Part shown: positions 1 through 64,000 of the stretch, piece by piece | Position numbering within the stretch: the first letter of the stretch is position 1 | How the letters are laid out: every line of letters begins with the position of its first letter | Assembly (NCBI RefSeq): GCF_027923765.1 | Contig: NZ_AP026709.1 | Location: 2,041,501-2,105,500 of the forward strand | Direction of reading: 5' to 3' | Length of the DNA stretch: 64,000 nucleotides | From: Pseudodesulfovibrio nedwellii | GTDB lineage: Bacteria; Desulfobacterota; Desulfovibrionia; Desulfovibrionales; Desulfovibrionaceae | Program-made: the position numbers and the translations under genes | The notes under the pieces: model-generated | What the model saw: the letters and a program-made list of their open reading frames with translations, nothing else | Database searches by the model: none | Told to the model about the DNA's origin: nothing

Positions 1-1063
1 CGAACACGGTCTTCACACTAGGGCTAATATAAATAAAATGCCCGTTATCATCGGTGATAAACACGGCATCCGAAATACTAGCCAGAGTGATACGATGCAA
101 TGCCTCGGAGTGTTGCAACGCTTCAACCCATTGACGATAATCAGTTATATTTCGATAGCTTACCACCATACCGATAGGCACGCCATCTGAATTCTTGAGT
201 TTGGTAGCCGTGAGCGAACAGGGAACAGTTTTGCCTGAAGCATCCCGACAGTCTGTTTCATAGTCGGCCCGATCTCGTCCCATGAGTCGGGTCGAAGCCA
301 TGCAGTGAACGCCATCACATCCATGACAGGGAAATACTTCAAAACACTTCTTGCTCTCGATATCGTCATGGCCGTGGCCGGACAGTTCGGAAAAGGCACG
401 GTTGATCTTGAGAATATTCTTCTTGTTATCCGTAACGATCAGTCCATCTACCGAAGTCTCGAAAACTTGACTGAGTTCCATGTCAGCCCGTTCGAGATCA
501 TCCTCAACCTGCGTCCGATAGAAACGCTCATCCTTGAGTGCGTCATGCGAAGATTTCAATTCCTCCGTGCGTTTCTCAATGATCCCTTCCATCCGATCAT
601 ACAGGATGGTGCGTTTACGCTCGCGGCGTAAATCTTCGGTAATATCACGAATGGTCGCGACAACATATTGCTCATTATTGATGGCCACGGCCTTGAGTGA
701 CACTTCCGTATCAATGAGCGTGCCGTCCCCTTGTTTGTCCTTCCAAAAAAAACGTTGAGGGGTTCCCTCGGCTGCGGCCCGTATTTTTTCCTGCGCCATG
801 AGGTAAGAATCGCGACCATTGGGCTGTTTTTCCGGGGCGAATTCTGCCGGAGAACGGCCAAGAATCTGTCCCTTGTCTGCCTTCCAAATGCGACACGCAC
901 TTTTGTTACAATCAAAAAAAGTATCTTGCAGAATGAGAATGCCATCGGACATGGCATCAAGCACACCCTGATATTTGCCCAGTTCCGACTCTAGCTCTGC
1001 GATGCGTGTTTGCTGCGCCTCGATAATCGCCTGCGACTTCGTCGCGTTGGTTGCCGTATCCAT
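1..1063 (-). CDS. Multi-PAS sensor protein, C-terminus beyond window
   Basis: The frame is open from an ATG at 1063 to the window edge (354 codons), so the output domain is missing; a histidine kinase or diguanylate cyclase/EAL end are all possible. A GGAGG lies just before the ATG. Residues about 28-140 and 190-305 read as PAS domains and a third starts near 315, with a charged helical linker (about 145-185) between the first two. The second PAS has a cysteine cluster, CFEVFPCHGCDGVHC, near residues 237-257, which resembles the one in the activator at 8235 and may bind metal or respond to redox (inference). It is divergent from the aminotransferase at 1262. The protein is probably cytoplasmic: no membrane segment is visible in the part present. 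Confidence 0.75.
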   Translation of the reverse strand, partial: MDTATNATKSQAIIEAQQTRIAELESELGKYQGVLDAMSDGILILQDTFFDCNKSACRIWKADKGQILGRSPAEFAPEKQPNGRDSYLMAQEKIRAAAEGTPQRFFWKDKQGDGTLIDTEVSLKAVAINNEQYVVATIRDITEDLRRERKRTILYDRMEGIIEKRTEELKSSHDALKDERFYRTQVEDDLERADMELSQVFETSVDGLIVTDNKKNILKINRAFSELSGHGHDDIESKKCFEVFPCHGCDGVHCMASTRLMGRDRADYETDCRDASGKTVPCSLTATKLKNSDGVPIGMVVSYRNITDYRQWVEALQHSEALHRITLASISDAVFITDDNGHFIYISPSVKTVF

Positions 1064-1261
1064 GCGCCCCTCCAAAGGTGGGTTCGACTCTTTGTTCCCC
1101 ACTTAGCCCTGATTCGAAATCGACGCAAGGCAGCGATCGAAATGGCAACACATCGAAATATAAGAAGGAAAACAAACAGGGTCTGTTCACTGTCTCATTG
1201 TCTTGCGAGCGGAACTTCTTTCCCTTACAGTGACCTTTCACTCGATAAAAAGGAGACACAA

Positions 1262-2452
1262 ATGCAACTGATCTCATCCCAAATATCCGGCTACATGAAG
1301 CGGTCCTCATGGATTCGCAAAATGTTTGAGGAAGGTATTGCCCTGAAAAAGGAATTCGGTGAAGACGCTGTCTGCGACTTCAGCTTAGGAAACCCCGACC
1401 TGCCGCCGCCTGCCGCCATCAAAGATGCCTTGGTCGGGCTGGCCGAACAGGCAGACAAGCCTTTCTTCATGGGCTACATGCCTAACTTTGGTTACCCCGA
1501 CGTTCGTCAACGGCTGGCTGAAGAAGTGAGCAAGGAGCAAGGCGTGGACGTTCCCGCTGACAGCTTGATCATCACCTGTGGCGCAGCCGGTGCGCTCAAC
1601 TCATTTTTCCGTGCCGTGCTGGAACCGGGCGATGAAGTCATGTCCCCGGCACCATTCTTTGTTGAGTATGGTTTCTATTGTGAAAATTACGGTGCTTCTC
1701 TGGTCCCGGTCCCGGCCAAACCCCTGACCTTTGAACTGGACCTTGATGCAATGGACGCCGCCATTACGGACAAAACCCGCGTGGTACTCATCAACTCACC
1801 CAACAACCCTACAGGTGCGGTCTACTCCCGCAAAGAGCTCGACGGCCTGGCCGCCATTCTTCACAAGCACAATGAAGGCCGCGACAAACCGATCTTCATC
1901 CTGTCTGACGAGCCTTACCGCTTTCTCGCCTTTGACGGCGTGGAAGTCCCGAGCATGTTGGACGTCTATCCGTACTCGGTTGTCTGCTCCTCCTTCTCCA
2001 AAAACCTGTCCATGGCTGGTGAACGCATCGGCTATGCACTGGTCAATCCGGCCATGAAGGACAAGGATATGCTCGTCGGCGGCATCGTCCTTGCGAACCG
2101 CATCCTCGGTTTCGTCAACGCCCCGGCACTGGCCCAAAAGATTCTCGGCAAAGCGCTGGGAAGCTCCGTGGACACCTCGATCTACGACGACCGCCGCAAG
2201 GCCATGGCCTCAGTCCTGGACAACGCGGGATGTGAGTACACCATGCCCAAAGGTGCTTTCTACTTCTTCCCCAAAGCTCCGGGCGGAGATGACATCGAGT
2301 TTTGCGCCGCCTTGCAGAAAGAAAAAATCCTAGCTGTTCCCGGCACCGGCTTCGGCTGCCCCGGCTACATCAGACTCGCCTTTTGCGTAGGCGAAGATGT
2401 CATCCTGCGAGCCACAGAAGGCTTTGCCCGAACCATGGAAAAATACAAATAG
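1262..2452 (+). CDS. PLP-dependent class I/II aminotransferase
   Basis: A 396-residue fold-type I aminotransferase, the usual length for the aspartate aminotransferase superfamily. The visible hallmarks are the INSPNNPTGAVYS segment, the SDEPYR segment with the PLP-contacting Asp and Tyr, and SSFSKNLSMAGERIGY with the Schiff-base lysine at about residue 247. The C-terminal FCVGEDVI carries no substrate-specific clue. The start at 1262 follows AAAAGGAG at ideal spacing; an in-frame upstream extension lacks a ribosome site. It is single-gene: a sensor diverges upstream and a strong terminator follows directly. Substrate (aspartate, alanine or an aromatic amino acid) cannot be told from sequence alone. 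Confidence 0.9.
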   Translation: MQLISSQISGYMKRSSWIRKMFEEGIALKKEFGEDAVCDFSLGNPDLPPPAAIKDALVGLAEQADKPFFMGYMPNFGYPDVRQRLAEEVSKEQGVDVPADSLIITCGAAGALNSFFRAVLEPGDEVMSPAPFFVEYGFYCENYGASLVPVPAKPLTFELDLDAMDAAITDKTRVVLINSPNNPTGAVYSRKELDGLAAILHKHNEGRDKPIFILSDEPYRFLAFDGVEVPSMLDVYPYSVVCSSFSKNLSMAGERIGYALVNPAMKDKDMLVGGIVLANRILGFVNAPALAQKILGKALGSSVDTSIYDDRRKAMASVLDNAGCEYTMPKGAFYFFPKAPGGDDIEFCAALQKEKILAVPGTGFGCPGYIRLAFCVGEDVILRATEGFARTMEKYK

Positions 2453-2476
2453 CCTCACATACTCATACACACCCAA

Positions 2477-2504
2477 AAGGGCTGCTCTCGGGCAGCCCTT
2501 TTTT
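2477..2504 (+). terminator. Rho-independent terminator of the aminotransferase
   Basis: Nine-base-pair stem AAGGGCTGC / GCAGCCCTT with a six-base loop and a run of T, 24 bases after the aminotransferase stop codon. Confidence 0.9.
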
Positions 2505-2565
2505 CATTTCAACGAGTTAAAAAATTTTGTCTGCATCGCTGATGTTCTTGAAGAAGTTAAAATTC

Positions 2566-2584
2566 TTGTACCCGTACGGGACAA
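2566..2584. promoter_or_regulatory. Palindrome, candidate activator site
   Basis: TTGTACCCGTACGGGACAA is a near-perfect 19-base inverted repeat around CCCGTACGGG. It is centred about 120 bases upstream of the start predicted for the sigma-54-type promoter at 2670, which is the usual place for an enhancer-binding site. Its regulator is unknown. Confidence 0.35.
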
Positions 2585-2595
2585 AACAACCTTTC

Positions 2596-2621
2596 AAGGA
2601 GACAAAAACACTATGAAGTAA
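2596..2621 (+). other. Ribosome site followed by a two-codon reading frame
   Basis: AAGGAG at 2596 is followed eleven bases later by ATG AAG TAA (2613-2621). It may be a chance match, a relic of a lost gene or a minimal start-stop element. A 24-codon frame starting at 2542 runs through the same bases without its own ribosome site. No function is claimed. Confidence 0.2.
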
Positions 2622-2669
2622 CCACCTGTTTTCGTTGGGCTTAAAAAATATATTTACGATGTAAAAAAG

Positions 2670-2687
2670 TTTGGCACGCCACATGCT
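2670..2687 (+). promoter_or_regulatory. Sigma-54 type -24/-12 promoter
   Basis: TTTGGCACGCCACATGCT matches the sigma-54 consensus (TTGGCACG, four bases, TTGC, A/T) with one mismatch, and GG and GC are exactly ten bases apart. The predicted start is near 2698. No gene on the + strand follows; the next + strand element is a terminator at 2728, so the product would be a transcript of about 50 bases. Confidence 0.55.
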
Positions 2688-2697
2688 ATAAAGAAAA

Positions 2698-2752
2698 CAT
2701 CTTCCTTTTTTGCACTGAGAAAACAACAAGCCTCCGCAAGGAGGCTTTTCTC
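2698..2752 (+). ncRNA. Candidate sigma-54-driven small RNA
   Basis: The interval runs from the start predicted from the -24/-12 promoter to the end of a GC-rich hairpin with a T tail. The transcript would begin with a CTTCCTTTTTT stretch (2701-2711), complementary to purine-rich ribosome sites, followed by an A-rich single strand and the terminator. The layout (upstream palindrome, sigma-54 promoter, short transcript, terminator) recalls Vibrio Qrr RNAs, which are known to be sigma-54-dependent; no sequence relation to them is claimed. Expression is unproven. Confidence 0.35.
2728..2752. terminator. Hairpin terminator, probably bidirectional
   Basis: AAGCCTCC / GGAGGCTT with a GCAA loop and TTTTC on the + side. 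On the - strand it follows the binding-protein gene that ends at 2790 and has a T-rich tail there too. Confidence 0.8.
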
Positions 2753-2789
2753 ATTTCTGGAAGGGGATATTCCCCATAGTGAAGAGGCG

Positions 2790-3548
2790 CTATTCAAACA
2801 TACGCCAGTATTTATCCACGATGGCATCCAGTTGCCCTTCTGCTCGAATCTCCAAAAAGGCCTTTCGCACACGTTCCACGACTGCATCAGAAGTTTCATT
2901 GCCAAACGCCATATAAAAATCCTCGGTAAAAAGCGGCACTCGGGGAACCCAGTAGTCAGAAGGCTGTCCAGACTGCTTAAGCCAATGGGCCAGCGACAGC
3001 TTATCTCCGGTTGTCAGGTCTATACGCCCGACGTTCTGGGAAGATTTCAAATTATTCTGTTGCTCACAGTTAACGGGAAAAAGATTGACCCCGTCCTGAA
3101 ATCCCTGGGAAAGCAAAAAATGATGTGTGGAAGTTTCACGGGTTACACCGACCCGATATTTCTTGGCCTCGTCCAAAGTGGAAATAGCTATATCTCTACG
3201 ATGCTTCGGACTGAACAAATACATGTCAATAGACAGCCCTTCAACCTTGATCCATTTGAAATGCGGTTCTCTGCTCGGCAGTTTGAAAATAGAATAAATA
3301 AGGACATTCTTATGAGTTTGAGCCATGTCATACGCACGAGCCCAAGGGTATATATCAATAGAGTACTCAAATCCGGCTCGGTCCAGCGTGGCCCGGACAA
3401 CGTCTGTCACCACGCCGCCCACTCCTTCACAGACTTTCTGATTATAGGGCGGCCATTCTTCAGTAACGACTTTTATACTCTCGCTTGAAGCTGTTACCGC
3501 TTGCACCAAGACAAGAACAACAGCGAACAAAAAACCACGCACACCCAT
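2790..3548 (-). CDS. Periplasmic solute-binding protein family 3-like
   Basis: A 252-residue secreted protein. A signal peptide (residues 1 to about 22) ends in TASSES. The body reads as an SBP_bac_3 domain: KVVTEEWPPYNQ at the start of the mature chain, GGVVTDVVRATLDRAG, the WARAYD segment and the closing IVDKYWRMFE. Stand-alone proteins of this type are common in Desulfovibrio and Vibrio-like genomes, and many have no transporter nearby; none is seen here. It may bind an amino acid or act as a sensor input. The start at 3548 has AAGGGG upstream. A hairpin at 2728-2752 ends it. Confidence 0.85.
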   Translation of the reverse strand: MGVRGFLFAVVLVLVQAVTASSESIKVVTEEWPPYNQKVCEGVGGVVTDVVRATLDRAGFEYSIDIYPWARAYDMAQTHKNVLIYSIFKLPSREPHFKWIKVEGLSIDMYLFSPKHRRDIAISTLDEAKKYRVGVTRETSTHHFLLSQGFQDGVNLFPVNCEQQNNLKSSQNVGRIDLTTGDKLSLAHWLKQSGQPSDYWVPRVPLFTEDFYMAFGNETSDAVVERVRKAFLEIRAEGQLDAIVDKYWRMFE

Positions 3549-3660
3549 TTTTTCCCCTTTTCACTCACACGCCGATAAGTCCCGCCAAAACAATTCACTC
3601 TTATCATTTCCTACACAGAAACTCTCATAATATGCAACATCTTAGAAAAAGTTGGGAATA

Positions 3661-3691
3661 AAAAAGCCGGTCGGGATTTCCCCGGCCGGCT
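3661..3691 (-). terminator. Terminator of ilvD
   Basis: Stem AGCCGG-T-CGGG paired with CCCG-G-CCGGCT, followed on the - strand by a T run; it sits 23 bases past the ilvD stop codon. Confidence 0.85.
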
Positions 3692-3713
3692 ATACAGATT
3701 TTTCTATTATTGA

Positions 3714-5375
3714 TTATTTTTCGTACACCGCACCACGTGAAGCTGAAGTGACCAATTTTGCATAACGACGCAGAAATGGGGACTTCACTTCCTTGATCAC
3801 AGGCACATGAATTTTCCGTCGCTCTTCCAGTTCCTCATCGTCCACCAGCAGATGAATTTTCCGTGCCGGAATATCAATCTCAATCTGGTCGCCATTCTGG
3901 ATCAAACAACATGGGCCGCCAGCTGCTGCTTCGGGCGAAATATGCCCGATAGCTGCGCCGCGTGTGCCACCAGAAAAACGGCCATCGGTCAATAGAGCCA
4001 CGGACTCGCCCAACCCCATGCCGGAAATAGCCGAGGTGGGGGTGAGCATTTCACGCATACCAGGCCCGCCCTTGGGACCCTCATACAGCACGACCACCAC
4101 GTCACCGGACACGATTTTGCCACCAAGAATGGCTTCAACCGCATCTTCTTCTGTCGTATATACCTTGGCTACTCCAGTATTCTGCATCATCTCTGGAGCC
4201 ACGGCAGACTGTTTCACACAGCATCCTTCAGGCGCGATGTTGCCGTACAAGATGGCGATACCGCCCTCTTCCGAATACGGATTATCAATGGGCCGGACGA
4301 TTTCATTATTCGTAACCCTGGCGTCCAGATCCTTGAGGTTTTCACCCAGCGTTTTACCCGTAACAGTCATAACATCAAGATTAAGCAAATCTCGTTTGAC
4401 CAGTTCGGACATCACGCCGGGAATACCACCTGACTCGTTCAGATCTTCCATAAAATGAGGGCCAGCAGGGGACAACTTGCACAGGTTCGGTGTCTTTTTG
4501 CTGATCTCATTGAACATTTCAAGATTCAAATCAAGACCGGCCTCGGCAAACAGTGCGGGCAGATGTAACGTGGTATTGGTGGAACAGCCCAGAGCCATAT
4601 CCATTGTCACGGCGTTATGCACGGCTTTCTCGGTGACGATATCACGCGGCTTGATGTCACGTTCCAGCATTTCCATAACTTGCATACCGGCCTGCTTAGC
4701 CAGCCGTACACGGGCGGACATGACAGCCGGGATAGTACCGTTGCCGGGCAGGGCCAGCCCGATGGACTCGGACAGACAGTTCATGGAGTTGGCCGTGAAC
4801 ATGCCCGCGCATGAACCGCAGGTCGGGCAGGCGGACTGTTCAAATTCAGTCAGTTCCTCTTCAGTCATGGTGCCAGCCTTGACCTTGCCCACGCCTTCAA
4901 AAACATTAATCAGGTCAGCAGTCTTCTTCCGGCCTGCCAGCATGGGGCCACCAGACACGACAACCGCTGGAATATTCAGTCGCAGGATAGCCATGAGCAT
5001 ACCCGGCACGATCTTGTCGCAGTTAGGAATACACACGATCGCGTCAAAGGGATGGGCGGTCGCCATGATCTCCACGGAGTCGGCAATTATTTCGCGGCTC
5101 GGCAGGGACATTTTCATGCCCTCATGGTTCATTGCCAGTCCGTCACACACCCCTATAGCCGGGAATTCCATGGGGGTACCGCCTGCCAGCATGATGCCTC
5201 TTTTCACGGCTTCGGTAATGGTATCTAGGTGTACATGACCGGGAATAATCTCATTGGCTGCGTTACATACGCCAATCAACGGCCTGTCCATTTCTTCCTT
5301 GGACATCCCGGTCGCATACAGCAGCGAGCGGTGCGGGGCCTTTTCCAATCCACCAGTCATTTTTTTACTACGCAT
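3714..5375 (-). CDS. ilvD: Dihydroxy-acid dehydratase
   Basis: A 553-residue IlvD, the normal family length. It dehydrates 2,3-dihydroxy-isovalerate and dihydroxy-methylvalerate in the third step of valine and isoleucine synthesis. Family segments visible are [11 protein letters not shown] near the N-terminus, the cluster-ligand segments [11 protein letters not shown] and [17 protein letters not shown], and [16 protein letters not shown] with [13 protein letters not shown] in the C-terminal part. The iron-sulfur cluster should make it oxygen-sensitive, as in the family. The start follows AGGAG. It is transcribed alone, with a terminator behind it and a repeat-rich gap in front; no other ilv gene is in the window. 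Confidence 0.97.
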
Positions 5376-5493
5376 TAGATACTCCTCTAAATAAAAATTC
5401 GGATGGACAGTTCACACCGGATAGGGGGCCGATGTCAATGGTTTTGCCTTGTGAGGCCTCCGGCAGGCCTACCGGCGGTCGCCTTCAGCGGGA

Positions 5494-5523
5494 CCAGAGA
5501 ACCTTTTTAAAAAGGTTCTCTGG
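5494..5523. repeat. Perfect 30-base palindrome
   Basis: CCAGAGAACCTTTTT followed directly by its reverse complement. The palindrome at 63330-63357 has the same GAACC(C)TTT core and also lies beside a GCCTCCGGC-type module, so both belong to one repeat family. Confidence 0.85.
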
Positions 5524-5659
5524 ACTCTCCAAAACTTTCTGTATCGCTTCGCGAGGGGGGGGGATAAACGAAAAAAATTCTCAACCATTCTTAAACATGG
5601 AGTGCTTTGGGGTGCGCCAGCACCCCAACAACGCCTTTCCTCCCCCCGACAGTATGAGG

Positions 5660-5776
5660 CTTGGGAGAGTGGTGCAGATGTGCATTTTCTCGGGCCAAAT
5701 CGACCGCAGGCGTAGCCCGGCTACGTTGAGGATTGATTTACGCCCGAAAAATGTGCAGATGCGCAGCTCTCCCAAG
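5660..5776. repeat. 117-base long imperfect hairpin
   Basis: The outer arms are CTTGGGAGAG (5660-5669) and CTCTCCCAAG (5767-5776). The strands continue to pair through GTGCA..GTGCATTTTCTCGGGC on one side and GCCCGAAAAATGTGCA on the other, and end in CGTAGCC-C-GGCTACG at the tip (5711-5725). The frame across it on the - strand is an artefact of the inverted repeat. It could act as a structured RNA or DNA element. Confidence 0.75.
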
Positions 5777-5783
5777 CCGTGTC

Positions 5784-5821
5784 ACAAGAAAAAGGCCCCG
5801 ACTAGGAGATAGCGGGGCCTT
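5784..5821 (-). terminator. Terminator of ribB
   Basis: Stem AAGGCCCCG / CGGGGCCTT with a T run on the - strand, 45 bases beyond the ribB stop. Confidence 0.88.
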
Positions 5822-5865
5822 GGAGGAGCACATATTTTGTTTGTCGGTTATCGTACCTTCAGACG

Positions 5866-6522
5866 TTAGGCGGCCTCGCTCTTGCGGGCTTTGCGGTATT
5901 CCACGATATCGTCCACGGTGCAGACGGGCATATTGTGTTTCTTGCCAAAGTCGATAATTTCCGGGGTTCGGGCCATGGTGCCGTCAGGATTAGTGACTTC
6001 ACAAAGGACACCGCACGGCTCTAGACCGGCCAGACGTGTCATGTCCACTGTGGCTTCAGTATGACCGCCACGTTCAAGCACTCCGCCGGGACGGGCGCGG
6101 AGCGGAAAGACATGGCCGGGACTGGCGATATCCGCAGGCGTAGCGTTTCCGGCAATAGCCGTCTTAACGGTGGTCACACGGTCAACCGCTGATACGCCAG
6201 TGGTGACACCTGTGGCCGCCTCAATGGAAATGGTGAACGCGGTCTGATACTGGCTGCTGTTTTCATCAACCATCATGGGCAGTTCAAGGGACCGGATTTT
6301 TTCATCGGTCAAGCAAAGACAGACAATACCGCTACATTCGCGAATGAGCATAGCCATCTGATCGTCAGTAAGGGTTTCGGCGGCGAAGATAAGATCGCCT
6401 TCGTTTTCACGACCTTCGTTGTCCGTGACAAGAATGCCACGACCTTCACGGAGTGCCGTGAGTGCGTTCTCGACCCGCTGAATAGGATCGCCGAACTGAT
6501 TAAGTAGAGACTGATTCATCAT
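5866..6522 (-). CDS. ribB: 3,4-dihydroxy-2-butanone 4-phosphate synthase
   Basis: A 218-residue monofunctional RibB, which converts ribulose 5-phosphate to the four-carbon unit of riboflavin. It reads closely like the enterobacterial enzyme: [18 protein letters not shown] (acidic Mg-binding and active-site loop), GIVCLCLT, the [24 protein letters not shown] stretch (6-residue GGHTEA core) and [15 protein letters not shown]. No GTP cyclohydrolase II domain is fused. Two ATGs lie in tandem (6522 and 6519); the second, giving [10 protein letters not shown], has better spacing to AGGAG and matches the usual family start. Expression should be controlled by the FMN riboswitch in its leader. Confidence 0.97.
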
Positions 6523-6647
6523 GAATCTCCTAAAAAGAGTATGAATGAATCAGGGCGCAAAGACAGGCAGTCGAGCACGTTTTCACACGTCACGACCTGA
6601 CGCCGTGGGGAGCAGGAATGCTCGGCGGCGAATACGGGACTGCCTCA

Positions 6648-6788
6648 TTCTCTTTCATCCGGACTGTTACCGTCGGCCCCGGAATCACACCGGGTCTGCT
6701 AGACCCTCCCAACAGAGGGAGGCGCTCGCGGGCTTTCTGGCAAAACCAGATTACCGCCGGTGGGGACTTCCACCCCGCCCTGAGAACA
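6648..6788 (-). promoter_or_regulatory. FMN riboswitch (RFN element) upstream of ribB
   Basis: On the - strand the leader holds the conserved RFN segments in order: AGGGCGGGGTGGAAGTCCCC, ACCGGCGGTAA, the GCCCGCGAGCG junction, a variable GGGAGGG helix, GACCCGGTGTGATTCCGGGG and GCCGACGGTAACAGTCCGGA, closing with GATGAAAGAGAA. These are diagnostic for the riboswitch that lowers riboflavin gene expression when FMN is plentiful. About 125 bases separate it from the ribB start, enough for an expression platform that blocks transcription or the ribosome site. Confidence 0.97.
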
Positions 6789-6945
6789 AGTTGGGAAAGA
6801 ATTAAGGACTTTCAAAGAGATGTCAACACATTCCCCTCAAAAAAATATCTATTTCCCAAACCCTTTGTGTGACAACGAAAAAAGAAACAAACACATATGG
6901 AGGAAGCCTTGCCCACACGCTCAAAAAGGGGTACTGCTTTCGTCC

Positions 6946-7308
6946 ATGCATGAAATGTCAATAGTCGAATCCATCCTCGGCATCTTACGAGAAGAAATGG
7001 TCAAATATGACGGCCAGCGGCTCAAGAAAGTCACCATCAAAAACGGTCAATTGGCCGGAGCGGTGTCTGAATCCCTGACATTCGCCTGGGACGCACTCAT
7101 CCCCGGCGGAGAATTTGATGGGGCTGAGCTTGAGATTATCGAGGTACCGGTCAAGGTCGCGTGCGGTGAGTGTGGCGAAGAGTTCAGCCCGGAGCATGCC
7201 AGGTGCATGCCCTGTCCGAAATGTGAGGCATTACTCGGCCACCACGTACTGGAAGGTAAAGAGCTACTGATCGATTCCATAGAAGTGGACGACCAGCAAG
7301 AAGCATAG
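6946..7308 (+). CDS. hypA: Hydrogenase nickel incorporation protein HypA
   Basis: A 120-residue HypA, the zinc- and nickel-binding chaperone that hands nickel to [NiFe]-hydrogenase with HypB. The start is fixed by the family rule that the mature chain begins MHE (His2 binds nickel). The zinc site is CGECGEEF and CMPCPKC at about residues 75-100. The body SIVESILGILREE and KKVTIKNGQLAGAVSESL is typical. The ribosome site is weak: AAGGGG lies about 14 bases upstream. hypB follows after 12 bases, so the two form an operon. Confidence 0.95.
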   Translation: MHEMSIVESILGILREEMVKYDGQRLKKVTIKNGQLAGAVSESLTFAWDALIPGGEFDGAELEIIEVPVKVACGECGEEFSPEHARCMPCPKCEALLGHHVLEGKELLIDSIEVDDQQEA

Positions 7309-7320
7309 CAAGGAGAGATC

Positions 7321-7980
7321 ATGTCCAAGGAAGTCACTATAGTTCGCAATGTGCTTGAGGCCAACGATCGTCTGGCCGACGAGCTGCAAAAGAAATTTCG
7401 CGTCAAGAAAATCCTGTGCCTGAACCTCATGAGTTCTCCTGGCGCGGGTAAAACAACCCTTCTGGAACGTACCCTGACCGACCTCAAAGACGAGTTCAAG
7501 ATGGCCGTTATCGAAGGCGACCTCCAGACCGATAACGATGCACAGCGTGTGGCCGCAACCGGCGCACAGGCCGTACAGATCAATACCGAGGGCGGTTGTC
7601 ATCTGGATTCCGGTATGGTCTTGGATGCACTCAAGGCCATCGACACCGAAGGTCTGGACATCCTGTTTATCGAAAATGTCGGCAATCTGGTCTGCCCTGC
7701 AGAATTCAACGTGGGTGAGGACTTCAAGGTTACCCTGCTGTCCGTTGCCGAAGGTGACGACAAGCCGGAAAAATACCCATTCATGTTCCACATCTCTGCA
7801 GTCATGCTGCTCAACAAGGTGGACCTGCTCCCCTACGTTGACTTTGACATGGACAAAGCCAAGAATCACGCCACAGCCCTGAACAAGGAAATCGAGGTTA
7901 TGCCTATTTCTGCCCGCTCGGGCGAGAATATGGAGCAGTGGTACAAATGGCTTCGCGACAAACGTGCTGAGAAGAAATAA
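7321..7980 (+). CDS. hypB: Hydrogenase nickel incorporation GTPase HypB
   Basis: A 219-residue SIMIBI-class GTPase that drives nickel insertion into [NiFe]-hydrogenase. The P-loop is SSPGAGKTTLLERT, followed by IEGDLQTDNDAQR, ENVGNLVCPAEF with the metal-site cysteine, and NKVDLLPYVDFD for guanine recognition. It lacks the His-rich nickel-storage stretch and the N-terminal CxxCGC motif found in some HypB proteins. AAGGAG precedes the start. A strong terminator follows, so hypAB stands alone here, apart from hypCDEF and any hydrogenase. Confidence 0.97.
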   Translation: MSKEVTIVRNVLEANDRLADELQKKFRVKKILCLNLMSSPGAGKTTLLERTLTDLKDEFKMAVIEGDLQTDNDAQRVAATGAQAVQINTEGGCHLDSGMVLDALKAIDTEGLDILFIENVGNLVCPAEFNVGEDFKVTLLSVAEGDDKPEKYPFMFHISAVMLLNKVDLLPYVDFDMDKAKNHATALNKEIEVMPISARSGENMEQWYKWLRDKRAEKK

Positions 7981-7992
7981 TTCTTTTTAAAT

Positions 7993-8038
7993 AAAAAAAA
8001 GGCCCCTGCTCGCTTGTACGAACAGGGGCCTTTTTTTT
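7993..8038 (+). terminator. Terminator of hypAB
   Basis: A 15-base-pair stem with A-run, GGCCCCTG / CAGGGGCC and eight T. It could work in both directions, but only the + strand has a gene in front. Confidence 0.93.
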
Positions 8039-8093
8039 GGATAAAAAGGGGAAGAGAAAAACAAAAGGACCGCCTTGGGCAGTGATATACACT

Positions 8094-8123
8094 CAACAAT
8101 GACTCTCGCCGAAGGCGCATCTT
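8094..8123. repeat. 30-base dispersed repeat, copy 1
   Basis: This segment matches 55132-55161 at 29 of 30 positions and centres on the small hairpin CGCC-GAA-GGCG. Related TCGCC/GGCGA hairpins are at 63210 and 63297. Confidence 0.7.
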
Positions 8124-8234
8124 TCATTCCTCATCGCTGAAAAACACAGCCACCTCCCTACAAAAGGGATAATTTTTCGCCCAAAACTTCATTTCTTCAT
8201 TGGCAGAACACCAGTCCAAGAGTACCATCCCCTC

Positions 8235-9560
8235 ATGTCATTTCCAGCCAATCTCCCCCTTGAAGACGTTTTCGCCTCCATTGCAGACGGTCTGTTCACC
8301 GTAGATACAGACTGGAACATTACTTATTTTAATGAGGCAGCCCAACGCATCACTGGCATCAATCAGGATGAAGCGGTCGGATGCAAATGCTGGGACGTCT
8401 TTCGTTCTTCGCTGTGTGACGGCAATTGTGCCATCGGCCAATGTATGAAAGCCGGTGGTCGCATTGTCAACAAGTCCATTTTCATCGTCCGCAACGACGG
8501 CACCACCCTGCCCATATCCATTTCCGCATCCACATTGCGTGACAGCGAAGGCCAAATGATCGGCGGCGTCGAAACCTTCCGCGACCTGACAGAAATCCAT
8601 GTCAAACGTCAGCAAGCCAAGGATGTTTACCGATATGAAAATATCGTTGGACGCAGTCAGCCCTTGGAAAAGATATTCCGCATCCTGCCCCGCATCAGTG
8701 AAAGCGAAGCAACCACGCTGCTTCTCGGCCAATCAGGTACTGGCAAAGAATTGTTTGCTCGAGCCATCCATAATTTAAGCCCACGCAAAGACAACCCATT
8801 TGTGCCTGTAAACTGTGGTGCACTGCCGGACACACTGCTTGAATCCGAACTGTTCGGATATAAAAAAGGCGCATTTACGGACGCTCGCACAGACAAGCCT
8901 GGACGTTTTGAAATGGCGGACGGTGGCACTGTCTTCCTTGATGAAATCGGCGACATGCCGGGAAAACTCCAGGTCAAACTCCTCCGTTTCCTGCAAGATA
9001 AAATGTACGAACCACTCGGAGGCGTCGCACCAATCCATGCCGATGTGCGTGTTATCGCCGCGACGAACAAAGACCTGGAGCAGGCCGTTGCAGACGGCAG
9101 TTTCCGGCAAGACTTGTTCTACCGACTCAATGTGGTCACTTTGACCCTGCCGCCACTCAAGGAACGCCACGAAGACCTCCCCCTGCTCATCGACCACTTC
9201 CTTGGTGAATTCAATGCGATACAGGGCAAGTCCATTCAGGGCGTCAGCGAAGACACCCTGCACATTCTGCTGCATCACGAATTCCCCGGCAATGTTCGCG
9301 AGTTGGAAAACATCCTTGAATACGCATTTATTCTCTGCCGCGAAGGACTCATTCAGGTTGAACATCTGCCGGAATATCTACACCCAGACAACCATGACAT
9401 CCACGGCCCTGATCCTTTGCGCGGCTCCATGAATGAAATCAAACGTCGAGCGGCAAGACATGCCGTGGAACGCAACAACGGTAAAAAAATGGCCGCCTGC
9501 CGTGAACTGGGTATTACCAAAGACACTCTGCGCAAAATGCTCACCGAGCCAGAGGGCTAA
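8235..9560 (+). CDS. PAS-domain sigma-54 activator, likely Orange Protein regulator
   Basis: A 441-residue enhancer-binding protein. The PAS domain is at residues 5-125 with cysteines at 50, 52, 61, 65 and 70, a possible metal or redox site (inference). The AAA+ domain is at about 135-365, with Walker A GQSGTGKE (165-172), Walker B GGTVFLDEIGD and the sigma-54 contact loop as GAFTDA (212-217), not GAFTGA. A Fis-type helix-turn-helix, AACRELGITKDTLRKML, closes the protein. There is no receiver domain, so it senses directly. In D. vulgaris an activator of this kind controls the adjacent Orange Protein operons. Here the next gene has a sigma-54 promoter, which fits that role. The ribosome site is weak. 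Confidence 0.9.
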   Translation: MSFPANLPLEDVFASIADGLFTVDTDWNITYFNEAAQRITGINQDEAVGCKCWDVFRSSLCDGNCAIGQCMKAGGRIVNKSIFIVRNDGTTLPISISASTLRDSEGQMIGGVETFRDLTEIHVKRQQAKDVYRYENIVGRSQPLEKIFRILPRISESEATTLLLGQSGTGKELFARAIHNLSPRKDNPFVPVNCGALPDTLLESELFGYKKGAFTDARTDKPGRFEMADGGTVFLDEIGDMPGKLQVKLLRFLQDKMYEPLGGVAPIHADVRVIAATNKDLEQAVADGSFRQDLFYRLNVVTLTLPPLKERHEDLPLLIDHFLGEFNAIQGKSIQGVSEDTLHILLHHEFPGNVRELENILEYAFILCREGLIQVEHLPEYLHPDNHDIHGPDPLRGSMNEIKRRAARHAVERNNGKKMAACRELGITKDTLRKMLTEPEG

Positions 9561-9587
9561 TAATTATCCCCGTCCGGGGCTATAAAA

Positions 9588-9614
9588 GGCTATTTTTTCG
9601 CCCTTATGATAGCC
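9588..9614. promoter_or_regulatory. Inverted repeat, candidate activator site for the NifX-like gene
   Basis: GGCTAT, 15 bases, ATAGCC. The centre lies about 80 bases before the start predicted from the -24/-12 promoter. A similar A-rich/CGCCC string (AAAAGGGATAATTTTTCGCC) lies at about 8164, in front of the activator gene itself. Binding by that activator is inference; the site may also help end transcription of the activator gene. Confidence 0.35.
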
Positions 9615-9655
9615 AACAAAAACTCAAGTAATTGAAATAACAACGTTATAAAGAG

Positions 9656-9671
9656 TGGCATGCTCTATGCT
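9656..9671 (+). promoter_or_regulatory. Sigma-54 type promoter of the NifX-like/Mrp genes
   Basis: TGGCATGCTCTATGCT has the invariant GG and GC ten bases apart. It is a moderate match to the consensus (TGGCA present, TTGC as ATGC). The predicted start near 9682 leaves a leader of about 40 bases before the ATG at 9722, and the gene for a sigma-54 activator lies directly upstream. Confidence 0.6.
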
Positions 9672-9721
9672 ATATTCATTTTAACCGGCTCAAGCCCGCC
9701 GGATTTTTTGGAGTAGTGAGC

Positions 9722-10072
9722 ATGAAAGCAGATTCTGCAAATCTCATCTGCCTGGCGTGCTACCAGGACCGGTTAGCATCTGTGTGTGAAAACGCAGATG
9801 GATACAAGCTTTTTGAAATACGTGACACCAAATTTTACCCCGCAGGCCTCCTATCCCTTCCCTCAAAGGACCCTATGGACAGGACATCCGCCATATTGGC
9901 CTGCGGGGTAACTGTATTTTTATGCGGTGCCATCTGCAATCAGACACGCGCTAGGCTCGAAGAAGGCGGCGTAACCGTCCTGCCTTGGCTCACGGGCACC
10001 CAAAATCAAATTCTCGATGGATTTCTCAACAAAACTCTGGACAATCTGGTCATGCCGGGTACCCGGATTTGA
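9722..10072 (+). CDS. NifX-like dinitrogenase iron-molybdenum cofactor family protein
   Basis: A small protein of 116 residues in the NifX/NifB-C-terminal family (PF02579). Its Desulfovibrio members include the Orange Protein, which holds a molybdenum-copper-sulfur cluster. Visible are an N-terminal LICLACYQDRLASVCEN strand-turn, the central ILACGVTVFLCGAICNQT segment and GGVTVLPWLTG near the end. GGAG lies nine bases before the ATG at 9722; the GTG at 9716 is too close to it. It sits between a sigma-54 activator and an Mrp ATPase as in orp loci, but the partner genes known from D. vulgaris are not all here. Cofactor content is not provable from sequence. Confidence 0.8.
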   Translation: MKADSANLICLACYQDRLASVCENADGYKLFEIRDTKFYPAGLLSLPSKDPMDRTSAILACGVTVFLCGAICNQTRARLEEGGVTVLPWLTGTQNQILDGFLNKTLDNLVMPGTRI

Positions 10073-10097
10073 CATTTTCACGAGTGTGGTTATCTCT

Positions 10098-10174
10098 CTG
10101 TAACCCGCAGGAATCCGAGATTCCACGGGTGGTAAAAGACATTGCAAAGGCGGCGTCAAACCGCCATTTTTTTT
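10098..10174 (+). promoter_or_regulatory. Two hairpins, the second terminator-like, before the Mrp gene
   Basis: The first hairpin pairs ACCCG..GGAATC with GATTCC..CGGGT (about 10102-10129). The second is GGCGG-CGTCAAA-CCGCC (10149-10165) followed by A and eight T, which run straight into the AGGAG of the next gene. The arrangement suggests that transcription is partly stopped between the two genes of one operon. Confidence 0.55.
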
Positions 10175-10185
10175 AGGAGTATATC

Positions 10186-11061
10186 ATGAGTGAATGCGAA
10201 GGATGCTCTTCTGCCGCACCTGACGGGAGCTGCACGAGCACGACTGGTTGTGACAATCCCGAAGAATTGAAACTGCAACAGACCCTTGGCCGCATCAAGC
10301 ACAAAATCGTGGTCATGTCCGGCAAGGGCGGCGTGGGCAAATCCACCGTCGCTACCAACATCGCCGTGGCACTGTCGCTTGCTGGAAAAAAAGTCGGCCT
10401 GCTTGACGTCGATGTCCACGGTCCGAGCCTGCCTCGCATGCTTTCCTTGAAAGGCCAAAAGCCACACATGGGCGATCGCACCATGGAACCGGTCCCCTGG
10501 AGCAAAAACCTCTCGGTCATGTCTCTTGGCTTCCTGCTCGAAGACGACCGTCAGGCCGTTATCTGGCGTGGCCCAGTCAAAATGGGACTGATCAAACAGT
10601 TCGTTGAAGATGTCATGTGGGGCGAGCTGGATTATCTGGTCGTTGATTGCCCTCCCGGCACCGGCGACGAACCGCTGTCCACTTTGCAGACCCTCGGACC
10701 CACGGCCATGGGTGTCATCGTCACGACCCCGCAGGGCGTGGCTATTGACGATGTCCGCCGCTCCGTCTCCTTTGTAGGTGAAGTGGGCAACCGCGTACTC
10801 GGCATCATCGAAAATATGTCCGGTTTCGCCTGCCCCAACTGTGGAACTATCCACGAAATCTTCAAATCAGGTGGAGGCGAAGCACTGGCTAAAGAAGCGG
10901 GCGTCCAATTCCTCGGCCGTATTCCTTTGGACCCGGAAGTCGCTAACTCCGGTGACGAAGGCTACCCGTACCTGAAAGTCCACCGCGATACCATCACAGG
11001 CAAGGCTTTAGAACAGATCATCCAGCCCATGCTGGAGCTGCCAGACCCGCCCAAGGCATAA
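10186..11061 (+). CDS. Mrp/NBP35-type iron-sulfur carrier ATPase
   Basis: A 291-residue P-loop protein of the Mrp/NBP35 family, which assembles or carries iron-sulfur clusters. The N-terminus has a cysteine-rich lead (CEGCSSAAPDGSC plus C21). Then come the deviant Walker A KGGVGKSTVATNIA, DVDVHGPSLPRML, VVDCPPGTGDEPLS, and the CxxC pair FACPNCGTI expected to bridge the cluster between monomers. The AGGAG overlaps the T run of a hairpin. It follows a NifX-like protein, matching the orp arrangement of Desulfovibrio, where Mrp-like proteins help build the Orange Protein complex. Confidence 0.92.
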   Translation: MSECEGCSSAAPDGSCTSTTGCDNPEELKLQQTLGRIKHKIVVMSGKGGVGKSTVATNIAVALSLAGKKVGLLDVDVHGPSLPRMLSLKGQKPHMGDRTMEPVPWSKNLSVMSLGFLLEDDRQAVIWRGPVKMGLIKQFVEDVMWGELDYLVVDCPPGTGDEPLSTLQTLGPTAMGVIVTTPQGVAIDDVRRSVSFVGEVGNRVLGIIENMSGFACPNCGTIHEIFKSGGGEALAKEAGVQFLGRIPLDPEVANSGDEGYPYLKVHRDTITGKALEQIIQPMLELPDPPKA

Positions 11062-11096
11062 ACGGCCTTTCGCAGTCCGCAGTCTTTATGCACATA

Positions 11097-11132
11097 AAAT
11101 CCCCCCGGCGTTATTACGCAGGGGGGATTTCT
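11097..11132. terminator. Bidirectional terminator between Mrp and HD-GYP genes
   Basis: AAATCCCCCC / GGGGGGATTT with a 14-base loop, between converging genes. Confidence 0.8.
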
Positions 11133-11159
11133 CGTTGCAGGACCATTCAAAGAGTTCCG

Positions 11160-11849
11160 TCAGGCGACCTTGTCACTGGATGAAAGAATATTGACCATAC
11201 CTCGTACAGCGTCTGCCACTCTCTCAAGCGCATAGACCACACGGGGATCAAATTGTGTTCCCGAACATCTGACAATTTCTTCTTTGGCCGCATCAAAATC
11301 CTTGGATACACGATACGGTCGATCCTGCAACATAGCTGACAAGCTGTCCGCAACCGCGATAATTCGCGCACCCAACGGTATTTGAATCCCCTTCAAACCA
11401 TGAGGATACCCAGTGCCGTCATAGCGTTCATGATGATGCAACACCATATCCACGACACCAAGATTTTTCAGGGAAGACACCGGACGAAGAATGTCAGCTC
11501 CAGCTTTTGGATGCCTACGAATAGACTGCCATTCACTGGCATTCAATGATCCTCGTTTTTTCAACACGGAATCTGGTACACCAATCTTACCTATATCATG
11601 CAGGTGTCCTGCCACATGAATAATATCCGCCTCACTAGGGGACAACCCCATGGAAAGCGCCAAAGCGTGTGAGACTTCGGCCACTTCCTCGGAATGCATT
11701 GAAGTGTACGGATCTTTGGCATCTATAGCGAACCCCAAAGACTCCGCAAACTGGTGCAGGACTGTTGTTACAAAATGAGCGGAATCAGGGCGTACGGGAA
11801 GAGCTTTCGCTCCGGCACCTCCTTCCGCAAAATTGTTGCCGGCAAGCAT
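11160..11849 (-). CDS. HD-GYP domain protein, likely cyclic-di-GMP phosphodiesterase
   Basis: A 229-residue protein that is almost wholly an HD-GYP domain. Metal and signature residues are present: SMHSEEVAEVS, HVAGHLHDIGKIGVP, the HP of SIRRHPKAGADIL, and HHHERYDGTGYPHGLKG. The family hydrolyses cyclic di-GMP. It has no receiver or sensor domain; only about 30 residues precede the catalytic part. The ATG directly abuts the TAA of the TPR gene upstream, so the two are translated together and the TPR protein may be its partner (inference). Confidence 0.93.
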   Translation of the reverse strand: MLAGNNFAEGGAGAKALPVRPDSAHFVTTVLHQFAESLGFAIDAKDPYTSMHSEEVAEVSHALALSMGLSPSEADIIHVAGHLHDIGKIGVPDSVLKKRGSLNASEWQSIRRHPKAGADILRPVSSLKNLGVVDMVLHHHERYDGTGYPHGLKGIQIPLGARIIAVADSLSAMLQDRPYRVSKDFDAAKEEIVRCSGTQFDPRVVYALERVADAVRGMVNILSSSDKVA

Positions 11850-12173
11850 TTACACAGCACCTGCCGGACGGACAGACTCAAGACGTGTCAGATTGCGAAC
11901 AATGGTTTTATGCAAAGCATTCCCTTCACCAGCGCCTTCAACCGCAAAAAGAGCAGCAAGGCGGAAGCAGGCCAAAGCCTCTTCTTCTTTACCGGAAACC
12001 TGATGCACCAAACCTATATTATTGCGGACTTTTGCTTCATGCAAACGTGAATTCATTGACTTTGCCAATCGGTCGGCCTGAATAAGCTGAAACAGCGCAT
12101 CATCAGTCTTTCCTTCGTTGCAGGCTTTCATTCCTTCACGGTTCAACAATCCAAGTTGACGTAACTGGGTCAT
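11850..12173 (-). CDS. Small TPR-like protein
   Basis: A 107-residue, mostly helical protein. Residues about 5-85 fit two to three tetratricopeptide repeats (NREGMKACNEGKTDDALFQL, then VRNNIGLVHQVSGKEEEALACF with the alanine/glycine spacing of the family). No signal peptide or membrane segment is present, so it is likely cytoplasmic. AAGGAG precedes the start. It is the first gene of a two-gene unit with the HD-GYP protein. A role as an adaptor or sensor for that enzyme is a guess from position. Confidence 0.8.
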   Translation of the reverse strand: MTQLRQLGLLNREGMKACNEGKTDDALFQLIQADRLAKSMNSRLHEAKVRNNIGLVHQVSGKEEEALACFRLAALFAVEGAGEGNALHKTIVRNLTRLESVRPAGAV

Positions 12174-12458
12174 AATTAGCTCCTTATTCTTGCGATATTA
12201 AAATCTCCGGTTCGCATTCATGCGAACCGGCACATACATCGTCCAAATAAGGAAGCTGACAAAGGGAAGCCAAAAGCTGTGTTCGAAGAAATCGAAAGTG
12301 TTTTAATGCGAAACATGAGTTGACTATATTGAGATTGATTTTCAATTTCAAGAACTATTTTTTTTTTTTTTGGCCCAATATAAAAAAGGCCTACTCCGTG
12401 CAAAACGGAATAGGCCCTTAATACTCTGCTCGGCTATAAAAGCCGAATATATTGGCGC
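12174..12458. other. Intergenic gap with 14-T run
   Basis: No gene is seen. A run of 14 T lies at 12358-12371, next to the terminator of the PhoU-like gene. Long single-base runs like this are prone to length change and to sequencing error. Confidence 0.6.
12380..12419 (-). terminator. Terminator of the pit operon
   Basis: AGGCCTA.TCCGT pairs with ACGGA.TAGGCC; the - strand then has a T run. Confidence 0.87.
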
Positions 12459-13133
12459 TTAACGTGCCATCATGGAACGAAGTAACTCGGCACAATTCTC
12501 TGTATTATGTCCCATGTTATCCAGGCAGTCCACAAAATGAATCAGCTGATAGATATCTTTAAAATCGATATCCTTATCGTAAATCTTCTTGTGCAGGGCA
12601 TTCTTCATGTGACGCACGTTGTCACGTTCACGACGCACCTTACGAAAGCACTCTTTGGTCCCTTCGCGGTCCAGAGACTCGCCGTGAATGATGGCAATGG
12701 TGGACTTCAAGGCGGGACCAAGCAAAACGGTACAACGAGCAATGCCGTCAAGCAGGAAAATCAGGTCTTTCTGCACATCTTCAGGGATAACGACCTTGCG
12801 CATAGCCAACCAGTATAAAGCATCCTGAGCAGCATCAAGGATATTGTCCTGGCTCTTGGTGTAACTGAGGAACAGCGGCTTCTCCACGGCCATGAACAGC
12901 CCTTTAGGGAGATGGTTGCGAATGTTGCGTTTGATGGAATCGGCGTGATTCTCGATTTCGTCCACGGAACGAGTCAATTCTTCAAACTCACGACAAACAC
13001 CGCCAGACACATAGCACTCCAACGAATCGTCGATGGCCGCAACGCACTCTGCTATCTTGTCATAGTGTTCAACAAGGCCGTCCATGGGCGAACGGTTGGC
13101 AAGCAAACCGAAAAAAGGAATTTTCAAAGACAT
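12459..13133 (-). CDS. PhoU-like DUF47 family protein, Pit partner
   Basis: A 224-residue all-helical protein of the TIGR00153/DUF47 family, related to PhoU. These proteins are usually encoded beside Pit transporters and are thought to regulate them. Visible are the helical start PFFGLLANRSPMDGLVEHYDKI, the ENHADSIKRNIRNHLPKG metal-site-like segment, and DIYQLIHFVDCLDNMGHNTENCAELL at the end. AGAGAGG precedes the start, 43 bases after the pit stop codon. It forms an operon with pit. Confidence 0.92.
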   Translation of the reverse strand: MSLKIPFFGLLANRSPMDGLVEHYDKIAECVAAIDDSLECYVSGGVCREFEELTRSVDEIENHADSIKRNIRNHLPKGLFMAVEKPLFLSYTKSQDNILDAAQDALYWLAMRKVVIPEDVQKDLIFLLDGIARCTVLLGPALKSTIAIIHGESLDREGTKECFRKVRRERDNVRHMKNALHKKIYDKDIDFKDIYQLIHFVDCLDNMGHNTENCAELLRSMMAR

Positions 13134-13176
13134 ATGTATAACCTCTCTTGAAAAGGATCGTCGTTAATTTCGTAAC

Positions 13177-14415
13177 CTAGCTGTAACACAACCATTTCAA
13201 CAGCACAAAGATAACAATACTGGTCAGCGCCGCAATGGGAACTGTAGCTATCCAATAGGCCACGATTCTAAACAGAACACGGAAATCAACGGCGTGAAAA
13301 CCGCGAGCCAGACCAACGCCGACAACACCACCCACGGCTGCGTGGGTCGTAGAAACAGGCAACCCGAGATTGGATGCCACCAGCACGGTGGAAGCCGCGC
13401 CAACATCGACGGCAAAACCTCGGGTATTGGTCAACGTGGTGATCTTGGTCCCGACAGTTGCCATGACTTTATGGCCGAGTACGGCAATACCTATAGCAAT
13501 GCCACACCCTCCCAAAACAAGCATGGGCCAGGGAACTTCCGCCTTGGAGAGCAGCACGTGCTCCTTGGCTATCAGGTAAATGGCGGCAACAGGGCCGATG
13601 GCATTGGCCACGTCGTTCGCGCCCTGTGACAAGGCTACATAACAGGACGTACCCACCTGCATTTTACGGAAGATCCGCTCTACACCCTCTGCGCCCTCTT
13701 CCTCGTTAATGACAATACGACTGACAAGAAGCTTTCCCAAAAACCATGCAAGAAACGACAGACCAACGGCTATGGCCAAGGACTGCGCCCAATGCAAATG
13801 CAAGGATTTCCCTGCCGGGGTCTTATACAGAAAGGACAAGGATATCATGGACAGAGTCACAGCGATCCAAATTGGTGCCCAAAATTTTGCTTGCTCGATA
13901 AATTTTCGTTTGTACAGAATATACTTCCTGATATGCGAAAAAATAAAATAGGCGATGCCTGCGGCAAGAAACGGTGAAATAATCCAAGACAGGACGATAC
14001 CACCCATTTTGAGCCAATTGACCACATCAGGACCACCGGCAACAAGACCAAACCCCATGATAGCTCCAACAATGGAGTGGGTTGATGAGACTGGTAGCGA
14101 TGTTAACGTCGCCACCAAAACCCAAATGCCCGCAGCAAGCAACGCCGCAAACATACCGATCATGATAATCTTCGGATCAGTAATAACTTCTGGATTGATA
14201 ATCCCTTTACTGATTGTCGCCGTAACGTGTGAACCGAGAAAAACCGCACCGACGAAATTAAGAGTTCCGGCGATGAACACGGCCTGCTTCACGGTGATGG
14301 CCCGTGCACCCACAGCCGAAGCCATGGAATTCGCCACATCGTTTGCCCCGAGGTTGAAGGCCATGAGGAAGCCCGCGCCCAGAGACAAGTACAAAAACAG
14401 ATCGTAAATATCCAT
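13177..14415 (-). CDS. pit: Low-affinity inorganic phosphate transporter, Pit family
   Basis: A 412-residue inner-membrane protein with about ten hydrophobic spans. Both copies of the PiT signature are present: FNLGANDVANSMASAVGARA near the N-terminus and SQGANDVANAIGP in the second half, each followed by PVSSTHSIVGAIMG or PVSSTHAAVGGVVG-type segments. It carries phosphate, probably as a metal-phosphate complex, driven by protons or sodium. GAGGGG lies before the start. A DUF47 partner follows and a PhoR-like kinase precedes it on the same strand. Confidence 0.95.
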   Translation of the reverse strand: MDIYDLFLYLSLGAGFLMAFNLGANDVANSMASAVGARAITVKQAVFIAGTLNFVGAVFLGSHVTATISKGIINPEVITDPKIIMIGMFAALLAAGIWVLVATLTSLPVSSTHSIVGAIMGFGLVAGGPDVVNWLKMGGIVLSWIISPFLAAGIAYFIFSHIRKYILYKRKFIEQAKFWAPIWIAVTLSMISLSFLYKTPAGKSLHLHWAQSLAIAVGLSFLAWFLGKLLVSRIVINEEEGAEGVERIFRKMQVGTSCYVALSQGANDVANAIGPVAAIYLIAKEHVLLSKAEVPWPMLVLGGCGIAIGIAVLGHKVMATVGTKITTLTNTRGFAVDVGAASTVLVASNLGLPVSTTHAAVGGVVGVGLARGFHAVDFRVLFRIVAYWIATVPIAALTSIVIFVLLKWLCYS

Positions 14416-14466
14416 TATGATGCCCCTCTTTCGAGGGAATTGGTTAAATGTTCCGCGCGTAACCGA

Positions 14467-16248
14467 CTACGAGGACTTATTCAGACGAAAACAGAAACGC
14501 GCTCCGCGAGTCCCTTCACCATATCCGTCGTGCCAGATTTCTCCGCCAAAATTTTTCACTATACGACGGCAGATGGCAAGACCCAATCCCGCGCTGCCGG
14601 ACCCGTCAATGGTATTCTCATCGACGCGGTAGAACCTTTCAAAGACCTTGGTGGAGTGTTCCCGAGATATACCCGGCCCCTGATCCTCCACAGAAAAAAC
14701 GATGGACTCGCCGTCATCTTCGGCGCTGACCGTGATCTTCCCTCCATCAGGGCTGTACTTCACGGCATTGTTCAGCAAATTGTGGAACACGTGCAAAAGC
14801 CCGTCAACCTCACCCATGACCATCATGCCACCGTCGGGAGTTCTCCGCTCTATGGCGACTGACTGTTCTTCGGCCCAAGGCGAAACGTCATTAATGGCCC
14901 GAGTCATAAATTCATGTGCTGAAACCGGCACCAGATCAAGCTTCTTGCCCATCTGCTCAGACTTTGCCAAAGCAAGCATGGAAGAAATGACCTTGTCCAT
15001 GTGGTCCGCATTTTTGAGGACAGTCTCCAAGAATCCTTGCCCGTCTTCGGGCTTGGCAGGAGGCATATGCAGCAATGTCTCGGTGTAACCCTTGATGGAG
15101 GTCAAAGGAGTACGCAACTGATGCGAAGCATTCGCCACGAAATCCTTCAGCCCTTTCTCGCTCTGCTTCATTTCAGTAATATCATAAAACACCAAAATGA
15201 GTTTACGCACACCCTTTTGATCCATGAAAGGTTCAGCACTGACTTCCACGGTACGCGAATCCATCAAATCGATCTGAATAGCACGTTCGCCGCTTTCGGA
15301 TTCGCCCAACATATCATCAACCAAGTCCTGAATCTCGACACGCCGAGAGACTTCGATGGGTGTCCGTCCTACAGAACTTTCAGCCATATTAAACATGTCT
15401 TCAAGTGCGGTATTGTATGACTCGATACGCCCGTTGGAATCCAACGTCATCACACCTTCACGCATACCCTGAAACACGGCCTGAAGCTGTCCTTTCTGGT
15501 CATGAACAACCTGCATGCTGCGCTCGATGGACTGAGCCATGGCGTTGACCGATTCTGCCAGAGGCTTGAATTCACCCCCCGGAAGAACCCGCAGCCGCTT
15601 GGAGTAGTTGCCCTCACCAATAGAGCGGGCCAGTTCGGAAAAGGTTCTGATATCCCGGCTCATGTTATGGGACATAATCAAGCTGATGAGTACGGCACAT
15701 GCAAGGGTGGCAAGAAAAATCCAAATGAAATTGGTACGTAAAACATTCAGTCGTTCGCTCACCTTGGAAAACGACACCGCGAGGCGCAGCACTCCGGTGG
15801 GAACACCTGAGACAACACTCATTTCTGAGGCTACGTACAGCATGTCTTTGCGCAATGTGTCGGAGTGACGGACGTTTGATCCCCACCCGTCTTTGAGGGC
15901 GGCAATAATTTCGGGCCGTGTGCTGTGATCATCCAGCGTTGTCAGCTCGGAATAGATCACGTCGGAATCGGCAATGACCCGACCACCTACTATATATGTA
16001 ATACGCGAGCCGAGTTTAAAACCGAAGGCGTCCACCCATTCGGCAAAATCTTTTTCAGAGGCAAAGGTCTGGTGGTCGCTGATCAGCCACTTGATGGACT
16101 CGATTTCGCTGTGGGACCGCATCTCCGTATCCGTGACAAGCTCATCCCCCACAATGGATGTGGAGTAAAAGAATATCACGCCCAGAACCAGGAGCAAAAG
16201 AGCCCAGGTCCATAACAGGATACGCATTTGAAAAGAGCCAAGCCTCAT
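14467..16248 (-). CDS. PhoR-like sensor histidine kinase
   Basis: A 593-residue membrane kinase. Spans are at about 9-29 and 173-193 with a periplasmic loop between them, then HAMP (about 195-245), PAS (about 258-365), HisKA with DFVANASHQLRTPLTSIKG, and a HATPase domain with HNLLNNAVKYSPDGG, VEDQGPGIS and GSAGLGLAICR. The layout and the DFVANASHQLRTPL wording match PhoR-type phosphate kinases, and pit follows 51 bases downstream. No response regulator gene is adjacent, so its partner is elsewhere. AAGGGA precedes the start. The phosphate role is inference from context. Confidence 0.88.
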   Translation of the reverse strand: MRLGSFQMRILLWTWALLLLVLGVIFFYSTSIVGDELVTDTEMRSHSEIESIKWLISDHQTFASEKDFAEWVDAFGFKLGSRITYIVGGRVIADSDVIYSELTTLDDHSTRPEIIAALKDGWGSNVRHSDTLRKDMLYVASEMSVVSGVPTGVLRLAVSFSKVSERLNVLRTNFIWIFLATLACAVLISLIMSHNMSRDIRTFSELARSIGEGNYSKRLRVLPGGEFKPLAESVNAMAQSIERSMQVVHDQKGQLQAVFQGMREGVMTLDSNGRIESYNTALEDMFNMAESSVGRTPIEVSRRVEIQDLVDDMLGESESGERAIQIDLMDSRTVEVSAEPFMDQKGVRKLILVFYDITEMKQSEKGLKDFVANASHQLRTPLTSIKGYTETLLHMPPAKPEDGQGFLETVLKNADHMDKVISSMLALAKSEQMGKKLDLVPVSAHEFMTRAINDVSPWAEEQSVAIERRTPDGGMMVMGEVDGLLHVFHNLLNNAVKYSPDGGKITVSAEDDGESIVFSVEDQGPGISREHSTKVFERFYRVDENTIDGSGSAGLGLAICRRIVKNFGGEIWHDGYGEGTRGARFCFRLNKSS

Positions 16249-16433
16249 TTCCCTTACCTCGTTGAGCGCCGCAGCGGCTGGAGTTGGTCAAAGGGATATG
16301 GATATCCCCTTTGCCGAACGCGTGCGCTGTGTAACACAATCGTTCCCGAAATGTAATGTTACGGATTGTTACGGTTGTGTGACAAAATGACCGCAAAGCC
16401 ACAACCCTGTTAGAATACTCAAGGTTTCAGACA

Positions 16434-16468
16434 CAAAAAAAGAGGTGCCCCAAAGGGAAGGACACCTC
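16434..16468 (-). terminator. Terminator of the small gene at 16492
   Basis: GAGGTG..CC / GG..CACCTC hairpin and eight T on the - strand. Confidence 0.82.
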
Positions 16469-16491
16469 ATTATTCCGATAAAATCAGTCGG

Positions 16492-16713
16492 TTAAAAACC
16501 GCGCATGCATTCCATGAGATACATGGACACTTCCACGCGACAGACGCCATTGTCTTCGATGACGCGCACGTTGTTTTCCGGGATCAAGGCCATATCTTCG
16601 GCCACGTTCAGCCACTTGCCTTCCAGCCACTTGGGCGTCACGCCATTCGCTTCCATTTCTTTAATGGGATAGCTCTCGGCAACAACCCATTCGTCATCTT
16701 GCACTGCAGGCAT
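16492..16713 (-). CDS. Small protein of unknown function
   Basis: A 73-residue acidic protein that I do not recognise. An AAGGAG seven bases before the ATG and a terminator behind it make it a real gene. It has no signal peptide or membrane span. The sequence alternates polar and hydrophobic residues (KWLEGKWLNVAEDMALIPE, then VRVIEDNGVCRVEVSMYLMEC), which suggests a compact beta-rich fold. Two cysteines lie in the last 16 residues. It is the last gene of a - strand run after alr (13 bases away), so it is probably co-transcribed with it. Confidence 0.75.
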   Translation of the reverse strand: MPAVQDDEWVVAESYPIKEMEANGVTPKWLEGKWLNVAEDMALIPENNVRVIEDNGVCRVEVSMYLMECMRGF

Positions 16714-16726
16714 AGTGTTCTCCTTA

Positions 16727-17854
16727 TTAAATATATTCCCGCCGGTTCATTCCCAGCAGACAAAAAACTTCATAGGTAATGGTATTCCACCATCCGGCTA
16801 ATTCCTCAGGGGTGATAGGGGTATTCCCCGGCCCACCCAAAAGAAAAGCCTCATCCCCTGGGACAACGCCCCTTCCTTCACCCATAAGATCGGTTACGTC
16901 AACTGCCGTCATCTGCATACAGATACGCCCACGAATAGGTACCCGCTTGCCATGAATGATCATGTATCCCGTGTTGGACAAAGAGCGACTGTAATTGTCG
17001 GCATACCCGACTCCAATAATCGCAACCACCGAATCACGCTCGGCAGTAAACGTCCAGCCATAGCTGATGGATTCACCTTTTTTCAAGGGGTGGACCTGTA
17101 AGACCGGGGCAGACACATCCATTGCTGAACGACACCCCTGCCCACGCGATTCCCACTCAGTATCCTGAAAGGGGTTGCCTCCATACAGAGATATCCCCAA
17201 CCGTAAGGAATCCATACGGCACTGTTCGTGGACCATGCCTCCGGCGGAATTCGCCAGATTGGCTTCCACGTCAAAACCCGCTTTTGCCAAACCGTCCAAA
17301 GCGATTTGAAATCTGGCAGCCTGCATGGTGACACGCTCTCCACATTCCGGTTCGTCTGCCGAGGCCAGATGCGAAGTCGCCATAACCGGTGTCACCCGAC
17401 TTTTCTTGAGGGCTTCGGTCACTTTATCCACTTCTTCGGGCAAGAATCCGAGCCGTCGCATGCCGGTATCAAATTTGAGACAAATATTCAGTGGACCATT
17501 CTTTTCCGCGGCGTTGATTACCCGAGTGAGTTGATCAAAATGCGAAATAGCGGTCAGGATGTCATGCTCCCAAAGGGCCTGAATATCATCATCGCCCAAT
17601 GGTCCAAGCAAGGCAAAAATTCGTTTGGTACACCCGGACTGACGCAATAAAACGGCTTCATTGACGAACCCAACGGCAAAGGTATCCGCGCCTTCACTTT
17701 CCAAGGCATGACAAACTTCGGCCAAACCGTGACCATATGCGTCAGATTTGATAACCGGGATAACGTTGTCATGGTTTTTTTTGAAAAGACGGTAGTTCTC
17801 ACGCAAACGATCAGTGTGGATCGTGACGCGCAGCTTATTGTATTCTATAGCCAT
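16727..17854 (-). CDS. alr: Alanine racemase
   Basis: A 375-residue PLP enzyme that makes D-alanine for peptidoglycan. The PLP lysine is in VIPVIKSDAYGHGLAEV (residues about 32-48), the partner tyrosine in ESISYGWTF, and RICMQMTAVDVT is the usual C-terminal-domain segment. The length is normal. Its ATG overlaps the mutL stop codon by one base (TAATG), so translation is likely coupled. It lies in the order hldD-lptD-mutL-alr, mixing envelope and repair genes. Confidence 0.96.
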   Translation of the reverse strand: MAIEYNKLRVTIHTDRLRENYRLFKKNHDNVIPVIKSDAYGHGLAEVCHALESEGADTFAVGFVNEAVLLRQSGCTKRIFALLGPLGDDDIQALWEHDILTAISHFDQLTRVINAAEKNGPLNICLKFDTGMRRLGFLPEEVDKVTEALKKSRVTPVMATSHLASADEPECGERVTMQAARFQIALDGLAKAGFDVEANLANSAGGMVHEQCRMDSLRLGISLYGGNPFQDTEWESRGQGCRSAMDVSAPVLQVHPLKKGESISYGWTFTAERDSVVAIIGVGYADNYSRSLSNTGYMIIHGKRVPIRGRICMQMTAVDVTDLMGEGRGVVPGDEAFLLGGPGNTPITPEELAGWWNTITYEVFCLLGMNRREYI

Positions 17855-19686
17855 TACTTTCTCTTAAATAACTTTTCCAGATCAAATGCAGACCAGTGCA
17901 AAACAGTAGGCCGTCCATGAGGGCAGTAGTCTCGCTCCGGGGTTTCCAACCAAACTTCAAGCAAGGCCAAAGCTTCATCAACGGCCAAAGGCTGATTGGC
18001 CTTGATAGCGGTCTTGCAGGCCATCATGGTCCAAAGATCGTCCAAACCACGCGCCTTCTCAGCCAACGCATCTGTCAGATACTCCTTGGCCTTACCCGTA
18101 TCCAAAGTGGGCGGAATACCGCGAACCAGCACCTTGGTAGGGCCGTCCAATTCAAGAACAAAGCCCATAGAACGCAATTCCTTACGCACATCCTGAAAAA
18201 TTTCGACCTGACTGGAATGCAACGGGATTTCCAAAGGCAGAGCCAGCGGCTGAGAATCACCCTTTGTTCGCTGATCACGCATGGCTGCGAGCAACACCCG
18301 TTCATGAGCCGCATGTTGATCCACAAGCACCATGGAATCACCTTGACGCAAAACAAGATAGGTATCCGCAATCTGACCGAGATAGGTAAAACCACTTCCG
18401 GCCAACGGCGCTTCCTGAACAGCGTTTGGTCGCCCGGACATTTGTGGCGCAGCAGGTTCCCGAACCATGGAGGCCGATGGCGGCATCGGTAAATCGAGAT
18501 TTTTTGAATGAACCGTGTCCGACTGAAAATCTCGATATGTAGAAAATTTAGGTCCATTCCCCATGGGCGCGGGCTGATGGTTCCGCTTGGCCGATGTCGA
18601 TGAAAACATGGAACCAGTGGCAGCCGGAATACCGCTTGAAGGCATAGGCCGAGTAAAAGTCTGTTCGGGAGAGGACATGGTTTCCATACCGGGGCCGGTC
18701 AGGGCCTGCATGATGCCGCCTCGAATAGTGGAGAACACCTGACTTTCCTCAACGAACCGAACTTCCAGCTTGGCCGGATGCACATTCACATCCACCTCAT
18801 CACGAGGCAGCTCAAGGAACAAGACGATCTGCGGATATTCGCGAGACAGAAGCATACCTTTATATGCCTGTCGGACAGCGGAAAGCATGAGCTTGTCCTG
18901 CACCTGACGACCATTAACATACAGCAAAATACGGTTGCCTCGCCCTTGCGCGGTGGCCGGAGCACCAGCGACACCGTGAGCACGGTACCCATTTCGCTCA
19001 AAATAAAATGGCGTCAACCCTTCACAAATATTCGGCGGCCAAAATGCACTCAGTCGGGTCGTCAGGTCCTGATCCACAGGCAGTCGAAAAGCCTCCCGTC
19101 CGCCCATGGTCAAAGAAAATCCAGTGGACAAATGAGCCAGGCTGGTCCGCATAAGCGTATCCTGACAACGACGATTCTCCGTGGCTTCAGTCTTGAGAAA
19201 TTTAAGCCGCGCCGGAGTGTTGGCAAACAAGTCCCGCACCTCAACACGAGTACCGGAAGCCAGGGCCGCAGGCCCTTCACCAACGACTTCACCAGACCGA
19301 ACCTCGATAGAGGCAGCTTCATCAGCTCCTTGCGCACAGGAGGTCATCACAAACCGCGACACCGAAGCAATACTGGGCAACGCTTCACCACGAAAGCCAA
19401 AAGAACCAATGGCGGACAGATCTCCGAACTCACGAATTTTGCTGGTGGCGTGCCGAGTTACGGCCAAATTAAGTTGATCCCCATTGATGCCCGAACCATT
19501 GTCCTGCACAACCATGAGTGCACGTCCGCCATTTTCCAGCGTCACATCCACACGAGTAGCCCCAGCATCAAGGCTATTTTCCACCAATTCCTTGACCACG
19601 CTGGCAGGTCGCTCCACCACTTCACCGGCAGCGATCTGATTCTTCAAGCCCGGAGGCAGAATTTTAATTTCAGGTATATGTGTCAT
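17854..19686 (-). CDS. mutL: DNA mismatch repair protein MutL
   Basis: A 610-residue MutL. The N-terminal GHKL ATPase has IAAGEVVERPASVVKELVENS, DNGSGI, RHATSKI and GFRGEALPSIASVS. The C-terminal domain has ACKTAIKAN and CPHGRPT, both parts of the nicking-endonuclease site of MutL from bacteria without MutH. The DQHA(X)2E(X)4E motif reads DQHAAHERVLLA: the last glutamate is replaced by alanine, so nicking activity is uncertain. A proline/serine-rich linker fills about 340-430. The ATG is one base after the lptD stop. No ribosome site is obvious, which fits coupling. Confidence 0.96.
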   Translation of the reverse strand: MTHIPEIKILPPGLKNQIAAGEVVERPASVVKELVENSLDAGATRVDVTLENGGRALMVVQDNGSGINGDQLNLAVTRHATSKIREFGDLSAIGSFGFRGEALPSIASVSRFVMTSCAQGADEAASIEVRSGEVVGEGPAALASGTRVEVRDLFANTPARLKFLKTEATENRRCQDTLMRTSLAHLSTGFSLTMGGREAFRLPVDQDLTTRLSAFWPPNICEGLTPFYFERNGYRAHGVAGAPATAQGRGNRILLYVNGRQVQDKLMLSAVRQAYKGMLLSREYPQIVLFLELPRDEVDVNVHPAKLEVRFVEESQVFSTIRGGIMQALTGPGMETMSSPEQTFTRPMPSSGIPAATGSMFSSTSAKRNHQPAPMGNGPKFSTYRDFQSDTVHSKNLDLPMPPSASMVREPAAPQMSGRPNAVQEAPLAGSGFTYLGQIADTYLVLRQGDSMVLVDQHAAHERVLLAAMRDQRTKGDSQPLALPLEIPLHSSQVEIFQDVRKELRSMGFVLELDGPTKVLVRGIPPTLDTGKAKEYLTDALAEKARGLDDLWTMMACKTAIKANQPLAVDEALALLEVWLETPERDYCPHGRPTVLHWSAFDLEKLFKRK

Positions 19687-19687
19687 G

Positions 19688-22078
19688 CTAAAAACTCAGG
19701 AGGTCAAAACCCAATTTAAACTGATTGTCATTAGGCTTCTGGGTAAAGGCAAAATACAATGAATAGCACTCGGCCGCCCAATCAAGTTGGAGCGTCCGCT
19801 CAATATCACGACTCGAAACGAAATCATGACGGTACTTGCCGCTGATCGCAAAATCTTCAGACGCCTGCCACTTAGCTTCAAGCCTCAGGATGGACATTTC
19901 ATCTGTCCGTTCCCGCAGGTATTCGTCAACTTCGGCCTGAAAATCGTAACCAACAACAATTTCACCCAAGTCATCATCGAGCAACTTGAGCGAAGTTTCG
20001 CTCTGGGTCATGTCGCTCATGTATGGAGAGAACCAGTTTCTGGTCAGGATCTCAATGAACGTATCCGGTTTGATCCGCAATTCTGCCATGACGTCAGAGA
20101 ACGGACGGCGCTCATATTTTGATCTCTGGTCATTGCGACTTCCCTCTTTCAAATCATAGGACTGCTCCACGCGGAAGAGCAGGAAATCCAGATAATCGAT
20201 GGAAGTTTTTGCCACAGGTTCGCCGTCTTTGCCGGGTGACAACATCACACTGTCACGTCGTCTGTCGAGGGTGTTGGTCAACGAATACGTCACCCTATTT
20301 TCCCCGTCGATACGGTCATAGGCATCAAAATACGGCAGCTTGGACTGGCCGGTAACGGTCGGGGTGTACCCGTATTGTACACGAGGCACGATGGAATGTT
20401 TAAGGCGAGTCCAGCGGGATGTTCCTGCCAGACTGAGTTCCGGCTTAGCCGCTTCGTTAATAGTAAATGTCTTGGTCATTTCTGAAAACGCAGTGAAACC
20501 GGCAGACCACAGGGTACGGCTCTGGAAACCGCCTTTAATTTCGTCGGTGTTGATAACCTGATCTCGACCACCCGGCCCATCAACTGTAAGCTCGCCGGTC
20601 TTTTCATGCGAGGTCAGACTGTAGGCAGTGTAATCGGCAGACACCGAAGGAATCAGTGTCAACAAACTGGTCTTGATGGGCATTTTCACTTCAGGGGTTA
20701 CACGGAATCGGTGACCGGAGTTTCCGTATTCCCTATAAAAATAATTATATTTCGTTCCCATGGAGACTTCAAGCGGCGATCCAAACAACGACTGCTGAAA
20801 AGCAAAACCATCGAGTTCTGGCATTTTCTGGACTGTATCGTTCTTGTCAGTGGGATTATTGTCGTTCATAAACCGCAGGTTCTGATCATACTGAACCAAT
20901 CCGACCACACCGAATCGATCCCAACTCCGACTTATATAGGCGGTACTGAAACGATCCAGGGAATCCTTGTTCTCGATATCACGACCAAAAATATCAACAA
21001 AATCTTCACGGGCGGTATCGAACCCGGTTGGACCATCTTGAAAATCGCGCAAATAATTCTGATCAGATACCAAATCAAGATCCAACTTGACCTTCCATTT
21101 GGGGCTGCCGAGCCAACCATCATATTTACTGCGGACCCACCAGCGATCCTGATTATTTCGGGTCAGACCGTCTCCCTGATAATCATCCCACTCGTCAGCT
21201 TCAGTGGATGCCCTACGGTTATCCCGCATCACATCCACCTGCCACAACCCCTTGGTATCAGCGTCTTCAGCGTGCCTAAATTGAATGCCTTGCATGTAGC
21301 CACGCTTGCTCATGTAATTCTGATAAAAAGTGGCATCCATTTCGTCGTTGATAACCCAATAATACGGCAGGTTGACCTGCATACCAAGTTTTTTACTGCT
21401 CGAAATAGAAGGGATGAGAAAGCCACTCTGCCGTTTGGTTCTTCCGGGTAAAGCCATATACGGCCAATAAAAAACCGGTACATCCTTGATGCGGAAGGCC
21501 GAACGATAGAGATGAACGCGACCGTCCAAAGTGACATCGCCTTCCTCGGAAGTCACAGACCACGCGGGCTTCTCTCCAGAACAAGACGTAACTTTGGCAT
21601 TTTTGAAAGAATAGCTATCGCCTTTATTCTTGGCGACCCGATCAGCTTCGACATAAATATGCGGCTTGGCCATGAACAACTTGCCCTTCTTGAGCCAGCC
21701 AGTCATGTTATTCAGATCAAATTCGCCTTCCTCCGCCTGAAGGAAATCACCACCCCACTGCGCTCGGATATTTCCCTTAAGGAAAACCCAACCCGTGGAC
21801 TGATAATACCGTGCAAAATCAGCGCGCAACTGATCCTCACCAAGACTCAACGAGCAGTTGCCAAAGGCTTCCATATACTCACTGGTATGATCGCCCACCA
21901 CCCGATCAGCGGAAAAAGTCCATTCGGCTTGATCAGGTTGTTCGACAGGGGCTTCGGGCACGTATCGACGCACCCGATTCGGCTCGGGAGTCTTGCCGAT
22001 GAGTGTCCACGGCAGGCACAACGAGAGAACAAGGATCGCTCCTGCGACCAGAGCTATGTGCGTCAACTTTCGTTTCAA
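19688..22078 (-). CDS. lptD: LPS-assembly outer membrane protein LptD
   Basis: A 796-residue protein that inserts lipopolysaccharide into the outer membrane with LptE. A signal-anchor-like hydrophobic stretch (5-27) leads. An OstA-like jellyroll follows (about 60-190; FSADRV, GNCSLSLGEDQLRAD, GWVFLKGNIRAQW), then a beta-barrel rich in aromatic residues. KVTSCSGEKPAWSV carries the early cysteine, and PVFYWPYMALPG is a known LptD segment. It starts with TTG, 12 bases after the hldD stop, with AGGAAGAG in between. Confidence 0.94.
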   Translation of the reverse strand: MKRKLTHIALVAGAILVLSLCLPWTLIGKTPEPNRVRRYVPEAPVEQPDQAEWTFSADRVVGDHTSEYMEAFGNCSLSLGEDQLRADFARYYQSTGWVFLKGNIRAQWGGDFLQAEEGEFDLNNMTGWLKKGKLFMAKPHIYVEADRVAKNKGDSYSFKNAKVTSCSGEKPAWSVTSEEGDVTLDGRVHLYRSAFRIKDVPVFYWPYMALPGRTKRQSGFLIPSISSSKKLGMQVNLPYYWVINDEMDATFYQNYMSKRGYMQGIQFRHAEDADTKGLWQVDVMRDNRRASTEADEWDDYQGDGLTRNNQDRWWVRSKYDGWLGSPKWKVKLDLDLVSDQNYLRDFQDGPTGFDTAREDFVDIFGRDIENKDSLDRFSTAYISRSWDRFGVVGLVQYDQNLRFMNDNNPTDKNDTVQKMPELDGFAFQQSLFGSPLEVSMGTKYNYFYREYGNSGHRFRVTPEVKMPIKTSLLTLIPSVSADYTAYSLTSHEKTGELTVDGPGGRDQVINTDEIKGGFQSRTLWSAGFTAFSEMTKTFTINEAAKPELSLAGTSRWTRLKHSIVPRVQYGYTPTVTGQSKLPYFDAYDRIDGENRVTYSLTNTLDRRRDSVMLSPGKDGEPVAKTSIDYLDFLLFRVEQSYDLKEGSRNDQRSKYERRPFSDVMAELRIKPDTFIEILTRNWFSPYMSDMTQSETSLKLLDDDLGEIVVGYDFQAEVDEYLRERTDEMSILRLEAKWQASEDFAISGKYRHDFVSSRDIERTLQLDWAAECYSLYFAFTQKPNDNQFKLGFDLLSF

Positions 22079-22090
22079 GAAAATCTCTTC

Positions 22091-23071
22091 CTACCTGGAT
22101 GTCAGGTACGGGTTGTCCTGGTTCAAATAATTTTGCACGTAATCCTTTGCCCCATCTTCGAGACTCGTCATTTTCACGTCGCACCCAACAGCTGAGAGCT
22201 TGCCCATGTCTGCCTGGGTAAAATACTGATATTTATCACGAATAGATTCAGGCATGGGAATATATTCAATATTCGGCTCTTTATCCAGCGCAGTAAAAAC
22301 CGAATTGGCCAAATCATTCCAGGTTCTTGCAGTTCCTGTACCGATATTAAAGATGCCGCCCGTATCCTTATGTTCCAAAAACCAAGCCATAATATCGACG
22401 CAGTCCTTAATATATACGAAGTCACGCTTCTGACCGCCGTGGGGATATTCATCACGGTAGGATTTGAACAATTTAAGTTGGCCGGTCTCCAAAATCTGTT
22501 TGTGTGCTTTGCAGATGACCGATTTCATATCATCTTTATGGTATTCGTTAGGCCCAAATACATTGAAAAACTTGAGACTGACAATCTGATCGAGAATACC
22601 AGAATCCTTGGCCCAGATATCGAACAGCTGCTTGGAATAGCCATACATATTCAACGGCCTGAGTTTATCTATGCCATCATGGTCGTCCTTGAAACCATAC
22701 TCGCCATTCCCATAGGTCGCTGCGCTGGAAGCGTTAATGAACCGTGCTCCATGGGCAAGGCAAAATCGACATACATACTGTGTATAGCGGTAATTATTTT
22801 CCATAAGGAAATCGGCATCCAGTTCCGTGGTGGAAGAACAGGCGCCCATATGGATAACCGCATCAGTTTCAAATTGATCATCGCCTTCAAGAATAAATTT
22901 GAGGAACTGATCGCGGTGCAAATAGTCCTGATAGCGCAACCCCACAAGGTTGCTCCATTTCTCACTCGTGGAGAGGTTGTCGACAACCAAAATGTCATCG
23001 ATACCCATCTGGTTGAGCTTCCAGACCATGGCGCTGCCAATGAACCCTGCGCCACCCGTGACTATATACAT
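22091..23071 (-). CDS. hldD: ADP-L-glycero-D-manno-heptose 6-epimerase
   Basis: A 326-residue extended SDR enzyme giving the L-glycero-heptose of the LPS inner core. The start MYIVTGGAGFIGSAMVWKLN is the NADP-binding loop, followed by the HMGACSSTTELDADFLMENN segment typical of HldD. The catalytic YGYSK follows at about 139-143, then FFNVFGPNEYHK and GGQKRDFVYIKDC. It heads the hldD-lptD-mutL-alr group. GAGGAG precedes the start. Together with lptD it shows that the cell builds heptose-containing LPS. Confidence 0.96.
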   Translation of the reverse strand: MYIVTGGAGFIGSAMVWKLNQMGIDDILVVDNLSTSEKWSNLVGLRYQDYLHRDQFLKFILEGDDQFETDAVIHMGACSSTTELDADFLMENNYRYTQYVCRFCLAHGARFINASSAATYGNGEYGFKDDHDGIDKLRPLNMYGYSKQLFDIWAKDSGILDQIVSLKFFNVFGPNEYHKDDMKSVICKAHKQILETGQLKLFKSYRDEYPHGGQKRDFVYIKDCVDIMAWFLEHKDTGGIFNIGTGTARTWNDLANSVFTALDKEPNIEYIPMPESIRDKYQYFTQADMGKLSAVGCDVKMTSLEDGAKDYVQNYLNQDNPYLTSR

Positions 23072-23220
23072 AAAATCTCCTCGTTGACGAAAAATGACAC
23101 ACCGTTACGGTGTAAACAACTATACATACTGTGTTAGCGACAGGGACGCAACCCGAAGAATCAGGACTTTCCTGCCGCCTTCATACATTTATTATTGTAT
23201 TATTTTTTAGCAGCCCCCCC

Positions 23221-23249
23221 TTGCGCCATGCACAACTCTTGCGTATATT
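23221..23249 (+). promoter_or_regulatory. Candidate sigma-70 promoter of the VWA-OmpA gene
   Basis: TTGCGC, 17 bases, TATATT, about 64 bases upstream of the ATG. It lies in the divergent gap shared with hldD. Confidence 0.5.
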
Positions 23250-23312
23250 CATAAAACATGTGGCACCAGCTTATTCAAACTCATTGGAAATAATCTCTAA
23301 AGGAGTGAAATC

Positions 23313-24362
23313 ATGAATCAATCCAAAAAAATGCTCATGCTGACTCTTGCCGCTGTCATGGTGTTCACCTTCGCCATGGCTGCAACCGCAAGTGCAAAGA
23401 TGGTCAAACAAGTCGATAATTTTATCCTCTTTGTTGACCAGTCAGGCTCTATGGCCATGACCCATGAAGGTCTCGGTGAGAAAAAGATCGATCTGGCCGT
23501 ACAGACGATCAAGGCAATGAACAAGGCTATCCCCGAGCTTGACTACAACTCTGCCGTGTTCATGTTTGCCCCGTTCGAAGCCAAATGCCCACCCAAGGCA
23601 TACGACAAGGCTTCTGTAGACGCTGCAGCGGATCGTATCACGACTGAATATGAAATTTTCAATCGCAGCACTCCTCTGGGCGCAGGCCTGGCAGATGTCG
23701 CCCCTGTAGTTGCCAGCATGTCGGGTAAAACCGCTCTGGTTATCTTCACTGATGGAGATTCCAACATCGGCGCCGACCCTGTCGGTGTTGCTCAGGATCT
23801 GTACAAGACTTACGGCGACAACCTGTGTGTCCACGTTGTCAGCTTTGCCGACAACGCAGCTGGCGAAGCCACCATCAACGGCATCCGCAAGGCGTTCCCC
23901 TGCTCCGTAGCAACCGACGCAGCGACCTTGATGAACACAGCAGCCATGGATCAGTATGCAGAACAGGTTTTCTACGATGTAGTCGCAGATGAACCTACAC
24001 CTGCTCCTGTAGTAACCCCGATGGCCAAAGAAGTTGTATCTTTCAACCTGAACTTCGGCTTTGACAAGTATGCAATCACCGACGAGATGGTTCCTGTGCT
24101 TGAACAGGCTAAGATGATTCTGGAAGAAGACTCTGCAGCAACGTACGAAGTGTCTGGTTACACTGACTCCACCGGTGCAGAAGCATACAATCAGGGTCTG
24201 TCCGAACGCCGCGCCAACTCCGTCGTGGAATGGCTGACCGCCAACGGCATTGACGCTTCCCGCCTGGAAGCCAAGGGCTATGGCGAAACCAATCCGAAGT
24301 ATGACAATACCACCAAGGAAGGCCGCAGGCTGAATCGTAGGGTTGAAATCCAAACCAAGTAG
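23313..24362 (+). CDS. Secreted VWA-OmpA fusion protein
   Basis: A 349-residue protein. The signal peptide ends at ASA (residue 28). A von Willebrand A domain follows (about 34-215) with MIDAS residues DQSGS (42-46), STPLG and TDGDS. A short proline-rich linker (TPAPVVTP) leads to an OmpA-like peptidoglycan-binding domain (about 232-348) with NFGFDKYAITDE, GYTDSTGAEAYNQGLSERRA and the closing NRRVEI. It should sit in the periplasm bound to the cell wall and use a metal-dependent VWA face to hold a partner. A strong AAGGAG and steady codon use suggest high expression. Its partner is unknown. Confidence 0.9.
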   Translation: MNQSKKMLMLTLAAVMVFTFAMAATASAKMVKQVDNFILFVDQSGSMAMTHEGLGEKKIDLAVQTIKAMNKAIPELDYNSAVFMFAPFEAKCPPKAYDKASVDAAADRITTEYEIFNRSTPLGAGLADVAPVVASMSGKTALVIFTDGDSNIGADPVGVAQDLYKTYGDNLCVHVVSFADNAAGEATINGIRKAFPCSVATDAATLMNTAAMDQYAEQVFYDVVADEPTPAPVVTPMAKEVVSFNLNFGFDKYAITDEMVPVLEQAKMILEEDSAATYEVSGYTDSTGAEAYNQGLSERRANSVVEWLTANGIDASRLEAKGYGETNPKYDNTTKEGRRLNRRVEIQTK

Positions 24363-24410
24363 AGCTATACAGAAATGGCTGGGCGACACTGTCGCCCAGC
24401 CTATAGCTCT
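24361..24410 (+). other. Two-tier hairpin after the VWA-OmpA gene
   Basis: The outer arms are AGAGCTATA / TATAGCTCT. The inner stem is GGCTGGGCGAC / GTCGCCCAGCC. No T run follows and the next gene starts 20 bases on. It may protect the 3' end of the abundant upstream message or act as a partial terminator. Confidence 0.6.
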
Positions 24411-24429
24411 GGTTAGAGGATTCAACACC

Positions 24430-24942
24430 ATGAAGACATTTGTTTTATCAGCCTTTTTGGCCGCATTTCTGACCGGGGCTTTTTTTGTGCCCGCTGCAAA
24501 TGCTCAAGACACTACCGCCACCACCAAGGTGGCAATAGCTGCTCCAAGCGCAACAACACCAGCCGTATCCAGTAAAAATCTACCGATTTATCTTGATCAT
24601 GACTTGGCTAAAAAACATGCGGATTTCACCCGTTTTGCCAAAGTCCGGGTCAAAGCCATGGACAGAAACCACCGTCTGGCCAAAAGCCGCATGCAGATCA
24701 CCAAACTTTCCAACGGCTCCTACAAAGCTCTCTATCACGCCATCGACTATGCAACTGTAGTCTGCAAAGTACGCCGCTCCAGCTCAAAATCCATTCCATA
24801 TGTTGCGATTCTTAGTTACCGTGAAATGATCATGGAAACGACTGCATTATCCCCTGAAAAATGTCGTACAGGCGAATTCAAACCAGTCTCAATTATCCCC
24901 AACCGCCAGATATTCAGCCACAAAAAGGGCCGCTGGCAATAA
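24430..24942 (+). CDS. Exported protein of unknown function
   Basis: A 170-residue protein that I do not recognise. The start at 24430 gives a clear signal peptide, MKTFVLSAFLAAFLTGAFF, ending PAANA. A low-complexity Ala/Thr stretch (about 27-50) precedes a basic domain with KVRVKAMDRNHRLAKSRM, YKALYHAIDYATVVCKVRR and two cysteines (VCKV, EKCRTG) that could form a disulfide. The tail is basic. It probably works in the periplasm. It lies behind the VWA-OmpA gene across a strong hairpin, so the two may be loosely linked. Confidence 0.75.
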   Translation: MKTFVLSAFLAAFLTGAFFVPAANAQDTTATTKVAIAAPSATTPAVSSKNLPIYLDHDLAKKHADFTRFAKVRVKAMDRNHRLAKSRMQITKLSNGSYKALYHAIDYATVVCKVRRSSSKSIPYVAILSYREMIMETTALSPEKCRTGEFKPVSIIPNRQIFSHKKGRWQ

Positions 24943-25016
24943 CAAAAAGGTTGACCTTCGCAGGACGAACTCACAGCTCGGTCTTGTCGTGCGTCTCCCC
25001 TCCAGCAGGAACAATC

Positions 25017-25214
25017 ATGGACGGACAGAAAAGAAAAGATATCAGCCCCGGTTTGCAAGTAAATATAGTCCTGAAAAAAGACCAACGATCCGGCAGACTG
25101 ACCCAGGGGGTCGTCGCCAAACTCCTGACAAAATCCCCAACTCATCCCCATGGCATCAAGGTTCGCCTTGAAGACGGTCAGGTCGGACGAGTCAAAGAAA
25201 TTCTCCCGGAATAA
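25017..25214 (+). CDS. YwbE family protein (DUF2196)
   Basis: A 65-residue basic protein matching the YwbE family: ISPGLQVNIVLKKDQRSG, LTQGVVAKLLTKSPTHPHGI and VRLEDGQVGRVKEILPE. The fold is probably a small KOW-like barrel; the family's function is unknown. AGGA precedes the ATG. The YaiI-type gene follows 12 bases after the stop, so the two form an operon. Confidence 0.9.
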   Translation: MDGQKRKDISPGLQVNIVLKKDQRSGRLTQGVVAKLLTKSPTHPHGIKVRLEDGQVGRVKEILPE

Positions 25215-25226
25215 GGTCGTCCCTTC

Positions 25227-25694
25227 ATGACCATGCACATATGGGTCGATGCGGACGCCTGTCCCAATATTATCAAGGACATTCTGTACAAGGTTGTCGC
25301 ACGGCGTCAGGTCAAACTGACACTGGTGGCCAACATATCTCTTTCCGTACCATCTTCGCCTCTCATCAATTCCATTGTTGTCCCTTCCGGCTTTGACGAA
25401 GCCGACAATGAAATTGCCCGTCAGGTCTCACCCGGCGATCTGGTAATCACTGCTGATATCCCTCTGGCAAATGCCATTGTGGATAAAGGTGCTACTGGCC
25501 TCAACCCTCGTGGCGAGTTGTACACCGAGGATAATGTCAAAGGCCTGCTACGCATGCGCAACCTTACGGAAGAACTCCGTAGCGGTGGAATGGTAGCGGG
25601 TGGCCCGCCACCGATCGGTCCTAAAGACAAACAGGAATTTACCAACCAACTCGACCGATTCCTGACACGAAACATGAAAAAGCCCGTCCTCTAA
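25227..25694 (+). CDS. YaiI/YqxD family protein (DUF188, PIN-like)
   Basis: A 155-residue member of the UPF0178 family. Family marks are IWVDADACPNIIKDIL at the start, VPSGFDEADNEIA, DLVITADIPLANAIVDKGA and LNPRGELYTEDN. The acidic residues and fold resemble PIN nucleases, but activity is not established for the family. The last codons AAA AAG CCC GTC CTC form the left arm of the terminator, and the TAA stop is its loop, so the gene end and the terminator are one structure. Confidence 0.93.
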   Translation: MTMHIWVDADACPNIIKDILYKVVARRQVKLTLVANISLSVPSSPLINSIVVPSGFDEADNEIARQVSPGDLVITADIPLANAIVDKGATGLNPRGELYTEDNVKGLLRMRNLTEELRSGGMVAGGPPPIGPKDKQEFTNQLDRFLTRNMKKPVL

Positions 25695-25712
25695 GAGGAC
25701 GGGCTTTTTATT
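25677..25712 (+). terminator. Terminator with the stop codon as its loop
   Basis: A perfect 15-base-pair stem (25677-25691 with 25695-25709) whose three-base loop is the TAA stop of the YaiI-type gene. Confidence 0.92.
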
Positions 25713-25768
25713 TCTATTCTCAAACAACTCACATTGTTCAAATGACGCTACAAAACGTCACAATACTA

Positions 25769-26971
25769 CTATTCAGCAAGCTTTACCTTAATGGCAGCAG
25801 CAATAGCCTTACCCTGCTCGTAGCATTTTGCCAAAGCATCGTGATCAGGCACATACTTAACCTTGACCGGGTCCACGACTTCCATATTCATGTCGTTCAG
25901 CCACTGGGTCAGGACCTTGACGCACTCACCGGACCAACCAAAGGAACCGATGGCTGAACCAATCTTGTCCTTCGGACGCAATCCCTTCATGTACGTCATC
26001 ATGTCGGACATAAGCGGCAAAATACCATTATTGTGTGTCGGGGAACCAAGAATCACGGCAGCGGAGTCAAAGACTTCGTGCATAACTTCGGAATGATGGT
26101 TGTACTTCATGGACATGAGTCGCACGGAGACACCTTCATCTACCAAGGCGCTTGCCACGGCTGTGGCCATCTTCTCCGTGGAATGCCACATGGAATCATA
26201 GACGATGACGGCTTTGTTCTTGGGCTTCTGTTCAGCATACTCAACGTACTTGTCCATGGCCCACTGACAATCTTCACCACGGAACATAAGACCGTGATCA
26301 GGGCAGAGCATGTCCAACTCAAGATTCATTTCTTTCAAGAGCTTCATAGTCTTGAGCACGACCGGGGAGTATGGCAGCACGATATTCGCGTAGTAGAAAC
26401 GCATCAGTTCTTCCAACTTATAGCGATCCACTTCATCGGCGAAACGCTCGGAAGTAGCCCAGTTCTGCCCAAAAGCGTCATTGGTAAAGGCTATTTTGTC
26501 TTCCGGGCAGTAGGTCAACATGGAATCAGGCCAGTGCAGCATACGGGTCTCAATAAATGAAAGATGCCGTTTGCCGATACAAATTTCAGTCCCGGTGGGA
26601 ACCACTTCAACAGGCCAATCCTTGTAATGGAAATGGGCCATCATGGCTTTCTGCCCCATGGGAGAAGTATAAATTTTCTTGGGCTGGTATTTTTCAATGG
26701 CCAACGCCAGACAACCGGCGTGATCGGGCTCAAGATGGTTGATAACAAAATAATCGATTTTGCGATCACCCAACACCTGAGCGATATTGCACTGGAGGGT
26801 ACCCCAGAACTCTTCCGCGACGGTGTCGACCAGGGTAACATTCTCATCCATGATCAAAAAGTTATTGTACGTAGTTCCCATCGGGGAATTGGAATAGCCA
26901 TGAAAATTCCGGCGATTCCAGTCTACCGAACCAATCCAGAAAATATCATTCTTAATTTCAACTGGTTTCAT
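25769..26971 (-). CDS. roo: Rubredoxin:oxygen oxidoreductase (flavodiiron protein)
   Basis: A 400-residue flavodiiron protein that reduces oxygen to water, and possibly NO, with electrons from rubredoxin. It is very like D. gigas Roo: the N-terminal beta-lactamase-like domain has the diiron ligands in HLEPDHAG, and its ETRMLHWPDSM, TNDAFGQN and CPDHGLMFRG segments. The flavodoxin domain (about 255-395) has YDSMWHSTEKMA for FMN phosphate and GSPTHNNG. Translation from the GTG at 26983 is unlikely because that codon is part of the ribosome site GGAGAGAG. It follows the rubredoxin gene by 95 bases. Confidence 0.97.
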   Translation of the reverse strand: MKPVEIKNDIFWIGSVDWNRRNFHGYSNSPMGTTYNNFLIMDENVTLVDTVAEEFWGTLQCNIAQVLGDRKIDYFVINHLEPDHAGCLALAIEKYQPKKIYTSPMGQKAMMAHFHYKDWPVEVVPTGTEICIGKRHLSFIETRMLHWPDSMLTYCPEDKIAFTNDAFGQNWATSERFADEVDRYKLEELMRFYYANIVLPYSPVVLKTMKLLKEMNLELDMLCPDHGLMFRGEDCQWAMDKYVEYAEQKPKNKAVIVYDSMWHSTEKMATAVASALVDEGVSVRLMSMKYNHHSEVMHEVFDSAAVILGSPTHNNGILPLMSDMMTYMKGLRPKDKIGSAIGSFGWSGECVKVLTQWLNDMNMEVVDPVKVKYVPDHDALAKCYEQGKAIAAAIKVKLAE

Positions 26972-27066
26972 TTCTCTCTCCACATTGAACAGTCAATCAA
27001 TCGTTATGGCAAAAAGAGACGCGAGCAACAGCACGCGTCTCAGGCCCGAAGTCTTCAGGCGAAAAT

Positions 27067-27228
27067 TTAATCTTCCGGGACAAAGTTGTCCTTGGGAGCG
27101 CCGCAAATGGGGCACAACCAGTCTTCAGGCAGGTCATCAAAACTGGTACCAGCCGGGATGTCGGAATCAGGGTCACCCTGCTCAGGGTCGTACACATAGC
27201 CGCAAATTTCACACACATATTTCTGCAT
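27067..27228 (-). CDS. rub: Internal start: stand-alone rubredoxin (53 residues)
   Basis: This frame is in phase with the di-rubredoxin and starts at an internal ATG with its own AAAGGAG at good spacing. The product has the exact length and layout of Desulfovibrio rubredoxin (CEIC at 6-9, CPIC near 39-42). Whether it is made beside or in place of the fusion is not known. Confidence 0.6.
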
Positions 27229-27516
27229 GGGTCCATTCTCCTTTTGGTCTGTCATATTCGCAGTCGCCGCCGCCGCTGTCAACTTATCCGGGTTTGTTTC
27301 AACCGGCAATTCACAATCAGCTTTGGTTGATCCTGGCCCCATAAGGGGACGAAAGCACTTCTTGGTGCCACCGCAGATAGGGCATCGCCATTCATCCGGG
27401 ATGTCTTTGAAAAAAGTTCCTTTGGGGATCTTCCCCCTGCGGTCACCCTTATCAGGGTTGTATATATACCCGCAATTCACGGTCTGGCATTGATACATTT
27501 CTTCCGGATTTGCCAT
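27067..27516 (-). CDS. Di-rubredoxin: CX4C-type and classical rubredoxin fused
   Basis: A 149-residue frame with two iron centres. Domain 1 (about 6-52) has an unusual CQTVNC (CX4C) first loop and CPICGG, as in D. desulfuricans rubredoxin-2. A linker (about 53-96) holds one extra cysteine. Domain 2 (97-149) is a classical rubredoxin, [15 protein letters not shown] to [11 protein letters not shown]. The start at 27516 follows GGAG; a 14-residue upstream extension has no such site. AAAAGGAG also lies just before the internal ATG at 27228, so a free 53-residue rubredoxin may be made too. It should feed electrons to Roo, the next gene. Confidence 0.93.
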
Positions 27517-27540
27517 GGCTGCTCCACAAAAATTTGGGGT

Positions 27541-27567
27541 AAAAAGGGCGGGCATCAAAGCCCGCCC
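27541..27567 (-). terminator. Terminator between desulfoferrodoxin and di-rubredoxin genes
   Basis: GGGCGGGC / GCCCGCCC with a six-base loop and TTTTT on the - strand. It ends only about 25 bases before the di-rubredoxin ATG, which leaves no room for a separate promoter after it. A small GATGT/ACATC hairpin lies just upstream (about 27573-27590). Confidence 0.85.
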
Positions 27568-27625
27568 GTACAGATGTCTTTTTAAACATCAAGAGTGATA
27601 CGGATGTCCCACTCCTGACGTCAAA

Positions 27626-28009
27626 CTACGCAGCCCAGAGGCCGTGCAGATTGCAATATGCTCTCACTGAGATATCACCGGACAGGCCACAAGCACAGAA
27701 CTCGGCTTCAGGAGCATCTCCGGGTTTAATCATTTTGACAAAACAGGTGTCACCGACCATGACTTCAATCCACTCAATATAATGTTTTTCTTCCATAGGA
27801 TGAGCAACCTCACCGACCTTGACGGTAATCTTGTCGCCATCCTTGGTCATGACAGGCACATGCTTTTCGACAGCGGCATCGACGGTATTCTCGGCCATAA
27901 GAACCATGTCCTGACCGCAACAAACGAGGTCTCCAGCGCCTTCATGAATAGCCAAGACGATGTTACCACACGCTTCACACTTGTAAATTTCACCCATTTT
28001 GATTCCCAT
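27626..28009 (-). CDS. dfx: Desulfoferrodoxin (superoxide reductase)
   Basis: A 127-residue class I desulfoferrodoxin. The N-terminal desulforedoxin-like centre is CEACG...CCGQDM (residues about 11-35). The catalytic centre is built by KHVPV, VAHPMEEKHYIEWIEV and CNLHGLW, giving four histidines and one cysteine to iron. The Glu-Lys pair EKHVP next to the site is typical. It reduces superoxide to peroxide without making oxygen. AAGGAG fixes the start at 28009. It lies 26 bases after rubrerythrin, which removes the peroxide, and a terminator ends the pair. Confidence 0.97.
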   Translation of the reverse strand: MGIKMGEIYKCEACGNIVLAIHEGAGDLVCCGQDMVLMAENTVDAAVEKHVPVMTKDGDKITVKVGEVAHPMEEKHYIEWIEVMVGDTCFVKMIKPGDAPEAEFCACGLSGDISVRAYCNLHGLWAA

Positions 28010-28035
28010 GTCTCAATCTCCTTAAATAATGTGGT

Positions 28036-28608
28036 TTACCAGTTGGTATCTTTCATTTCGAAATGAGCCTGGGGATGATCACAGGCCGGACACTTGGCGG
28101 GAGCAGTCGTACCGGTATGGTTATAGCCACAGTTCTGGCATCGCCACACGATTTCAGTATCCTTTTTAAAAACTTTACCGGCCTCGATATTGGCTATCAA
28201 AGACTTGTAACGTTCCTCATGATATGCCTCGGCAATGGCGATGTTCTCCATGACACAGGCGATCTCGGTAAAACCTTCGTCCCGTGCGATCTTGGCAAAA
28301 TCAGGGTACATGCATTCGTGTTCTTCTTTCTCTCCGGCGGCTGCTGCATACAAATTTTCCAGCGTGGTGCCGATCTTTCCAGCAGGGAAAGTCGCTGTAA
28401 TTTCAGCGTCGCCACCTTCAAGAAATTTGAACAAACGCTTGGCGTGTTCCTTTTCATGATTGGCTGTTTCCGTAAAAATATTGAATATCTGAACGTATCC
28501 TTCCTTTTTCGCCACGCTGGCAAAATAGGTGTATTTGTTACGGGCCTGAGACTCGCCGATGAAAGCGGTCAAAAGATTCTTTTCAGTCTGTGTACCTTTG
28601 AGCGACAT
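28036..28608 (-). CDS. rbr: Rubrerythrin
   Basis: A 190-residue rubrerythrin, an NADH-linked peroxidase of anaerobes. The diiron four-helix domain shows FIGESQARNKYTYFA, ETANHEKEHAKRLFKF, EHECMYPDFAKIARDEGF and AEAYHEERYKSL with all expected Glu/His ligands. The C-terminal rubredoxin domain has CQNCGY and CPACDHPQAHFE. GGAGGAG precedes the start. It heads the rbr-dfx unit, under a near-perfect palindrome with TTGACA beside it, the likely PerR operator. Confidence 0.98.
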   Translation of the reverse strand: MSLKGTQTEKNLLTAFIGESQARNKYTYFASVAKKEGYVQIFNIFTETANHEKEHAKRLFKFLEGGDAEITATFPAGKIGTTLENLYAAAAGEKEEHECMYPDFAKIARDEGFTEIACVMENIAIAEAYHEERYKSLIANIEAGKVFKKDTEIVWRCQNCGYNHTGTTAPAKCPACDHPQAHFEMKDTNW

Positions 28609-28762
28609 TGAAGCTCCTCCTACCCGACTGAATGCCGGGTTGATGCTGATTAGTGAGTTTTCACCAGTTCATTACACCAAATATTTGGCGTTGTCGTATT
28701 ATTTTGTCTCATCAAAAACACGATTATGCAGAGGTTGCACGATATGATTTTGACCACGCTCA

Positions 28763-28787
28763 TTAACTAGGAATCATTCCTAATTAA
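28763..28787. promoter_or_regulatory. Operator palindrome of rubrerythrin, likely PerR box
   Basis: A 25-base inverted repeat with one mismatched pair; its core TAGGAATCATTCCTA (28768-28782) is perfect. Its outer half overlaps the presumed -10 element of rbr. The 7-1-7 layout fits Fur/PerR proteins. Confidence 0.65.
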
Positions 28788-28805
28788 TAATTTTAATGCT
28801 GTCAA
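28777..28805 (-). promoter_or_regulatory. Candidate promoter of rbr-dfx
   Basis: On the - strand TTGACA (28805-28800), 17 bases, TAGGAA (28782-28777). The -10 is weak and lies inside the palindrome, as expected for a repressed promoter. The leader to rbr is about 160 bases. Confidence 0.5.
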
Positions 28806-28853
28806 GTTACTTTTCTTAAAAATAAACAGAAAAATCATGTTGATAAACGACAC

Positions 28854-28883
28854 GAGCCAGACAAGGGACTCCCTGTCTGGCTC
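28854..28883 (-). terminator. Hairpin after perR
   Basis: GAGCCAGACA / TGTCTGGCTC with further GGGA/TCCC pairing, 39 bases past the perR stop. No clear T run, so it may be a weak or factor-aided terminator. Confidence 0.6.
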
Positions 28884-28921
28884 GTAACTGCTCACAGGAA
28901 CAGTGTGTCACGAATTCATAT

Positions 28922-29320
28922 TTACTGCTGTTCTTTCTGACACTTTGGGCAAATGCCCACGAATTCGACATTAGTATTCAGAATTTTATAACCCGCAGCA
29001 TATTCTTCAGGCAATTGCGGAATGACAATATCACATTCCACATCAGCAACTGCGGTACAAATTTCACATCTGATATGAGGATGGGGTTCAGCTGTCCCAT
29101 CAAATCGTTTCTGTTCACCAGGGCCACCCAGCTTGAGAATTAATCCTTGAGACGAAAGGAATTCAAGATTTCTGTACACCGTACCAAGACTGATACGGGG
29201 AATGATCTTGCGAACCATATCATAGACTTCATCTGCAGTGGGGTGACATGTCACCTTCTGCAATTCTTCCAATATCACTTTCCGTTGTTTGGAAAGGCGA
29301 AAACCCATTTCATGCGCCAT
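28922..29320 (-). CDS. perR: Fur-family peroxide repressor PerR
   Basis: A 132-residue Fur-family repressor. The winged helix (about 10-80) has RLSKQRKVILEELQ and RISLGTVYRNLEFL, and the metal region has PHPHIRCEICTAVAD and CPKCQKEQ, two CxxC pairs for structural zinc. It is assigned to PerR rather than Fur because it adjoins rubrerythrin, desulfoferrodoxin and Roo, and because its PHPHI wording is like PerR proteins; the D. vulgaris PerR gene has similar neighbours. GGAG precedes the start. Its own promoter region carries a palindrome, so it likely represses itself. Confidence 0.9.
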   Translation of the reverse strand: MAHEMGFRLSKQRKVILEELQKVTCHPTADEVYDMVRKIIPRISLGTVYRNLEFLSSQGLILKLGGPGEQKRFDGTAEPHPHIRCEICTAVADVECDIVIPQLPEEYAAGYKILNTNVEFVGICPKCQKEQQ

Positions 29321-29339
29321 GGAGAATCCTCCGATTTAT

Positions 29340-29359
29340 TTAATAACAATTACTATTAA
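29340..29359. promoter_or_regulatory. Operator palindrome of perR
   Basis: TTAATAACAATTACTATTAA, a 20-base inverted repeat with two mismatched pairs. It overlaps the presumed -10 of perR in the same way as the rbr operator overlaps its promoter. Confidence 0.6.
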
Positions 29360-29378
29360 CAAAAACAGCAACTGTCAA
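29350..29378 (-). promoter_or_regulatory. Candidate promoter of perR
   Basis: On the - strand TTGACA (29378-29373), 17 bases, TAGTAA (29355-29350), with the -10 inside the palindrome. Confidence 0.55.
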
Positions 29379-29504
29379 GATGTATCATCTGTCGTTTTGT
29401 AACAGTTCCCACTAACGTAGAATTTGATTTCGTGCAAATGGCTGAAGCATGCTATTTTGCGGACTTTTCGTTCTAAAAACGAATTCTTACCCTTCATGTT
29501 GACG

Positions 29505-29536
29505 CAAAAAAAAAGACCCGACTATTGTCGGGCCTC
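29505..29536 (-). terminator. Terminator of the cytochrome-chemoreceptor unit
   Basis: CCCGAC-aatag-GTCGGG type stem with nine T on the - strand, 24 bases past the stop codon. Confidence 0.87.
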
Positions 29537-29559
29537 TTTTCATTATATTCAGGATGTCT

Positions 29560-31578
29560 CTAATTACGGAACTTGGCTACGAGTTCCGACAGGTTCTGTG
29601 CCATTTCCGAAACCTCCAGAATACCACGATTGGATTCCTGGATGCCGGAAAGGACTTCTTGCGACAGATCATTAATCTGCGTCACCCGAGTATTAATTTC
29701 ATCGGATGTCGAGGATTGTTGTTCGGCCGCCGCTGCGATCCCGTTGACTCTGTCCGCTATGGAGTTGGAATGCTGCACGATTTCGTCCAGTACACCACCG
29801 GCTTTCTGGGCCATGCCAGACGTATTGAGCACACGTTCCTTAGCACTGTCCATTTCCTTGACGACATCTGCCGTGGACTGCTGAATCAAAGAAATGGCAC
29901 CTTCCACTTCCTTGGTAGCATCCATGGTTTTCTCAGCCAGCTTCCTGACTTCATCAGCAACAACCGCAAAGCCGCGACCGGCTTCACCAGCTCGGGCAGC
30001 CTCAATAGCTGCATTCAAAGCCAACAGATTGGTCTGGTCAGCTATATCATTAATAACAGCCATGACCTTGCCGATATTTTCTGCACGACTGGACAAGGAG
30101 CCCAAGGCTACTGCCAGATTTTCAGTGATATCAGCCACAGTGTTAATTTCGACCACAGTTTCACCAACCACGGTACCGCCATCAGCGGCAACCTTGTTGG
30201 CTCGGTTGGAAGCCTCGGCAGTCTCGGAAGCGTTTCTGGCCACTTCAAGAACAGTGGCATTCATTTCTTCCATGGCCGTTGCGACCTGACTGGTCTGATC
30301 TGCCGTAGTATCCACACCACGAGCCAGTTCACGCATATGGTCAGACAAAGCGTCAGAAGCCTCATTAAGCCTGTTGGCAACTTCGGTGACTTCGTTGGCG
30401 ACCACCAGCAGATTCTGCCGTTGCAAATCAATGTTCTTCTTGTCCTCTTCCTCACGGGTCAGATCAATAAGCACACAGATGACGCCCACAGCCTTGCCTT
30501 CTGCATCCTTAAGAGGAGAAGCCTCAAAGAGGAGTGGGAAGTCTACACCGTCATTACGCTGGTAAACGAATCGCCCGGTAACAGGCTCGCCAAGACCAAT
30601 GACGTCAGCCGCATTACAAGTGGCCTCATTCTCAGAATCACAGACGAAGATATCGGAAACAAACCGTCCCTTGACCTCCTCTTCCGAGAGACCAAGAATT
30701 GTCCGCAGAGGCGGATTGATAAACTGAAGACGCAAGTCCTTATCCGACACGAAGAGCGGCACCACAATGCCATCGAGTACGCTCTGATTGTACTGAAGTT
30801 GATCCCTGATCTGATCAACCATCTCACCGAGATATCGCGACAGGGAGCCAAGTTCATCGCTGCCTGTCACCGTAAACTTGGCATCAAGATTGCCTTTGCT
30901 CACTTCTTCTGTGGTGGCTGCGATGTTTGTAATGCGATTAACAATTGCCCGACGCATGAAAATGATCAGGGCTGTCAGCAATGCAATCACGCCAAAAACA
31001 GAGATTGCTGCGGACTTGAATTGGTTGTCCTTAAGGGCATTGAACTGTGGGCTGACATCAATGGCCACGACCATGGAACCAAGAATTTTCCGGCTCCTGC
31101 CATGACAATGATAACACTCAGCACTATTCTCAATTGATTTCACCTCGGCAAAATGCAATTTGCCGTCGATATCCATGAGTTCACCCGCAACGATCTTTTC
31201 TTTCAAACTCTTCCGAATAAGATCGGGAAGCCCATTTTCATGACGAATCTTGAAAATATTCTTTCTTTCGGCTTCAGGCTCAGTGGCGTAGGTAACCTCA
31301 CCCTTATAGTCAGTCATATAGACTTTGGTATCCGGGTACCGTGCGGCCATATCCTCGAATTTGATCTCGGTACCTTCGTTATCCCCCACTGCCATGGGAT
31401 CTTCGATGGCAATATACAGCATATCAGCCACACGTTCAGCGGCTGACTCAACTTCATGCAGGGTATGATCCCTTGTAGAAATAGAATTGTAGATGAACAG
31501 TCCTGCGAATGCGACCACCGTCAAGATGGAAGAAAGCAGGATGACTTTGACGCCAAGGGATTTCCTGATAAATTTCAT
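29560..31578 (-). CDS. c-haem methyl-accepting chemotaxis protein, DcrA-like
   Basis: A 672-residue chemoreceptor. Membrane spans are at about 10-30 and 188-210. The periplasmic part between them ends with a c-type haem motif, CYHCH (155-159), in a DUF3365-like domain. HAMP (about 210-262) and a PAS domain (about 265-385) precede the signalling hairpin, whose tip reads [35 protein letters not shown] in pieces (core [15 protein letters not shown]). D. vulgaris DcrA is a known haem-bearing receptor for oxygen or redox state, and the layout agrees. It follows a tetrahaem cytochrome by eight bases, so electrons may pass between the two (inference). Confidence 0.93.
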
Positions 31579-31586
31579 ACTGCCCC

Positions 31587-32072
31587 CTAGTGCGCCCCGC
31601 CGTAGAGCAGCGGCTTGAAGTCAAACGCGTCAATCCTTTGGGGATTGTGACAAGAAGTGCAGTCTTCCATACTCAGGCTGCCCTTGATCAAATCGGAGTC
31701 CCCTCCCGACTCCACGTGGTCATAGCCAGGTCCATGACAGACCTCGCAACCACAGTCGGCCAATCCCGGCGTCTGCTCAAAGCTGACGAAACCACCCGGT
31801 TGACCGTATCCTGTCATATGACAGGAATAACATTCAGCAAGCTCCTCCTGATTCAGGTCAGAAGCCATAATTTTTACGGATTTACCCGAATGGGCTTTTT
31901 TCGCAAATTTTATAAAATTTCCATATTCCTCTTCGTGACATTCGCCGCACGATTCAGAGCCAACGTATTGACCGGAATTCGTCCGACCAACGCTCGCCAT
32001 TGCAACCGTGACAACAAAAGCGGCCACAACGAGAATAAGGCTTCCTTTGTACCAAACCGCTCTCTTCAACAT
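31587..32072 (-). CDS. Membrane-anchored tetrahaem c-type cytochrome
   Basis: A 161-residue cytochrome with an N-terminal hydrophobic stretch (about 10-28; signal or anchor). It has four haem motifs: CGECH (42-46), CYSCH (81-85), CEVCH (109-113) and CTSCH (138-142). Spacing and the [10 protein letters not shown] segment recall the cytochrome c-554-like family. It is not a cytochrome c3, which has a tighter pattern. It is co-transcribed with the haem chemoreceptor. The ribosome site is a G-run rather than a clean GGAG. Its electron partners are unknown. Confidence 0.9.
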
Positions 32073-32101
32073 GAACCAACCCCCGTAACGTGTAGAACAC
32101 T

Positions 32102-32123
32102 CGGGAGGGCCATCACCCTCCCG
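32102..32123. other. Hairpin between purL and cytochrome genes
   Basis: CGGGAGGG-6-CCCTCCCG, 68 bases past the purL stop. Without a T tract it may be a weak terminator or part of the cytochrome leader. Confidence 0.55.
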
Positions 32124-32190
32124 ATATAATTCCGTATTTCATAGATGGTTTTTCCAAGCAGGTAAAGTACTCGCTGAAATCGATTCGCTA

Positions 32191-35187
32191 CTACCAATCC
32201 AATGTTGCTTTAAACGCCCCTGCCAAAGCATCAACCTCTTCCCGCAACACTGTATTATCGGCATATTCAACAATAAGTTGAGGGTCATCAGTTACTTTGC
32301 CTATGCAAGCAAAAGTTTGGCCCGCGAACTGTTTTTCAAAAGCATCCTTATTTGCACTATCAACAGACACCACAAATCGGCTAGCAGACTCGGAATAAAG
32401 TAGGCTGGTCACATTCATGTCGCCGCAGGTGGGAACCTTGGACAAGTCCACTTCGGCTCCCAGACGGCCACCGATACACATTTCAGCCAGAGCCACGCCC
32501 AAACCACCATCAGAGCAGTCGTGACAGGCGGTGATCAAATCATTCTGCGTTGCTGCAAAGACGGCTTCGTACCGAGTTTTTGCGGAGATCAGATCGACCT
32601 GAGGTACATCGGGATTGGAAAATCCAAGTTGTTGCACGACTTCACTACCACCCAACTCAGGACGAGTCAGACCGAGCACATACACAAGATCGTCACCCTT
32701 CTTAAAATCCGAAGTCAGGCACTTGTTTACGTCCGGGATAACACCGATGACCGAGAACAGCACGGTCGGCGGAATGGAAATCTTCTGGCCGCCGCCCTTG
32801 TAATCGTTCTTCATGGAATCCTTGCCGGAGACACATGGAACACCAAAACCGAGGCAGTAATGAGCCAGAGCCTGATTCGCACGCACCAGCTGAGCCAACT
32901 TGTAACGACCATCAGGGGTGGATTCGGACTGAACCGGGTCGCACCAGCAGAAGTTGTCACAACCGGCCATATAATTGACGTCACCGCCAACAGCCACGGC
33001 GTTACGAATACCTTCATCAATGGCGTTGGCCATCATCCAATAGGTGTCGTAGTCAGAGAATTGCGGACAGATACCGTGGGAGACAACCAGCCCCTTGTCC
33101 GTGCCGAATTCAGGACGAATCACACCGGCATCAGACGGACCGTCAGCCTTGACGCCCACCATGGGTTTGATCGCGGATTTGCCCTGAACTTCATGGTCAT
33201 ACTGACGGACCACGTATTCCTTAGAACAAATATTAAGTCTGCCGAGCATGTCCTTAAGCAGACCGCTTTGATCTTCAGGAACCGGAACTTCATCTTTTAC
33301 AAATTCGGGCCGCTCCCAAATGGCGGTCAGTTCCATCTGCGGCACGCCATTATGCAGAAATTCCATATCCAGACAGGTGACGATCTTGTCACCGTAACGG
33401 ACCAGATACTTGCCGGAATCGGTATAATGGCCAAGAGCCGTGGACTCAACATCCATCTCCACGGACAGAGCCATGAAGTCGTCGAGTTTCTCAGGCGGGA
33501 CAGCCATGGTCATGCGTTCCTGCGCTTCGGAAATAAGAATTTCCCAAGGCTTCAATCCGTCATACTTGAGCGGGGCCTTGGCAAGATCCATATCAAACCC
33601 ACCGGAATCTTCGGCCATCTCACCCACGGAGGAGGACAAGCCGCCCGCACCGTTGTCGGTGATGGCGTTATACAGGCCGCGATCACGGGCACGCATAAGG
33701 AAATCATACATCTTGCGCTGAGTAATGGGGTCGCCAATCTGGACGGCTGTGGCCGGACTTCCTTCGTGCAGTTCTTCAGAGGAGAACGTTGCACCATGAA
33801 TACCGTCCGCACCGATTCGACCACCTGACATGACAATGATGTCGCCAGGCAACGCGCATTTCTCGTGGGAAGGTTTACCTGCCACGGTTACCGGCATGGT
33901 GCCGATGGTACCGCAGTAAACCAAAGGCTTACCGAGATAACGCTCATCGAACACAATGGAACCATTCACCGTGGGAATACCGGACTTGTTGCCGCCGTGT
34001 TCAACGCCTTCACGAACACCTTCGAACACACGACGGGGATGCAGCAATCTCGGAGGCAATTCGCCTTCATAAAAAGGATCGGCAAAACAGAACACATCGG
34101 TGTTGCACAGGAGGTTCGCACCAATACCTGTGCCCATGGGATCACGGTTAACACCCACGATGCCTGTCAATGCTCCGCCGTAAGGGTCAAGGGCGGAGGG
34201 AGAGTTATGCGTCTCCATCTTCACACACACATTCATGGTGTCGGAAAAACCAATGACACCGGCATTATCCTTGAAAACCGACAGACAGTAGTCACCGCCT
34301 TCCCGGATGGCGGCATTACGCTCGCGAATCTGCTTGGTGGAACCCTGAATGAACGTCTTGTAAAGACTGGAAAGCTCTATGGTCTTGCCAGTTTCAGTGT
34401 TCTCATAGCTAATCTTCGCGCTGAAAATCTTATGTTTGCAGTGCTCGGACCATGTCTGGGCCAGCACTTCAATCTCTGCGTCAGTGGGGTCCACAGACAT
34501 GCCCATGGACTCACGCTCGGTTCGGACTGCAGAATCAGCGTAGTAACTGCGGATGTCATGCATCTCACGCAGAGACAAGGCCAAGGTATTGGCGCGAGAA
34601 AAGTCTGTCATTTCCTGATCGGACATGGTGGACAAGGGAATAATGACCACTTCGTCGGAAGCCTGCCCTGTAACACGAGCAGCCTTGGCCTCAAAGCCGG
34701 GATCGGACTTCCATGTTCCCGTGGACTTGTACTCATACCGCTGAATCAATTCGTTGGCCAACAGGTCCTTGGACACATGCTGAATATCAGTCTCGTTCAT
34801 GTCAGCGCATATGAGGTACTGTTTGGAGGTATAAACCTTGACCCCTTCCAAAGCCTCTTTGTCCAACCCGAGAGCCACACCGAGTGTTTCCCGAGCGGTA
34901 CGACCTTCGTTGTCAGTCACACCAGGACGGAACCCGACCTCGACAATCCAGTCAAAATCACGTGCCAGCGGCTTAAGTGCCACTTCATGCAGAACCGGAT
35001 CGTGCAGGGCTGCTCGCTCCAGAGCCATATCAACCTGCTCCTGCGACAATCCTTCCAGAGTAAAAACATTGACAATGCGAATGTCTTGAACATCCATACC
35101 AAGTTCACTCTTGATCTTGCGGGCGACTCGCTCACCCAGCACGTCACGGACGCCTTGCTTTAGTCCAACGACGATACGACACAACAT
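32191..35187 (-). CDS. purL: Phosphoribosylformylglycinamidine synthase, PurS-PurL fusion
   Basis: A 998-residue FGAM synthase for purine synthesis. The first 160 or so residues hold two PurS-like repeats (RIVVGLKQGVRDVLGERVAR and DWIVEVGFRPGVTDNEGRTA). Two AIRS-type ATP domains follow, with SEHCKHKIFSAKI, KMETHNSPSALDPYGGALTG, the GSIVFDERYLGKP segment and CHDCSDGGLGVALAEM. No glutaminase domain is attached, unlike the 1,300-residue E. coli form, so a separate PurQ should supply ammonia. The start at 35187 follows GGAGAG; a 19-residue Cys-rich upstream extension lacks support. Confidence 0.94.
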   Translation of the reverse strand: MLCRIVVGLKQGVRDVLGERVARKIKSELGMDVQDIRIVNVFTLEGLSQEQVDMALERAALHDPVLHEVALKPLARDFDWIVEVGFRPGVTDNEGRTARETLGVALGLDKEALEGVKVYTSKQYLICADMNETDIQHVSKDLLANELIQRYEYKSTGTWKSDPGFEAKAARVTGQASDEVVIIPLSTMSDQEMTDFSRANTLALSLREMHDIRSYYADSAVRTERESMGMSVDPTDAEIEVLAQTWSEHCKHKIFSAKISYENTETGKTIELSSLYKTFIQGSTKQIRERNAAIREGGDYCLSVFKDNAGVIGFSDTMNVCVKMETHNSPSALDPYGGALTGIVGVNRDPMGTGIGANLLCNTDVFCFADPFYEGELPPRLLHPRRVFEGVREGVEHGGNKSGIPTVNGSIVFDERYLGKPLVYCGTIGTMPVTVAGKPSHEKCALPGDIIVMSGGRIGADGIHGATFSSEELHEGSPATAVQIGDPITQRKMYDFLMRARDRGLYNAITDNGAGGLSSSVGEMAEDSGGFDMDLAKAPLKYDGLKPWEILISEAQERMTMAVPPEKLDDFMALSVEMDVESTALGHYTDSGKYLVRYGDKIVTCLDMEFLHNGVPQMELTAIWERPEFVKDEVPVPEDQSGLLKDMLGRLNICSKEYVVRQYDHEVQGKSAIKPMVGVKADGPSDAGVIRPEFGTDKGLVVSHGICPQFSDYDTYWMMANAIDEGIRNAVAVGGDVNYMAGCDNFCWCDPVQSESTPDGRYKLAQLVRANQALAHYCLGFGVPCVSGKDSMKNDYKGGGQKISIPPTVLFSVIGVIPDVNKCLTSDFKKGDDLVYVLGLTRPELGGSEVVQQLGFSNPDVPQVDLISAKTRYEAVFAATQNDLITACHDCSDGGLGVALAEMCIGGRLGAEVDLSKVPTCGDMNVTSLLYSESASRFVVSVDSANKDAFEKQFAGQTFACIGKVTDDPQLIVEYADNTVLREEVDALAGAFKATLDW

Positions 35188-35255
35188 GATAGATCTCTCC
35201 TCACCGGCTGCCGCGCATTGGCATGTCGACAGGCAACCGCACATTTTATTAAAAG

Positions 35256-35290
35256 CAGAAGGCCGATCCCCTGCCTGGGAACCGGCCTGA
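35256..35290 (-). terminator. Probable terminator after the polyprenyl synthase
   Basis: AGGCCG-rich arms (AGGCCGGTTCCC / GGGGATCGGCCT) followed on the - strand by a T-rich tail. It lies between polyprenyl synthase and purL. Confidence 0.65.
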
Positions 35291-35292
35291 AA

Positions 35293-36261
35293 TTACTTGG
35301 TTCTGGTCAGCACAAAATCCGCAGCCTGTTTAAGCACGGAGAGTTCTTCCCCAGGCTCGAAACCATCCAAACACGCCTTGGCCTTCTCCACATACGCCGC
35401 GGCCTCTTCGCGAGTCTTCTCCGAATATCGGCCTTCCCTCACCTGCGCCAAAAGATCTTGACACTGCTCGTCTGTCAGCGACTTCTCCTTGAGGGCCTCC
35501 AGCAGAGTTTCACACCCGGCTTCATCGCCTTCTTCCATGAGCAAAATCAACGGCAATGTGACCTTACCTTCCTTAAGATCGCCGCCTTCAGGCTTGCCGG
35601 TCTCGGAAGTGGGAGACGCATAATCCAAAGCATCGTCCACCAATTGGAATGCGATGCCAAGGTTCAGACCGTATTCACCGGCTGCATCCTCCTGTTCTGG
35701 AGTCGCCCCGGCCAAAACAGCACCGCATCGACAGGCACACTCAATGAGTCGAGCTGTCTTGCCGATGATGATTTCCATATAGGTCTGACGGTCCAAAGAA
35801 GGATCTTTGGAAAAAGCTATTTCCTCGATCTCGCCCACAGCGGTTTCCATGGTGCCTTTGGCCAGCAACCAGGAAAGCTTGGCATTGCCGTAGCGGGCAG
35901 CCATCTCATTGGCCAAGGCCAACAGGGCATCGCCTGCCAGAATAGTCTCGGTACGGCCAAAGACCAGATGCGCAGCAGGTCTGCCACGCCGCAACTCGGC
36001 ATCGTCGAGATAGTCGTCATGCAGCAGTGTGGCCGAATGCAACAGCTCAAGCGAACAGGCAATGGCGTGATGATCATCCTTGTCATACCCGAGCGAACGG
36101 GCAAACAACAAGGTGAGTAGGGGCCGGATACGTTTACCGCCAGAGCCGATAATATGCTTGGCAACATCCCGGACCAGCCCATTCAGCTGATCGGCCTCTT
36201 TGTCGAGAAAACCGTTGATCTCAGGGAGTTCTCGTTGAAAATATCGTAAAAGTTCTTCCAT
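35293..36261 (-). CDS. Long-chain polyprenyl diphosphate synthase
   Basis: A 322-residue trans-isoprenyl diphosphate synthase. The first Asp-rich motif is LLHDDYLDDAELRRG (about 80-95), and the second is LVDDALDYAS. GGKRIRPLL near the N-terminus binds the substrate diphosphate, and GKTARLIECAC is typical. The second motif lacks the usual third Asp (DDALDY, not DDxxD...), as seen in octa/heptaprenyl synthases. It probably makes the menaquinone side chain, since mqnB is directly upstream. Chain length cannot be read reliably. Confidence 0.9.
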   Translation of the reverse strand: MEELLRYFQRELPEINGFLDKEADQLNGLVRDVAKHIIGSGGKRIRPLLTLLFARSLGYDKDDHHAIACSLELLHSATLLHDDYLDDAELRRGRPAAHLVFGRTETILAGDALLALANEMAARYGNAKLSWLLAKGTMETAVGEIEEIAFSKDPSLDRQTYMEIIIGKTARLIECACRCGAVLAGATPEQEDAAGEYGLNLGIAFQLVDDALDYASPTSETGKPEGGDLKEGKVTLPLILLMEEGDEAGCETLLEALKEKSLTDEQCQDLLAQVREGRYSEKTREEAAAYVEKAKACLDGFEPGEELSVLKQAADFVLTRTK

Positions 36262-36306
36262 ATCTCAATACTATGTCAGGTTGCGGGTTGAGGGGCAAGC
36301 CCCGTT

Positions 36307-36996
36307 TTACGCGGTAAAAAGCGTTTCGGCAGCCTCGCCGAGCCGCCTGAGCGCTCCTTTCAAATCCCAATCCTCGGCATCACGGGAACCGACCATATTG
36401 GAAATGGTCCTCACTTCCAAAAAGGGCATATCCGCCCGTTTGGTGCCATAAGCCATTCCGAAGCCTTCCATATTCTCCACGTTGGCATTGCAGGACACCT
36501 TGAGCCAGCCTGCCCGCTCGGGAGTACCAGTTACACTACTGACAGTGACAGAAGAGGCACGCAGCCATTTGTCCCCCAGCGTCAGTTCCATAACTTTGGC
36601 ATCATTCACCGGATTCAGCTTGACCCGATTCCAGACGATCTGCCCATCAGCTTGACCCTGCGGAAACCCGATCCCCTTGGGATCAACACTCCCCTCTTCA
36701 TCCAGCAGACCATATTCGGGCCATGTTTCCTGCCAGCAATAGCAGGTGGACAACATGGGGAATTCATCCAAATCATAGGCTCCGGCAATACCCATGTTGA
36801 CCACACCATCTACATCATCCCGCTCCAGAAGAGCTCCGAGTATCAAGGCCGTATTCACCAGCCCCACACCGGTCACGGCCAGAAGCAGGGTGTGCCCATT
36901 GAAGTCATGTTCCACCATTTCCCCCTGTGCCATTCTCGGCGCATCAGGAAAAACAGCTTTCATCTCATTGGGGGTTGCCGTCACTACTACAATCAT
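36307..36996 (-). CDS. mqnB: Futalosine hydrolase
   Basis: A 229-residue nucleoside-phosphorylase-fold hydrolase that cleaves (aminodeoxy)futalosine in the alternative menaquinone pathway. Family marks are VVTATPNEMKAVFPD, LAVTGVGLVNTALIL, VNMGIAGAYD, the substrate segment VENMEGFGMAYG and EVRTISNMVGSRD. AAGGAT precedes the start, nine bases after the sugar dehydrogenase stop. Together with the polyprenyl synthase and UbiE/MenG nearby it points to menaquinone made by the futalosine route, as is known for Desulfovibrio. Confidence 0.93.
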   Translation of the reverse strand: MIVVVTATPNEMKAVFPDAPRMAQGEMVEHDFNGHTLLLAVTGVGLVNTALILGALLERDDVDGVVNMGIAGAYDLDEFPMLSTCYCWQETWPEYGLLDEEGSVDPKGIGFPQGQADGQIVWNRVKLNPVNDAKVMELTLGDKWLRASSVTVSSVTGTPERAGWLKVSCNANVENMEGFGMAYGTKRADMPFLEVRTISNMVGSRDAEDWDLKGALRRLGEAAETLFTA

Positions 36997-37005
36997 GTGG
37001 AATCC

Positions 37006-38328
37006 TTACAATCGCCAATATGCGATATCTTCAGCTTCAAGTTCTGCGCGGTCGAAAAAGCCTTTCACATCCACAATCAGTGCGGTGTCGGGATTGGCAA
37101 ACCACCCTTTCAAATCAGCAACCGGGATAGTCGCGTACTCATCATGAGACACGGCCAGTATCAACGCATCCAAATTTCGCATTTCGTCCAGCTCACACAA
37201 TTCGATACCCAAAACATCACGGGCTTCTTCATGATCCGCCTCGGCGTCATGCACCAGGATATCCACGCCGTAATCATTCAATTCCTCAAGGATATCGACC
37301 ACCCGCGTATTGCGCAGATCTGGCACATTTTCCTTGAAAGTCAAACCGAGCACACCAATACGGGCACCCTTGATCTTGCAGTCATTATTGATAAGCCGCT
37401 TGATGGTGGATTCGGCAATAAACTTGCCCATATTATCGTTGATCTCACGACCAGCTAGAATAACATGAGGGTGGAATCCCATGGCCTCGGCCTTGAAGGT
37501 CAGATAATACGGATCAACACCGATACAGTGTCCGCCCACCAAACCAGGGCGAAAAGGCAGGAAATTCCATTTTGTACCGGAGGCCTCGAGTACATCCAAC
37601 GTATCGATGCCCATGGTATCAAAAATCAGAGCAAGTTCATTCATAAGCGCAATATTCAGATCGCGCTGAGTGTTCTCGATAACCTTGGCAGCTTCCGCCG
37701 TACGAATATCCGGGGCCAGATGTGTTCCAGCCTTGACCACGGTACCGTAAACATCCTGCAACAGCTTGCCGGACTCCTCATTCTGGCCAGCTACAACCTT
37801 GACGATGGTCTCCAGCCGGTGAATCTTATCGCCGGGATTAATCCGCTCGGGAGAATAACCCACCCAGAAATCCTCGCCGCACTTGAGACCGGACTCGGCT
37901 TCAAGGATCGGGACACAAATTTCTTCAGTCAGGCCGGGATATACCGTGGATTCGTAAACGACCACGGAACCACGTTGTAAATGCTTGCCCACAGACTCAC
38001 TCGCACCCTTAACCGGACGCAAATCAGGGCTACGAAATTCGTCGATGGGTGTCGGCACAGCCACCAGAATAAGCCGAGCCTTCGCCAAATCAGCCAAATC
38101 GGCCGAAAAGGTCAAATCCACATCGTCACCAACCGTGGAAAAGTCCACCTCATTGGTACGGTCGATACGCTGGTTCAATTCTGCCACACGCTTTTCGGAG
38201 ACATCGACACCAATAACATTGAAATGACGCCCCAGAGCCACGGCCAGTGGCAATCCCACATAACCCAGTCCAACAATAGCGATACTGTCGGCCTTGCTCT
38301 TCAATTGATCAAAAGAAATCATGCTCAT
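37006..38328 (-). CDS. UDP-N-acetylhexosamine 6-dehydrogenase (WbpA/TviB type)
   Basis: A 440-residue nucleotide-sugar dehydrogenase. The NAD loop is SIAIVGLGYVGLPLAVALG, followed by VAVPTPID, VVYESTVYPG and EAAKVIENTQRDLNIALMNELA. The catalytic cysteine is in GLVGGHCIGVDPYYL (residue about 270), and LGLTFKENVPDLRNTRV is the nucleotide-binding end. The wording is closest to the UDP-GlcNAc/GalNAc dehydrogenases that provide uronic acids for O-antigen or capsule. Two ATGs (38328, 38322) share one GGAG, so the start may be two codons later. No other surface-sugar genes adjoin. Confidence 0.92.
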   Translation of the reverse strand: MSMISFDQLKSKADSIAIVGLGYVGLPLAVALGRHFNVIGVDVSEKRVAELNQRIDRTNEVDFSTVGDDVDLTFSADLADLAKARLILVAVPTPIDEFRSPDLRPVKGASESVGKHLQRGSVVVYESTVYPGLTEEICVPILEAESGLKCGEDFWVGYSPERINPGDKIHRLETIVKVVAGQNEESGKLLQDVYGTVVKAGTHLAPDIRTAEAAKVIENTQRDLNIALMNELALIFDTMGIDTLDVLEASGTKWNFLPFRPGLVGGHCIGVDPYYLTFKAEAMGFHPHVILAGREINDNMGKFIAESTIKRLINNDCKIKGARIGVLGLTFKENVPDLRNTRVVDILEELNDYGVDILVHDAEADHEEARDVLGIELCELDEMRNLDALILAVSHDEYATIPVADLKGWFANPDTALIVDVKGFFDRAELEAEDIAYWRL

Positions 38329-38387
38329 TATTCTCCATTAACCCGTTCGGGTGGACACCGACACTGTTCTATGGCTATCTATTTGCC

Positions 38388-38594
38388 ATGAACATCGACT
38401 GGTCGCTTCTTATCCTTGCGGTGGGGTTAGCCTTTGTTTTCGAAGGCATTCCCTATTTTCTCTTTGCCGAGCGCATGCCGCTCATGCTTATTCGACTGGC
38501 TGAGCAACCACCAAAGTTCCTGCGGTTCATCGGTCTAGCCGCAATTATTCTCGGCCTGCTCGTTATTTCGTTTGGACGCTCTTTGCACCCTTAG
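38388..38594 (+). CDS. DUF2065 family small membrane protein
   Basis: A 68-residue protein with two hydrophobic spans (about 5-24 and 44-62), matching the DUF2065/YjeT family: LAVGLAFVFEGIPYFLFAE and FLRFIGLAAIILGLLVISFGR. The function is unknown. Its last 32 bases overlap the end of the converging ubiE/menG gene. No strong ribosome site is visible. Confidence 0.87.
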   Translation: MNIDWSLLILAVGLAFVFEGIPYFLFAERMPLMLIRLAEQPPKFLRFIGLAAIILGLLVISFGRSLHP

Positions 38595-39459
38595 GTTTTT
38601 TCTTGATCGGATTTTTCTTTGCTTTCTCAGCCGCCTTTTTCGGGGCGGCTTTCTTTTTGGGCACAGTCGTCTTCGGTATCAGCGCACCCTCGGGGGCTGA
38701 AGCCTTTACCGTTTGGACAGGCTTTTCAGCCACATGCAAATACACAATGCCAGACATCAACGGCACATTATAGACACGCTCGAATCCAGCTGAAAGCAGT
38801 TCATTACCGAGCGCTCGCTCATCTGGAAAACTCTTGATGGTCTCTGCGAGATATCTATACGCGAAAGGATCACCGGAAATCCGGTCTCCTATGAAAGGAA
38901 GCAATTTGTCGAGATAAAAATTGTACAGCCCTTTCCAGACCCGCTTGGAGCCTGTTCCGAACTCAAGAATACAAAGTCGTGCACCGGGCTTGAGCACCCG
39001 ATAAAATTCGGCATAGGCATCTTCACGCGGCAAGATGTTACGGATACCAAAGGCGATAGTGGCCGCTGACATGGACTCATCAGGCAAAGGCAGTGCTCGA
39101 CCATCAGCCTGAACCGGGAAAATACGCGATTCACGGCCTTTCTTGAGTTTTTTTACCTTGCCATTCTCAAGCATGGGCAGCGCGAAATCCAAGGCCGCAA
39201 CTTTGCATCCCGGATATTGTCTGAGCAGTTCCACGGAAACATCCATGGTCCCGGCAGCAAGATCGAGCACGATACCATCAGGGGCAGGCCGCGCAGCCTT
39301 AGCCAAACGATAACGCCAATAAATATCCTGCCCCAACGACAAGGCATGATTCAAGAAATCATACCATCCGGCAATTCGACCAAACATGTCGGCCACTCGT
39401 TTGCCATGCTCTGCGTGGGTACTCGCGCCAGTGTGGGATTGGCATTCTGGCTTGGTCAT
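38563..39459 (-). CDS. ubiE: UbiE/MenG quinone methyltransferase with basic tail
   Basis: A 298-residue SAM methyltransferase that methylates demethylmenaquinone. Family marks are FGRIAGWYDFLNHALSLGQD, the SAM loop VLDLAAGTMDVSVELL, ADGRALPLPDESMSAATIAFGIRN, and FPDERALGNELLSAGF. Residues from about 248 on form an added Lys/Ala/Pro-rich tail (KKKAAPKKAAEKAKKNPIKK), absent from standard members of about 240 residues. The tail may bind acidic lipids or nucleic acid, or be dispensable. Its ATG follows the stop of the small gene upstream without a gap. It overlaps the DUF2065 gene at its end. Confidence 0.93.
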   Translation of the reverse strand: MTKPECQSHTGASTHAEHGKRVADMFGRIAGWYDFLNHALSLGQDIYWRYRLAKAARPAPDGIVLDLAAGTMDVSVELLRQYPGCKVAALDFALPMLENGKVKKLKKGRESRIFPVQADGRALPLPDESMSAATIAFGIRNILPREDAYAEFYRVLKPGARLCILEFGTGSKRVWKGLYNFYLDKLLPFIGDRISGDPFAYRYLAETIKSFPDERALGNELLSAGFERVYNVPLMSGIVYLHVAEKPVQTVKASAPEGALIPKTTVPKKKAAPKKAAEKAKKNPIKKKPKGAKSVQTK

Positions 39460-39654
39460 CTATTCGCTCTTTTCCGCCAGTTCAGCCTCGCGAGAGCCAT
39501 CTCCGACAGTCTGGCCGGTGACAGTACGCATGACGTCCTTGTAGATGACATCAAAATTCTGCCCAAAATTGGAAGGGGAAATACGTCCGACCTCGATAAA
39601 TTTGATCACCACTTCCTTGGCGACCTGCAAGGCCTGCTTGTCAATCTTATCCAT
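39460..39654 (-). CDS. Small conserved-type protein of unknown function
   Basis: A 64-residue acidic protein that I do not recognise. The start at 39654 (MDKIDKQALQVAKEVVIKF) has GGGAG at correct spacing; a longer frame starting at 39792 has none. It is predicted helical (DKQALQVAKEVVIKFIE, then NFDVIYKDVMRTVTG), with an acidic tail ending ELAEKSE. It is cytoplasmic. It directly precedes ubiE/menG with no gap, so the two are co-translated. Confidence 0.8.
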   Translation of the reverse strand: MDKIDKQALQVAKEVVIKFIEVGRISPSNFGQNFDVIYKDVMRTVTGQTVGDGSREAELAEKSE

Positions 39655-39845
39655 TATAATCTCCCGGGTTTCAATGGAAAAAACCGCCCGGTGGGAAATG
39701 GCCTTGACCAACATAGTCAGGGTGCCGGGCGGGAAAAAAGGAAGAAACCGAAAAGCCCCTTTCTTTTTTGGAAATTTAGTAGCATGCCCCACCCCGTTCC
39801 GTCGAGGTATTTAGGGGCTCCAAGCCGCACAAACCAAACACGGAT

Positions 39846-39860
39846 TTAAACAATGTTTAA
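39846..39860. promoter_or_regulatory. TetR operator, site 1
   Basis: TTAAACAATGTTTAA, a perfect 7-1-7 palindrome upstream of the -35 element of the efflux operon. Confidence 0.65.
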
Positions 39861-39868
39861 TTCTTCCA

Positions 39869-39897
39869 TTGACACAAATATGGAGTCCCTCTATACG
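39869..39897 (+). promoter_or_regulatory. Sigma-70 promoter of the efflux operon
   Basis: TTGACA, 17 bases, TATACG, 54 bases before the TetR gene start. It lies between two copies of the same palindrome. Confidence 0.7.
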
Positions 39898-39903
39898 GAC
39901 ATT

Positions 39904-39918
39904 TCAAACACTGTTTAA
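39904..39918. promoter_or_regulatory. TetR operator, site 2
   Basis: TCAAACACTGTTTAA matches site 1 with one mismatch in the arms and covers the transcription start. The centres of the two sites are 58 bases apart. Confidence 0.62.
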
Positions 39919-39950
39919 AATGCTGATTGAATAGAACGTATGGAGAAGTC

Positions 39951-40583
39951 ATGAGCAAAGAAACGACACGGAACAAGATACTTTTTGCAGCAAGCGACGT
40001 CTTCTGTGAAAAAGGTTTTGACAAGACAAGAGTCCGCGATATCTGTGCTATCGCCGACGTCAACGTCGCGGCCGTCAACTATCATTTCGGCGACAAGCAG
40101 AACCTTTTCTATAGAGTTCTCGCCCTCTGGATGGAGGAGTTTGTCGAAAAAGCCGACCTTCAAAAACGCATGGATACCAAGACAACGCCAGAAGAAAAAT
40201 TCCGCGAATACATCTACGCCGAACTGGGTTCTTTATGCGTATACAACGACCCCGAGGGGCTCACATTAAACAGAGTCCGGCTCATATTGCAGGAATTGAC
40301 TGCTGAAGATCACAAACCTGAAGTCTTCGAGTGCCACAAGGAGCTGGAGCAAAAAGTCATATATCCAGTCATCAAAGAACTGATCTCTCCCTGCGAAGAT
40401 CCCGAAGTCATCCACAATGCCTGCATCGCCGCCACATCCATGACGACCCATTATTTCCTCATGGCCATGGATGATCCAAAGTTCGCCTTGCAAACCATAG
40501 AGGACCTCGACTTTTCGACGGACTTCCTGACCACGTTCGCCTTGGGCGGACTTAAAGCCATCAAAGAGAAATGCCATGTATAA
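39951..40583 (+). CDS. TetR-family repressor of the RND efflux operon
   Basis: A 210-residue TetR regulator. The helix-turn-helix is in residues about 8-52 (RNKILFAASDVFCEKGFDKTRVRDI and VAAVNYHFGDKQNLFYRVL), and a ligand domain (CerR/DUF1956-like wording, LTLNRVRLILQELTAEDHKP) follows. TGGAG supports the start at 39951. The stop overlaps the adaptor gene by eight bases. Two matching palindromes flank its promoter, so it probably represses the whole operon, itself included. The inducer is unknown. Confidence 0.93.
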   Translation: MSKETTRNKILFAASDVFCEKGFDKTRVRDICAIADVNVAAVNYHFGDKQNLFYRVLALWMEEFVEKADLQKRMDTKTTPEEKFREYIYAELGSLCVYNDPEGLTLNRVRLILQELTAEDHKPEVFECHKELEQKVIYPVIKELISPCEDPEVIHNACIAATSMTTHYFLMAMDDPKFALQTIEDLDFSTDFLTTFALGGLKAIKEKCHV

Positions 40584-41610
40584 AAAATATCTTACTCTCG
40601 TATCCCTGTGCGCCATCATGCTTGTCACCACAGGCTGTAACGACACACCCACCGAAGCGAAAATGATCGAATCCAAAGCGGTCAGGGTCGTCACCTCAAA
40701 GGTTGAACCGATCACCATGATCGACATGCTCAACCTGCCCGGTGCAACAGAACCAGACGACGATGTCTGCGTGTCCTCGGAAAGCTCCGGTACTGTTATA
40801 TGGCTCGGCGTCAAGGAAGGAGACCGGGTAAAAAGGAACGCCCTTATCGGCCGACTGGATGTCTCTTCCAGCGGCGCACGGTTCGATCAGGCAAAGGCCA
40901 CCAAAAAGCTCGTCACCGAACAGCTCCGTCGTCGTCGCGAACTCCTGAAAAAGGGTGTTCTGGCCAAAGAGGAATTTGACCGCATGGAAGCTGAACTGGC
41001 CCGTTCCGAAGCCTCCCTGCGCGAAATGCAAGTCAACGTTGAATACGGCGTGGTCCGTGCTCCCATTTCCGGGATCGTCAACCACTTGTATCTGGATCGC
41101 GGCGAACGGGTGAAGGCCGGTGACATGTTCGTGGACATTGTTGATCCGTCCGTCATCCGCACGACCATCAACGTGCCTGAAATGGATATCCCTTATATCA
41201 AAAAAGGGCTGGAAGTGACTGTCACCGTGGACGCCATCCCCGGCCGCGTCTGGAAAGGCGTTGTGGATTTCATCTCTTTCAAAGCAGACAATGCATCCAA
41301 AACCTTTGAAACTCGCGTACTCACCGATAATCCTGACGGAGCAATCCGCGCAGGCATGCTCGCCCGCGTCTCTTTGGAGCGTCGCGTCCTCAAAAACGCA
41401 GTTACCACTCCACTTTACGCCATCATCAATCAGGGTGGGGAACGACTGCTCTACGTTGAAGAAGATGGCGTGGCCCGTGCCCGTACCATCGAAATCGGCG
41501 TTGTCGAAGGCGACCACGCACAAGTCACCAAAGGCCTCAAGATTGGCGACAAGTTGATCGTATCAGGTCACACACTGGTTGAAGACGGAACCAAGGTGAA
41601 CGCACAATGA
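40576..41610 (+). CDS. RND efflux periplasmic adaptor lipoprotein
   Basis: A 344-residue membrane-fusion protein. The signal ends in the lipobox VTTGC (Cys 21). Next come a beta-barrel/lipoyl part (SSESSGTVIWLGVKEGDRVKRNALIGRLD), a short alpha-hairpin (about 100-150) and the second lipoyl half VVRAPISGIVNHLYLDRGERV. The membrane-proximal domain follows (GARVS-like GMLARVSLERR). It links the inner-membrane pump to an outer-membrane channel. No channel gene follows in the operon, so a TolC-type protein elsewhere must serve. Confidence 0.94.
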   Translation: MYKKYLTLVSLCAIMLVTTGCNDTPTEAKMIESKAVRVVTSKVEPITMIDMLNLPGATEPDDDVCVSSESSGTVIWLGVKEGDRVKRNALIGRLDVSSSGARFDQAKATKKLVTEQLRRRRELLKKGVLAKEEFDRMEAELARSEASLREMQVNVEYGVVRAPISGIVNHLYLDRGERVKAGDMFVDIVDPSVIRTTINVPEMDIPYIKKGLEVTVTVDAIPGRVWKGVVDFISFKADNASKTFETRVLTDNPDGAIRAGMLARVSLERRVLKNAVTTPLYAIINQGGERLLYVEEDGVARARTIEIGVVEGDHAQVTKGLKIGDKLIVSGHTLVEDGTKVNAQ

Positions 41611-44600
41611 TCATCAACAAGGCTGCCCTCAACCGACAGTCCACCGTCATGGTGCTGTTGGTCTTCATCATCATAGCCGGTCTTGCGAGCTACGCATCAC
41701 TGCCCAGGGAAAGCGACCCGGACATCACCATCCCCTATATCTTCGTACAAACTACCTTTGAAGGCGTAGCCCCAGAAGATATGGAAACATTGGTCACGAT
41801 GCCCATCGAACGAAAGCTCACCGGATTATCCGGCACCAAGGAAATCTCTTCCATCTCCGACGATGGCGTGTCCATCATCAAGGTCGAGTTCAACCCCGGC
41901 GTGGACATCGACGATGCCTTGCAAAAAGTGCGCGATAAGGTGGACCAGGCCAAGCCCGACCTGCCTCAGGATCTCCCTGACGATCCGATGATCAACGAAG
42001 TCAATCTTTCGGAGATGCCCATTCTGAACGTGGTGCTGTCCGGTCCGTTCACATTAAAACGACTCAAAGTCTTTGCAGAAGGGCTAGAAGATCTCATTGA
42101 AGCAGTTCCGGGTGTACTGGAGGCCAAAATCATCGGTGGTCTTGAGCGCGAAATCCATGTGGAATTCGACATGGACCGCGTAGCCTTCTACAACATCCCA
42201 CTGTCCAGCCTGCTCAAATCAGTAAGCAACGCCAACGTCAACACCCCCGGTGGTTCTGTGGAGATCGGACAAGCCAAATACCTTGTTCGTGTACCTGCCG
42301 ACTTCAAAACACCGGATGAAATCGACCGAATCGTGGTCCACTCACAGGATGGTAGACCCGTCTATCTGAGAGATATCGCCACCATTCGCGACCATTACAA
42401 AGACCCGACATCCATCAGCCGTTTCAACGGCAAACAATCCGTGACCATCGAAGTCAAGAAACGGGCAGGCGAAAACATCATCGAGATCAACGACGCAGTC
42501 AAACGCATCATTGATGAAGAACGGGAAATCCTGCCGCCTACACTGGCCATCGATCTGACCGCCGACAAATCGGATGACATCCGCAATATGGTCGCCGACC
42601 TCCAGAACAACATCATCACCGGCCTGCTGTTGGTGCTGATCGTCGTCTTCGCCTTTATCGGAGGACGGTCAGCCTTGTTCGTATCACTGGCGATCCCGTT
42701 ATCCATGCTCATTACCTTCAGCGTACTGGACATTGTCTCCATCACACTGAACATGGTTGTGCTGTTCTCACTCATCCTCAGCCTCGGCATGCTCGTGGAC
42801 AACGGCATTGTGGTCGTGGAAAATATCTACCGACACATGCACATGGGGAAAACCCGAATTCAGGCAGCCCATGACGCCACAGACGAAGTGGCCTGGCCGG
42901 TTATAGCCTCCACTCTGACCACGGTGGGCGCATTCTTCCCCATGATTTTCTGGCCCGGTATCATGGGCGAATTCATGAGCTATCTGCCCATTACGGTCAT
43001 CATAGCCCTGTTCGCCTCCCTGTTTGTGGCTCTAGTCATCAATCCCGTCCTGTCTGCCAAGTTTCAAGGCATCCCCAATGTCGATGAGAAAGTGAAACCA
43101 AGCGCCATTGACCGCATGATGGAACGATTCAAGGACTTGTACCGGCCTATTTTGGAATGGTCCCTGAACCATAGGCTCACGGTCCTCGGCCTGTCCTTTG
43201 CATTCCTTGTGGTGTCCATCGTAGCCTTCGGCGCATTCGGCAAAGGCGTGGAGTTTCTGCCTACGACCGAGCCTAAACGCACGGACGTCAAAATCAAGGC
43301 TCCCATCGGCACCAATTTGGACGCATCGGATGCTATCGTGCGCGTGGTCGAGGACATCACCAAAGATTACAAAGATATTGAATACATCATAGCCAACACG
43401 GGTGAATCCGGTTCATCCGATGAAATCGGCACACATTACAGTCTGGTCAAACTCGACTTCATGGACATTCAGGATCGCTCACGGCCTTCGTCGGAAATCA
43501 CAAGTGAGATCCGCGACAAACTTCAAGCCGCCATCCGTGGCGTAGAGATTCAGGCTGAATCCGAAAAAATGGGACCGCCCACCGGCGACCCCGTCAATCT
43601 TGAAATATACGGCACAGACCTGCGCAAACTCGGCGCATTGGCCGGAGCCATCAAACGCGCCATCAGGGACGTACCCGGCATGGTTGACCTCAAAGACAAC
43701 TATGTGGCTGCCAAACCTGAAATCCGCGTGGATGTAGACAAAGAAAAAGCGGCTCTGCTCGGCGTGGATGCCTACACCATCTCACGGGCCGTCAAAACCG
43801 CCATCAACGGCCTCAAAGTCGGTGTCTACCGCGAAGGCAAGGATGAATACGATATCGTCGCTCGTCTGCCTAAAAAGGACCGTAATTCGCTTGAGGACAT
43901 CAAACGGATCACGGTTTCCGGCCCCAATGGCGAGCCTATCCCCATCACCAGCTTATGCACGGTGACCTTGGGTGGAGGACTCGGCGGCATCAACCGTATC
44001 GACCAAAAGCGTGTGGTCACATTATCTGCCGATGTATCAGGCAGACTGGCTGAAGATGTTATTACGGATATCAAAACCCGGCTGACCGAATTCGAATTCC
44101 CACGTGGCTACAGCTATCAGTTCACCGGCGAGCAGGAAGAGCAACGCAAGGCCTCCTCATTTTTGGAGACCGCGTTCACTGCAGCCCTATTCCTCATCTT
44201 CATCGTATTGGTCACCCAATTCAATTCCATCTCCACACCGTTTATCATCCTGACCGCTGTCATCCTGTCACTGGGAGGCGTCATGGTCGGCCTGCTAATT
44301 ACCGGCACGGCCTTCGGCGTCATCATGACCGGCGTCGGCGTGCTCAGTCTTGCAGGCGTGGTTGTCAATAATGCCATCGTGCTCATTGACTACTATGAAC
44401 AATTGAAACTGCGAGGCGTAGAAGCGCGTGAAGCCATCATCGAAGCGGGTCTGACCCGATTCCGCCCAGTGCTGCTCACCGCCATCACAACGGTGTTGGG
44501 GCTGGTGCCCATGGCAACGGGTGTAAGCTTCGACTTCATCAACTTCCGTTTGGACACTGGCAGCGAAAGCTCTCAGTGGTGGGGCCCCATGGCCGTGGCC

Positions 44601-44717
44601 GTTATTTTCGGTCTCGGCATCGCCACCATTCTGACTCTAGTAGTCGTACCCTGCCTTTGCTCATTACAAGAATCGTTTAAGATTCGTGCAAAAAAACGAG
44701 CCGAAGCCAAAGCATAA
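41607..44717 (+). CDS. RND multidrug efflux permease (HAE1 type)
   Basis: A 1036-residue inner-membrane pump of usual length, with the two-fold repeat of six spans. Span 1 begins at residue 12 and loop 1 has PRESDPDITIPYIFVQTTFEGVAPED. Span 4 holds the proton-relay aspartate in LGMLVDNGIVVVENIYRH (one Asp visible rather than the DD of AcrB). GVLSLAGVVVNNAIVLIDYYEQLK and TAITTVLGLVPMA mark the second half. The ATG overlaps the adaptor stop (ATGA). It likely expels hydrophobic compounds; a terminator closes the operon. Confidence 0.95.
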   Translation: MIINKAALNRQSTVMVLLVFIIIAGLASYASLPRESDPDITIPYIFVQTTFEGVAPEDMETLVTMPIERKLTGLSGTKEISSISDDGVSIIKVEFNPGVDIDDALQKVRDKVDQAKPDLPQDLPDDPMINEVNLSEMPILNVVLSGPFTLKRLKVFAEGLEDLIEAVPGVLEAKIIGGLEREIHVEFDMDRVAFYNIPLSSLLKSVSNANVNTPGGSVEIGQAKYLVRVPADFKTPDEIDRIVVHSQDGRPVYLRDIATIRDHYKDPTSISRFNGKQSVTIEVKKRAGENIIEINDAVKRIIDEEREILPPTLAIDLTADKSDDIRNMVADLQNNIITGLLLVLIVVFAFIGGRSALFVSLAIPLSMLITFSVLDIVSITLNMVVLFSLILSLGMLVDNGIVVVENIYRHMHMGKTRIQAAHDATDEVAWPVIASTLTTVGAFFPMIFWPGIMGEFMSYLPITVIIALFASLFVALVINPVLSAKFQGIPNVDEKVKPSAIDRMMERFKDLYRPILEWSLNHRLTVLGLSFAFLVVSIVAFGAFGKGVEFLPTTEPKRTDVKIKAPIGTNLDASDAIVRVVEDITKDYKDIEYIIANTGESGSSDEIGTHYSLVKLDFMDIQDRSRPSSEITSEIRDKLQAAIRGVEIQAESEKMGPPTGDPVNLEIYGTDLRKLGALAGAIKRAIRDVPGMVDLKDNYVAAKPEIRVDVDKEKAALLGVDAYTISRAVKTAINGLKVGVYREGKDEYDIVARLPKKDRNSLEDIKRITVSGPNGEPIPITSLCTVTLGGGLGGINRIDQKRVVTLSADVSGRLAEDVITDIKTRLTEFEFPRGYSYQFTGEQEEQRKASSFLETAFTAALFLIFIVLVTQFNSISTPFIILTAVILSLGGVMVGLLITGTAFGVIMTGVGVLSLAGVVVNNAIVLIDYYEQLKLRGVEAREAIIEAGLTRFRPVLLTAITTVLGLVPMATGVSFDFINFRLDTGSESSQWWGPMAVAVIFGLGIATILTLVVVPCLCSLQESFKIRAKKRAEAKA

Positions 44718-44744
44718 CCCAAACCATCCATATCAAACATTCTC

Positions 44745-44777
44745 AAAGGGAGGAGGTCTTGTCCTTCTCCCTTTTTT
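44745..44777 (+). terminator. Terminator of the efflux operon
   Basis: AAAGGGAGGAGG pairs with CCTTCTCCCTTT (one G-T pair), then six T. Confidence 0.88.
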
Positions 44778-44894
44778 CCATTCCAGCCCTACTCAAAAAA
44801 CACGTTCTGCAATGAAACAACGCACTTTGCCTTCACAGCCCGAGCTTCTCTCCTCAACTTGCTTTCCTGACCCGCCCTTGGTAGTCATATCGGA

Positions 44895-45407
44895 ATGAAA
44901 TCCTACATTTGTCCCTTGAGGAAACGTCACTCGGCTCTCGGCCGTCTTACTCGTATTTTGATGCTTGCCTTTCTGGTGTGCATGGTGGTACCCGCTCCCG
45001 TGTCTTCGGAAACCATCGGCACGGTGGATACCGTCTTCCACATGTTCTCCCGCGATGACGACATCGTGGTAGAGGCCTTTGACGACCCGGATATTCCGGG
45101 CGTGACCTGCTACTTGAGCCGTGCGCGCAAGGGTGGAGTCAAAGGTATGATAGGCGTAGCCGAAGACCCGTCCGATGCTTCCATTGAGTGCGTTTGTACC
45201 GGAGACATCACCGTACCGGAGAAAATCCGAAACGGGAAAAAAGACGGAAAAAAGGTATTCAAGAAAGGCACCTCGCTGGTCTTCAAATCCATGCAGGTCG
45301 TTCGGTTCTATGACAAGAAACGGGACGTCATTATCTACATGGTATACAGCGACAGGATGGTGGAAGGATCGCCCCAAAACAGCGTTACCGTTGTCAAAGT
45401 GAAATAA
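44895..45407 (+). CDS. creA: CreA family periplasmic protein
   Basis: A 170-residue secreted protein of the CreA family (PF05981). The signal is long, with a basic start (about 1-20) and a hydrophobic run (LMLAFLVCMVVPAPVSS). Family marks are TIGTVDTVFHMFSRDDDIVVEAFDDP, GVTCYLSRARKGGVKG and YSDRMVEGSPQNSVTVV. Cysteine pairs (C109-type TCYL, ECVCTG) could form disulfides. The function of the family is unknown. The Nif11-like gene follows 18 bases on. No clean ribosome site is seen before the ATG. Confidence 0.9.
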   Translation: MKSYICPLRKRHSALGRLTRILMLAFLVCMVVPAPVSSETIGTVDTVFHMFSRDDDIVVEAFDDPDIPGVTCYLSRARKGGVKGMIGVAEDPSDASIECVCTGDITVPEKIRNGKKDGKKVFKKGTSLVFKSMQVVRFYDKKRDVIIYMVYSDRMVEGSPQNSVTVVKVK

Positions 45408-45425
45408 ATCGTTCGGAGGAAACAC

Positions 45426-45617
45426 GTGAGCGAAGATGAAGTAACACGCCTGGTCAATGACGTCATGTCCAACCCGGCCCTGGTCAATGAAGCAAAAGAA
45501 GTCAAGGATCAGGCTGGCATGGCGAAATTCGTCACATCCAAAGGGTACTCCCTGACGGAAGACGAACTAAAACAACTCTGGACCATGGCAGTCAACTATA
45601 TGGGAGTGCAAGGATAA
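45426..45617 (+). CDS. Nif11-domain small protein
   Basis: A 63-residue acidic protein beginning with GTG after CGGAGGA. Residues 1-50 match the Nif11 pattern (MSEDEVTRLVNDVMSNPALV, a helix, then FVTSKGYSLTEDELKQL). That domain acts as the leader of Nif11-type RiPP precursors and also occurs alone in nitrogen-fixing and sulfate-reducing bacteria. Only 13 residues follow the domain (TMAVNYMGVQG end), with no Cys, Ser/Thr-rich core or GG site, and no modifying enzyme is nearby. It is therefore more likely a stand-alone Nif11 protein than a peptide precursor. Confidence 0.72.
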   Translation: MSEDEVTRLVNDVMSNPALVNEAKEVKDQAGMAKFVTSKGYSLTEDELKQLWTMAVNYMGVQG

Positions 45618-45646
45618 ACATCCTTCTGCAACACGAGAACTCTCAA

Positions 45647-45677
45647 CGGACGGGCATATGCCTGTCCGTTTTTTTTG
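45647..45677 (+). terminator. Terminator of creA and Nif11 genes
   Basis: CGGAC.GGC-ATAT-GCC.GTCCG followed by eight T. Confidence 0.9.
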
Positions 45678-45688
45678 CCCAATAAAAA

Positions 45689-46627
45689 CTAAAATTTCCA
45701 AAGGACCCGAACATACCCGCCAAAAGCATTATCCAACTTGTGTGACGACTGGTATGATCCAGCAGAATTATACAGTCGGTATTCCCGCAAGTAATGATAC
45801 TCAGGCCCGATGGACATGACAATGTCCTCATTGGGTGCATAATCCAAATACAACCCGGCCTTGGAGTGAACAACACCAAGATACCCGCTTTGATACAAAG
45901 AGTTGCCGGAATCCAGTCGATACGTCTTCTCAACCCGGGATACGGCAAAGCTAAAATTAATTGCATCCGAACCGTTCAGCACGTCGTCAGACAGTCCAAG
46001 AGACTGCAAAGTCCGACGGAGGGCCTTTTGTGACACTGCAACGGCCAGTCCAATTTCAGCCTCTCCCAAAAGATCCTGATTAAGCGGCGATAGGGCCACG
46101 GTTCTGGCGGTCAGTCCGAGCATCCACCCCTGCCAGAAATCATAGGCAATGCCGCCGTCAAAGCCGACACCCACGGCACCGGGAAAAGTTGTTTCAAAAG
46201 AGGAGGCCACTTCACCGTTAACCCAGTATCGCCAACGATCACCAACGGTGTCGTTGAGTAAACGGGCCTGCAATGTAAAATCATGCAAGATGTCCCATGG
46301 CGTCAGACTACCGCCGACACTGAAGGTCTTGGCAACTCCTTCCGTGTGCGTCCATGCGAAATCCGAAGCCATGTAAGAAAGTTTGAAAATCGAATAGTCG
46401 ACTGACAGCGAGGTACGGAAGACTTCCACACCGCCAAGCCCATTGCTGAAGTCCGCACCACCCACATAATCAAAGGCCGTCTCCAGACGGAGTTTCTTGC
46501 TCACATTGGTCGGTGCAGTCAGCAAAAAATCCGGCTGGGTCGTGCTGAATTCGGTATCGGCCAAGACAACTGGCGAACACGTCAACAAAAAAACAAGGGC
46601 TATCAAAAAACGCGACATAACCGACAT
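45689..46627 (-). CDS. Outer-membrane beta-barrel protein of unknown role
   Basis: A 312-residue protein with a signal peptide ending in VVLAD (about 23). The chain then alternates aromatic and polar strands (LRLETAFDYVGGADF, FRTSLSVDYSIFKLSYMASDF, GVGFDGGIAYDFWQGWMLGLTA). It ends FGGYVRVLWKF, with the C-terminal phenylalanine that the BAM machine recognises. It is not a porin I can name; a DUF-type barrel lipid or sensor protein is possible. The gene is transcribed against the creA-Nif11 pair and follows the PNPOx-ferredoxin gene by 45 bases. Confidence 0.78.
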   Translation of the reverse strand: MSVMSRFLIALVFLLTCSPVVLADTEFSTTQPDFLLTAPTNVSKKLRLETAFDYVGGADFSNGLGGVEVFRTSLSVDYSIFKLSYMASDFAWTHTEGVAKTFSVGGSLTPWDILHDFTLQARLLNDTVGDRWRYWVNGEVASSFETTFPGAVGVGFDGGIAYDFWQGWMLGLTARTVALSPLNQDLLGEAEIGLAVAVSQKALRRTLQSLGLSDDVLNGSDAINFSFAVSRVEKTYRLDSGNSLYQSGYLGVVHSKAGLYLDYAPNEDIVMSIGPEYHYLREYRLYNSAGSYQSSHKLDNAFGGYVRVLWKF

Positions 46628-46672
46628 GGGTACGCGGTTGCCCTGTTTCTGGCAAGACCGGCAGGCCCTCTG

Positions 46673-47350
46673 TTACAATGTCAACGGCAATTCGATGGAT
46701 TCCTGCGGACACACACTGACGCAACTGCCGCACTCATCACACCGTGCACCGTTGATGGAATAGGGTTCACCCGGAATAATAGCCTTGAAAGTACAGACTT
46801 CAAGACATTCTCCGCAACTCACACAATCATTCGTTATCCAGCAGCCAGCCTCATTGTGAGTCTCACCGCCAAAGGAAAAACGGGAGCGCAACAACTTGTG
46901 ATCACGGTGTTCCTCTTCAAAATCATAATCAAAGATTTCGCCCTTGCCCTTATAAAGACAAAACAGGCGCATGGCAGGATACCGTTCCTGTTCTTCAAAA
47001 ACATATTGCATTGTCTCGTCACCGGCCTCGGCCTTGATTATGATACTACCTTGGGTCACTTCACGAACTTCTCCCGTGATACGCAACGTAAAACCCGGAG
47101 CAAAATACGGCTGTCCAACCGAATTCTTTTTTTCCTTGCGACCATGAGGATAAATACCACTCACGGAAATCCGGGGATTAGCCTTGAGCTGATGATAAAA
47201 GGGCTTGGAATCCATGGTCAGGAAATACACGCCGTCCTCGTCACCACCACATACGCTGATAATGCGACTGTGCATGGCATCGCCGTCCAAAGTCGTCATA
47301 GAAAGGCAACCGATTTTGGCAATGGCCTCGTGCACTTCGTTCAATGTCAT
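46673..47350 (-). CDS. PNPOx-like flavin domain fused to 2[4Fe-4S] ferredoxin
   Basis: A 225-residue fusion. Residues about 1-150 read as a split-barrel flavin-binding domain of the pyridoxamine-phosphate oxidase type (AIAKIGCLSMTTLDGDAMHSR, YFLTMDSKPFYHQLKANPRI). Residues about 165-225 hold two ferredoxin clusters: CVSCGECLEVC and CDECGSCVSVCP. GGAGG lies eight bases before the ATG at 47350; a start at 47368 would place GGAGG inside the frame. It should move electrons between a flavin and iron-sulfur partners in the cytoplasm. Substrate is unknown. The AraC gene directly upstream may control it. Confidence 0.88.
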   Translation of the reverse strand: MTLNEVHEAIAKIGCLSMTTLDGDAMHSRIISVCGGDEDGVYFLTMDSKPFYHQLKANPRISVSGIYPHGRKEKKNSVGQPYFAPGFTLRITGEVREVTQGSIIIKAEAGDETMQYVFEEQERYPAMRLFCLYKGKGEIFDYDFEEEHRDHKLLRSRFSFGGETHNEAGCWITNDCVSCGECLEVCTFKAIIPGEPYSINGARCDECGSCVSVCPQESIELPLTL

Positions 47351-47416
47351 TGTAAAACCTCCATACATTCAGTTAATGGCTGTATGGTAGGGAAAGCGCA
47401 CTGGAATCAACAGGAA

Positions 47417-48310
47417 CTATCGTACAAAAGAATGGTACTTTTCTCGCATCTGCTCCCGAAAACCTGAGGGCGTGACTCCAGCCTCCCGTTTGAAGAACCG
47501 GCCAAAATAGGAAGGATCGTCAAAGCTGAGTTCAAAACAGATTTCCGACACGTTCATATCGGAGTGAGCGAGCATCCGCTTGGCGGCCATGACCATCTCG
47601 GTACGCACTATCTGGCCGGGCGTGGTCCTGGTGGCTTCCTTGACTGCAGAATTCAACCTGGACACGCTCACACCCAAGGCATCGGCGTAGTCCTGCACAG
47701 ACATCTGCAAAAGGTACTTTTCGGCAACCATTTTCTTAAACAGGCGGACTAAGTCAGGCTCTCGCTCTATGGAATCCACGGTCACACTTTCAGCATACAT
47801 GCGTTGCAGATTAACCATGAAGATATGGAAAAAAGCCCGCAGAACAGACACAAACCCTTCATTCCGTCCATCAAACTCTTTACGCATCTTCTCCACCAGA
47901 TCAAGCAGGACCGCCGCCTGATCCGGTGAAGCATGGTACTGAGGCAAATGAGCGGAACTATAAAAAAACTCCAGATCTGCCATGTTGACAACAGGCGATT
48001 CCGGCGAGCGCATGAAATCTTCGGTAAAGGCCATGACATAGCCTTTCAAATCCCCCTCGGGCCTCCACAAATGCAGTTGGTGGGGCGACACGAAATACAA
48101 AGAATTCGACGTAATGTCATAGGGTTGAAAATCGATAACATGCACCCCCTTGCCTTCAGTCACAAACTGGATGGCAAAGTAATCATGCAAATGCGGCTCA
48201 AGAATATCCGAAACAGGACATCCCGAACCTTCTGTGAACGGCCATATTATAAAATTTGCCAAGGGATCAATCATCTCCTCGGCCTTATGAACTGTATGCG
48301 TCTCTGTCAT
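47417..48310 (-). CDS. AraC-family regulator with cupin sensor
   Basis: A 297-residue regulator. The N-terminal cupin-type domain has HLHDYFAIQFVTEGKGVHVID and SPHQLHLWRPEG, the C-terminal two-helix-turn-helix DNA domain (about 195-295) has MSVQDYADALGVSVSRLNSAVKE and VSEICFELSFDDPSYFGRFFKREAGVTPSGFRE. The start at 48310 is preferred over a longer frame (48382) because AGGTG is near and the longer part is Arg-rich and unlike the family. The likely target is the PNPOx-ferredoxin gene 67 bases downstream. Confidence 0.9.
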   Translation of the reverse strand: MTETHTVHKAEEMIDPLANFIIWPFTEGSGCPVSDILEPHLHDYFAIQFVTEGKGVHVIDFQPYDITSNSLYFVSPHQLHLWRPEGDLKGYVMAFTEDFMRSPESPVVNMADLEFFYSSAHLPQYHASPDQAAVLLDLVEKMRKEFDGRNEGFVSVLRAFFHIFMVNLQRMYAESVTVDSIEREPDLVRLFKKMVAEKYLLQMSVQDYADALGVSVSRLNSAVKEATRTTPGQIVRTEMVMAAKRMLAHSDMNVSEICFELSFDDPSYFGRFFKREAGVTPSGFREQMREKYHSFVR

Positions 48311-48494
48311 TGGACACCTGTACCCTCTGCATCGTTGCAATGGCAAGACTCTCCGCCGTGATTCCCTGCGCTGACATGGCATCGTGACAAACCACCCTCC
48401 TTTTCCTCAAGTCGGAATATGTTGGGACCCAACATATCGCACACGCATAAGACCCTAAAGGGACTCATTCCTTCATGGCTGGCACATTTCAGCA

Positions 48495-48530
48495 CAAAAA
48501 AAAGCCAGCCCCACAAAAGAACCGGCTTTT
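48495..48530 (-). terminator. Terminator of secA
   Basis: AAAAGCCGG / CCAGGCTTTT-type stem with eight T on the - strand, 25 bases past the stop. Confidence 0.82.
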
Positions 48531-48554
48531 CACCAACATATTTCAGGCTACGGA

Positions 48555-51098
48555 TTAGGAACCGCAGCACTTCTTGTATTTCTTACCACTACCGCACGGG
48601 CAGGCAGCGTTGCGGGAAACCTTGGGAGCCTTCTTGACCGGCGTGACCTTCTTGTCCTTCTCGGATTCGTGGTCAGTGTACTCCAGTTCCTCGGAACCTT
48701 CGTGCTTAAACTCTTCGTCCTTGACTTCGGCCTCGATGCGCAAGTGAGAAAAAGCGCGCATGACATTTTCCTTGATGGTATAAACCAGCTCGGCAAACAA
48801 TTCGAACCCTTCACGCTTATATTCCTGCTTCGGATCTTTCTGGCCGTATCCACGCAGGCCGATGCCGTCACGCAGATGATCCATATTCAGCAGGTGCTCC
48901 TTCCAATTGCGATCCAAAGAATCAAGCATGAAGTAGCGCATGATTTCCTGATAATGATCTCCGGTGGAAGTTCGCAGGTACGCAAAAATATCATCCACCC
49001 ATTCTGCGGCTTGTTCCCGACTCGGCAGTTCGACGTCCTGCCATGCCTCGAACCGCTCAAAATTGAAAACCTCTTCCAGACGGGCACGCACGGAATCAAT
49101 GGTCTCCTGATCCGGGTCCTTCATGTCCAATACAGGTTCCAAAATGTCTTCAACGAGATCAGTGGAATATTCCAAAGCCAGTTCTTCGACTTCCTTGGCC
49201 TTCATCAGGTCATGACGCAAAGAATAAATGGCTTCACGCTGCTGATTCATGACATCGTCATATTCCAGAAGCTGTTTACGAATTTCGTAATGATGTCCTT
49301 CCACGCGTGTCTGAGATTTTTCAATGGCATTTGAGACCATCTTATTCTCAATGGCCATGCCGTCTTCCAGACCGAGCTTCTCCATAATGCCCTGCAAACG
49401 ATCAGAACCGAACAGTCGCATGAGATCATCGTCCAGTGCCAAATAGAAACGGGAGGAACCCGGATCACCTTGACGACCGGAACGACCTCGCAACTGGTTA
49501 TCGATACGGCGAGATTCGTGCCGCTCAGTGCCAATAATGTGTAGGCCTCCGAGTTCACACACTCCCTCGCCGAGCTTGATGTCAGTACCACGACCCGCCA
49601 TATTGGTGGCGATGGTGACTTTTTTCTTGTGTCCGGCCTCAAGCACGATCTCGGCTTCCTTTTCATGCTGCTTTGCGTTGAGCACGCTATGCGGGACCTT
49701 GAGTTTCTTAAGCAACCGAGACAGTAATTCAGATTTTTCGATGGACACGGTGCCGACCAACGCGGGCTGACCACGGCGGTAGCAATCCTCGATATCCTCG
49801 GCGATAGCCTGATATTTCTGTTCCTGCGTTTTGTAGATGGAATCCGGGTTATCAATACGAACCATCGTCTGATGCGTAGGGATAACGATGACTTCAAGAT
49901 TATAAATCTGCCCGAATTCAACGGCTTCGGTGTCAGCCGTACCAGTCATGCCGGCCAGCTTGTCATACATGCGGAAATAGTTCTGGAAAGTGATAGACGC
50001 GAGGGTCTGGTTCTCAGCCTCGACCTTGACATTTTCCTTGGCTTCAATGGCCTGATGCAGACCATCAGACAAACGACGCCCCGGCATGAGGCGACCCGTA
50101 AATTCATCGACCAGCACGACCTGATTGTCCTTGACGATGTACTCGACATCATTCTGGAAACAATGGTGCGCCTTGAGTGCCTGAAGCACATGATGCTGAA
50201 GTGCGATGTGCTGCGGATCAAACAGGTTATCCACGTCGAGCAACCCTTCGATTTTCTCCACACCAGCGTCAGTCAGAGTGATGGACTTGGTTTTCTCGTC
50301 CAGCACAAAATCACCATCGGGGATAGCGTCTTTGTCTTCAGGGTCAGTGGGCGAAGACTTGATCAAATTGGGAATGATGGTATCGATACGACGGTATAAC
50401 CCAGAAGATTTCTCGCCGGGACCGGAAATAATAAGCGGAGTTCTCGCTTCATCGATAAGAATGGAATCGACTTCATCCACGATGGCGAAATTGAGCGGCC
50501 GCTGAACCAGCTGCTCCTTATAAAATTTCATATTGTCGCGCAGATAATCGAAACCGAACTCATTGTTGGTGCCGTACGTAATGTCTGCGTTGTAGGCTTC
50601 CTGACGTTCCTGATCGTTCAGGCCGTGCACAATAACGCCTACGGTCAAACCGAGGAAGTTGTACAATTGGCCCATCCACTCGGCATCACGGGAGGCGAGA
50701 TAGTCGTTGACCGTGACAACATGCACGCCCTTACCGGACAATGCATTAAGTACAACGGCCAAAGTCGCGACAAGCGTCTTGCCTTCACCGGTCTTCATTT
50801 CCGCGATCTTGCCCTGATGGAGGACATATCCACCAATAAGCTGCACGTCATAGTGACGCATAGGCGGATCAAATACCCGCTGACCCGCTTCACGGACCAA
50901 AGCAAAGCATTCGGGCATCAGTTCGTCCAGGGTCTTTTCCCCGGCGGCAACCTGCCCTTTCCACATGGCTATCTTGGCCTGAATGTCGGCATCAGACAAC
51001 GCCTGCATTTCTGGCTCAAAGGCATTCACCTGCTCGACAAGGGGCTTGATCTTCTTCAGATATCGGTCATTTTTGGAACCGAAGAGAAATTTCAGCAT
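48555..51098 (-). CDS. secA: Protein translocase ATPase SecA
   Basis: An 847-residue SecA, the motor of the Sec export pathway. The Walker A is MKTGEGKTLVATLA, Walker B VDEVDSILIDEARTPL, the substrate region FQNYFRMYDKLAGMTGTA, and the second helicase half has TIATNMAGRGTDIKLGEGV and GRSGRQGDPGSSRFYLALDD. The zinc tail CPCGSGKKYKKCCG, which binds SecB or ribosomes, closes the chain. The gene is alone, with a predicted promoter 75 bases upstream and a terminator. Confidence 0.98.
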   Translation of the reverse strand: MLKFLFGSKNDRYLKKIKPLVEQVNAFEPEMQALSDADIQAKIAMWKGQVAAGEKTLDELMPECFALVREAGQRVFDPPMRHYDVQLIGGYVLHQGKIAEMKTGEGKTLVATLAVVLNALSGKGVHVVTVNDYLASRDAEWMGQLYNFLGLTVGVIVHGLNDQERQEAYNADITYGTNNEFGFDYLRDNMKFYKEQLVQRPLNFAIVDEVDSILIDEARTPLIISGPGEKSSGLYRRIDTIIPNLIKSSPTDPEDKDAIPDGDFVLDEKTKSITLTDAGVEKIEGLLDVDNLFDPQHIALQHHVLQALKAHHCFQNDVEYIVKDNQVVLVDEFTGRLMPGRRLSDGLHQAIEAKENVKVEAENQTLASITFQNYFRMYDKLAGMTGTADTEAVEFGQIYNLEVIVIPTHQTMVRIDNPDSIYKTQEQKYQAIAEDIEDCYRRGQPALVGTVSIEKSELLSRLLKKLKVPHSVLNAKQHEKEAEIVLEAGHKKKVTIATNMAGRGTDIKLGEGVCELGGLHIIGTERHESRRIDNQLRGRSGRQGDPGSSRFYLALDDDLMRLFGSDRLQGIMEKLGLEDGMAIENKMVSNAIEKSQTRVEGHHYEIRKQLLEYDDVMNQQREAIYSLRHDLMKAKEVEELALEYSTDLVEDILEPVLDMKDPDQETIDSVRARLEEVFNFERFEAWQDVELPSREQAAEWVDDIFAYLRTSTGDHYQEIMRYFMLDSLDRNWKEHLLNMDHLRDGIGLRGYGQKDPKQEYKREGFELFAELVYTIKENVMRAFSHLRIEAEVKDEEFKHEGSEELEYTDHESEKDKKVTPVKKAPKVSRNAACPCGSGKKYKKCCGS

Positions 51099-51172
51099 AT
51101 ATATGGTCTCCTGGGAGTCTTATGCGATCTTAGCAAGGCACACGGCAAATTCACACCGTGGCACTGTGAAGC

Positions 51173-51200
51173 ATGATATAATCGGAATCCGCTTTGTCAA
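51173..51200 (-). promoter_or_regulatory. Candidate promoter of secA
   Basis: On the - strand TTGACA (51200-51195), 16 bases, TATCAT (51178-51173). The rest of the 300-base gap to 51401 shows nothing else clear. Confidence 0.6.
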
Positions 51201-51401
51201 CGCGACAGACGTGTGAAATCGCGGTTTTTCCCGGCGGGAATGCAATAGCACAAAGGAAAGACCAACGAAAGGGAGCAGCCCCCCCGTTAGCCGGTACCTC
51301 GCAACCGCTCATACCAAACAGCGGCCACAATGCCGAAAAAGACAGTCATACAGGCCTGAATCGGCATGTGAAGCCGGTTAAAACAAAAATTACTCACCAT
51401 T

Positions 51402-52526
51402 TCACTTGATGAGTTCCAACCAATGCCCCACTTTTACGCCGTCAGGGGCTGTTGCTGCCAGTTGGGTCACGCAGGCTGAACAGCCTGTAATGACGACATC
51501 CGCTCCTGCAAGCGCATCCCAGCATTGCTGGTTGACCGGGTCGGTGAGACCGGGTGCTGCCAAACGCATGACCCCACCGAAACCGCAGCATTGCTTGGTT
51601 GTTGCCCCGACCATTCGGTCTTTGAAAGCATCATTGAGCAACACATGGTCCGAATCATCACCTCGCGTATGGCACGGTTGATGATACGCCAACGTTTCCG
51701 GCATGTTGTGCGATAGCACGAAGGGAGTATCGAGTAAAACACTCGATAAAGACAAAAGCATATTTTGCCACATTTCCTGTTCTTTCAAGCTCTCAAAGCA
51801 CCCTTCATAGGCTTGCAGGCCAGCGTGGCATGAGGCGCAGAACGTCACAATCGGGGGGTGTCCGGCATCACGCCAGACCCGCACATTGTGGGCGGCCATG
51901 GAAGATGACTCATCTGCGAACCCGGCAGCTTTCAGACCGGAACCGCAACATTTGAAATCATCGGGCAGAACATCCACACCCAACCCGTCCAACAGTTTGA
52001 GTGCAGTCGAAAGCCAACGGGTCTGCACAAAGTTGGCGGTGCAGCCTGCAAACAGGAGCATCTTTCTACCCCGGTAGGTATCGGGGTACTTCGCCACTTC
52101 CAGACACGGCTCCAATCCCGGCCCCCCCTTGAGACCAGCCAACATTTTGAGCATAGGGCCGAACTTTTCTGGAACAAGCTGTTCTGGAAAGAGTTTGGCC
52201 GCCGCAGAACCTGGTGACCATACATTTTTCGCCTGCATCAACCATGTCTTCCACAGCCACGCCTTGAAATCAGGGTGAGCACCGCGCAATCCTGCCACCA
52301 ACGCAGGAACGTCCACACCCTGCGAACAGACCTCCCTACATCGTCCACAACCAAGACAGAACCCTACGAGCTTGGCAACATCGGTTTCAGACAACAAATT
52401 CGGGTCTTCAGACAAAATACGGCATAAATCAGCCTTGGCACGTGGGCCAAGTTCTTCTCGTCCCGTTGCCCGGAGAAGCGGACAGACTTCAAGACATTTA
52501 CCGCACAGAATGCACTCACCAGACAC
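51402..52526 (-). CDS. Iron-sulfur subunit of a GlcF-type 2-hydroxyacid dehydrogenase
   Basis: A 374-residue protein with two ferredoxin motifs near the N-terminus (CILCGKCLEVCP and CLGCGRCREVCSQG) and two CCG domains (CCGSGLK..., then CCGFGGVMR) typical of GlcF and heterodisulfide-reductase-like subunits. It should take electrons from the FAD partner to menaquinone or a cytochrome. It starts with GTG, three bases after the partner's stop, so translation is coupled. D. vulgaris uses such pairs to oxidise lactate; glycolate is the other likely substrate. Confidence 0.93.
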   Translation of the reverse strand: MSGECILCGKCLEVCPLLRATGREELGPRAKADLCRILSEDPNLLSETDVAKLVGFCLGCGRCREVCSQGVDVPALVAGLRGAHPDFKAWLWKTWLMQAKNVWSPGSAAAKLFPEQLVPEKFGPMLKMLAGLKGGPGLEPCLEVAKYPDTYRGRKMLLFAGCTANFVQTRWLSTALKLLDGLGVDVLPDDFKCCGSGLKAAGFADESSSMAAHNVRVWRDAGHPPIVTFCASCHAGLQAYEGCFESLKEQEMWQNMLLSLSSVLLDTPFVLSHNMPETLAYHQPCHTRGDDSDHVLLNDAFKDRMVGATTKQCCGFGGVMRLAAPGLTDPVNQQCWDALAGADVVITGCSACVTQLAATAPDGVKVGHWLELIK

Positions 52527-52529
52527 GGG

Positions 52530-53918
52530 TTACAGCCCCTTGCCGGGATTCATGATACCGTTGGGATCAAAAACATGCCTGATATCGGCCATTAATTGCA
52601 GTTCATCCACTGATAACTGTTCGCTCACGAAAGACGCCTTGGTCAGGCCTGTGCCATGTTCCCCGGAAATAGTACCGCCCAGCGACAACGCCATACGAAA
52701 AACAACGTCCTTGGCAAGATGCGCGCTCTCAACTTCGTTCTGCACCGCCCCATCGTGCATGATGCTGACATGGATGTTGCCGTCGCCAAGGTGTCCAAAA
52801 CAAAGGACCTGCAAACCGTGCTCTCGTCCAATATCATGAGCTGCAGCAACGGCCTGTCCTACGCTCCCACGCGGCACGGAAATATCTTCGGCCAGCTTGT
52901 CTGGTTTGATGCGGAATGAAGACGGAGAAATGGATCGCCGTACATCCCACAGAGCTTCGGCTTCGGCCCCACTGCCGACTTCCATTGAAACAGGATGTAC
53001 AGACTCCAGAGCCGCGACCATACGCCGGACCTCGGCATCCACGCCTTTCTGAGTTCCGTCCACCATCAATAACAGTGCGGCTTGGGCATCATCTGCCAGC
53101 GGGATATCGTCGCCCATGCGAATGGCCTGAATAGTGGGGCCATCCATGAATTCACAGGCCGCAGGCAGAACTCCCGCTCGAAACACAGCTTTGGCCCCTT
53201 CCATGGATGAAGCCAAATCAAAAAAACCAACCAGCACCGAGGCCGAAGCTTCGGGCAAGGGAATAAGTTTGACCGTCAGTTCCGTGAACAATCCAAGCGT
53301 ACCATTGCTTCCAGCAAAAAGGCGTTTCAGGTCCAACCCGACAACATCCTTATGGGAACGGCCACCCATATGCAGCACTCTGCCACCCGGAAGGACCGCT
53401 TCAATTCCAAGCACCCAATCTCGCGTCACACCGTATTTCACGGCTTTGAGGCCTCCGGCGCAGGTTGCGATATTCCCGCCAATAGTGGAAATTTTCACAC
53501 TGGCCGGGTCCGGCGGATAGAAAAGTTGCTTTGCCGCACAGGCAGCTTGAAGATCAGCCGTCACCACACCAGGTTGGACCACAGCCACGAAGTCGTCTTC
53601 ATTCACGTCCAGAATTTGATTCATACGCAACATGGACACGACCACACCGCCGAGACTCGGTACGGCGCTTCCTACACGACCAGTGCCACGTGCGCGACCA
53701 TAAATCGGCATACGCTCGACATCGGCCCACTTGAGAAATTCCTGCACCTGCTCACGAGTTTCAGGCCTGACAACAGCCCACGGCATGGCTCGTTCGCCGC
53801 TGGCGTCAGCAGAGAAAACAGCAAGGCCTTCGGGAGATAGGACGCATCCGTCATGAGGGAAGAGGTCGGACAAAAAAGCCTGATGAGCTTTGGTCAGGGA
53901 TGGGGCGTATTTGGACAT
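52530..53918 (-). CDS. FAD-linked 2-hydroxyacid dehydrogenase (GlcD/D-lactate type)
   Basis: A 462-residue flavoprotein of the VAO/PCMH family. The FAD domain has VVRPETREQVQEFLKWAD, PIYGRARGTGRVGSAVPSLGGVV, and the pyrophosphate-binding KISTIGGNIATCAGGLKAVKYG. The C-terminal domain shows FGHLGDGNIHVSIMHDG and SGEHGTGLTK, including catalytic histidines typical of the GlcD/lactate dehydrogenase type. The iron-sulfur partner follows. Substrate is D-lactate or glycolate by family; lactate is favoured in a sulfate reducer (inference). No strong ribosome site is seen. Confidence 0.94.
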   Translation of the reverse strand: MSKYAPSLTKAHQAFLSDLFPHDGCVLSPEGLAVFSADASGERAMPWAVVRPETREQVQEFLKWADVERMPIYGRARGTGRVGSAVPSLGGVVVSMLRMNQILDVNEDDFVAVVQPGVVTADLQAACAAKQLFYPPDPASVKISTIGGNIATCAGGLKAVKYGVTRDWVLGIEAVLPGGRVLHMGGRSHKDVVGLDLKRLFAGSNGTLGLFTELTVKLIPLPEASASVLVGFFDLASSMEGAKAVFRAGVLPAACEFMDGPTIQAIRMGDDIPLADDAQAALLLMVDGTQKGVDAEVRRMVAALESVHPVSMEVGSGAEAEALWDVRRSISPSSFRIKPDKLAEDISVPRGSVGQAVAAAHDIGREHGLQVLCFGHLGDGNIHVSIMHDGAVQNEVESAHLAKDVVFRMALSLGGTISGEHGTGLTKASFVSEQLSVDELQLMADIRHVFDPNGIMNPGKGL

Positions 53919-53996
53919 GGAATGAACCTACGAGGGTGATGGGGGGGTGTCAATCTGCTTTGAATAACGGTTTTAAGAATGAAGAAAAGATAAGGA

Positions 53997-54332
53997 AAGA
54001 AGAGAGGGACTTCTTTTTTGGTGGGTGTTGCGTGCTTTCGCAGTGAAAATGCAAACGGTATTATTGCAAAGATTTCGCCTTTACGGCGACCTGCTTTTTT
54101 TGAGGCGAAAAAAAGGAGGCAAAAAACACCTTTTCGGTGTGAGCCTGATAACGGACCCAAGAGCCTGTACGCGGCTCCACTGCCCGACAGGATTGTCTGT
54201 GGCACAGACTCGGTCGGGCTACGTTTCGCCGCGCGGGACAGGCTCTAAGGCCCGTTATCAATTGTTCGTCGATGTAAGGGGCTTCTCAGCGTAGGTGCTC
54301 ATTTTTTATTCTAGGCTCTTTGATAACCATAA
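53997..54332. repeat. Tandem structured repeat, copy 1
   Basis: Starts near GAGGGACTTC and ends at GATAACCATA. It holds a small ACACC/GGTGT hairpin (54126-54140) and a 115-base stem-loop (54146-54260). The stem-loop is built from TGATAACGG/CCGTTATCA, AGAGCCTGT/ACAGGCTCT, GCCCGAC/GTCGGGC and GTCTGT/ACAGAC. Confidence 0.85.
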
Positions 54333-54387
54333 ACGATTTTTATTTGAAAGAGTTGGCTGCTGACGGTGGGAAAAAACAATGAGAAAA

Positions 54388-54724
54388 GAAGAAAGAGGGA
54401 CTTCATTTTTTGGTGGGCGTTGCGTGCATCCGCAGTGAAAATGCAAACGGTATTATTGTAAAGGTTTCGCCTTTATGGCGACCTGCTTTTTTTGAGGCGA
54501 AAAAAAGGAGGCAAAAAACGCCTTTTCGGTGTGAGCCTGATAGCGGACCCAAGAGCCTGTACGCGGCTACACTGCCCGATAGGATTGTCTGTGATACAGA
54601 CTCGATCGGGCTACGCTCCGCCGCGCAGGACAGGCTCTAAGGCCCGTTATCAATTGCTCGTCGTTGTAAGGAATTTCTCGTTGTAGGTGTTAATTTTTGA
54701 TTCTAAGCTCTCCGATAACCATAC
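54388..54724. repeat. Tandem structured repeat, copy 2
   Basis: The same element about 392 bases on. The stem-loop spans 54538-54652. One stem pair changes C-G to T-A (54580 with 54605) and two others change A-T to G-T, so pairing is kept. Confidence 0.85.
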
Positions 54725-54763
54725 ATAACTTTAAACTTCTACATTTCATCGCTATAAATTTGT

Positions 54764-54808
54764 TCTCGGTAAAGATGCCCATTTTGATTAAGGCTCTTCG
54801 TTATCCAT
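54764..54808. repeat. Third copy of the repeat tail
   Basis: Resembles the ends of copies 1 and 2 (TCTC...CATTTTGATT..GGCTCTT...ATCCAT) but lacks the stem-loop in front, so it is a truncated copy. Confidence 0.6.
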
Positions 54809-55131
54809 AAAGGGCCTTGGGGTGCTCCAACACCCCAACACCGCTCTCCCTCCGAAGCCGATTTCTTCCCCTCCCAACCAGACGAAGACGAAACCCAGCC
54901 CTTGATTGGCGGCCTAGAAGCTGACCAATCGAAGGAGGCGACTCTTATAAGAGAGTCAGGTAATTTGTCTTAAAATGAGGGATAAAGGGAGAGGCAGAGC
55001 TTATACTTTTAATCGGATGGAGCCGACTCGATTGGATCAGATTCTTACCGCCGATCATGGGGGCGGCTCAGCCAAAAAGATCCGCCGCCCGCGCAGGGCA
55101 GGGCATGGAAAACGTTGGGTGCTTCAGCACC

Positions 55132-55161
55132 CAACAATGACTCTCGCCAAAGGCGCATCTT
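55132..55161. repeat. 30-base dispersed repeat, copy 2
   Basis: Matches 8094-8123 at 29 of 30 positions; it is preceded here by a GTTGGGTGC/GCACCCAAC hairpin. Confidence 0.7.
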
Positions 55162-55163
55162 CA

Positions 55164-55188
55164 AAGAAAAGGCCGCATGAAAGCGGCC
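55164..55188 (-). terminator. Probable terminator of the Gfo/Idh/MocA gene
   Basis: GGCCGC-atgaaa-GCGGCC with TTTT on the - strand. Confidence 0.65.
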
Positions 55189-55208
55189 ATCATTACTTCT
55201 TATCTCCC

Positions 55209-55228
55209 GTCGGGGTTTAAACCCCGAC
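55209..55228. repeat. Perfect 20-base palindrome
   Basis: GTCGGGGTTTAAACCCCGAC, 20 bases past the oxidoreductase stop codon; it may be part of its 3' end or a dispersed element. Confidence 0.7.
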
Positions 55229-55247
55229 TGCTTCAACTCAAAAAGAA

Positions 55248-56354
55248 TTACGTCATATCAATCCATGCGGTGTCATTCTTCGAACTCTCAAGACAAACCT
55301 CCATAAACCTCACTCCACGCACCCCATCCTCCCCGGTAGGGAAATCGACAGCCTCACCATCAACCAACGTGTTGCAAAATGAGGTATAAATATTAGCAAA
55401 CGCCAACAACCATCCCTCGGGATGCCCCGGCGGCGTATGCGAATACGCCATCGCCCCCGGCGTCAAATCAGGAGTACCGCGCCGAATCTTCCGAGCCGAC
55501 TCACCAAGCGGCATATGATGCAAAATATCCGGGTCTTCCTGAAACCATTCCAAGCCGCCAGTTTCACCAAAAACACGAATTTTCAACCCATTGACCATGC
55601 CGGTGGCGGCCTGCGAGTACCAATACATACCCCGCGCACCAGTATCATATTCAGTCAAAATGGTGCCGTTATCGTCGAGCAATCGCCCTTCCACCAATGA
55701 ATCCAATCGAGCGGCCAATCGCGTAACCTTCAAACCGGTCACGTGCGGCACGAGATATTCAATATGGGAACCGACATCGCCAAGCGATAAGGTTCCTCCG
55801 CTCCGCACCGGATCAGCCCGCCATTCTGCTTGGATGTGCCCGGTTGTTTCCAACATCTCAGCCAGCCACCCCTGCGGATATTCACAGTTGATGAATCGGA
55901 CCGCACCAATGTCACCACGCAAAATCATCTCCCGCATCTGCCGAACCATGGGATAACCGGCATAGGTATAAGATACGCCAAGAAACACCCCCCTGTCGCG
56001 GGCAAGCTCCACCAACTCCTCGGCCTGCGCCGAAGTATGGGTAAACGGCTTGTCGCACATGACATGTATACCGTTTTCAAGACACGCCTTCACGTTGGGA
56101 TAGTGCGCTTCGTTTGAAGTAACCACCACCGCAAAATCAATATCGCCGGCTTCCAACCGAGATAATTCCTCTGGCGTGGCGTACAAGCGATCTTCCGCCA
56201 CCCCAAGCTCTGCACCAAGCGTCCGCGTCTTTTCCAGATCACGGGAAAAACATCCGGCCACCAATTTTGCCTGCCCGTTCAAGGCCAACGCGGTCCGATG
56301 GACTTCTCCAACAAAGGCTCCGGGGCCACCACCTATCATTGCGTATTTAAGCAT
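55248..56354 (-). CDS. Gfo/Idh/MocA family oxidoreductase
   Basis: A 368-residue NAD(P)-dependent sugar or inositol oxidoreductase. The Rossmann start is YAMIGGGPGAFVGEVHRTAL. Next are VVVTSNEAHYPNVKACLENG, the catalytic-type lysine in GIHVMCDKPFTHT, and a mixed alpha/beta domain with VGSHIEYLVPHVTG. GGAG supports the start at 56354; a longer frame (56528) overlaps the yraN leader. The last part, TPPGHPEGWLLAFANIYTSF, is found in inosose/inositol dehydrogenase-like members. It stands alone, so the substrate is unknown. Confidence 0.9.
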   Translation of the reverse strand: MLKYAMIGGGPGAFVGEVHRTALALNGQAKLVAGCFSRDLEKTRTLGAELGVAEDRLYATPEELSRLEAGDIDFAVVVTSNEAHYPNVKACLENGIHVMCDKPFTHTSAQAEELVELARDRGVFLGVSYTYAGYPMVRQMREMILRGDIGAVRFINCEYPQGWLAEMLETTGHIQAEWRADPVRSGGTLSLGDVGSHIEYLVPHVTGLKVTRLAARLDSLVEGRLLDDNGTILTEYDTGARGMYWYSQAATGMVNGLKIRVFGETGGLEWFQEDPDILHHMPLGESARKIRRGTPDLTPGAMAYSHTPPGHPEGWLLAFANIYTSFCNTLVDGEAVDFPTGEDGVRGVRFMEVCLESSKNDTAWIDMT

Positions 56355-56445
56355 AATATTATCTCCAGCAACGACTGTACACCATGTTTCACTGCCGGGG
56401 AAGCATTCTGGCAAGTCATCACGCCCTGTGCTATCAATCCCACCC

Positions 56446-56838
56446 ATGGGGCTTTTATCAAAACTTCTGCCATCAAAACGGACTGGCAATCTGGGCGAAA
56501 GCGCAGCGGCGCGGTATCTTGAGACCAAAGGGTTTCGCGTGCTGGAACGGAACTGGCGATATCGTCAGTGGGAACTGGACCTCATTTGCCGGGACCGGGA
56601 CACCATCGTTTTCGTAGAGGTAAAAACACGAAAAGCCAATTCCATGGCATCCCCGGCAGACGGATTGACCCGCAAAAAGCAGGCCCGACTGGTCAAAGCG
56701 GCCAGTCATTACCTGACACAAAACGACCTGTGGGATGATCCTTGTCGATTTGATCTGGCCGCAGTGGTGGATACGGGGTCATCCATGGATGTTGAACATT
56801 GTGAAAATGCATTTGACCTAAGCGGAATGGGAATATGA
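56446..56838 (+). CDS. YraN family protein (UPF0102, nuclease-like)
   Basis: A 130-residue protein with a restriction-endonuclease-like fold. Family marks are RTGNLGESAAARYLETKGFRVLERNWR, WELDLICRDRDTIVFVEVKTRK (the D-ExK site) and FDLAAV. The family's role is unknown, perhaps in DNA uptake or repair. The start at 56446 is chosen because family members begin about 15 residues before GNLGE; no ribosome site is clear. Its stop overlaps the rsmI start (ATGA), the same pairing as yraN-rsmI in many bacteria. Confidence 0.92.
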   Translation: MGLLSKLLPSKRTGNLGESAAARYLETKGFRVLERNWRYRQWELDLICRDRDTIVFVEVKTRKANSMASPADGLTRKKQARLVKAASHYLTQNDLWDDPCRFDLAAVVDTGSSMDVEHCENAFDLSGMGI

Positions 56839-57662
56839 ACGATACCGGTACACTCTGGGTGATAGCCACCCCACTGGGCAACACAGGCGATCTGTCGCCA
56901 CGCGCACGGCATATACTGACCGAAGCGGACGTCATTCTAGCCGAAGACACACGCCGAGCCGGCCTGCTGTTCAAACGGCTAGAACTGGAACGACATGGTA
57001 GGCTCATGTCCTTTTTCGAGCACAACGAAGACAAAAAAATACCCCGAGTACTCGATTTGCTGGAAGACGGCCTTGAAGTGGCCCTCATCTCCGACGCAGG
57101 GACTCCGCTGTTATCCGACCCCGGTTTCACACTGGTTCGAGCATGCCGTGATAACGACATCCGAGTTTCTCCAGTGCCGGGACCAAGCGCACCTGTGGTG
57201 GCATTGTCCGCCAGCGGCCTGCCGCCCTTGCCCTATACCTTTCTCGGATTCCCTCCACGCAAAAAGAGCCACACCGAAAAGCTTTTTGAAACCCACCGAG
57301 ACACCGGGGCCACATTGGTCTTTTTTGAACGCAAATCCCGACTCACCGGGACACTGTCTATCGCCTTTGAAATACTGGGCGACCGCGAATTCTGCGTGGC
57401 ACGGGAACTGACCAAGGAATATGAAGAATTTATCCGGGGCACGCTTGGCTCCATCAAGAATATGGACCTTGACCTGCGCGGCGAACTGACCGTCATCATC
57501 GCGCCGCCCTCGGAAACAGGCCGTACTGATGAAACAAAGATCGCCGACCTGCTTGCGGAAGAATCCGAAAACGGTGGCAAGCCCAAAGAAATCGCCAGAA
57601 GAGTGGCTGACCGGGCGACAGGTTGGACTGCCAAAGAGGTATATGCCGCCATGCGCGACTAA
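56835..57662 (+). CDS. rsmI: 16S rRNA 2'-O-methyltransferase RsmI
   Basis: A 275-residue SAM enzyme that methylates the ribose of C1402 in 16S rRNA. It has the tetrapyrrole-methylase fold, with LWVIATPLGNTGDLSPRA, ILAEDTRRAGLL, the SDAGTPLLSDPG loop, VSPVPGPSAPVVALSASG and ARELTKEYEEFIRGTL. The C-terminal 45 residues form the usual small helical domain. It overlaps yraN by four bases, and a long hairpin terminator follows. Confidence 0.96.
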   Translation: MNDTGTLWVIATPLGNTGDLSPRARHILTEADVILAEDTRRAGLLFKRLELERHGRLMSFFEHNEDKKIPRVLDLLEDGLEVALISDAGTPLLSDPGFTLVRACRDNDIRVSPVPGPSAPVVALSASGLPPLPYTFLGFPPRKKSHTEKLFETHRDTGATLVFFERKSRLTGTLSIAFEILGDREFCVARELTKEYEEFIRGTLGSIKNMDLDLRGELTVIIAPPSETGRTDETKIADLLAEESENGGKPKEIARRVADRATGWTAKEVYAAMRD

Positions 57663-57682
57663 AAAATATGCTCGATAAAAGC

Positions 57683-57730
57683 GGAAGGCCGGAAGCGGGG
57701 ATAATCCCGGCTTCCGGCCTTCTGATTTTT
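57683..57730 (+). terminator. Terminator of yraN-rsmI
   Basis: GAAGGCCGGAAGC.GGG pairs with CCC.GCTTCCGGCCTTC, followed by a T-rich tail. Confidence 0.88.
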
Positions 57731-57752
57731 CAAGAGAACGTCAACGCATCAA

Positions 57753-57968
57753 TCATCTACGATGAAAAGCGTCTCTCCTGAAAAAGCAGTAGAAGGTAGC
57801 GTCGTCATCACACAAGACGGGGTACCGTTTGCAGAAACGAGCTGTGCAACGGCGCAAGAAAGAATTTTTTTTCAAAAAGTGTGCTGAAAACGCGTGTTCC
57901 ATGCCCATAAAGAATGCGACCAAGACGAAGGGCAGGATCAAACCAAAAAAGAATAATTCCAAATACAT
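57753..57968 (-). CDS. Small membrane protein of unknown function
   Basis: A 71-residue protein with one strong hydrophobic span (about 2-24, LELFFFGLILPFVLVAFFMG) and a basic, Cys-rich tail that ends RRDAFHRR. GAGGAGG eight bases before the ATG is among the best ribosome sites in the window, which is the main support. I know no family for it. The tail cysteines (RRCTARFC, LCDDDATFYC) could bind metal or form disulfides. It is transcribed against rsmI, alone. Confidence 0.55.
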   Translation of the reverse strand: MYLELFFFGLILPFVLVAFFMGMEHAFSAHFLKKNSFLRRCTARFCKRYPVLCDDDATFYCFFRRDAFHRR

Positions 57969-58168
57969 AAACAATACCTCCTCAAATTTCCAACCAAGAT
58001 TCTATCCCTTTTTTGCGTTGGGTCAACACCCTTTTCAAATTCTATTTTTCACATAATCAAAAGTGCAGTTTTTCACTCAACTTGACTTCTCCCTGTGCCT
58101 GTCACACAAACAGCGTGCTGGCCGCGAAAAACAGTGTGCGGTCAACGATTCCAGCCAAAGGCATCCTC

Positions 58169-59143
58169 ATGAGTTTAAAAGTCATATGCCGCAAAGTCCT
58201 TGACGGACACCCCCTTGCGGATTCCGATATTCGATACATCGTTACCCTTCCCTCTGACAGACTGGGTGAATTGCTGACCTGCGCCCACGCTATAAGAACA
58301 GCCCGATTCGGCACACAGGTCAGCCTGTGCGCCATCATCAATGCCAAATCCGGCACATGCTCGGAAGACTGCTCTTTTTGCGCTCAATCCGGTCATCACG
58401 GCGGCAAAAGCCCCGAATACCCTCTGCTCCCAGCTAATGAGATCGCCACAGCGGCGGGCTCTGCCCAAAAGAATGGCGTCACCCGATTCGGCATCGTTGC
58501 CAGTGGCAAGTTGGTCGGCGAACGCGACTTGGCCGGATTTACCGAAGCGGTCAGAAAAGTGGCCGCACTCGGCATGGCTCCAGACCTCTCTCCGGGCATT
58601 TTAAAACCAGCCCAATTAAAAGCATTGAAAAATGCGGGGTTGAAAGGTTATCATCACAATCTAGAAACATCGGCTTCGTTCTTTCCACAAATGTGCACAA
58701 CACACGAATACGCTGAGGACGTGGCCGCTGTTCAGGCAGGAGTCGAGGCCGGACTTTATGTCTGCTCCGGTGGTATTTTCGGCATTGGAGAGTCGTGGGA
58801 CGACCGGGTTGAACTTGCCCTGTTGTTGAATGAACTGGGAGTGCATTCCGTACCGATCAACTTTTTGCACCCCATCGCAGGGACTCCGCTTGAAAAGAGG
58901 AAACCTCTGGCCCCGGAAGAAGCCCTCAAGCTCGTGGCCCTATACAGGTTCCTGTTACCGGACAGCGCCCTGCGCATCTGCGGTGGCCGATTGACCGTGT
59001 TTGGGGAAAATCGCAAGGCCGAACTGCTCGGTTCCGGCGTGAACGGTCTGATGGTCGGCGACTATCTGACTGTTAAAGGTGGCAACGTGGCATCTGACCT
59101 TGAGGATATTGACCATGCCGGTTTACAACCGGAAACAGAGTAA
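58169..59143 (+). CDS. bioB: Biotin synthase
   Basis: A 324-residue radical-SAM enzyme that inserts sulfur into dethiobiotin. The SAM cluster motif is SGTCSEDCSFCAQS (CxxxCxxC, residues about 52-62), then GIVASGKLVG, HHNLETSASFFPQMCTTH and the Arg/Cys segments for the auxiliary cluster. The start at 58169 has AAAGG and matches the family; a longer frame has an unlikely leader. bioY follows by six bases, so this is a biotin supply operon. No BioF/A/D or BirA is near. Confidence 0.96.
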   Translation: MSLKVICRKVLDGHPLADSDIRYIVTLPSDRLGELLTCAHAIRTARFGTQVSLCAIINAKSGTCSEDCSFCAQSGHHGGKSPEYPLLPANEIATAAGSAQKNGVTRFGIVASGKLVGERDLAGFTEAVRKVAALGMAPDLSPGILKPAQLKALKNAGLKGYHHNLETSASFFPQMCTTHEYAEDVAAVQAGVEAGLYVCSGGIFGIGESWDDRVELALLLNELGVHSVPINFLHPIAGTPLEKRKPLAPEEALKLVALYRFLLPDSALRICGGRLTVFGENRKAELLGSGVNGLMVGDYLTVKGGNVASDLEDIDHAGLQPETE

Positions 59144-59149
59144 TCCGCG

Positions 59150-59701
59150 ATGACGAACGATTCTCTCATGGACCTTCACCAGCTTGTCTGGACCGCGCTG
59201 ATGGCCGCGCTGATCGGCGCAGGGGCATACCTTGTCGTGCCCATCGGCCCGGTACCTGTTTCCATGCAGCCCTTTTTCATTTTTCTAGCCGGATATATAC
59301 TCGGCCCCAAACGCGGTGTGTTGGCTGTCGGCCTTTATCTGCTGGCCGGAACCATCGGACTGCCAGTGTTTTCCGGCGGCAAATCCGGCCTTGGCCATCT
59401 GATCGGCCCCACGGGCGGATACCTGTTCGGCTTCGTTATCTCTGCATGGATGTGCGGCATGGCCCGTAAAACCAGCCCGAACCTGCATTGGGTCATGGGA
59501 CTCATCTGGGGATTGGGAGCGCTTCTGGCCGTCTATTCCACTGGTGCAGCGTGGCTCAAATTCGCTTTGGATTTAAGCTGGCATAAAGCATTTCTGGCCG
59601 GAGTCGCTCCATTTATTCCATGGGATGCCATCAAAATCGTGGCCGCCGTGGCCTGCTGCAAATATCTTATCCGTTTGAACCTTCTGCCGGGGCAACGTTA
59701 G
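59150..59701 (+). CDS. bioY: Biotin transporter BioY
   Basis: A 183-residue membrane protein, the substrate-binding (S) part of an ECF-type biotin importer. Six spans are visible, and the family segments are PVPVSMQPFFIFLAGYILGP, GLPVFSGGKSGLGHLIGPTGGYLFGF and GVAPFIPWDAIKI. Neither BioM nor BioN is adjacent; BioY may work alone or with a shared ECF module. It lies in an operon with bioB. The ribosome site is weak. Confidence 0.95.
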   Translation: MTNDSLMDLHQLVWTALMAALIGAGAYLVVPIGPVPVSMQPFFIFLAGYILGPKRGVLAVGLYLLAGTIGLPVFSGGKSGLGHLIGPTGGYLFGFVISAWMCGMARKTSPNLHWVMGLIWGLGALLAVYSTGAAWLKFALDLSWHKAFLAGVAPFIPWDAIKIVAAVACCKYLIRLNLLPGQR

Positions 59702-59710
59702 CCACTCATT

Positions 59711-60499
59711 ATGCACGTCAAAGGATTCCCCCTCCACACGGACTCAAAGTCCATGGCCTTCGTACGCAGCTTCATGCGCTGCTATCTGGCTGGTGCAGGG
59801 TTCAATACACGTGGCATGCAGAACATCGGCCTCATGTACGCCATGCAACCGGGACTTACGGCTATTCATACTGACCCCAAAAAACTCAGGGACGCCCTGA
59901 AACGGTATGTACGCCACTATCAATCCCACCCCTTTTGGACGCCATGCCTGGTCGGCATCCTGCTCAACGTGGAGCAGGCCATTGCTACCGACCATTTCCC
60001 GCCCAAAATGCTAACCAAAGTCAAAGACACTACGGCGTATTCCCTGTCCGCCATCGGCGACTCAGTTTTTGCCGGAAGTCTACTCATTTTTTGGGCGATG
60101 CTGTCCATCTGCTTACTCCTCAGCGGCAACCCGCACTTTGCTTTTGCCATTGGACTATTTTTTCTCGCAGCGTTGCAGATATTCCGCATCTACACATTCA
60201 CCTGCGGCGTGCGTCAGGGATTCAAATTTCTGAAACAACTCAAACAGTGGGATCTGATCAACTGGGGGCGTCGAGTTAAATATGCCAATGCCATACTTCT
60301 ACTCTGGCTCTGGACACTCATCTGGCCACGCCCTTATCAATGGTGGGAACTATTACTCGGCGTCAGTGCTTTGCTCATATTTGGCCGTTTCGTGCGGACG
60401 GGATTGTTGTCCCGCGTGCTGGCCGTGGCCGTATTCGTCGGCCTCGTCGATCTCTTCACCTGGATCAACGAATCGGGCTGGACTGGATTTGCCTTGTGA
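59711..60499 (+). CDS. PTS mannose-family EIID component, orphan
   Basis: A 262-residue membrane protein of the mannose-type PTS IID family: FVRSFMRCYLAGAGFNTRGMQNIGLMYAM is the conserved start (MQ.G..Y), followed by DTTAYSLSAIGDSVFAGSLLIFW and several spans in the C-terminal half. IIA, IIB and IIC components are absent, although HPr and EI follow at once. Transport by IID alone is not expected, so it may pair with a IIC elsewhere or serve regulation. The gene begins nine bases after bioY, and no clear ribosome site is seen. Confidence 0.85.
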   Translation: MHVKGFPLHTDSKSMAFVRSFMRCYLAGAGFNTRGMQNIGLMYAMQPGLTAIHTDPKKLRDALKRYVRHYQSHPFWTPCLVGILLNVEQAIATDHFPPKMLTKVKDTTAYSLSAIGDSVFAGSLLIFWAMLSICLLLSGNPHFAFAIGLFFLAALQIFRIYTFTCGVRQGFKFLKQLKQWDLINWGRRVKYANAILLLWLWTLIWPRPYQWWELLLGVSALLIFGRFVRTGLLSRVLAVAVFVGLVDLFTWINESGWTGFAL

Positions 60500-60548
60500 T
60501 TTTTCTTTCAATCAGACATAAAAACGGTTTGAATAGGTAGGTATATAT

Positions 60549-60854
60549 ATGACGGACGAAAACACTACAACAGACTCGGCCACAGAAGATTTTATCTCCC
60601 GACAAGTGATTGTCGCCAGTGAAAACGGGCTGCACGCTCGTCCTGCCGGTAGAGTTGCTCAGGTGGCACAGTCCTTTGAATCTGCTATCACGCTGATCCA
60701 TCAGGATCAGGAGGCGGATGCCAAGTCCATTCTCGACATACTCACCCTGGCCGCCGAACCGGGCCACGTGCTCGAACTGCGAGCAACAGGATCAGATGCC
60801 GAAGAGGCGCTTACGCGGCTCGAACAACTGTTCAAAAACAAATTCGAGGGATAA
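60549..60854 (+). CDS. ptsH: Phosphocarrier protein HPr
   Basis: A 101-residue HPr with about 13 extra acidic residues at the N-terminus. The phospho-accepting histidine is in ASENGLHARPAGRVAQV. The regulatory serine region is DAKSILDILTLA, so HPr kinase could act on it. The ending ALTRLEQLF is typical. AGGTAGGT precedes the ATG. The EI gene begins directly after the stop (TAAATG), so the two are coupled. It moves phosphate from EI to EII components. Confidence 0.93.
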   Translation: MTDENTTTDSATEDFISRQVIVASENGLHARPAGRVAQVAQSFESAITLIHQDQEADAKSILDILTLAAEPGHVLELRATGSDAEEALTRLEQLFKNKFEG

Positions 60855-62639
60855 ATGGCTGGCGCGATTATCACAGGCATACCGGTTGCCACAGGCATAG
60901 CCATTGGCAAGGCCTATTTCGTTAACCGGAACCACATGGCACACCTGCCCCGGCAGACGGTGGCAGCGGCTTTGGTGCCTGATGAAATCCTCCGCCTCAA
61001 AGAAGCTTTCGCCACTGTCGAAAACGAACTGACTGTCATCCGAGAACAGGTTCCCGAAGAGCTGAAGAGCCACGGTTCTCTCATAGACACCCATTTAATG
61101 ATGCTCAAGGACCCCAAGCTGTCTAGCGCAGCCGAAGGATACATCAAATCACTCGGCCTAAACGCGGCATGGGCTCTCGAAAAAGCCGTGGCTGATCAAG
61201 AAGCGGCATTCGGGGCCATCCACGATGAATATATCCGTGAGCGTATGCAGGACGTACGAGTGGTGGCTGACAGAGTTCAGACCAAACTCATGGGTGTTGA
61301 AAATGACCTGACCGCCATTTCTGGTCGTGCCATCATCATGGCCCATGACCTGACACCGGCCGACACCGTCGAGTTGCAAGTGGACAAAATCATGGCCTTT
61401 GCCACTGTTCGCGGCGGCAAGACCTCGCACACAGGCATCATGGCCCGCTCTCTGGCTATCCCTGCTCTGGTAGGTGTGGACAAGCTTGAAGACTCTGTAC
61501 GTGACGGCGATCTGGTCATCATCGATGGTCTGGCCGGAAAAATCATCGTCAATCCCACCGAATCGGAACTCGAAGATTACAACGAACGGGCCGCCAAGTT
61601 CGAAACGTACTCCCGCAAGATCAAACGCCAATGCCATCTCCCGGCAGAAACTTTTGACGGTTCGCGCGTTCAGGTACTGTCCAACATCGAATTGGTGGAA
61701 GAAGTGGCCGCTGTTCTGGACAACGGAGGCGAAGGCGTCGGCCTGTATCGCACAGAATACGCCTATCTCAACAGGACCGAGCTGCCCACGGAAGAAGAGT
61801 TGACCGAAAAATATATAGACCTCGCTTCCATCATGTATCCGCGAAAGGTGGTCTTCCGCACACTGGACCTTGGATCAGACAAATTTATCGCTTCTTTCGG
61901 TGAGCTGAACGAAGCAAACCCGGCCATGGGACTCCGCGCCATCCGTTTCTGCCTCAAAAATCCGCAGCTGTTCAAAACCCAACTTCGGGCCATCCTGCGG
62001 GCTTCGGCGTACGGCAACGTCTCCATGATGTTCCCCATGATTTCAGGGGTCAAGGAAGTGCGTCAGGCCAAGGCGTGGCTTGCTCAAGCCAAGGCGGAAT
62101 TGCGCCGTGAAGGTCTCGACTACAACCCGAATATGCCCGTGGGCACCATGATCGAACTGCCGGCAGCCGTCATGATCGCCGACTTTTTGGCACACGAGGT
62201 CGATTTCTTTTCCATCGGCACCAACGACCTCATTCAGTATTCCATCGGCGTGGACAGAACAAACCGGCATGTGTCCTACTTGTACCAGCCGCTCCATCCC
62301 GCCACCCTGCGCGCCATCAAATTGGTGGTTGACGCCGCCCATCAGGCCGGCATAGAAGTGTCGCTCTGTGGCGAGGTGGCATCCGACCCGTTCTGTGTAC
62401 CTATCTTACTCGGCATGGGCATCGATTCCATTTCAATGACCCCGCAGGCCATTCCCGGTATCAAACGGATTATCCGGCAGATCAACATGCACGATTGTCG
62501 TATTCTCTTGAAAGACGTGCTGGAATGCCGCACTGTCAGCCGCATCAACAATCTAGTAATGGACAATGTTTTCAAACACTTTCCAGAGGAAGTATCCTTT
62601 TTCTCGTCCCTGCTGGAAAACGACGAGCTGCCTTCCTAG
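60855..62639 (+). CDS. ptsI: PTS enzyme I
   Basis: A 594-residue phosphoenolpyruvate-protein phosphotransferase. The N-terminal part has GIPVATGIAIGKAYF, the phosphohistidine is in GGKTSHTGIMARSLAIPA (about 187-204), and the PEP-binding barrel has GEGVGLYRTEYAYLNR, FRTLDLGSDK, MGLRAIRFCL, DFFSIGTNDLIQYS and LCGEVASDPF. All main residues are present, so it should be active. In Desulfovibrio the PTS is usually incomplete for sugars and may act mainly in regulation. Confidence 0.96.
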   Translation: MAGAIITGIPVATGIAIGKAYFVNRNHMAHLPRQTVAAALVPDEILRLKEAFATVENELTVIREQVPEELKSHGSLIDTHLMMLKDPKLSSAAEGYIKSLGLNAAWALEKAVADQEAAFGAIHDEYIRERMQDVRVVADRVQTKLMGVENDLTAISGRAIIMAHDLTPADTVELQVDKIMAFATVRGGKTSHTGIMARSLAIPALVGVDKLEDSVRDGDLVIIDGLAGKIIVNPTESELEDYNERAAKFETYSRKIKRQCHLPAETFDGSRVQVLSNIELVEEVAAVLDNGGEGVGLYRTEYAYLNRTELPTEEELTEKYIDLASIMYPRKVVFRTLDLGSDKFIASFGELNEANPAMGLRAIRFCLKNPQLFKTQLRAILRASAYGNVSMMFPMISGVKEVRQAKAWLAQAKAELRREGLDYNPNMPVGTMIELPAAVMIADFLAHEVDFFSIGTNDLIQYSIGVDRTNRHVSYLYQPLHPATLRAIKLVVDAAHQAGIEVSLCGEVASDPFCVPILLGMGIDSISMTPQAIPGIKRIIRQINMHDCRILLKDVLECRTVSRINNLVMDNVFKHFPEEVSFFSSLLENDELPS

Positions 62640-62648
62640 GCGAATCAC

Positions 62649-63128
62649 ATGGCAAAAAAGAAAAAAAGAAAAATCTCCGCGAATACGATCGGCACCAATA
62701 AACAGGCCCGTCGGTTATACGAAATCCTCGAGACCTTCGAGGCTGGCATCTCTCTGGTTGGGAGCGAAGTCAAATCGTTGCGTGCCGGACAGGTCTCGTT
62801 CAAGGACGGCTACGTCCAATTCCGTGACGCCTCCGCCTATCTGATAGGCATCCACATCGCGCCCTATGACAAAACCGGTGTATATGATCAACACGACCCG
62901 GAACGTCCTCGCCAATTGTTACTGCACAAGCAAGAAATCGTCATGCTGAAGGCCAAGACTGAGCAAAAAGGACTCTCCGTAATTCCCATGAAGATGTATT
63001 TCAGTCGCGGCAAGGTCAAAGTGCAGATTGGTCTGGGCCGAGGCAAAAACGTCCATTCCAAGAAGCAGGATCTCAAAGACCGCGATATTTCCCGCGACAC
63101 AGCCCGCCAGTTGGCAGCGTACAAATAA
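62649..63128 (+). CDS. smpB: tmRNA-binding protein SmpB
   Basis: A 159-residue SmpB, which brings tmRNA to stalled ribosomes. Family marks are [38 protein letters not shown] in parts, [22 protein letters not shown], and [21 protein letters not shown] with the basic tail that enters the mRNA channel. The gene lies nine bases after ptsI and likely uses its transcript. No tmRNA gene is seen in the 225 bases that follow. A perfect terminator hairpin lies at 63235. Confidence 0.97.
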
Positions 63129-63353
63129 GATTGTGAAGCCGCCTTTGGCGGAATTATTTGATGATTTTGTCTCCGACGGCTTAAGGCCGAGGGCCTTAAG
63201 AATCCCATGTCGCCTTCGGCGAATTTTTTATAATAAGAAAGCCTCGATAGTATAAATGCTATCGAGGCTTTCTTGATTTAAAAAATAATAACCCTTCGCC
63301 GAAGGCGACACAAAAAGTTGAGGAGATTCTTAAGAACCCTTTTCAAAGGGTTC
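63129..63353. repeat. Hairpin cluster after smpB
   Basis: No gene. In order: GCCGCC-TTT-GGCGG-type hairpin (about 63140), CTTAAGGCC-GAG-GGCCTTAAG (about 63180-63200), TCGCCTTCGGCGA (about 63210), the smpB terminator, TCGCCGAAGGCGA (about 63297) and the start of a palindrome at 63330. Confidence 0.65.
63235..63276 (+). terminator. Terminator of the ptsH-ptsI-smpB run
   Basis: A perfect 16-base-pair stem, AAGAAAGCCTCGATAG with its complement, and an eight-base loop. Confidence 0.85.
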
Positions 63354-63357
63354 TTAA
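63330..63357. repeat. Palindrome overlapping the end of the last gene
   Basis: TTAAGAACCCTTT-TC-AAAGGGTTCTTAA, followed by GCCGCCGGAGGC. It has the same two-part layout as the repeat at 5457-5523 and supplies the stop codon of the gene at 63354. Confidence 0.8.
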
Positions 63358-63995
63358 GCCGCCGGAGGCATCTTCCTCTTCTTCCCCAACGACTTCACAC
63401 GAACAGGCCGTGACCGTCTTTTCGCTCCAACGCCGACAGCCCGACCAGTATAACCGGACGTGGATGTTGGTACAGTAGTCCCTGTCAAACTGGTCGCCTG
63501 ACTTGAAACCGATTGAATCACCTGCGGAACAAACCGTTCGGAAAAGCCCGCTACAAAAGTCCAGAACATCAATTTTGCCATGTCAGGAGCACTTTCGGGG
63601 TATGATTCCCTTACATAGCTGACCAAATCATAATCCCGAAGCCCAATAAAAGGAGGGAGACAGAATTTGGGAAAAATCGCAATAGTAAGAATCTCTGTCA
63701 TAAAAAGTACGTAAAGAACCAACGCAAATATGCCCCCGAACAATGGTATAATAAATACCGACGTCCAAGACTCCGACAACAGACATAGTTCTTCATCACT
63801 GATACCCTGCAATCGTTGTTGGATGCTCACAAAGCCACCGATAACACCACAACCGAAAGCAAGAGGCGTTAAGAGCACTATGTGATCAGACCACATTGCA
63901 GTCCCGAGCGTCACAACTGGCAAAGCCAACGCCAATCCCGTCGCAACGACAAGCACTTTAGACACAGTGACTATTCTTTTTTGACGATCGTTCAT
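63354..63995 (-). CDS. Membrane protein of unknown function
   Basis: A 213-residue protein with three or four hydrophobic spans (about 12-33, 39-56, 80-104 and perhaps 143-155), a Ser/Thr-rich stretch and a very basic tail (GAKRRSRPVRVKSLGKKRK). I do not recognise it. The last residues MPPAA and the stop codon come from a dispersed intergenic repeat, so the original end may have been altered. The ATG lies five bases from the window edge, so the real start could be further upstream and no ribosome site can be judged. Confidence 0.6.
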   Translation of the reverse strand: MNDRQKRIVTVSKVLVVATGLALALPVVTLGTAMWSDHIVLLTPLAFGCGVIGGFVSIQQRLQGISDEELCLLSESWTSVFIIPLFGGIFALVLYVLFMTEILTIAIFPKFCLPPFIGLRDYDLVSYVRESYPESAPDMAKLMFWTFVAGFSERFVPQVIQSVSSQATSLTGTTVPTSTSGYTGRAVGVGAKRRSRPVRVKSLGKKRKMPPAA

Positions 63996-64000
63996 CGCCC

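Follow-up and report, generated by a model that had tools for sequence, protein, structure and literature searches.

The locus described here lies near the start of a 64-kb stretch of the Pseudodesulfovibrio nedwellii genome, the whole of which (64,000 nucleotides) we call the window. On the + strand, at 2670-2687, it carries a sigma-54-type -24/-12 promoter, TTTGGCACGCCACATGCT, recognised by sequence match and conservation, in which the GG at 2673-2674 occupies -25/-24 and the GC at 2685-2686 occupies -13/-12, with ten bases between them, placing +1 at about 2698. This is the near-consensus element that an earlier sequence-only reading of the DNA had pointed out. The next called gene, encoding a substrate-binding protein at 2790-3548, is convergent, and to that extent the same reading was right that no + strand gene follows; a mechanical + strand frame at 2832-3488 does overlap the called gene, but the codon-based gene caller did not pick it. 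The strict pattern TGGCAYRN5TGCW is found twice in the 64-kb window against 0.36 matches expected, and 5 of 100 shuffled sequences also reach two. Since chance could give such a match, the promoter by itself is only suggestive, and the case rests on comparative evidence. The second strict match, TGGCATGCTCTATGCT, lies at 9656-9671 on the + strand, just 3' of a PAS-type sigma-54 activator gene (8235-9560) that is preceded by two frames which we take to be hypA and hypB.

From the promoter at 2670-2687 we predict a small RNA (sRNA) of about 59 nt at 2698-2756 on the + strand, a class I copy, both ends being predictions. It is matched by R1, a covariance model of the transcript alone, without promoter, over 2696-2758 with 80.7 bits, the window sequence itself being among those used to build the model. 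The 5' end predicted from the -24/-12 spacing is CATCTTCC, and the RNA would consist of CATCTTCCTTTTTTGCAC, one hairpin and a short run of U, with its 3' end at about 2756. The terminator hairpin, at 2716-2753 (+), has an outer stem (2716-2722/2747-2753), an inner stem (2729-2735/2740-2746) and a GCAA loop (2736-2739); a GC hairpin at 2728-2747 thus sits inside the longer stem. In the predicted fold (-19 kcal/mol, z -4.1, none of 200 shuffles as stable) only this hairpin forms, leaving unpaired the arm CAUCUUCCUUUUUUGCAC at 2698-2715 (+), which was delimited by the fold, the alignment and a complement search and is complementary to a porin ribosome site. The terminator expected near 2750 was found, and a short transcript with its own terminator is indeed predicted, but its length is about 59 nt, counted from about 2698, and not the 50 or so bases first proposed.

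Alignment of 46 distinct transcripts gave a two-part hairpin in which 97.0% of the cells are paired and eight pairs have changed on both sides, a value that none of 500 shuffles reached, together with a 5' arm that is nearly invariant and CU-rich in all variants. The alignment omits three promoter-only loci before an apparent coding gene (L044, L047 and L048), L012, which is the same place as L033, and three identical transcripts. An invariant arm joined to a covarying hairpin is the pattern expected of a pairing arm plus a terminator. No Rfam family reached its gathering score over the sRNAs of six loci, and the matches within window positions 1-6000 were all sub-threshold and were taken as chance. 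One of them, over 2691-2754, is to the Phe leader (26.4 bits of a 55-bit cut-off, E 0.35); it lends a little colour to the idea that the element is the leader or attenuator of a downstream gene, as does the co-directional orientation of the next gene in some copies. We consider that idea very improbable, because the next gene is convergent in the window and the genes downstream differ between copies.

The unit of promoter, transcript and terminator is present in all 36 Pseudodesulfovibrio genomes, at different loci and mostly in several copies, so that the two elements whose joint conservation the sequence-only reading proposed to look for in relatives do travel together throughout the genus. 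A DNA search with window positions 2510-2790 produced matches in 32 of these 36 genomes, the matched part being mainly promoter plus transcript. Copies stand at unrelated loci, several per genome, with three in tandem in G019; two were found in the P. nedwellii genome, the second of which (at 3,677,973) has a longer hairpin and a promoter of its own. When the order was searched with R1, 43 of 247 genomes matched, 30 of them from the genus (29 with two to five matches each), no Pseudodesulfovibrio genome being listed without a match, and six further genus genomes also carry the sRNA (G003, G023, G027, G029, G030 and G024). In the family, 21 of 149 genomes matched; absences elsewhere are soft, since the filters of these searches are strict and only a few candidates are scored in each genome. 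Among the family-search matches outside the model's own alignment (27 in total, 26 inspected), 23 have a -24/-12 element at the expected place, recognised in some cases by visual reading of the sequence; the three that do not are among the weakest (E 0.003-0.009). Copies with a promoter also occur outside Pseudodesulfovibrio, in genera g13, g20, g22 and g28, and three matches outside the genus that have no promoter (L084, L086 and L088) were excluded from the counts.

This distribution bears directly on the simplest objection, namely that there is no functional sRNA here and that a chance -24/-12 site happens to precede the terminator of the convergent substrate-binding-protein gene, one that works in both directions. 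A window of this size should contain 0.36 strict promoter matches by chance, and the hairpin could also end the - strand gene; nevertheless, we find this account hardly credible, given that each of the 36 genomes keeps arm, promoter, enhancers and their spacing, with copies at unrelated loci and also in tandem.

To describe the control region, 72 copies, all different although some come from close relatives, were aligned on +1. A motif model drawn from them places two palindromic, putative enhancer sites upstream of the window copy: a distal site, UAS1, GTTAAAAAATTTTGTCT, at 2516-2532 (+, about -182, 24.5 bits), and a proximal site, UAS2, AGTTAAAATTCTTGTACC, at 2555-2572 (+, about -143, 26.3 bits), the palindromic consensus of the latter being about GGTnnAAAwwTTTGTACC. 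UAS2 is placed at -144 to -139 in 63 of the 72 copies, having been sought anywhere from -240 to about -103, and the UAS1-UAS2 spacing is 39-40 in 55 of 72, UAS1 having been sought only within 60 bp upstream of UAS2. Over the window and 30 loci of sigma-54 enhancer-binding proteins (EBPs), the pair occurs at one place only, 2516/2555. Between enhancers and promoter lies an IHF-like site, TAACCACCTGTTT, at 2619-2631 (+), with two mismatches to YAANNNNTTGATW in the window copy; its position (-79, or -79/-78 among the copies) is kept, and 23 of the 72 copies have at most one mismatch, compared with 5.0 in shuffled sequences. An A/T-rich block, TTAAAAAATATATTTA, at 2641-2656 (+), seen in the information profile of the 72 copies, separates this site from the promoter. 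An enhancer half followed by a -24/-12 element at 95-107 bp was matched 62 times in 33 of the 36 genomes, 58 of these matches being sRNA loci and four not, whereas the reversed pattern gave a single match; a stricter version of the pattern retrieves exactly the two sRNA genes from the P. nedwellii genome.

The 19-base palindrome first described at 2566-2584 is a different matter: an imperfect one does exist there (perfect core CCCGTACGGG, with TTGT/ACAA arms offset by one base), but it is not conserved, and a repeat search did not report 2566-2584 as an inverted repeat. It was rejected as the enhancer, since it decays in the nearest relatives and only its TTGTACC half overlaps UAS2 and belongs to the enhancer. 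Also set aside was a mini-ORF, ATG-AAG-TAA at 2613-2621, behind a good Shine-Dalgarno sequence (window 2594-2621); it is present in the same-species copy of G008 and absent in the next relatives, G033 and G032, and is probably a remnant or chance. Taken together, presence in all 36 genomes, a pair of enhancers whose distance is fixed, an IHF-like site and covariation in the RNA support a sigma-54-controlled regulatory RNA as the best explanation of the locus, in agreement with the earlier proposal.

RpoN was found in 34 of the 36 genus genomes, the two misses being genomes that are 81-82% complete. Neither of the classic RNA chaperones was detected in any of the 36: the Hfq model (PF17209), which matches 5 of 14 control genomes, E. 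coli included, and the ProQ model (PF04352), which matches one of the 14, E. coli, both gave no match. The failure to detect Hfq makes an Hfq-dependent mechanism of the Qrr type unlikely.

A candidate target emerged when the genus was searched for the arm's complement, with the pattern TGCAAAN{0,5}AAAGGAAG. It produced 86 matches in 33 of 36 genomes, compared with eight for the reversed pattern, and these divide into 59 sRNA loci (56 assigned by coordinates and three by reading and R1), 18 porin ribosome sites in 17 genomes, and nine scattered others, which are background at the level of the control. The porin gene encodes a product of 432-492 aa with an apparent signal peptide (18 genes). In P. 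nedwellii this protein matches NF033939 (DESULF_POR1, outer membrane homotrimeric porin) with 470 bits against a cut-off of 250, a Pfam search of the same protein giving no match; the other 17 are matched to it by tblastn at 46-92% identity. The gene is flanked, in P. nedwellii and in G013, by frames that we read as uvrC and hisD. At its ribosome site stands the arm complement UGCAAAAAAAGGAAGAU, of which AAAAAAGGAAGAT forms in P. nedwellii an uninterrupted 13-nt complement, to which GCA adds beyond a single bulged base. In the other 19 of the 36 genomes, among them species with the variant arm CATCCTTCTTTTGCAA, the exact complement pattern found no porin; for the variant arm TCCTTCTTTTGCAA, a porin target would predict the leader TTGCAAAAGAAGGA. 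Over 29 within-genome sRNA/porin pairs, formed from the retrieved sRNA copies only, the predicted duplex averages -22.1 kcal/mol, z is at or below -2.8 in 29 of 29, and in 28 of these pairs the arm outdoes every one of 100 shuffled arms. Being related by descent, the 18 porin leaders do not count as independent events. The pyrimidine-rich 5' start, read from the outset as complementary to ribosome sites, thus finds its counterpart at the porin.

The sigma-54 sRNA might nevertheless have its main business elsewhere, with a CU-rich arm acting on many ribosome sites, or with copies that differ in their targets, and with the porin match reflecting a strong, purine-rich ribosome site. The composition of the arm in every variant fits this, as do duplexes of -17.7 to -19.7 kcal/mol with rplI, purC (class II arm), the gene at 48382 and the neighbouring substrate-binding-protein gene. 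In P. nedwellii the class I arm gives -19.9 with the porin, -18.8 with the best of 46 window genes and -17.7 with rplI, and the class II arm gives -19.7 with purC, -18.4 with rplI and -15.9 with the porin, so that in this genome the porin does not stand out by duplex energy alone. On the other hand, over the 46 window genes the class I arm does no better than shuffled arms (-10.6 versus -10.7), which speaks against a general anti-Shine-Dalgarno action; the exact complement, which includes UGCAAA outside the Shine-Dalgarno sequence, recurs above background only at the porin; and the enhancer motif is common to porin and sRNA. We therefore judge such a broad or divergent target set unlikely. The preference of the P. 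nedwellii class II arm (noted with the L283 and L069 arms) for the purC and rplI leaders over the porin leader could be chance or a second target set. Genes beside the sRNA (substrate-binding protein, aminotransferase, ilvD, HD-domain and chemoreceptor clusters) were also considered as targets and rejected, their z values being scattered from -2.4 to +1.5.

Complementarity by itself leaves the sign of the regulation unfixed, and pairing could instead activate or stabilise the porin mRNA, or the porin leader could act as a sponge for the sRNA. The predicted leader is partly paired in one fragment, where the complement site has a mean unpaired probability of 0.4, which would suit these options; in another fragment, however, it is weakly structured and no more so than shuffled sequences (z +1.04), and the duplex would cover the Shine-Dalgarno sequence, which normally blocks initiation. 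These options seem to us less likely again than a broad target set, and by these predictions the porin site is not clearly open. Beyond the main duplex, a second block of pairing is suggestive: CACCGAG in the sRNA faces CUUGGU in the leader, and in G019 CACACGAG faces CUUGUG. It is an anecdote and not proof, because other genomes combine class II arms carrying CACACGAG with CUUGG leaders. The porin leaders also share a conserved AGGCGTTnACTTGG before the ribosome site (L245:1380-1520 and 17 homologous upstream regions), perhaps part of the pairing region or else the place where the transcript begins.

The enhancer model, learned from sRNA genes only, was then applied to the porin upstream regions. 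In a scan of 208,000 positions on both strands, covering the window and two 20-kb regions around porins, a score of 18 bits was reached at eight places: one is the window sRNA and the other seven fall in the two palindromes upstream of the porins. All 18 porin upstream regions score 20.5-24.6 bits, and none of 720 first-order Markov controls reaches 20. Measured from the start codon, the palindromes stand at about -149/-145 (a site that some regions lack or have in weak form) and -132/-128, upstream of what reads as a sigma-70-like promoter, and none of the 18 regions contains a TGGC-N9-GC site. The same motif at sRNA genes and porins indicates that one protein probably controls both the sRNA and its predicted target.

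The identity of that protein was approached through the EBP repertoire. The sigma-54 activator domain is matched 33 times in the P. nedwellii genome, strongly in 30 cases, and 11 of this genome's EBPs have reciprocal best matches in both G011 and G054, two sRNA-bearing genomes; this ortholog table is rough, as L105 is not among the extracted entries and at least one G054 entry (L204) is in the wrong frame. Two EBP genes adjoin sRNA copies, and neither is general. The PAS-type EBP beside the G093 copies was rejected as the activator, having no clear ortholog in G011 or G054; at E 1e-105 its best P. nedwellii match, L105, has no counterpart in 7 of the 10 sRNA-bearing genomes that were sampled from the genus. 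Also rejected was the response regulator beside the G021 copy, which has no clear ortholog in P. nedwellii. That G021 region (L129:10474-15500), directly 3' of a class II sRNA, comprises a histidine-kinase-like frame, an EBP response regulator and a second kinase-like frame; the C-terminal part of the regulator is 54% identical to a contig-end stretch in G109, which also bears the sRNA.

We propose that a sigma-54- and EBP-dependent sRNA blocks porin translation by base pairing and is wired together with the porin gene, a reading to which we give a probability of about 0.75, lowered from 0.78 on account of the purC and rplI values. An EBP would bind the two palindromic sites some 40 bp apart, near -182 and -143, and IHF-type bending would bring it to the sigma-54 polymerase at 2670-2687; the resulting RNA of about 59 nt would be ended by its own hairpin, and its unpaired 5' arm would pair with UGCAAAAAAAGGAAGAU at the ribosome-binding site of the DESULF_POR1 trimeric porin, without Hfq or ProQ, and block translation. 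The same EBP would also control porin transcription through the shared palindromes, forming a feed-forward switch of outer-membrane permeability; perhaps it represses the porin, which would make the switch coherent. Conservation, promoter and enhancer layout, RNA structure, complementarity and the shared motif are read in the DNA, and from them we infer transcription, repression, the signal and the activator. A wider version, in which a dedicated, multi-copy sRNA regulon silences a major porin throughout the genus without Hfq or ProQ, and one EBP acts on the sRNAs through sigma-54 and on the ordinary promoter of the porin through the shared palindromes, we put at barely better than even odds. 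If the proposal is right, sRNA porin silencing has been built here on a different sigma factor, with neither of the two classic RNA chaperones.

The proposed mode of action resembles that of the enterobacterial porin-silencing sRNAs MicF, MicC, OmrA/B and RybB, which likewise pair with mRNAs of outer-membrane proteins at the ribosome site or close to it. Those RNAs use Hfq and sigma-70 or sigma-E promoters; the Pseudodesulfovibrio sRNA also differs in having no Rfam match. The Vibrio Qrr RNAs have an enhancer motif that differs from the one described here. The Qrr analogy drawn in the sequence-only reading holds for promoter layout and copy number only: Pseudodesulfovibrio has no detected Hfq, a single hairpin, another target class and no Rfam family at cut-off. 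Qrr RNAs have in common with the Pseudodesulfovibrio sRNA a sigma-54 promoter with upstream enhancer, several similar copies and, on our prediction, pairing in trans (PMC10162802). The Alpha-r14/NfeR1 sRNAs of alphaproteobacteria are described as Hfq-independent silencers of translation with unpaired anti-SD motifs, a mode of action that we predict here too, and as having three hairpins bearing CCUCCUCCC motifs and control by LsrB/NtrC (PMC10746234). Unlike this alpha-r14/cuckoo group, the Pseudodesulfovibrio sRNA has one hairpin, a CUUCCUU(n)UUUGCA arm and a sigma-54-type promoter, and does not carry CCUCCUCCC motifs in several hairpins.

Closest in kind are the non-coding RNAs of a related sulfate reducer, D. 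vulgaris Hildenborough. In the accessible portions of two reports, the sigma-54 response regulator DVU0679 targets Dv_sRNA2 (Rajeev 2011, PMC3333781), and the sigma-54 regulome includes four non-coding RNAs, those of DVU0679, DVU0653, DVU1419 and DVU2359 (Kazakov 2015, PMC4641369), in which a sigma-54 promoter and EBP site likewise drive a non-coding RNA. The kind is thus already known; by the same portions, three of the four lie near their own regulator gene and one is discussed without a known function. The Pseudodesulfovibrio sRNA, compared by description and not by sequence, is multi-copy, mostly unlinked to an EBP gene and has a predicted porin target. What is new here is the predicted porin match, without Hfq or ProQ, in a sigma-54 non-coding RNA. 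A literature search found no report joining Pseudodesulfovibrio and sRNA and, judged by the titles listed, nothing on Desulfovibrio porin regulation by sRNA. Where these sources list sulfate-reducer sigma-54 non-coding RNAs without known targets, the sequence here names a target as well as a control site common to sRNA and target, so that function can be put to the test.

Two further elements were noted during the searches. Near-consensus -24/-12 sites in L044 (2481 region; P. nedwellii genome, 2,212,475), L047 and L048, from three genomes of which two belong to one species, lie immediately 5' of an apparent coding gene starting MIDAITVTLIIL. In addition, L231:809 (G027) and L233:831 (G016) share an element, distinct from the sRNA, that consists of TTGAACTTTTTTTCACAA, a weak -24/-12-like site and TGATTGATCGATCAATC.
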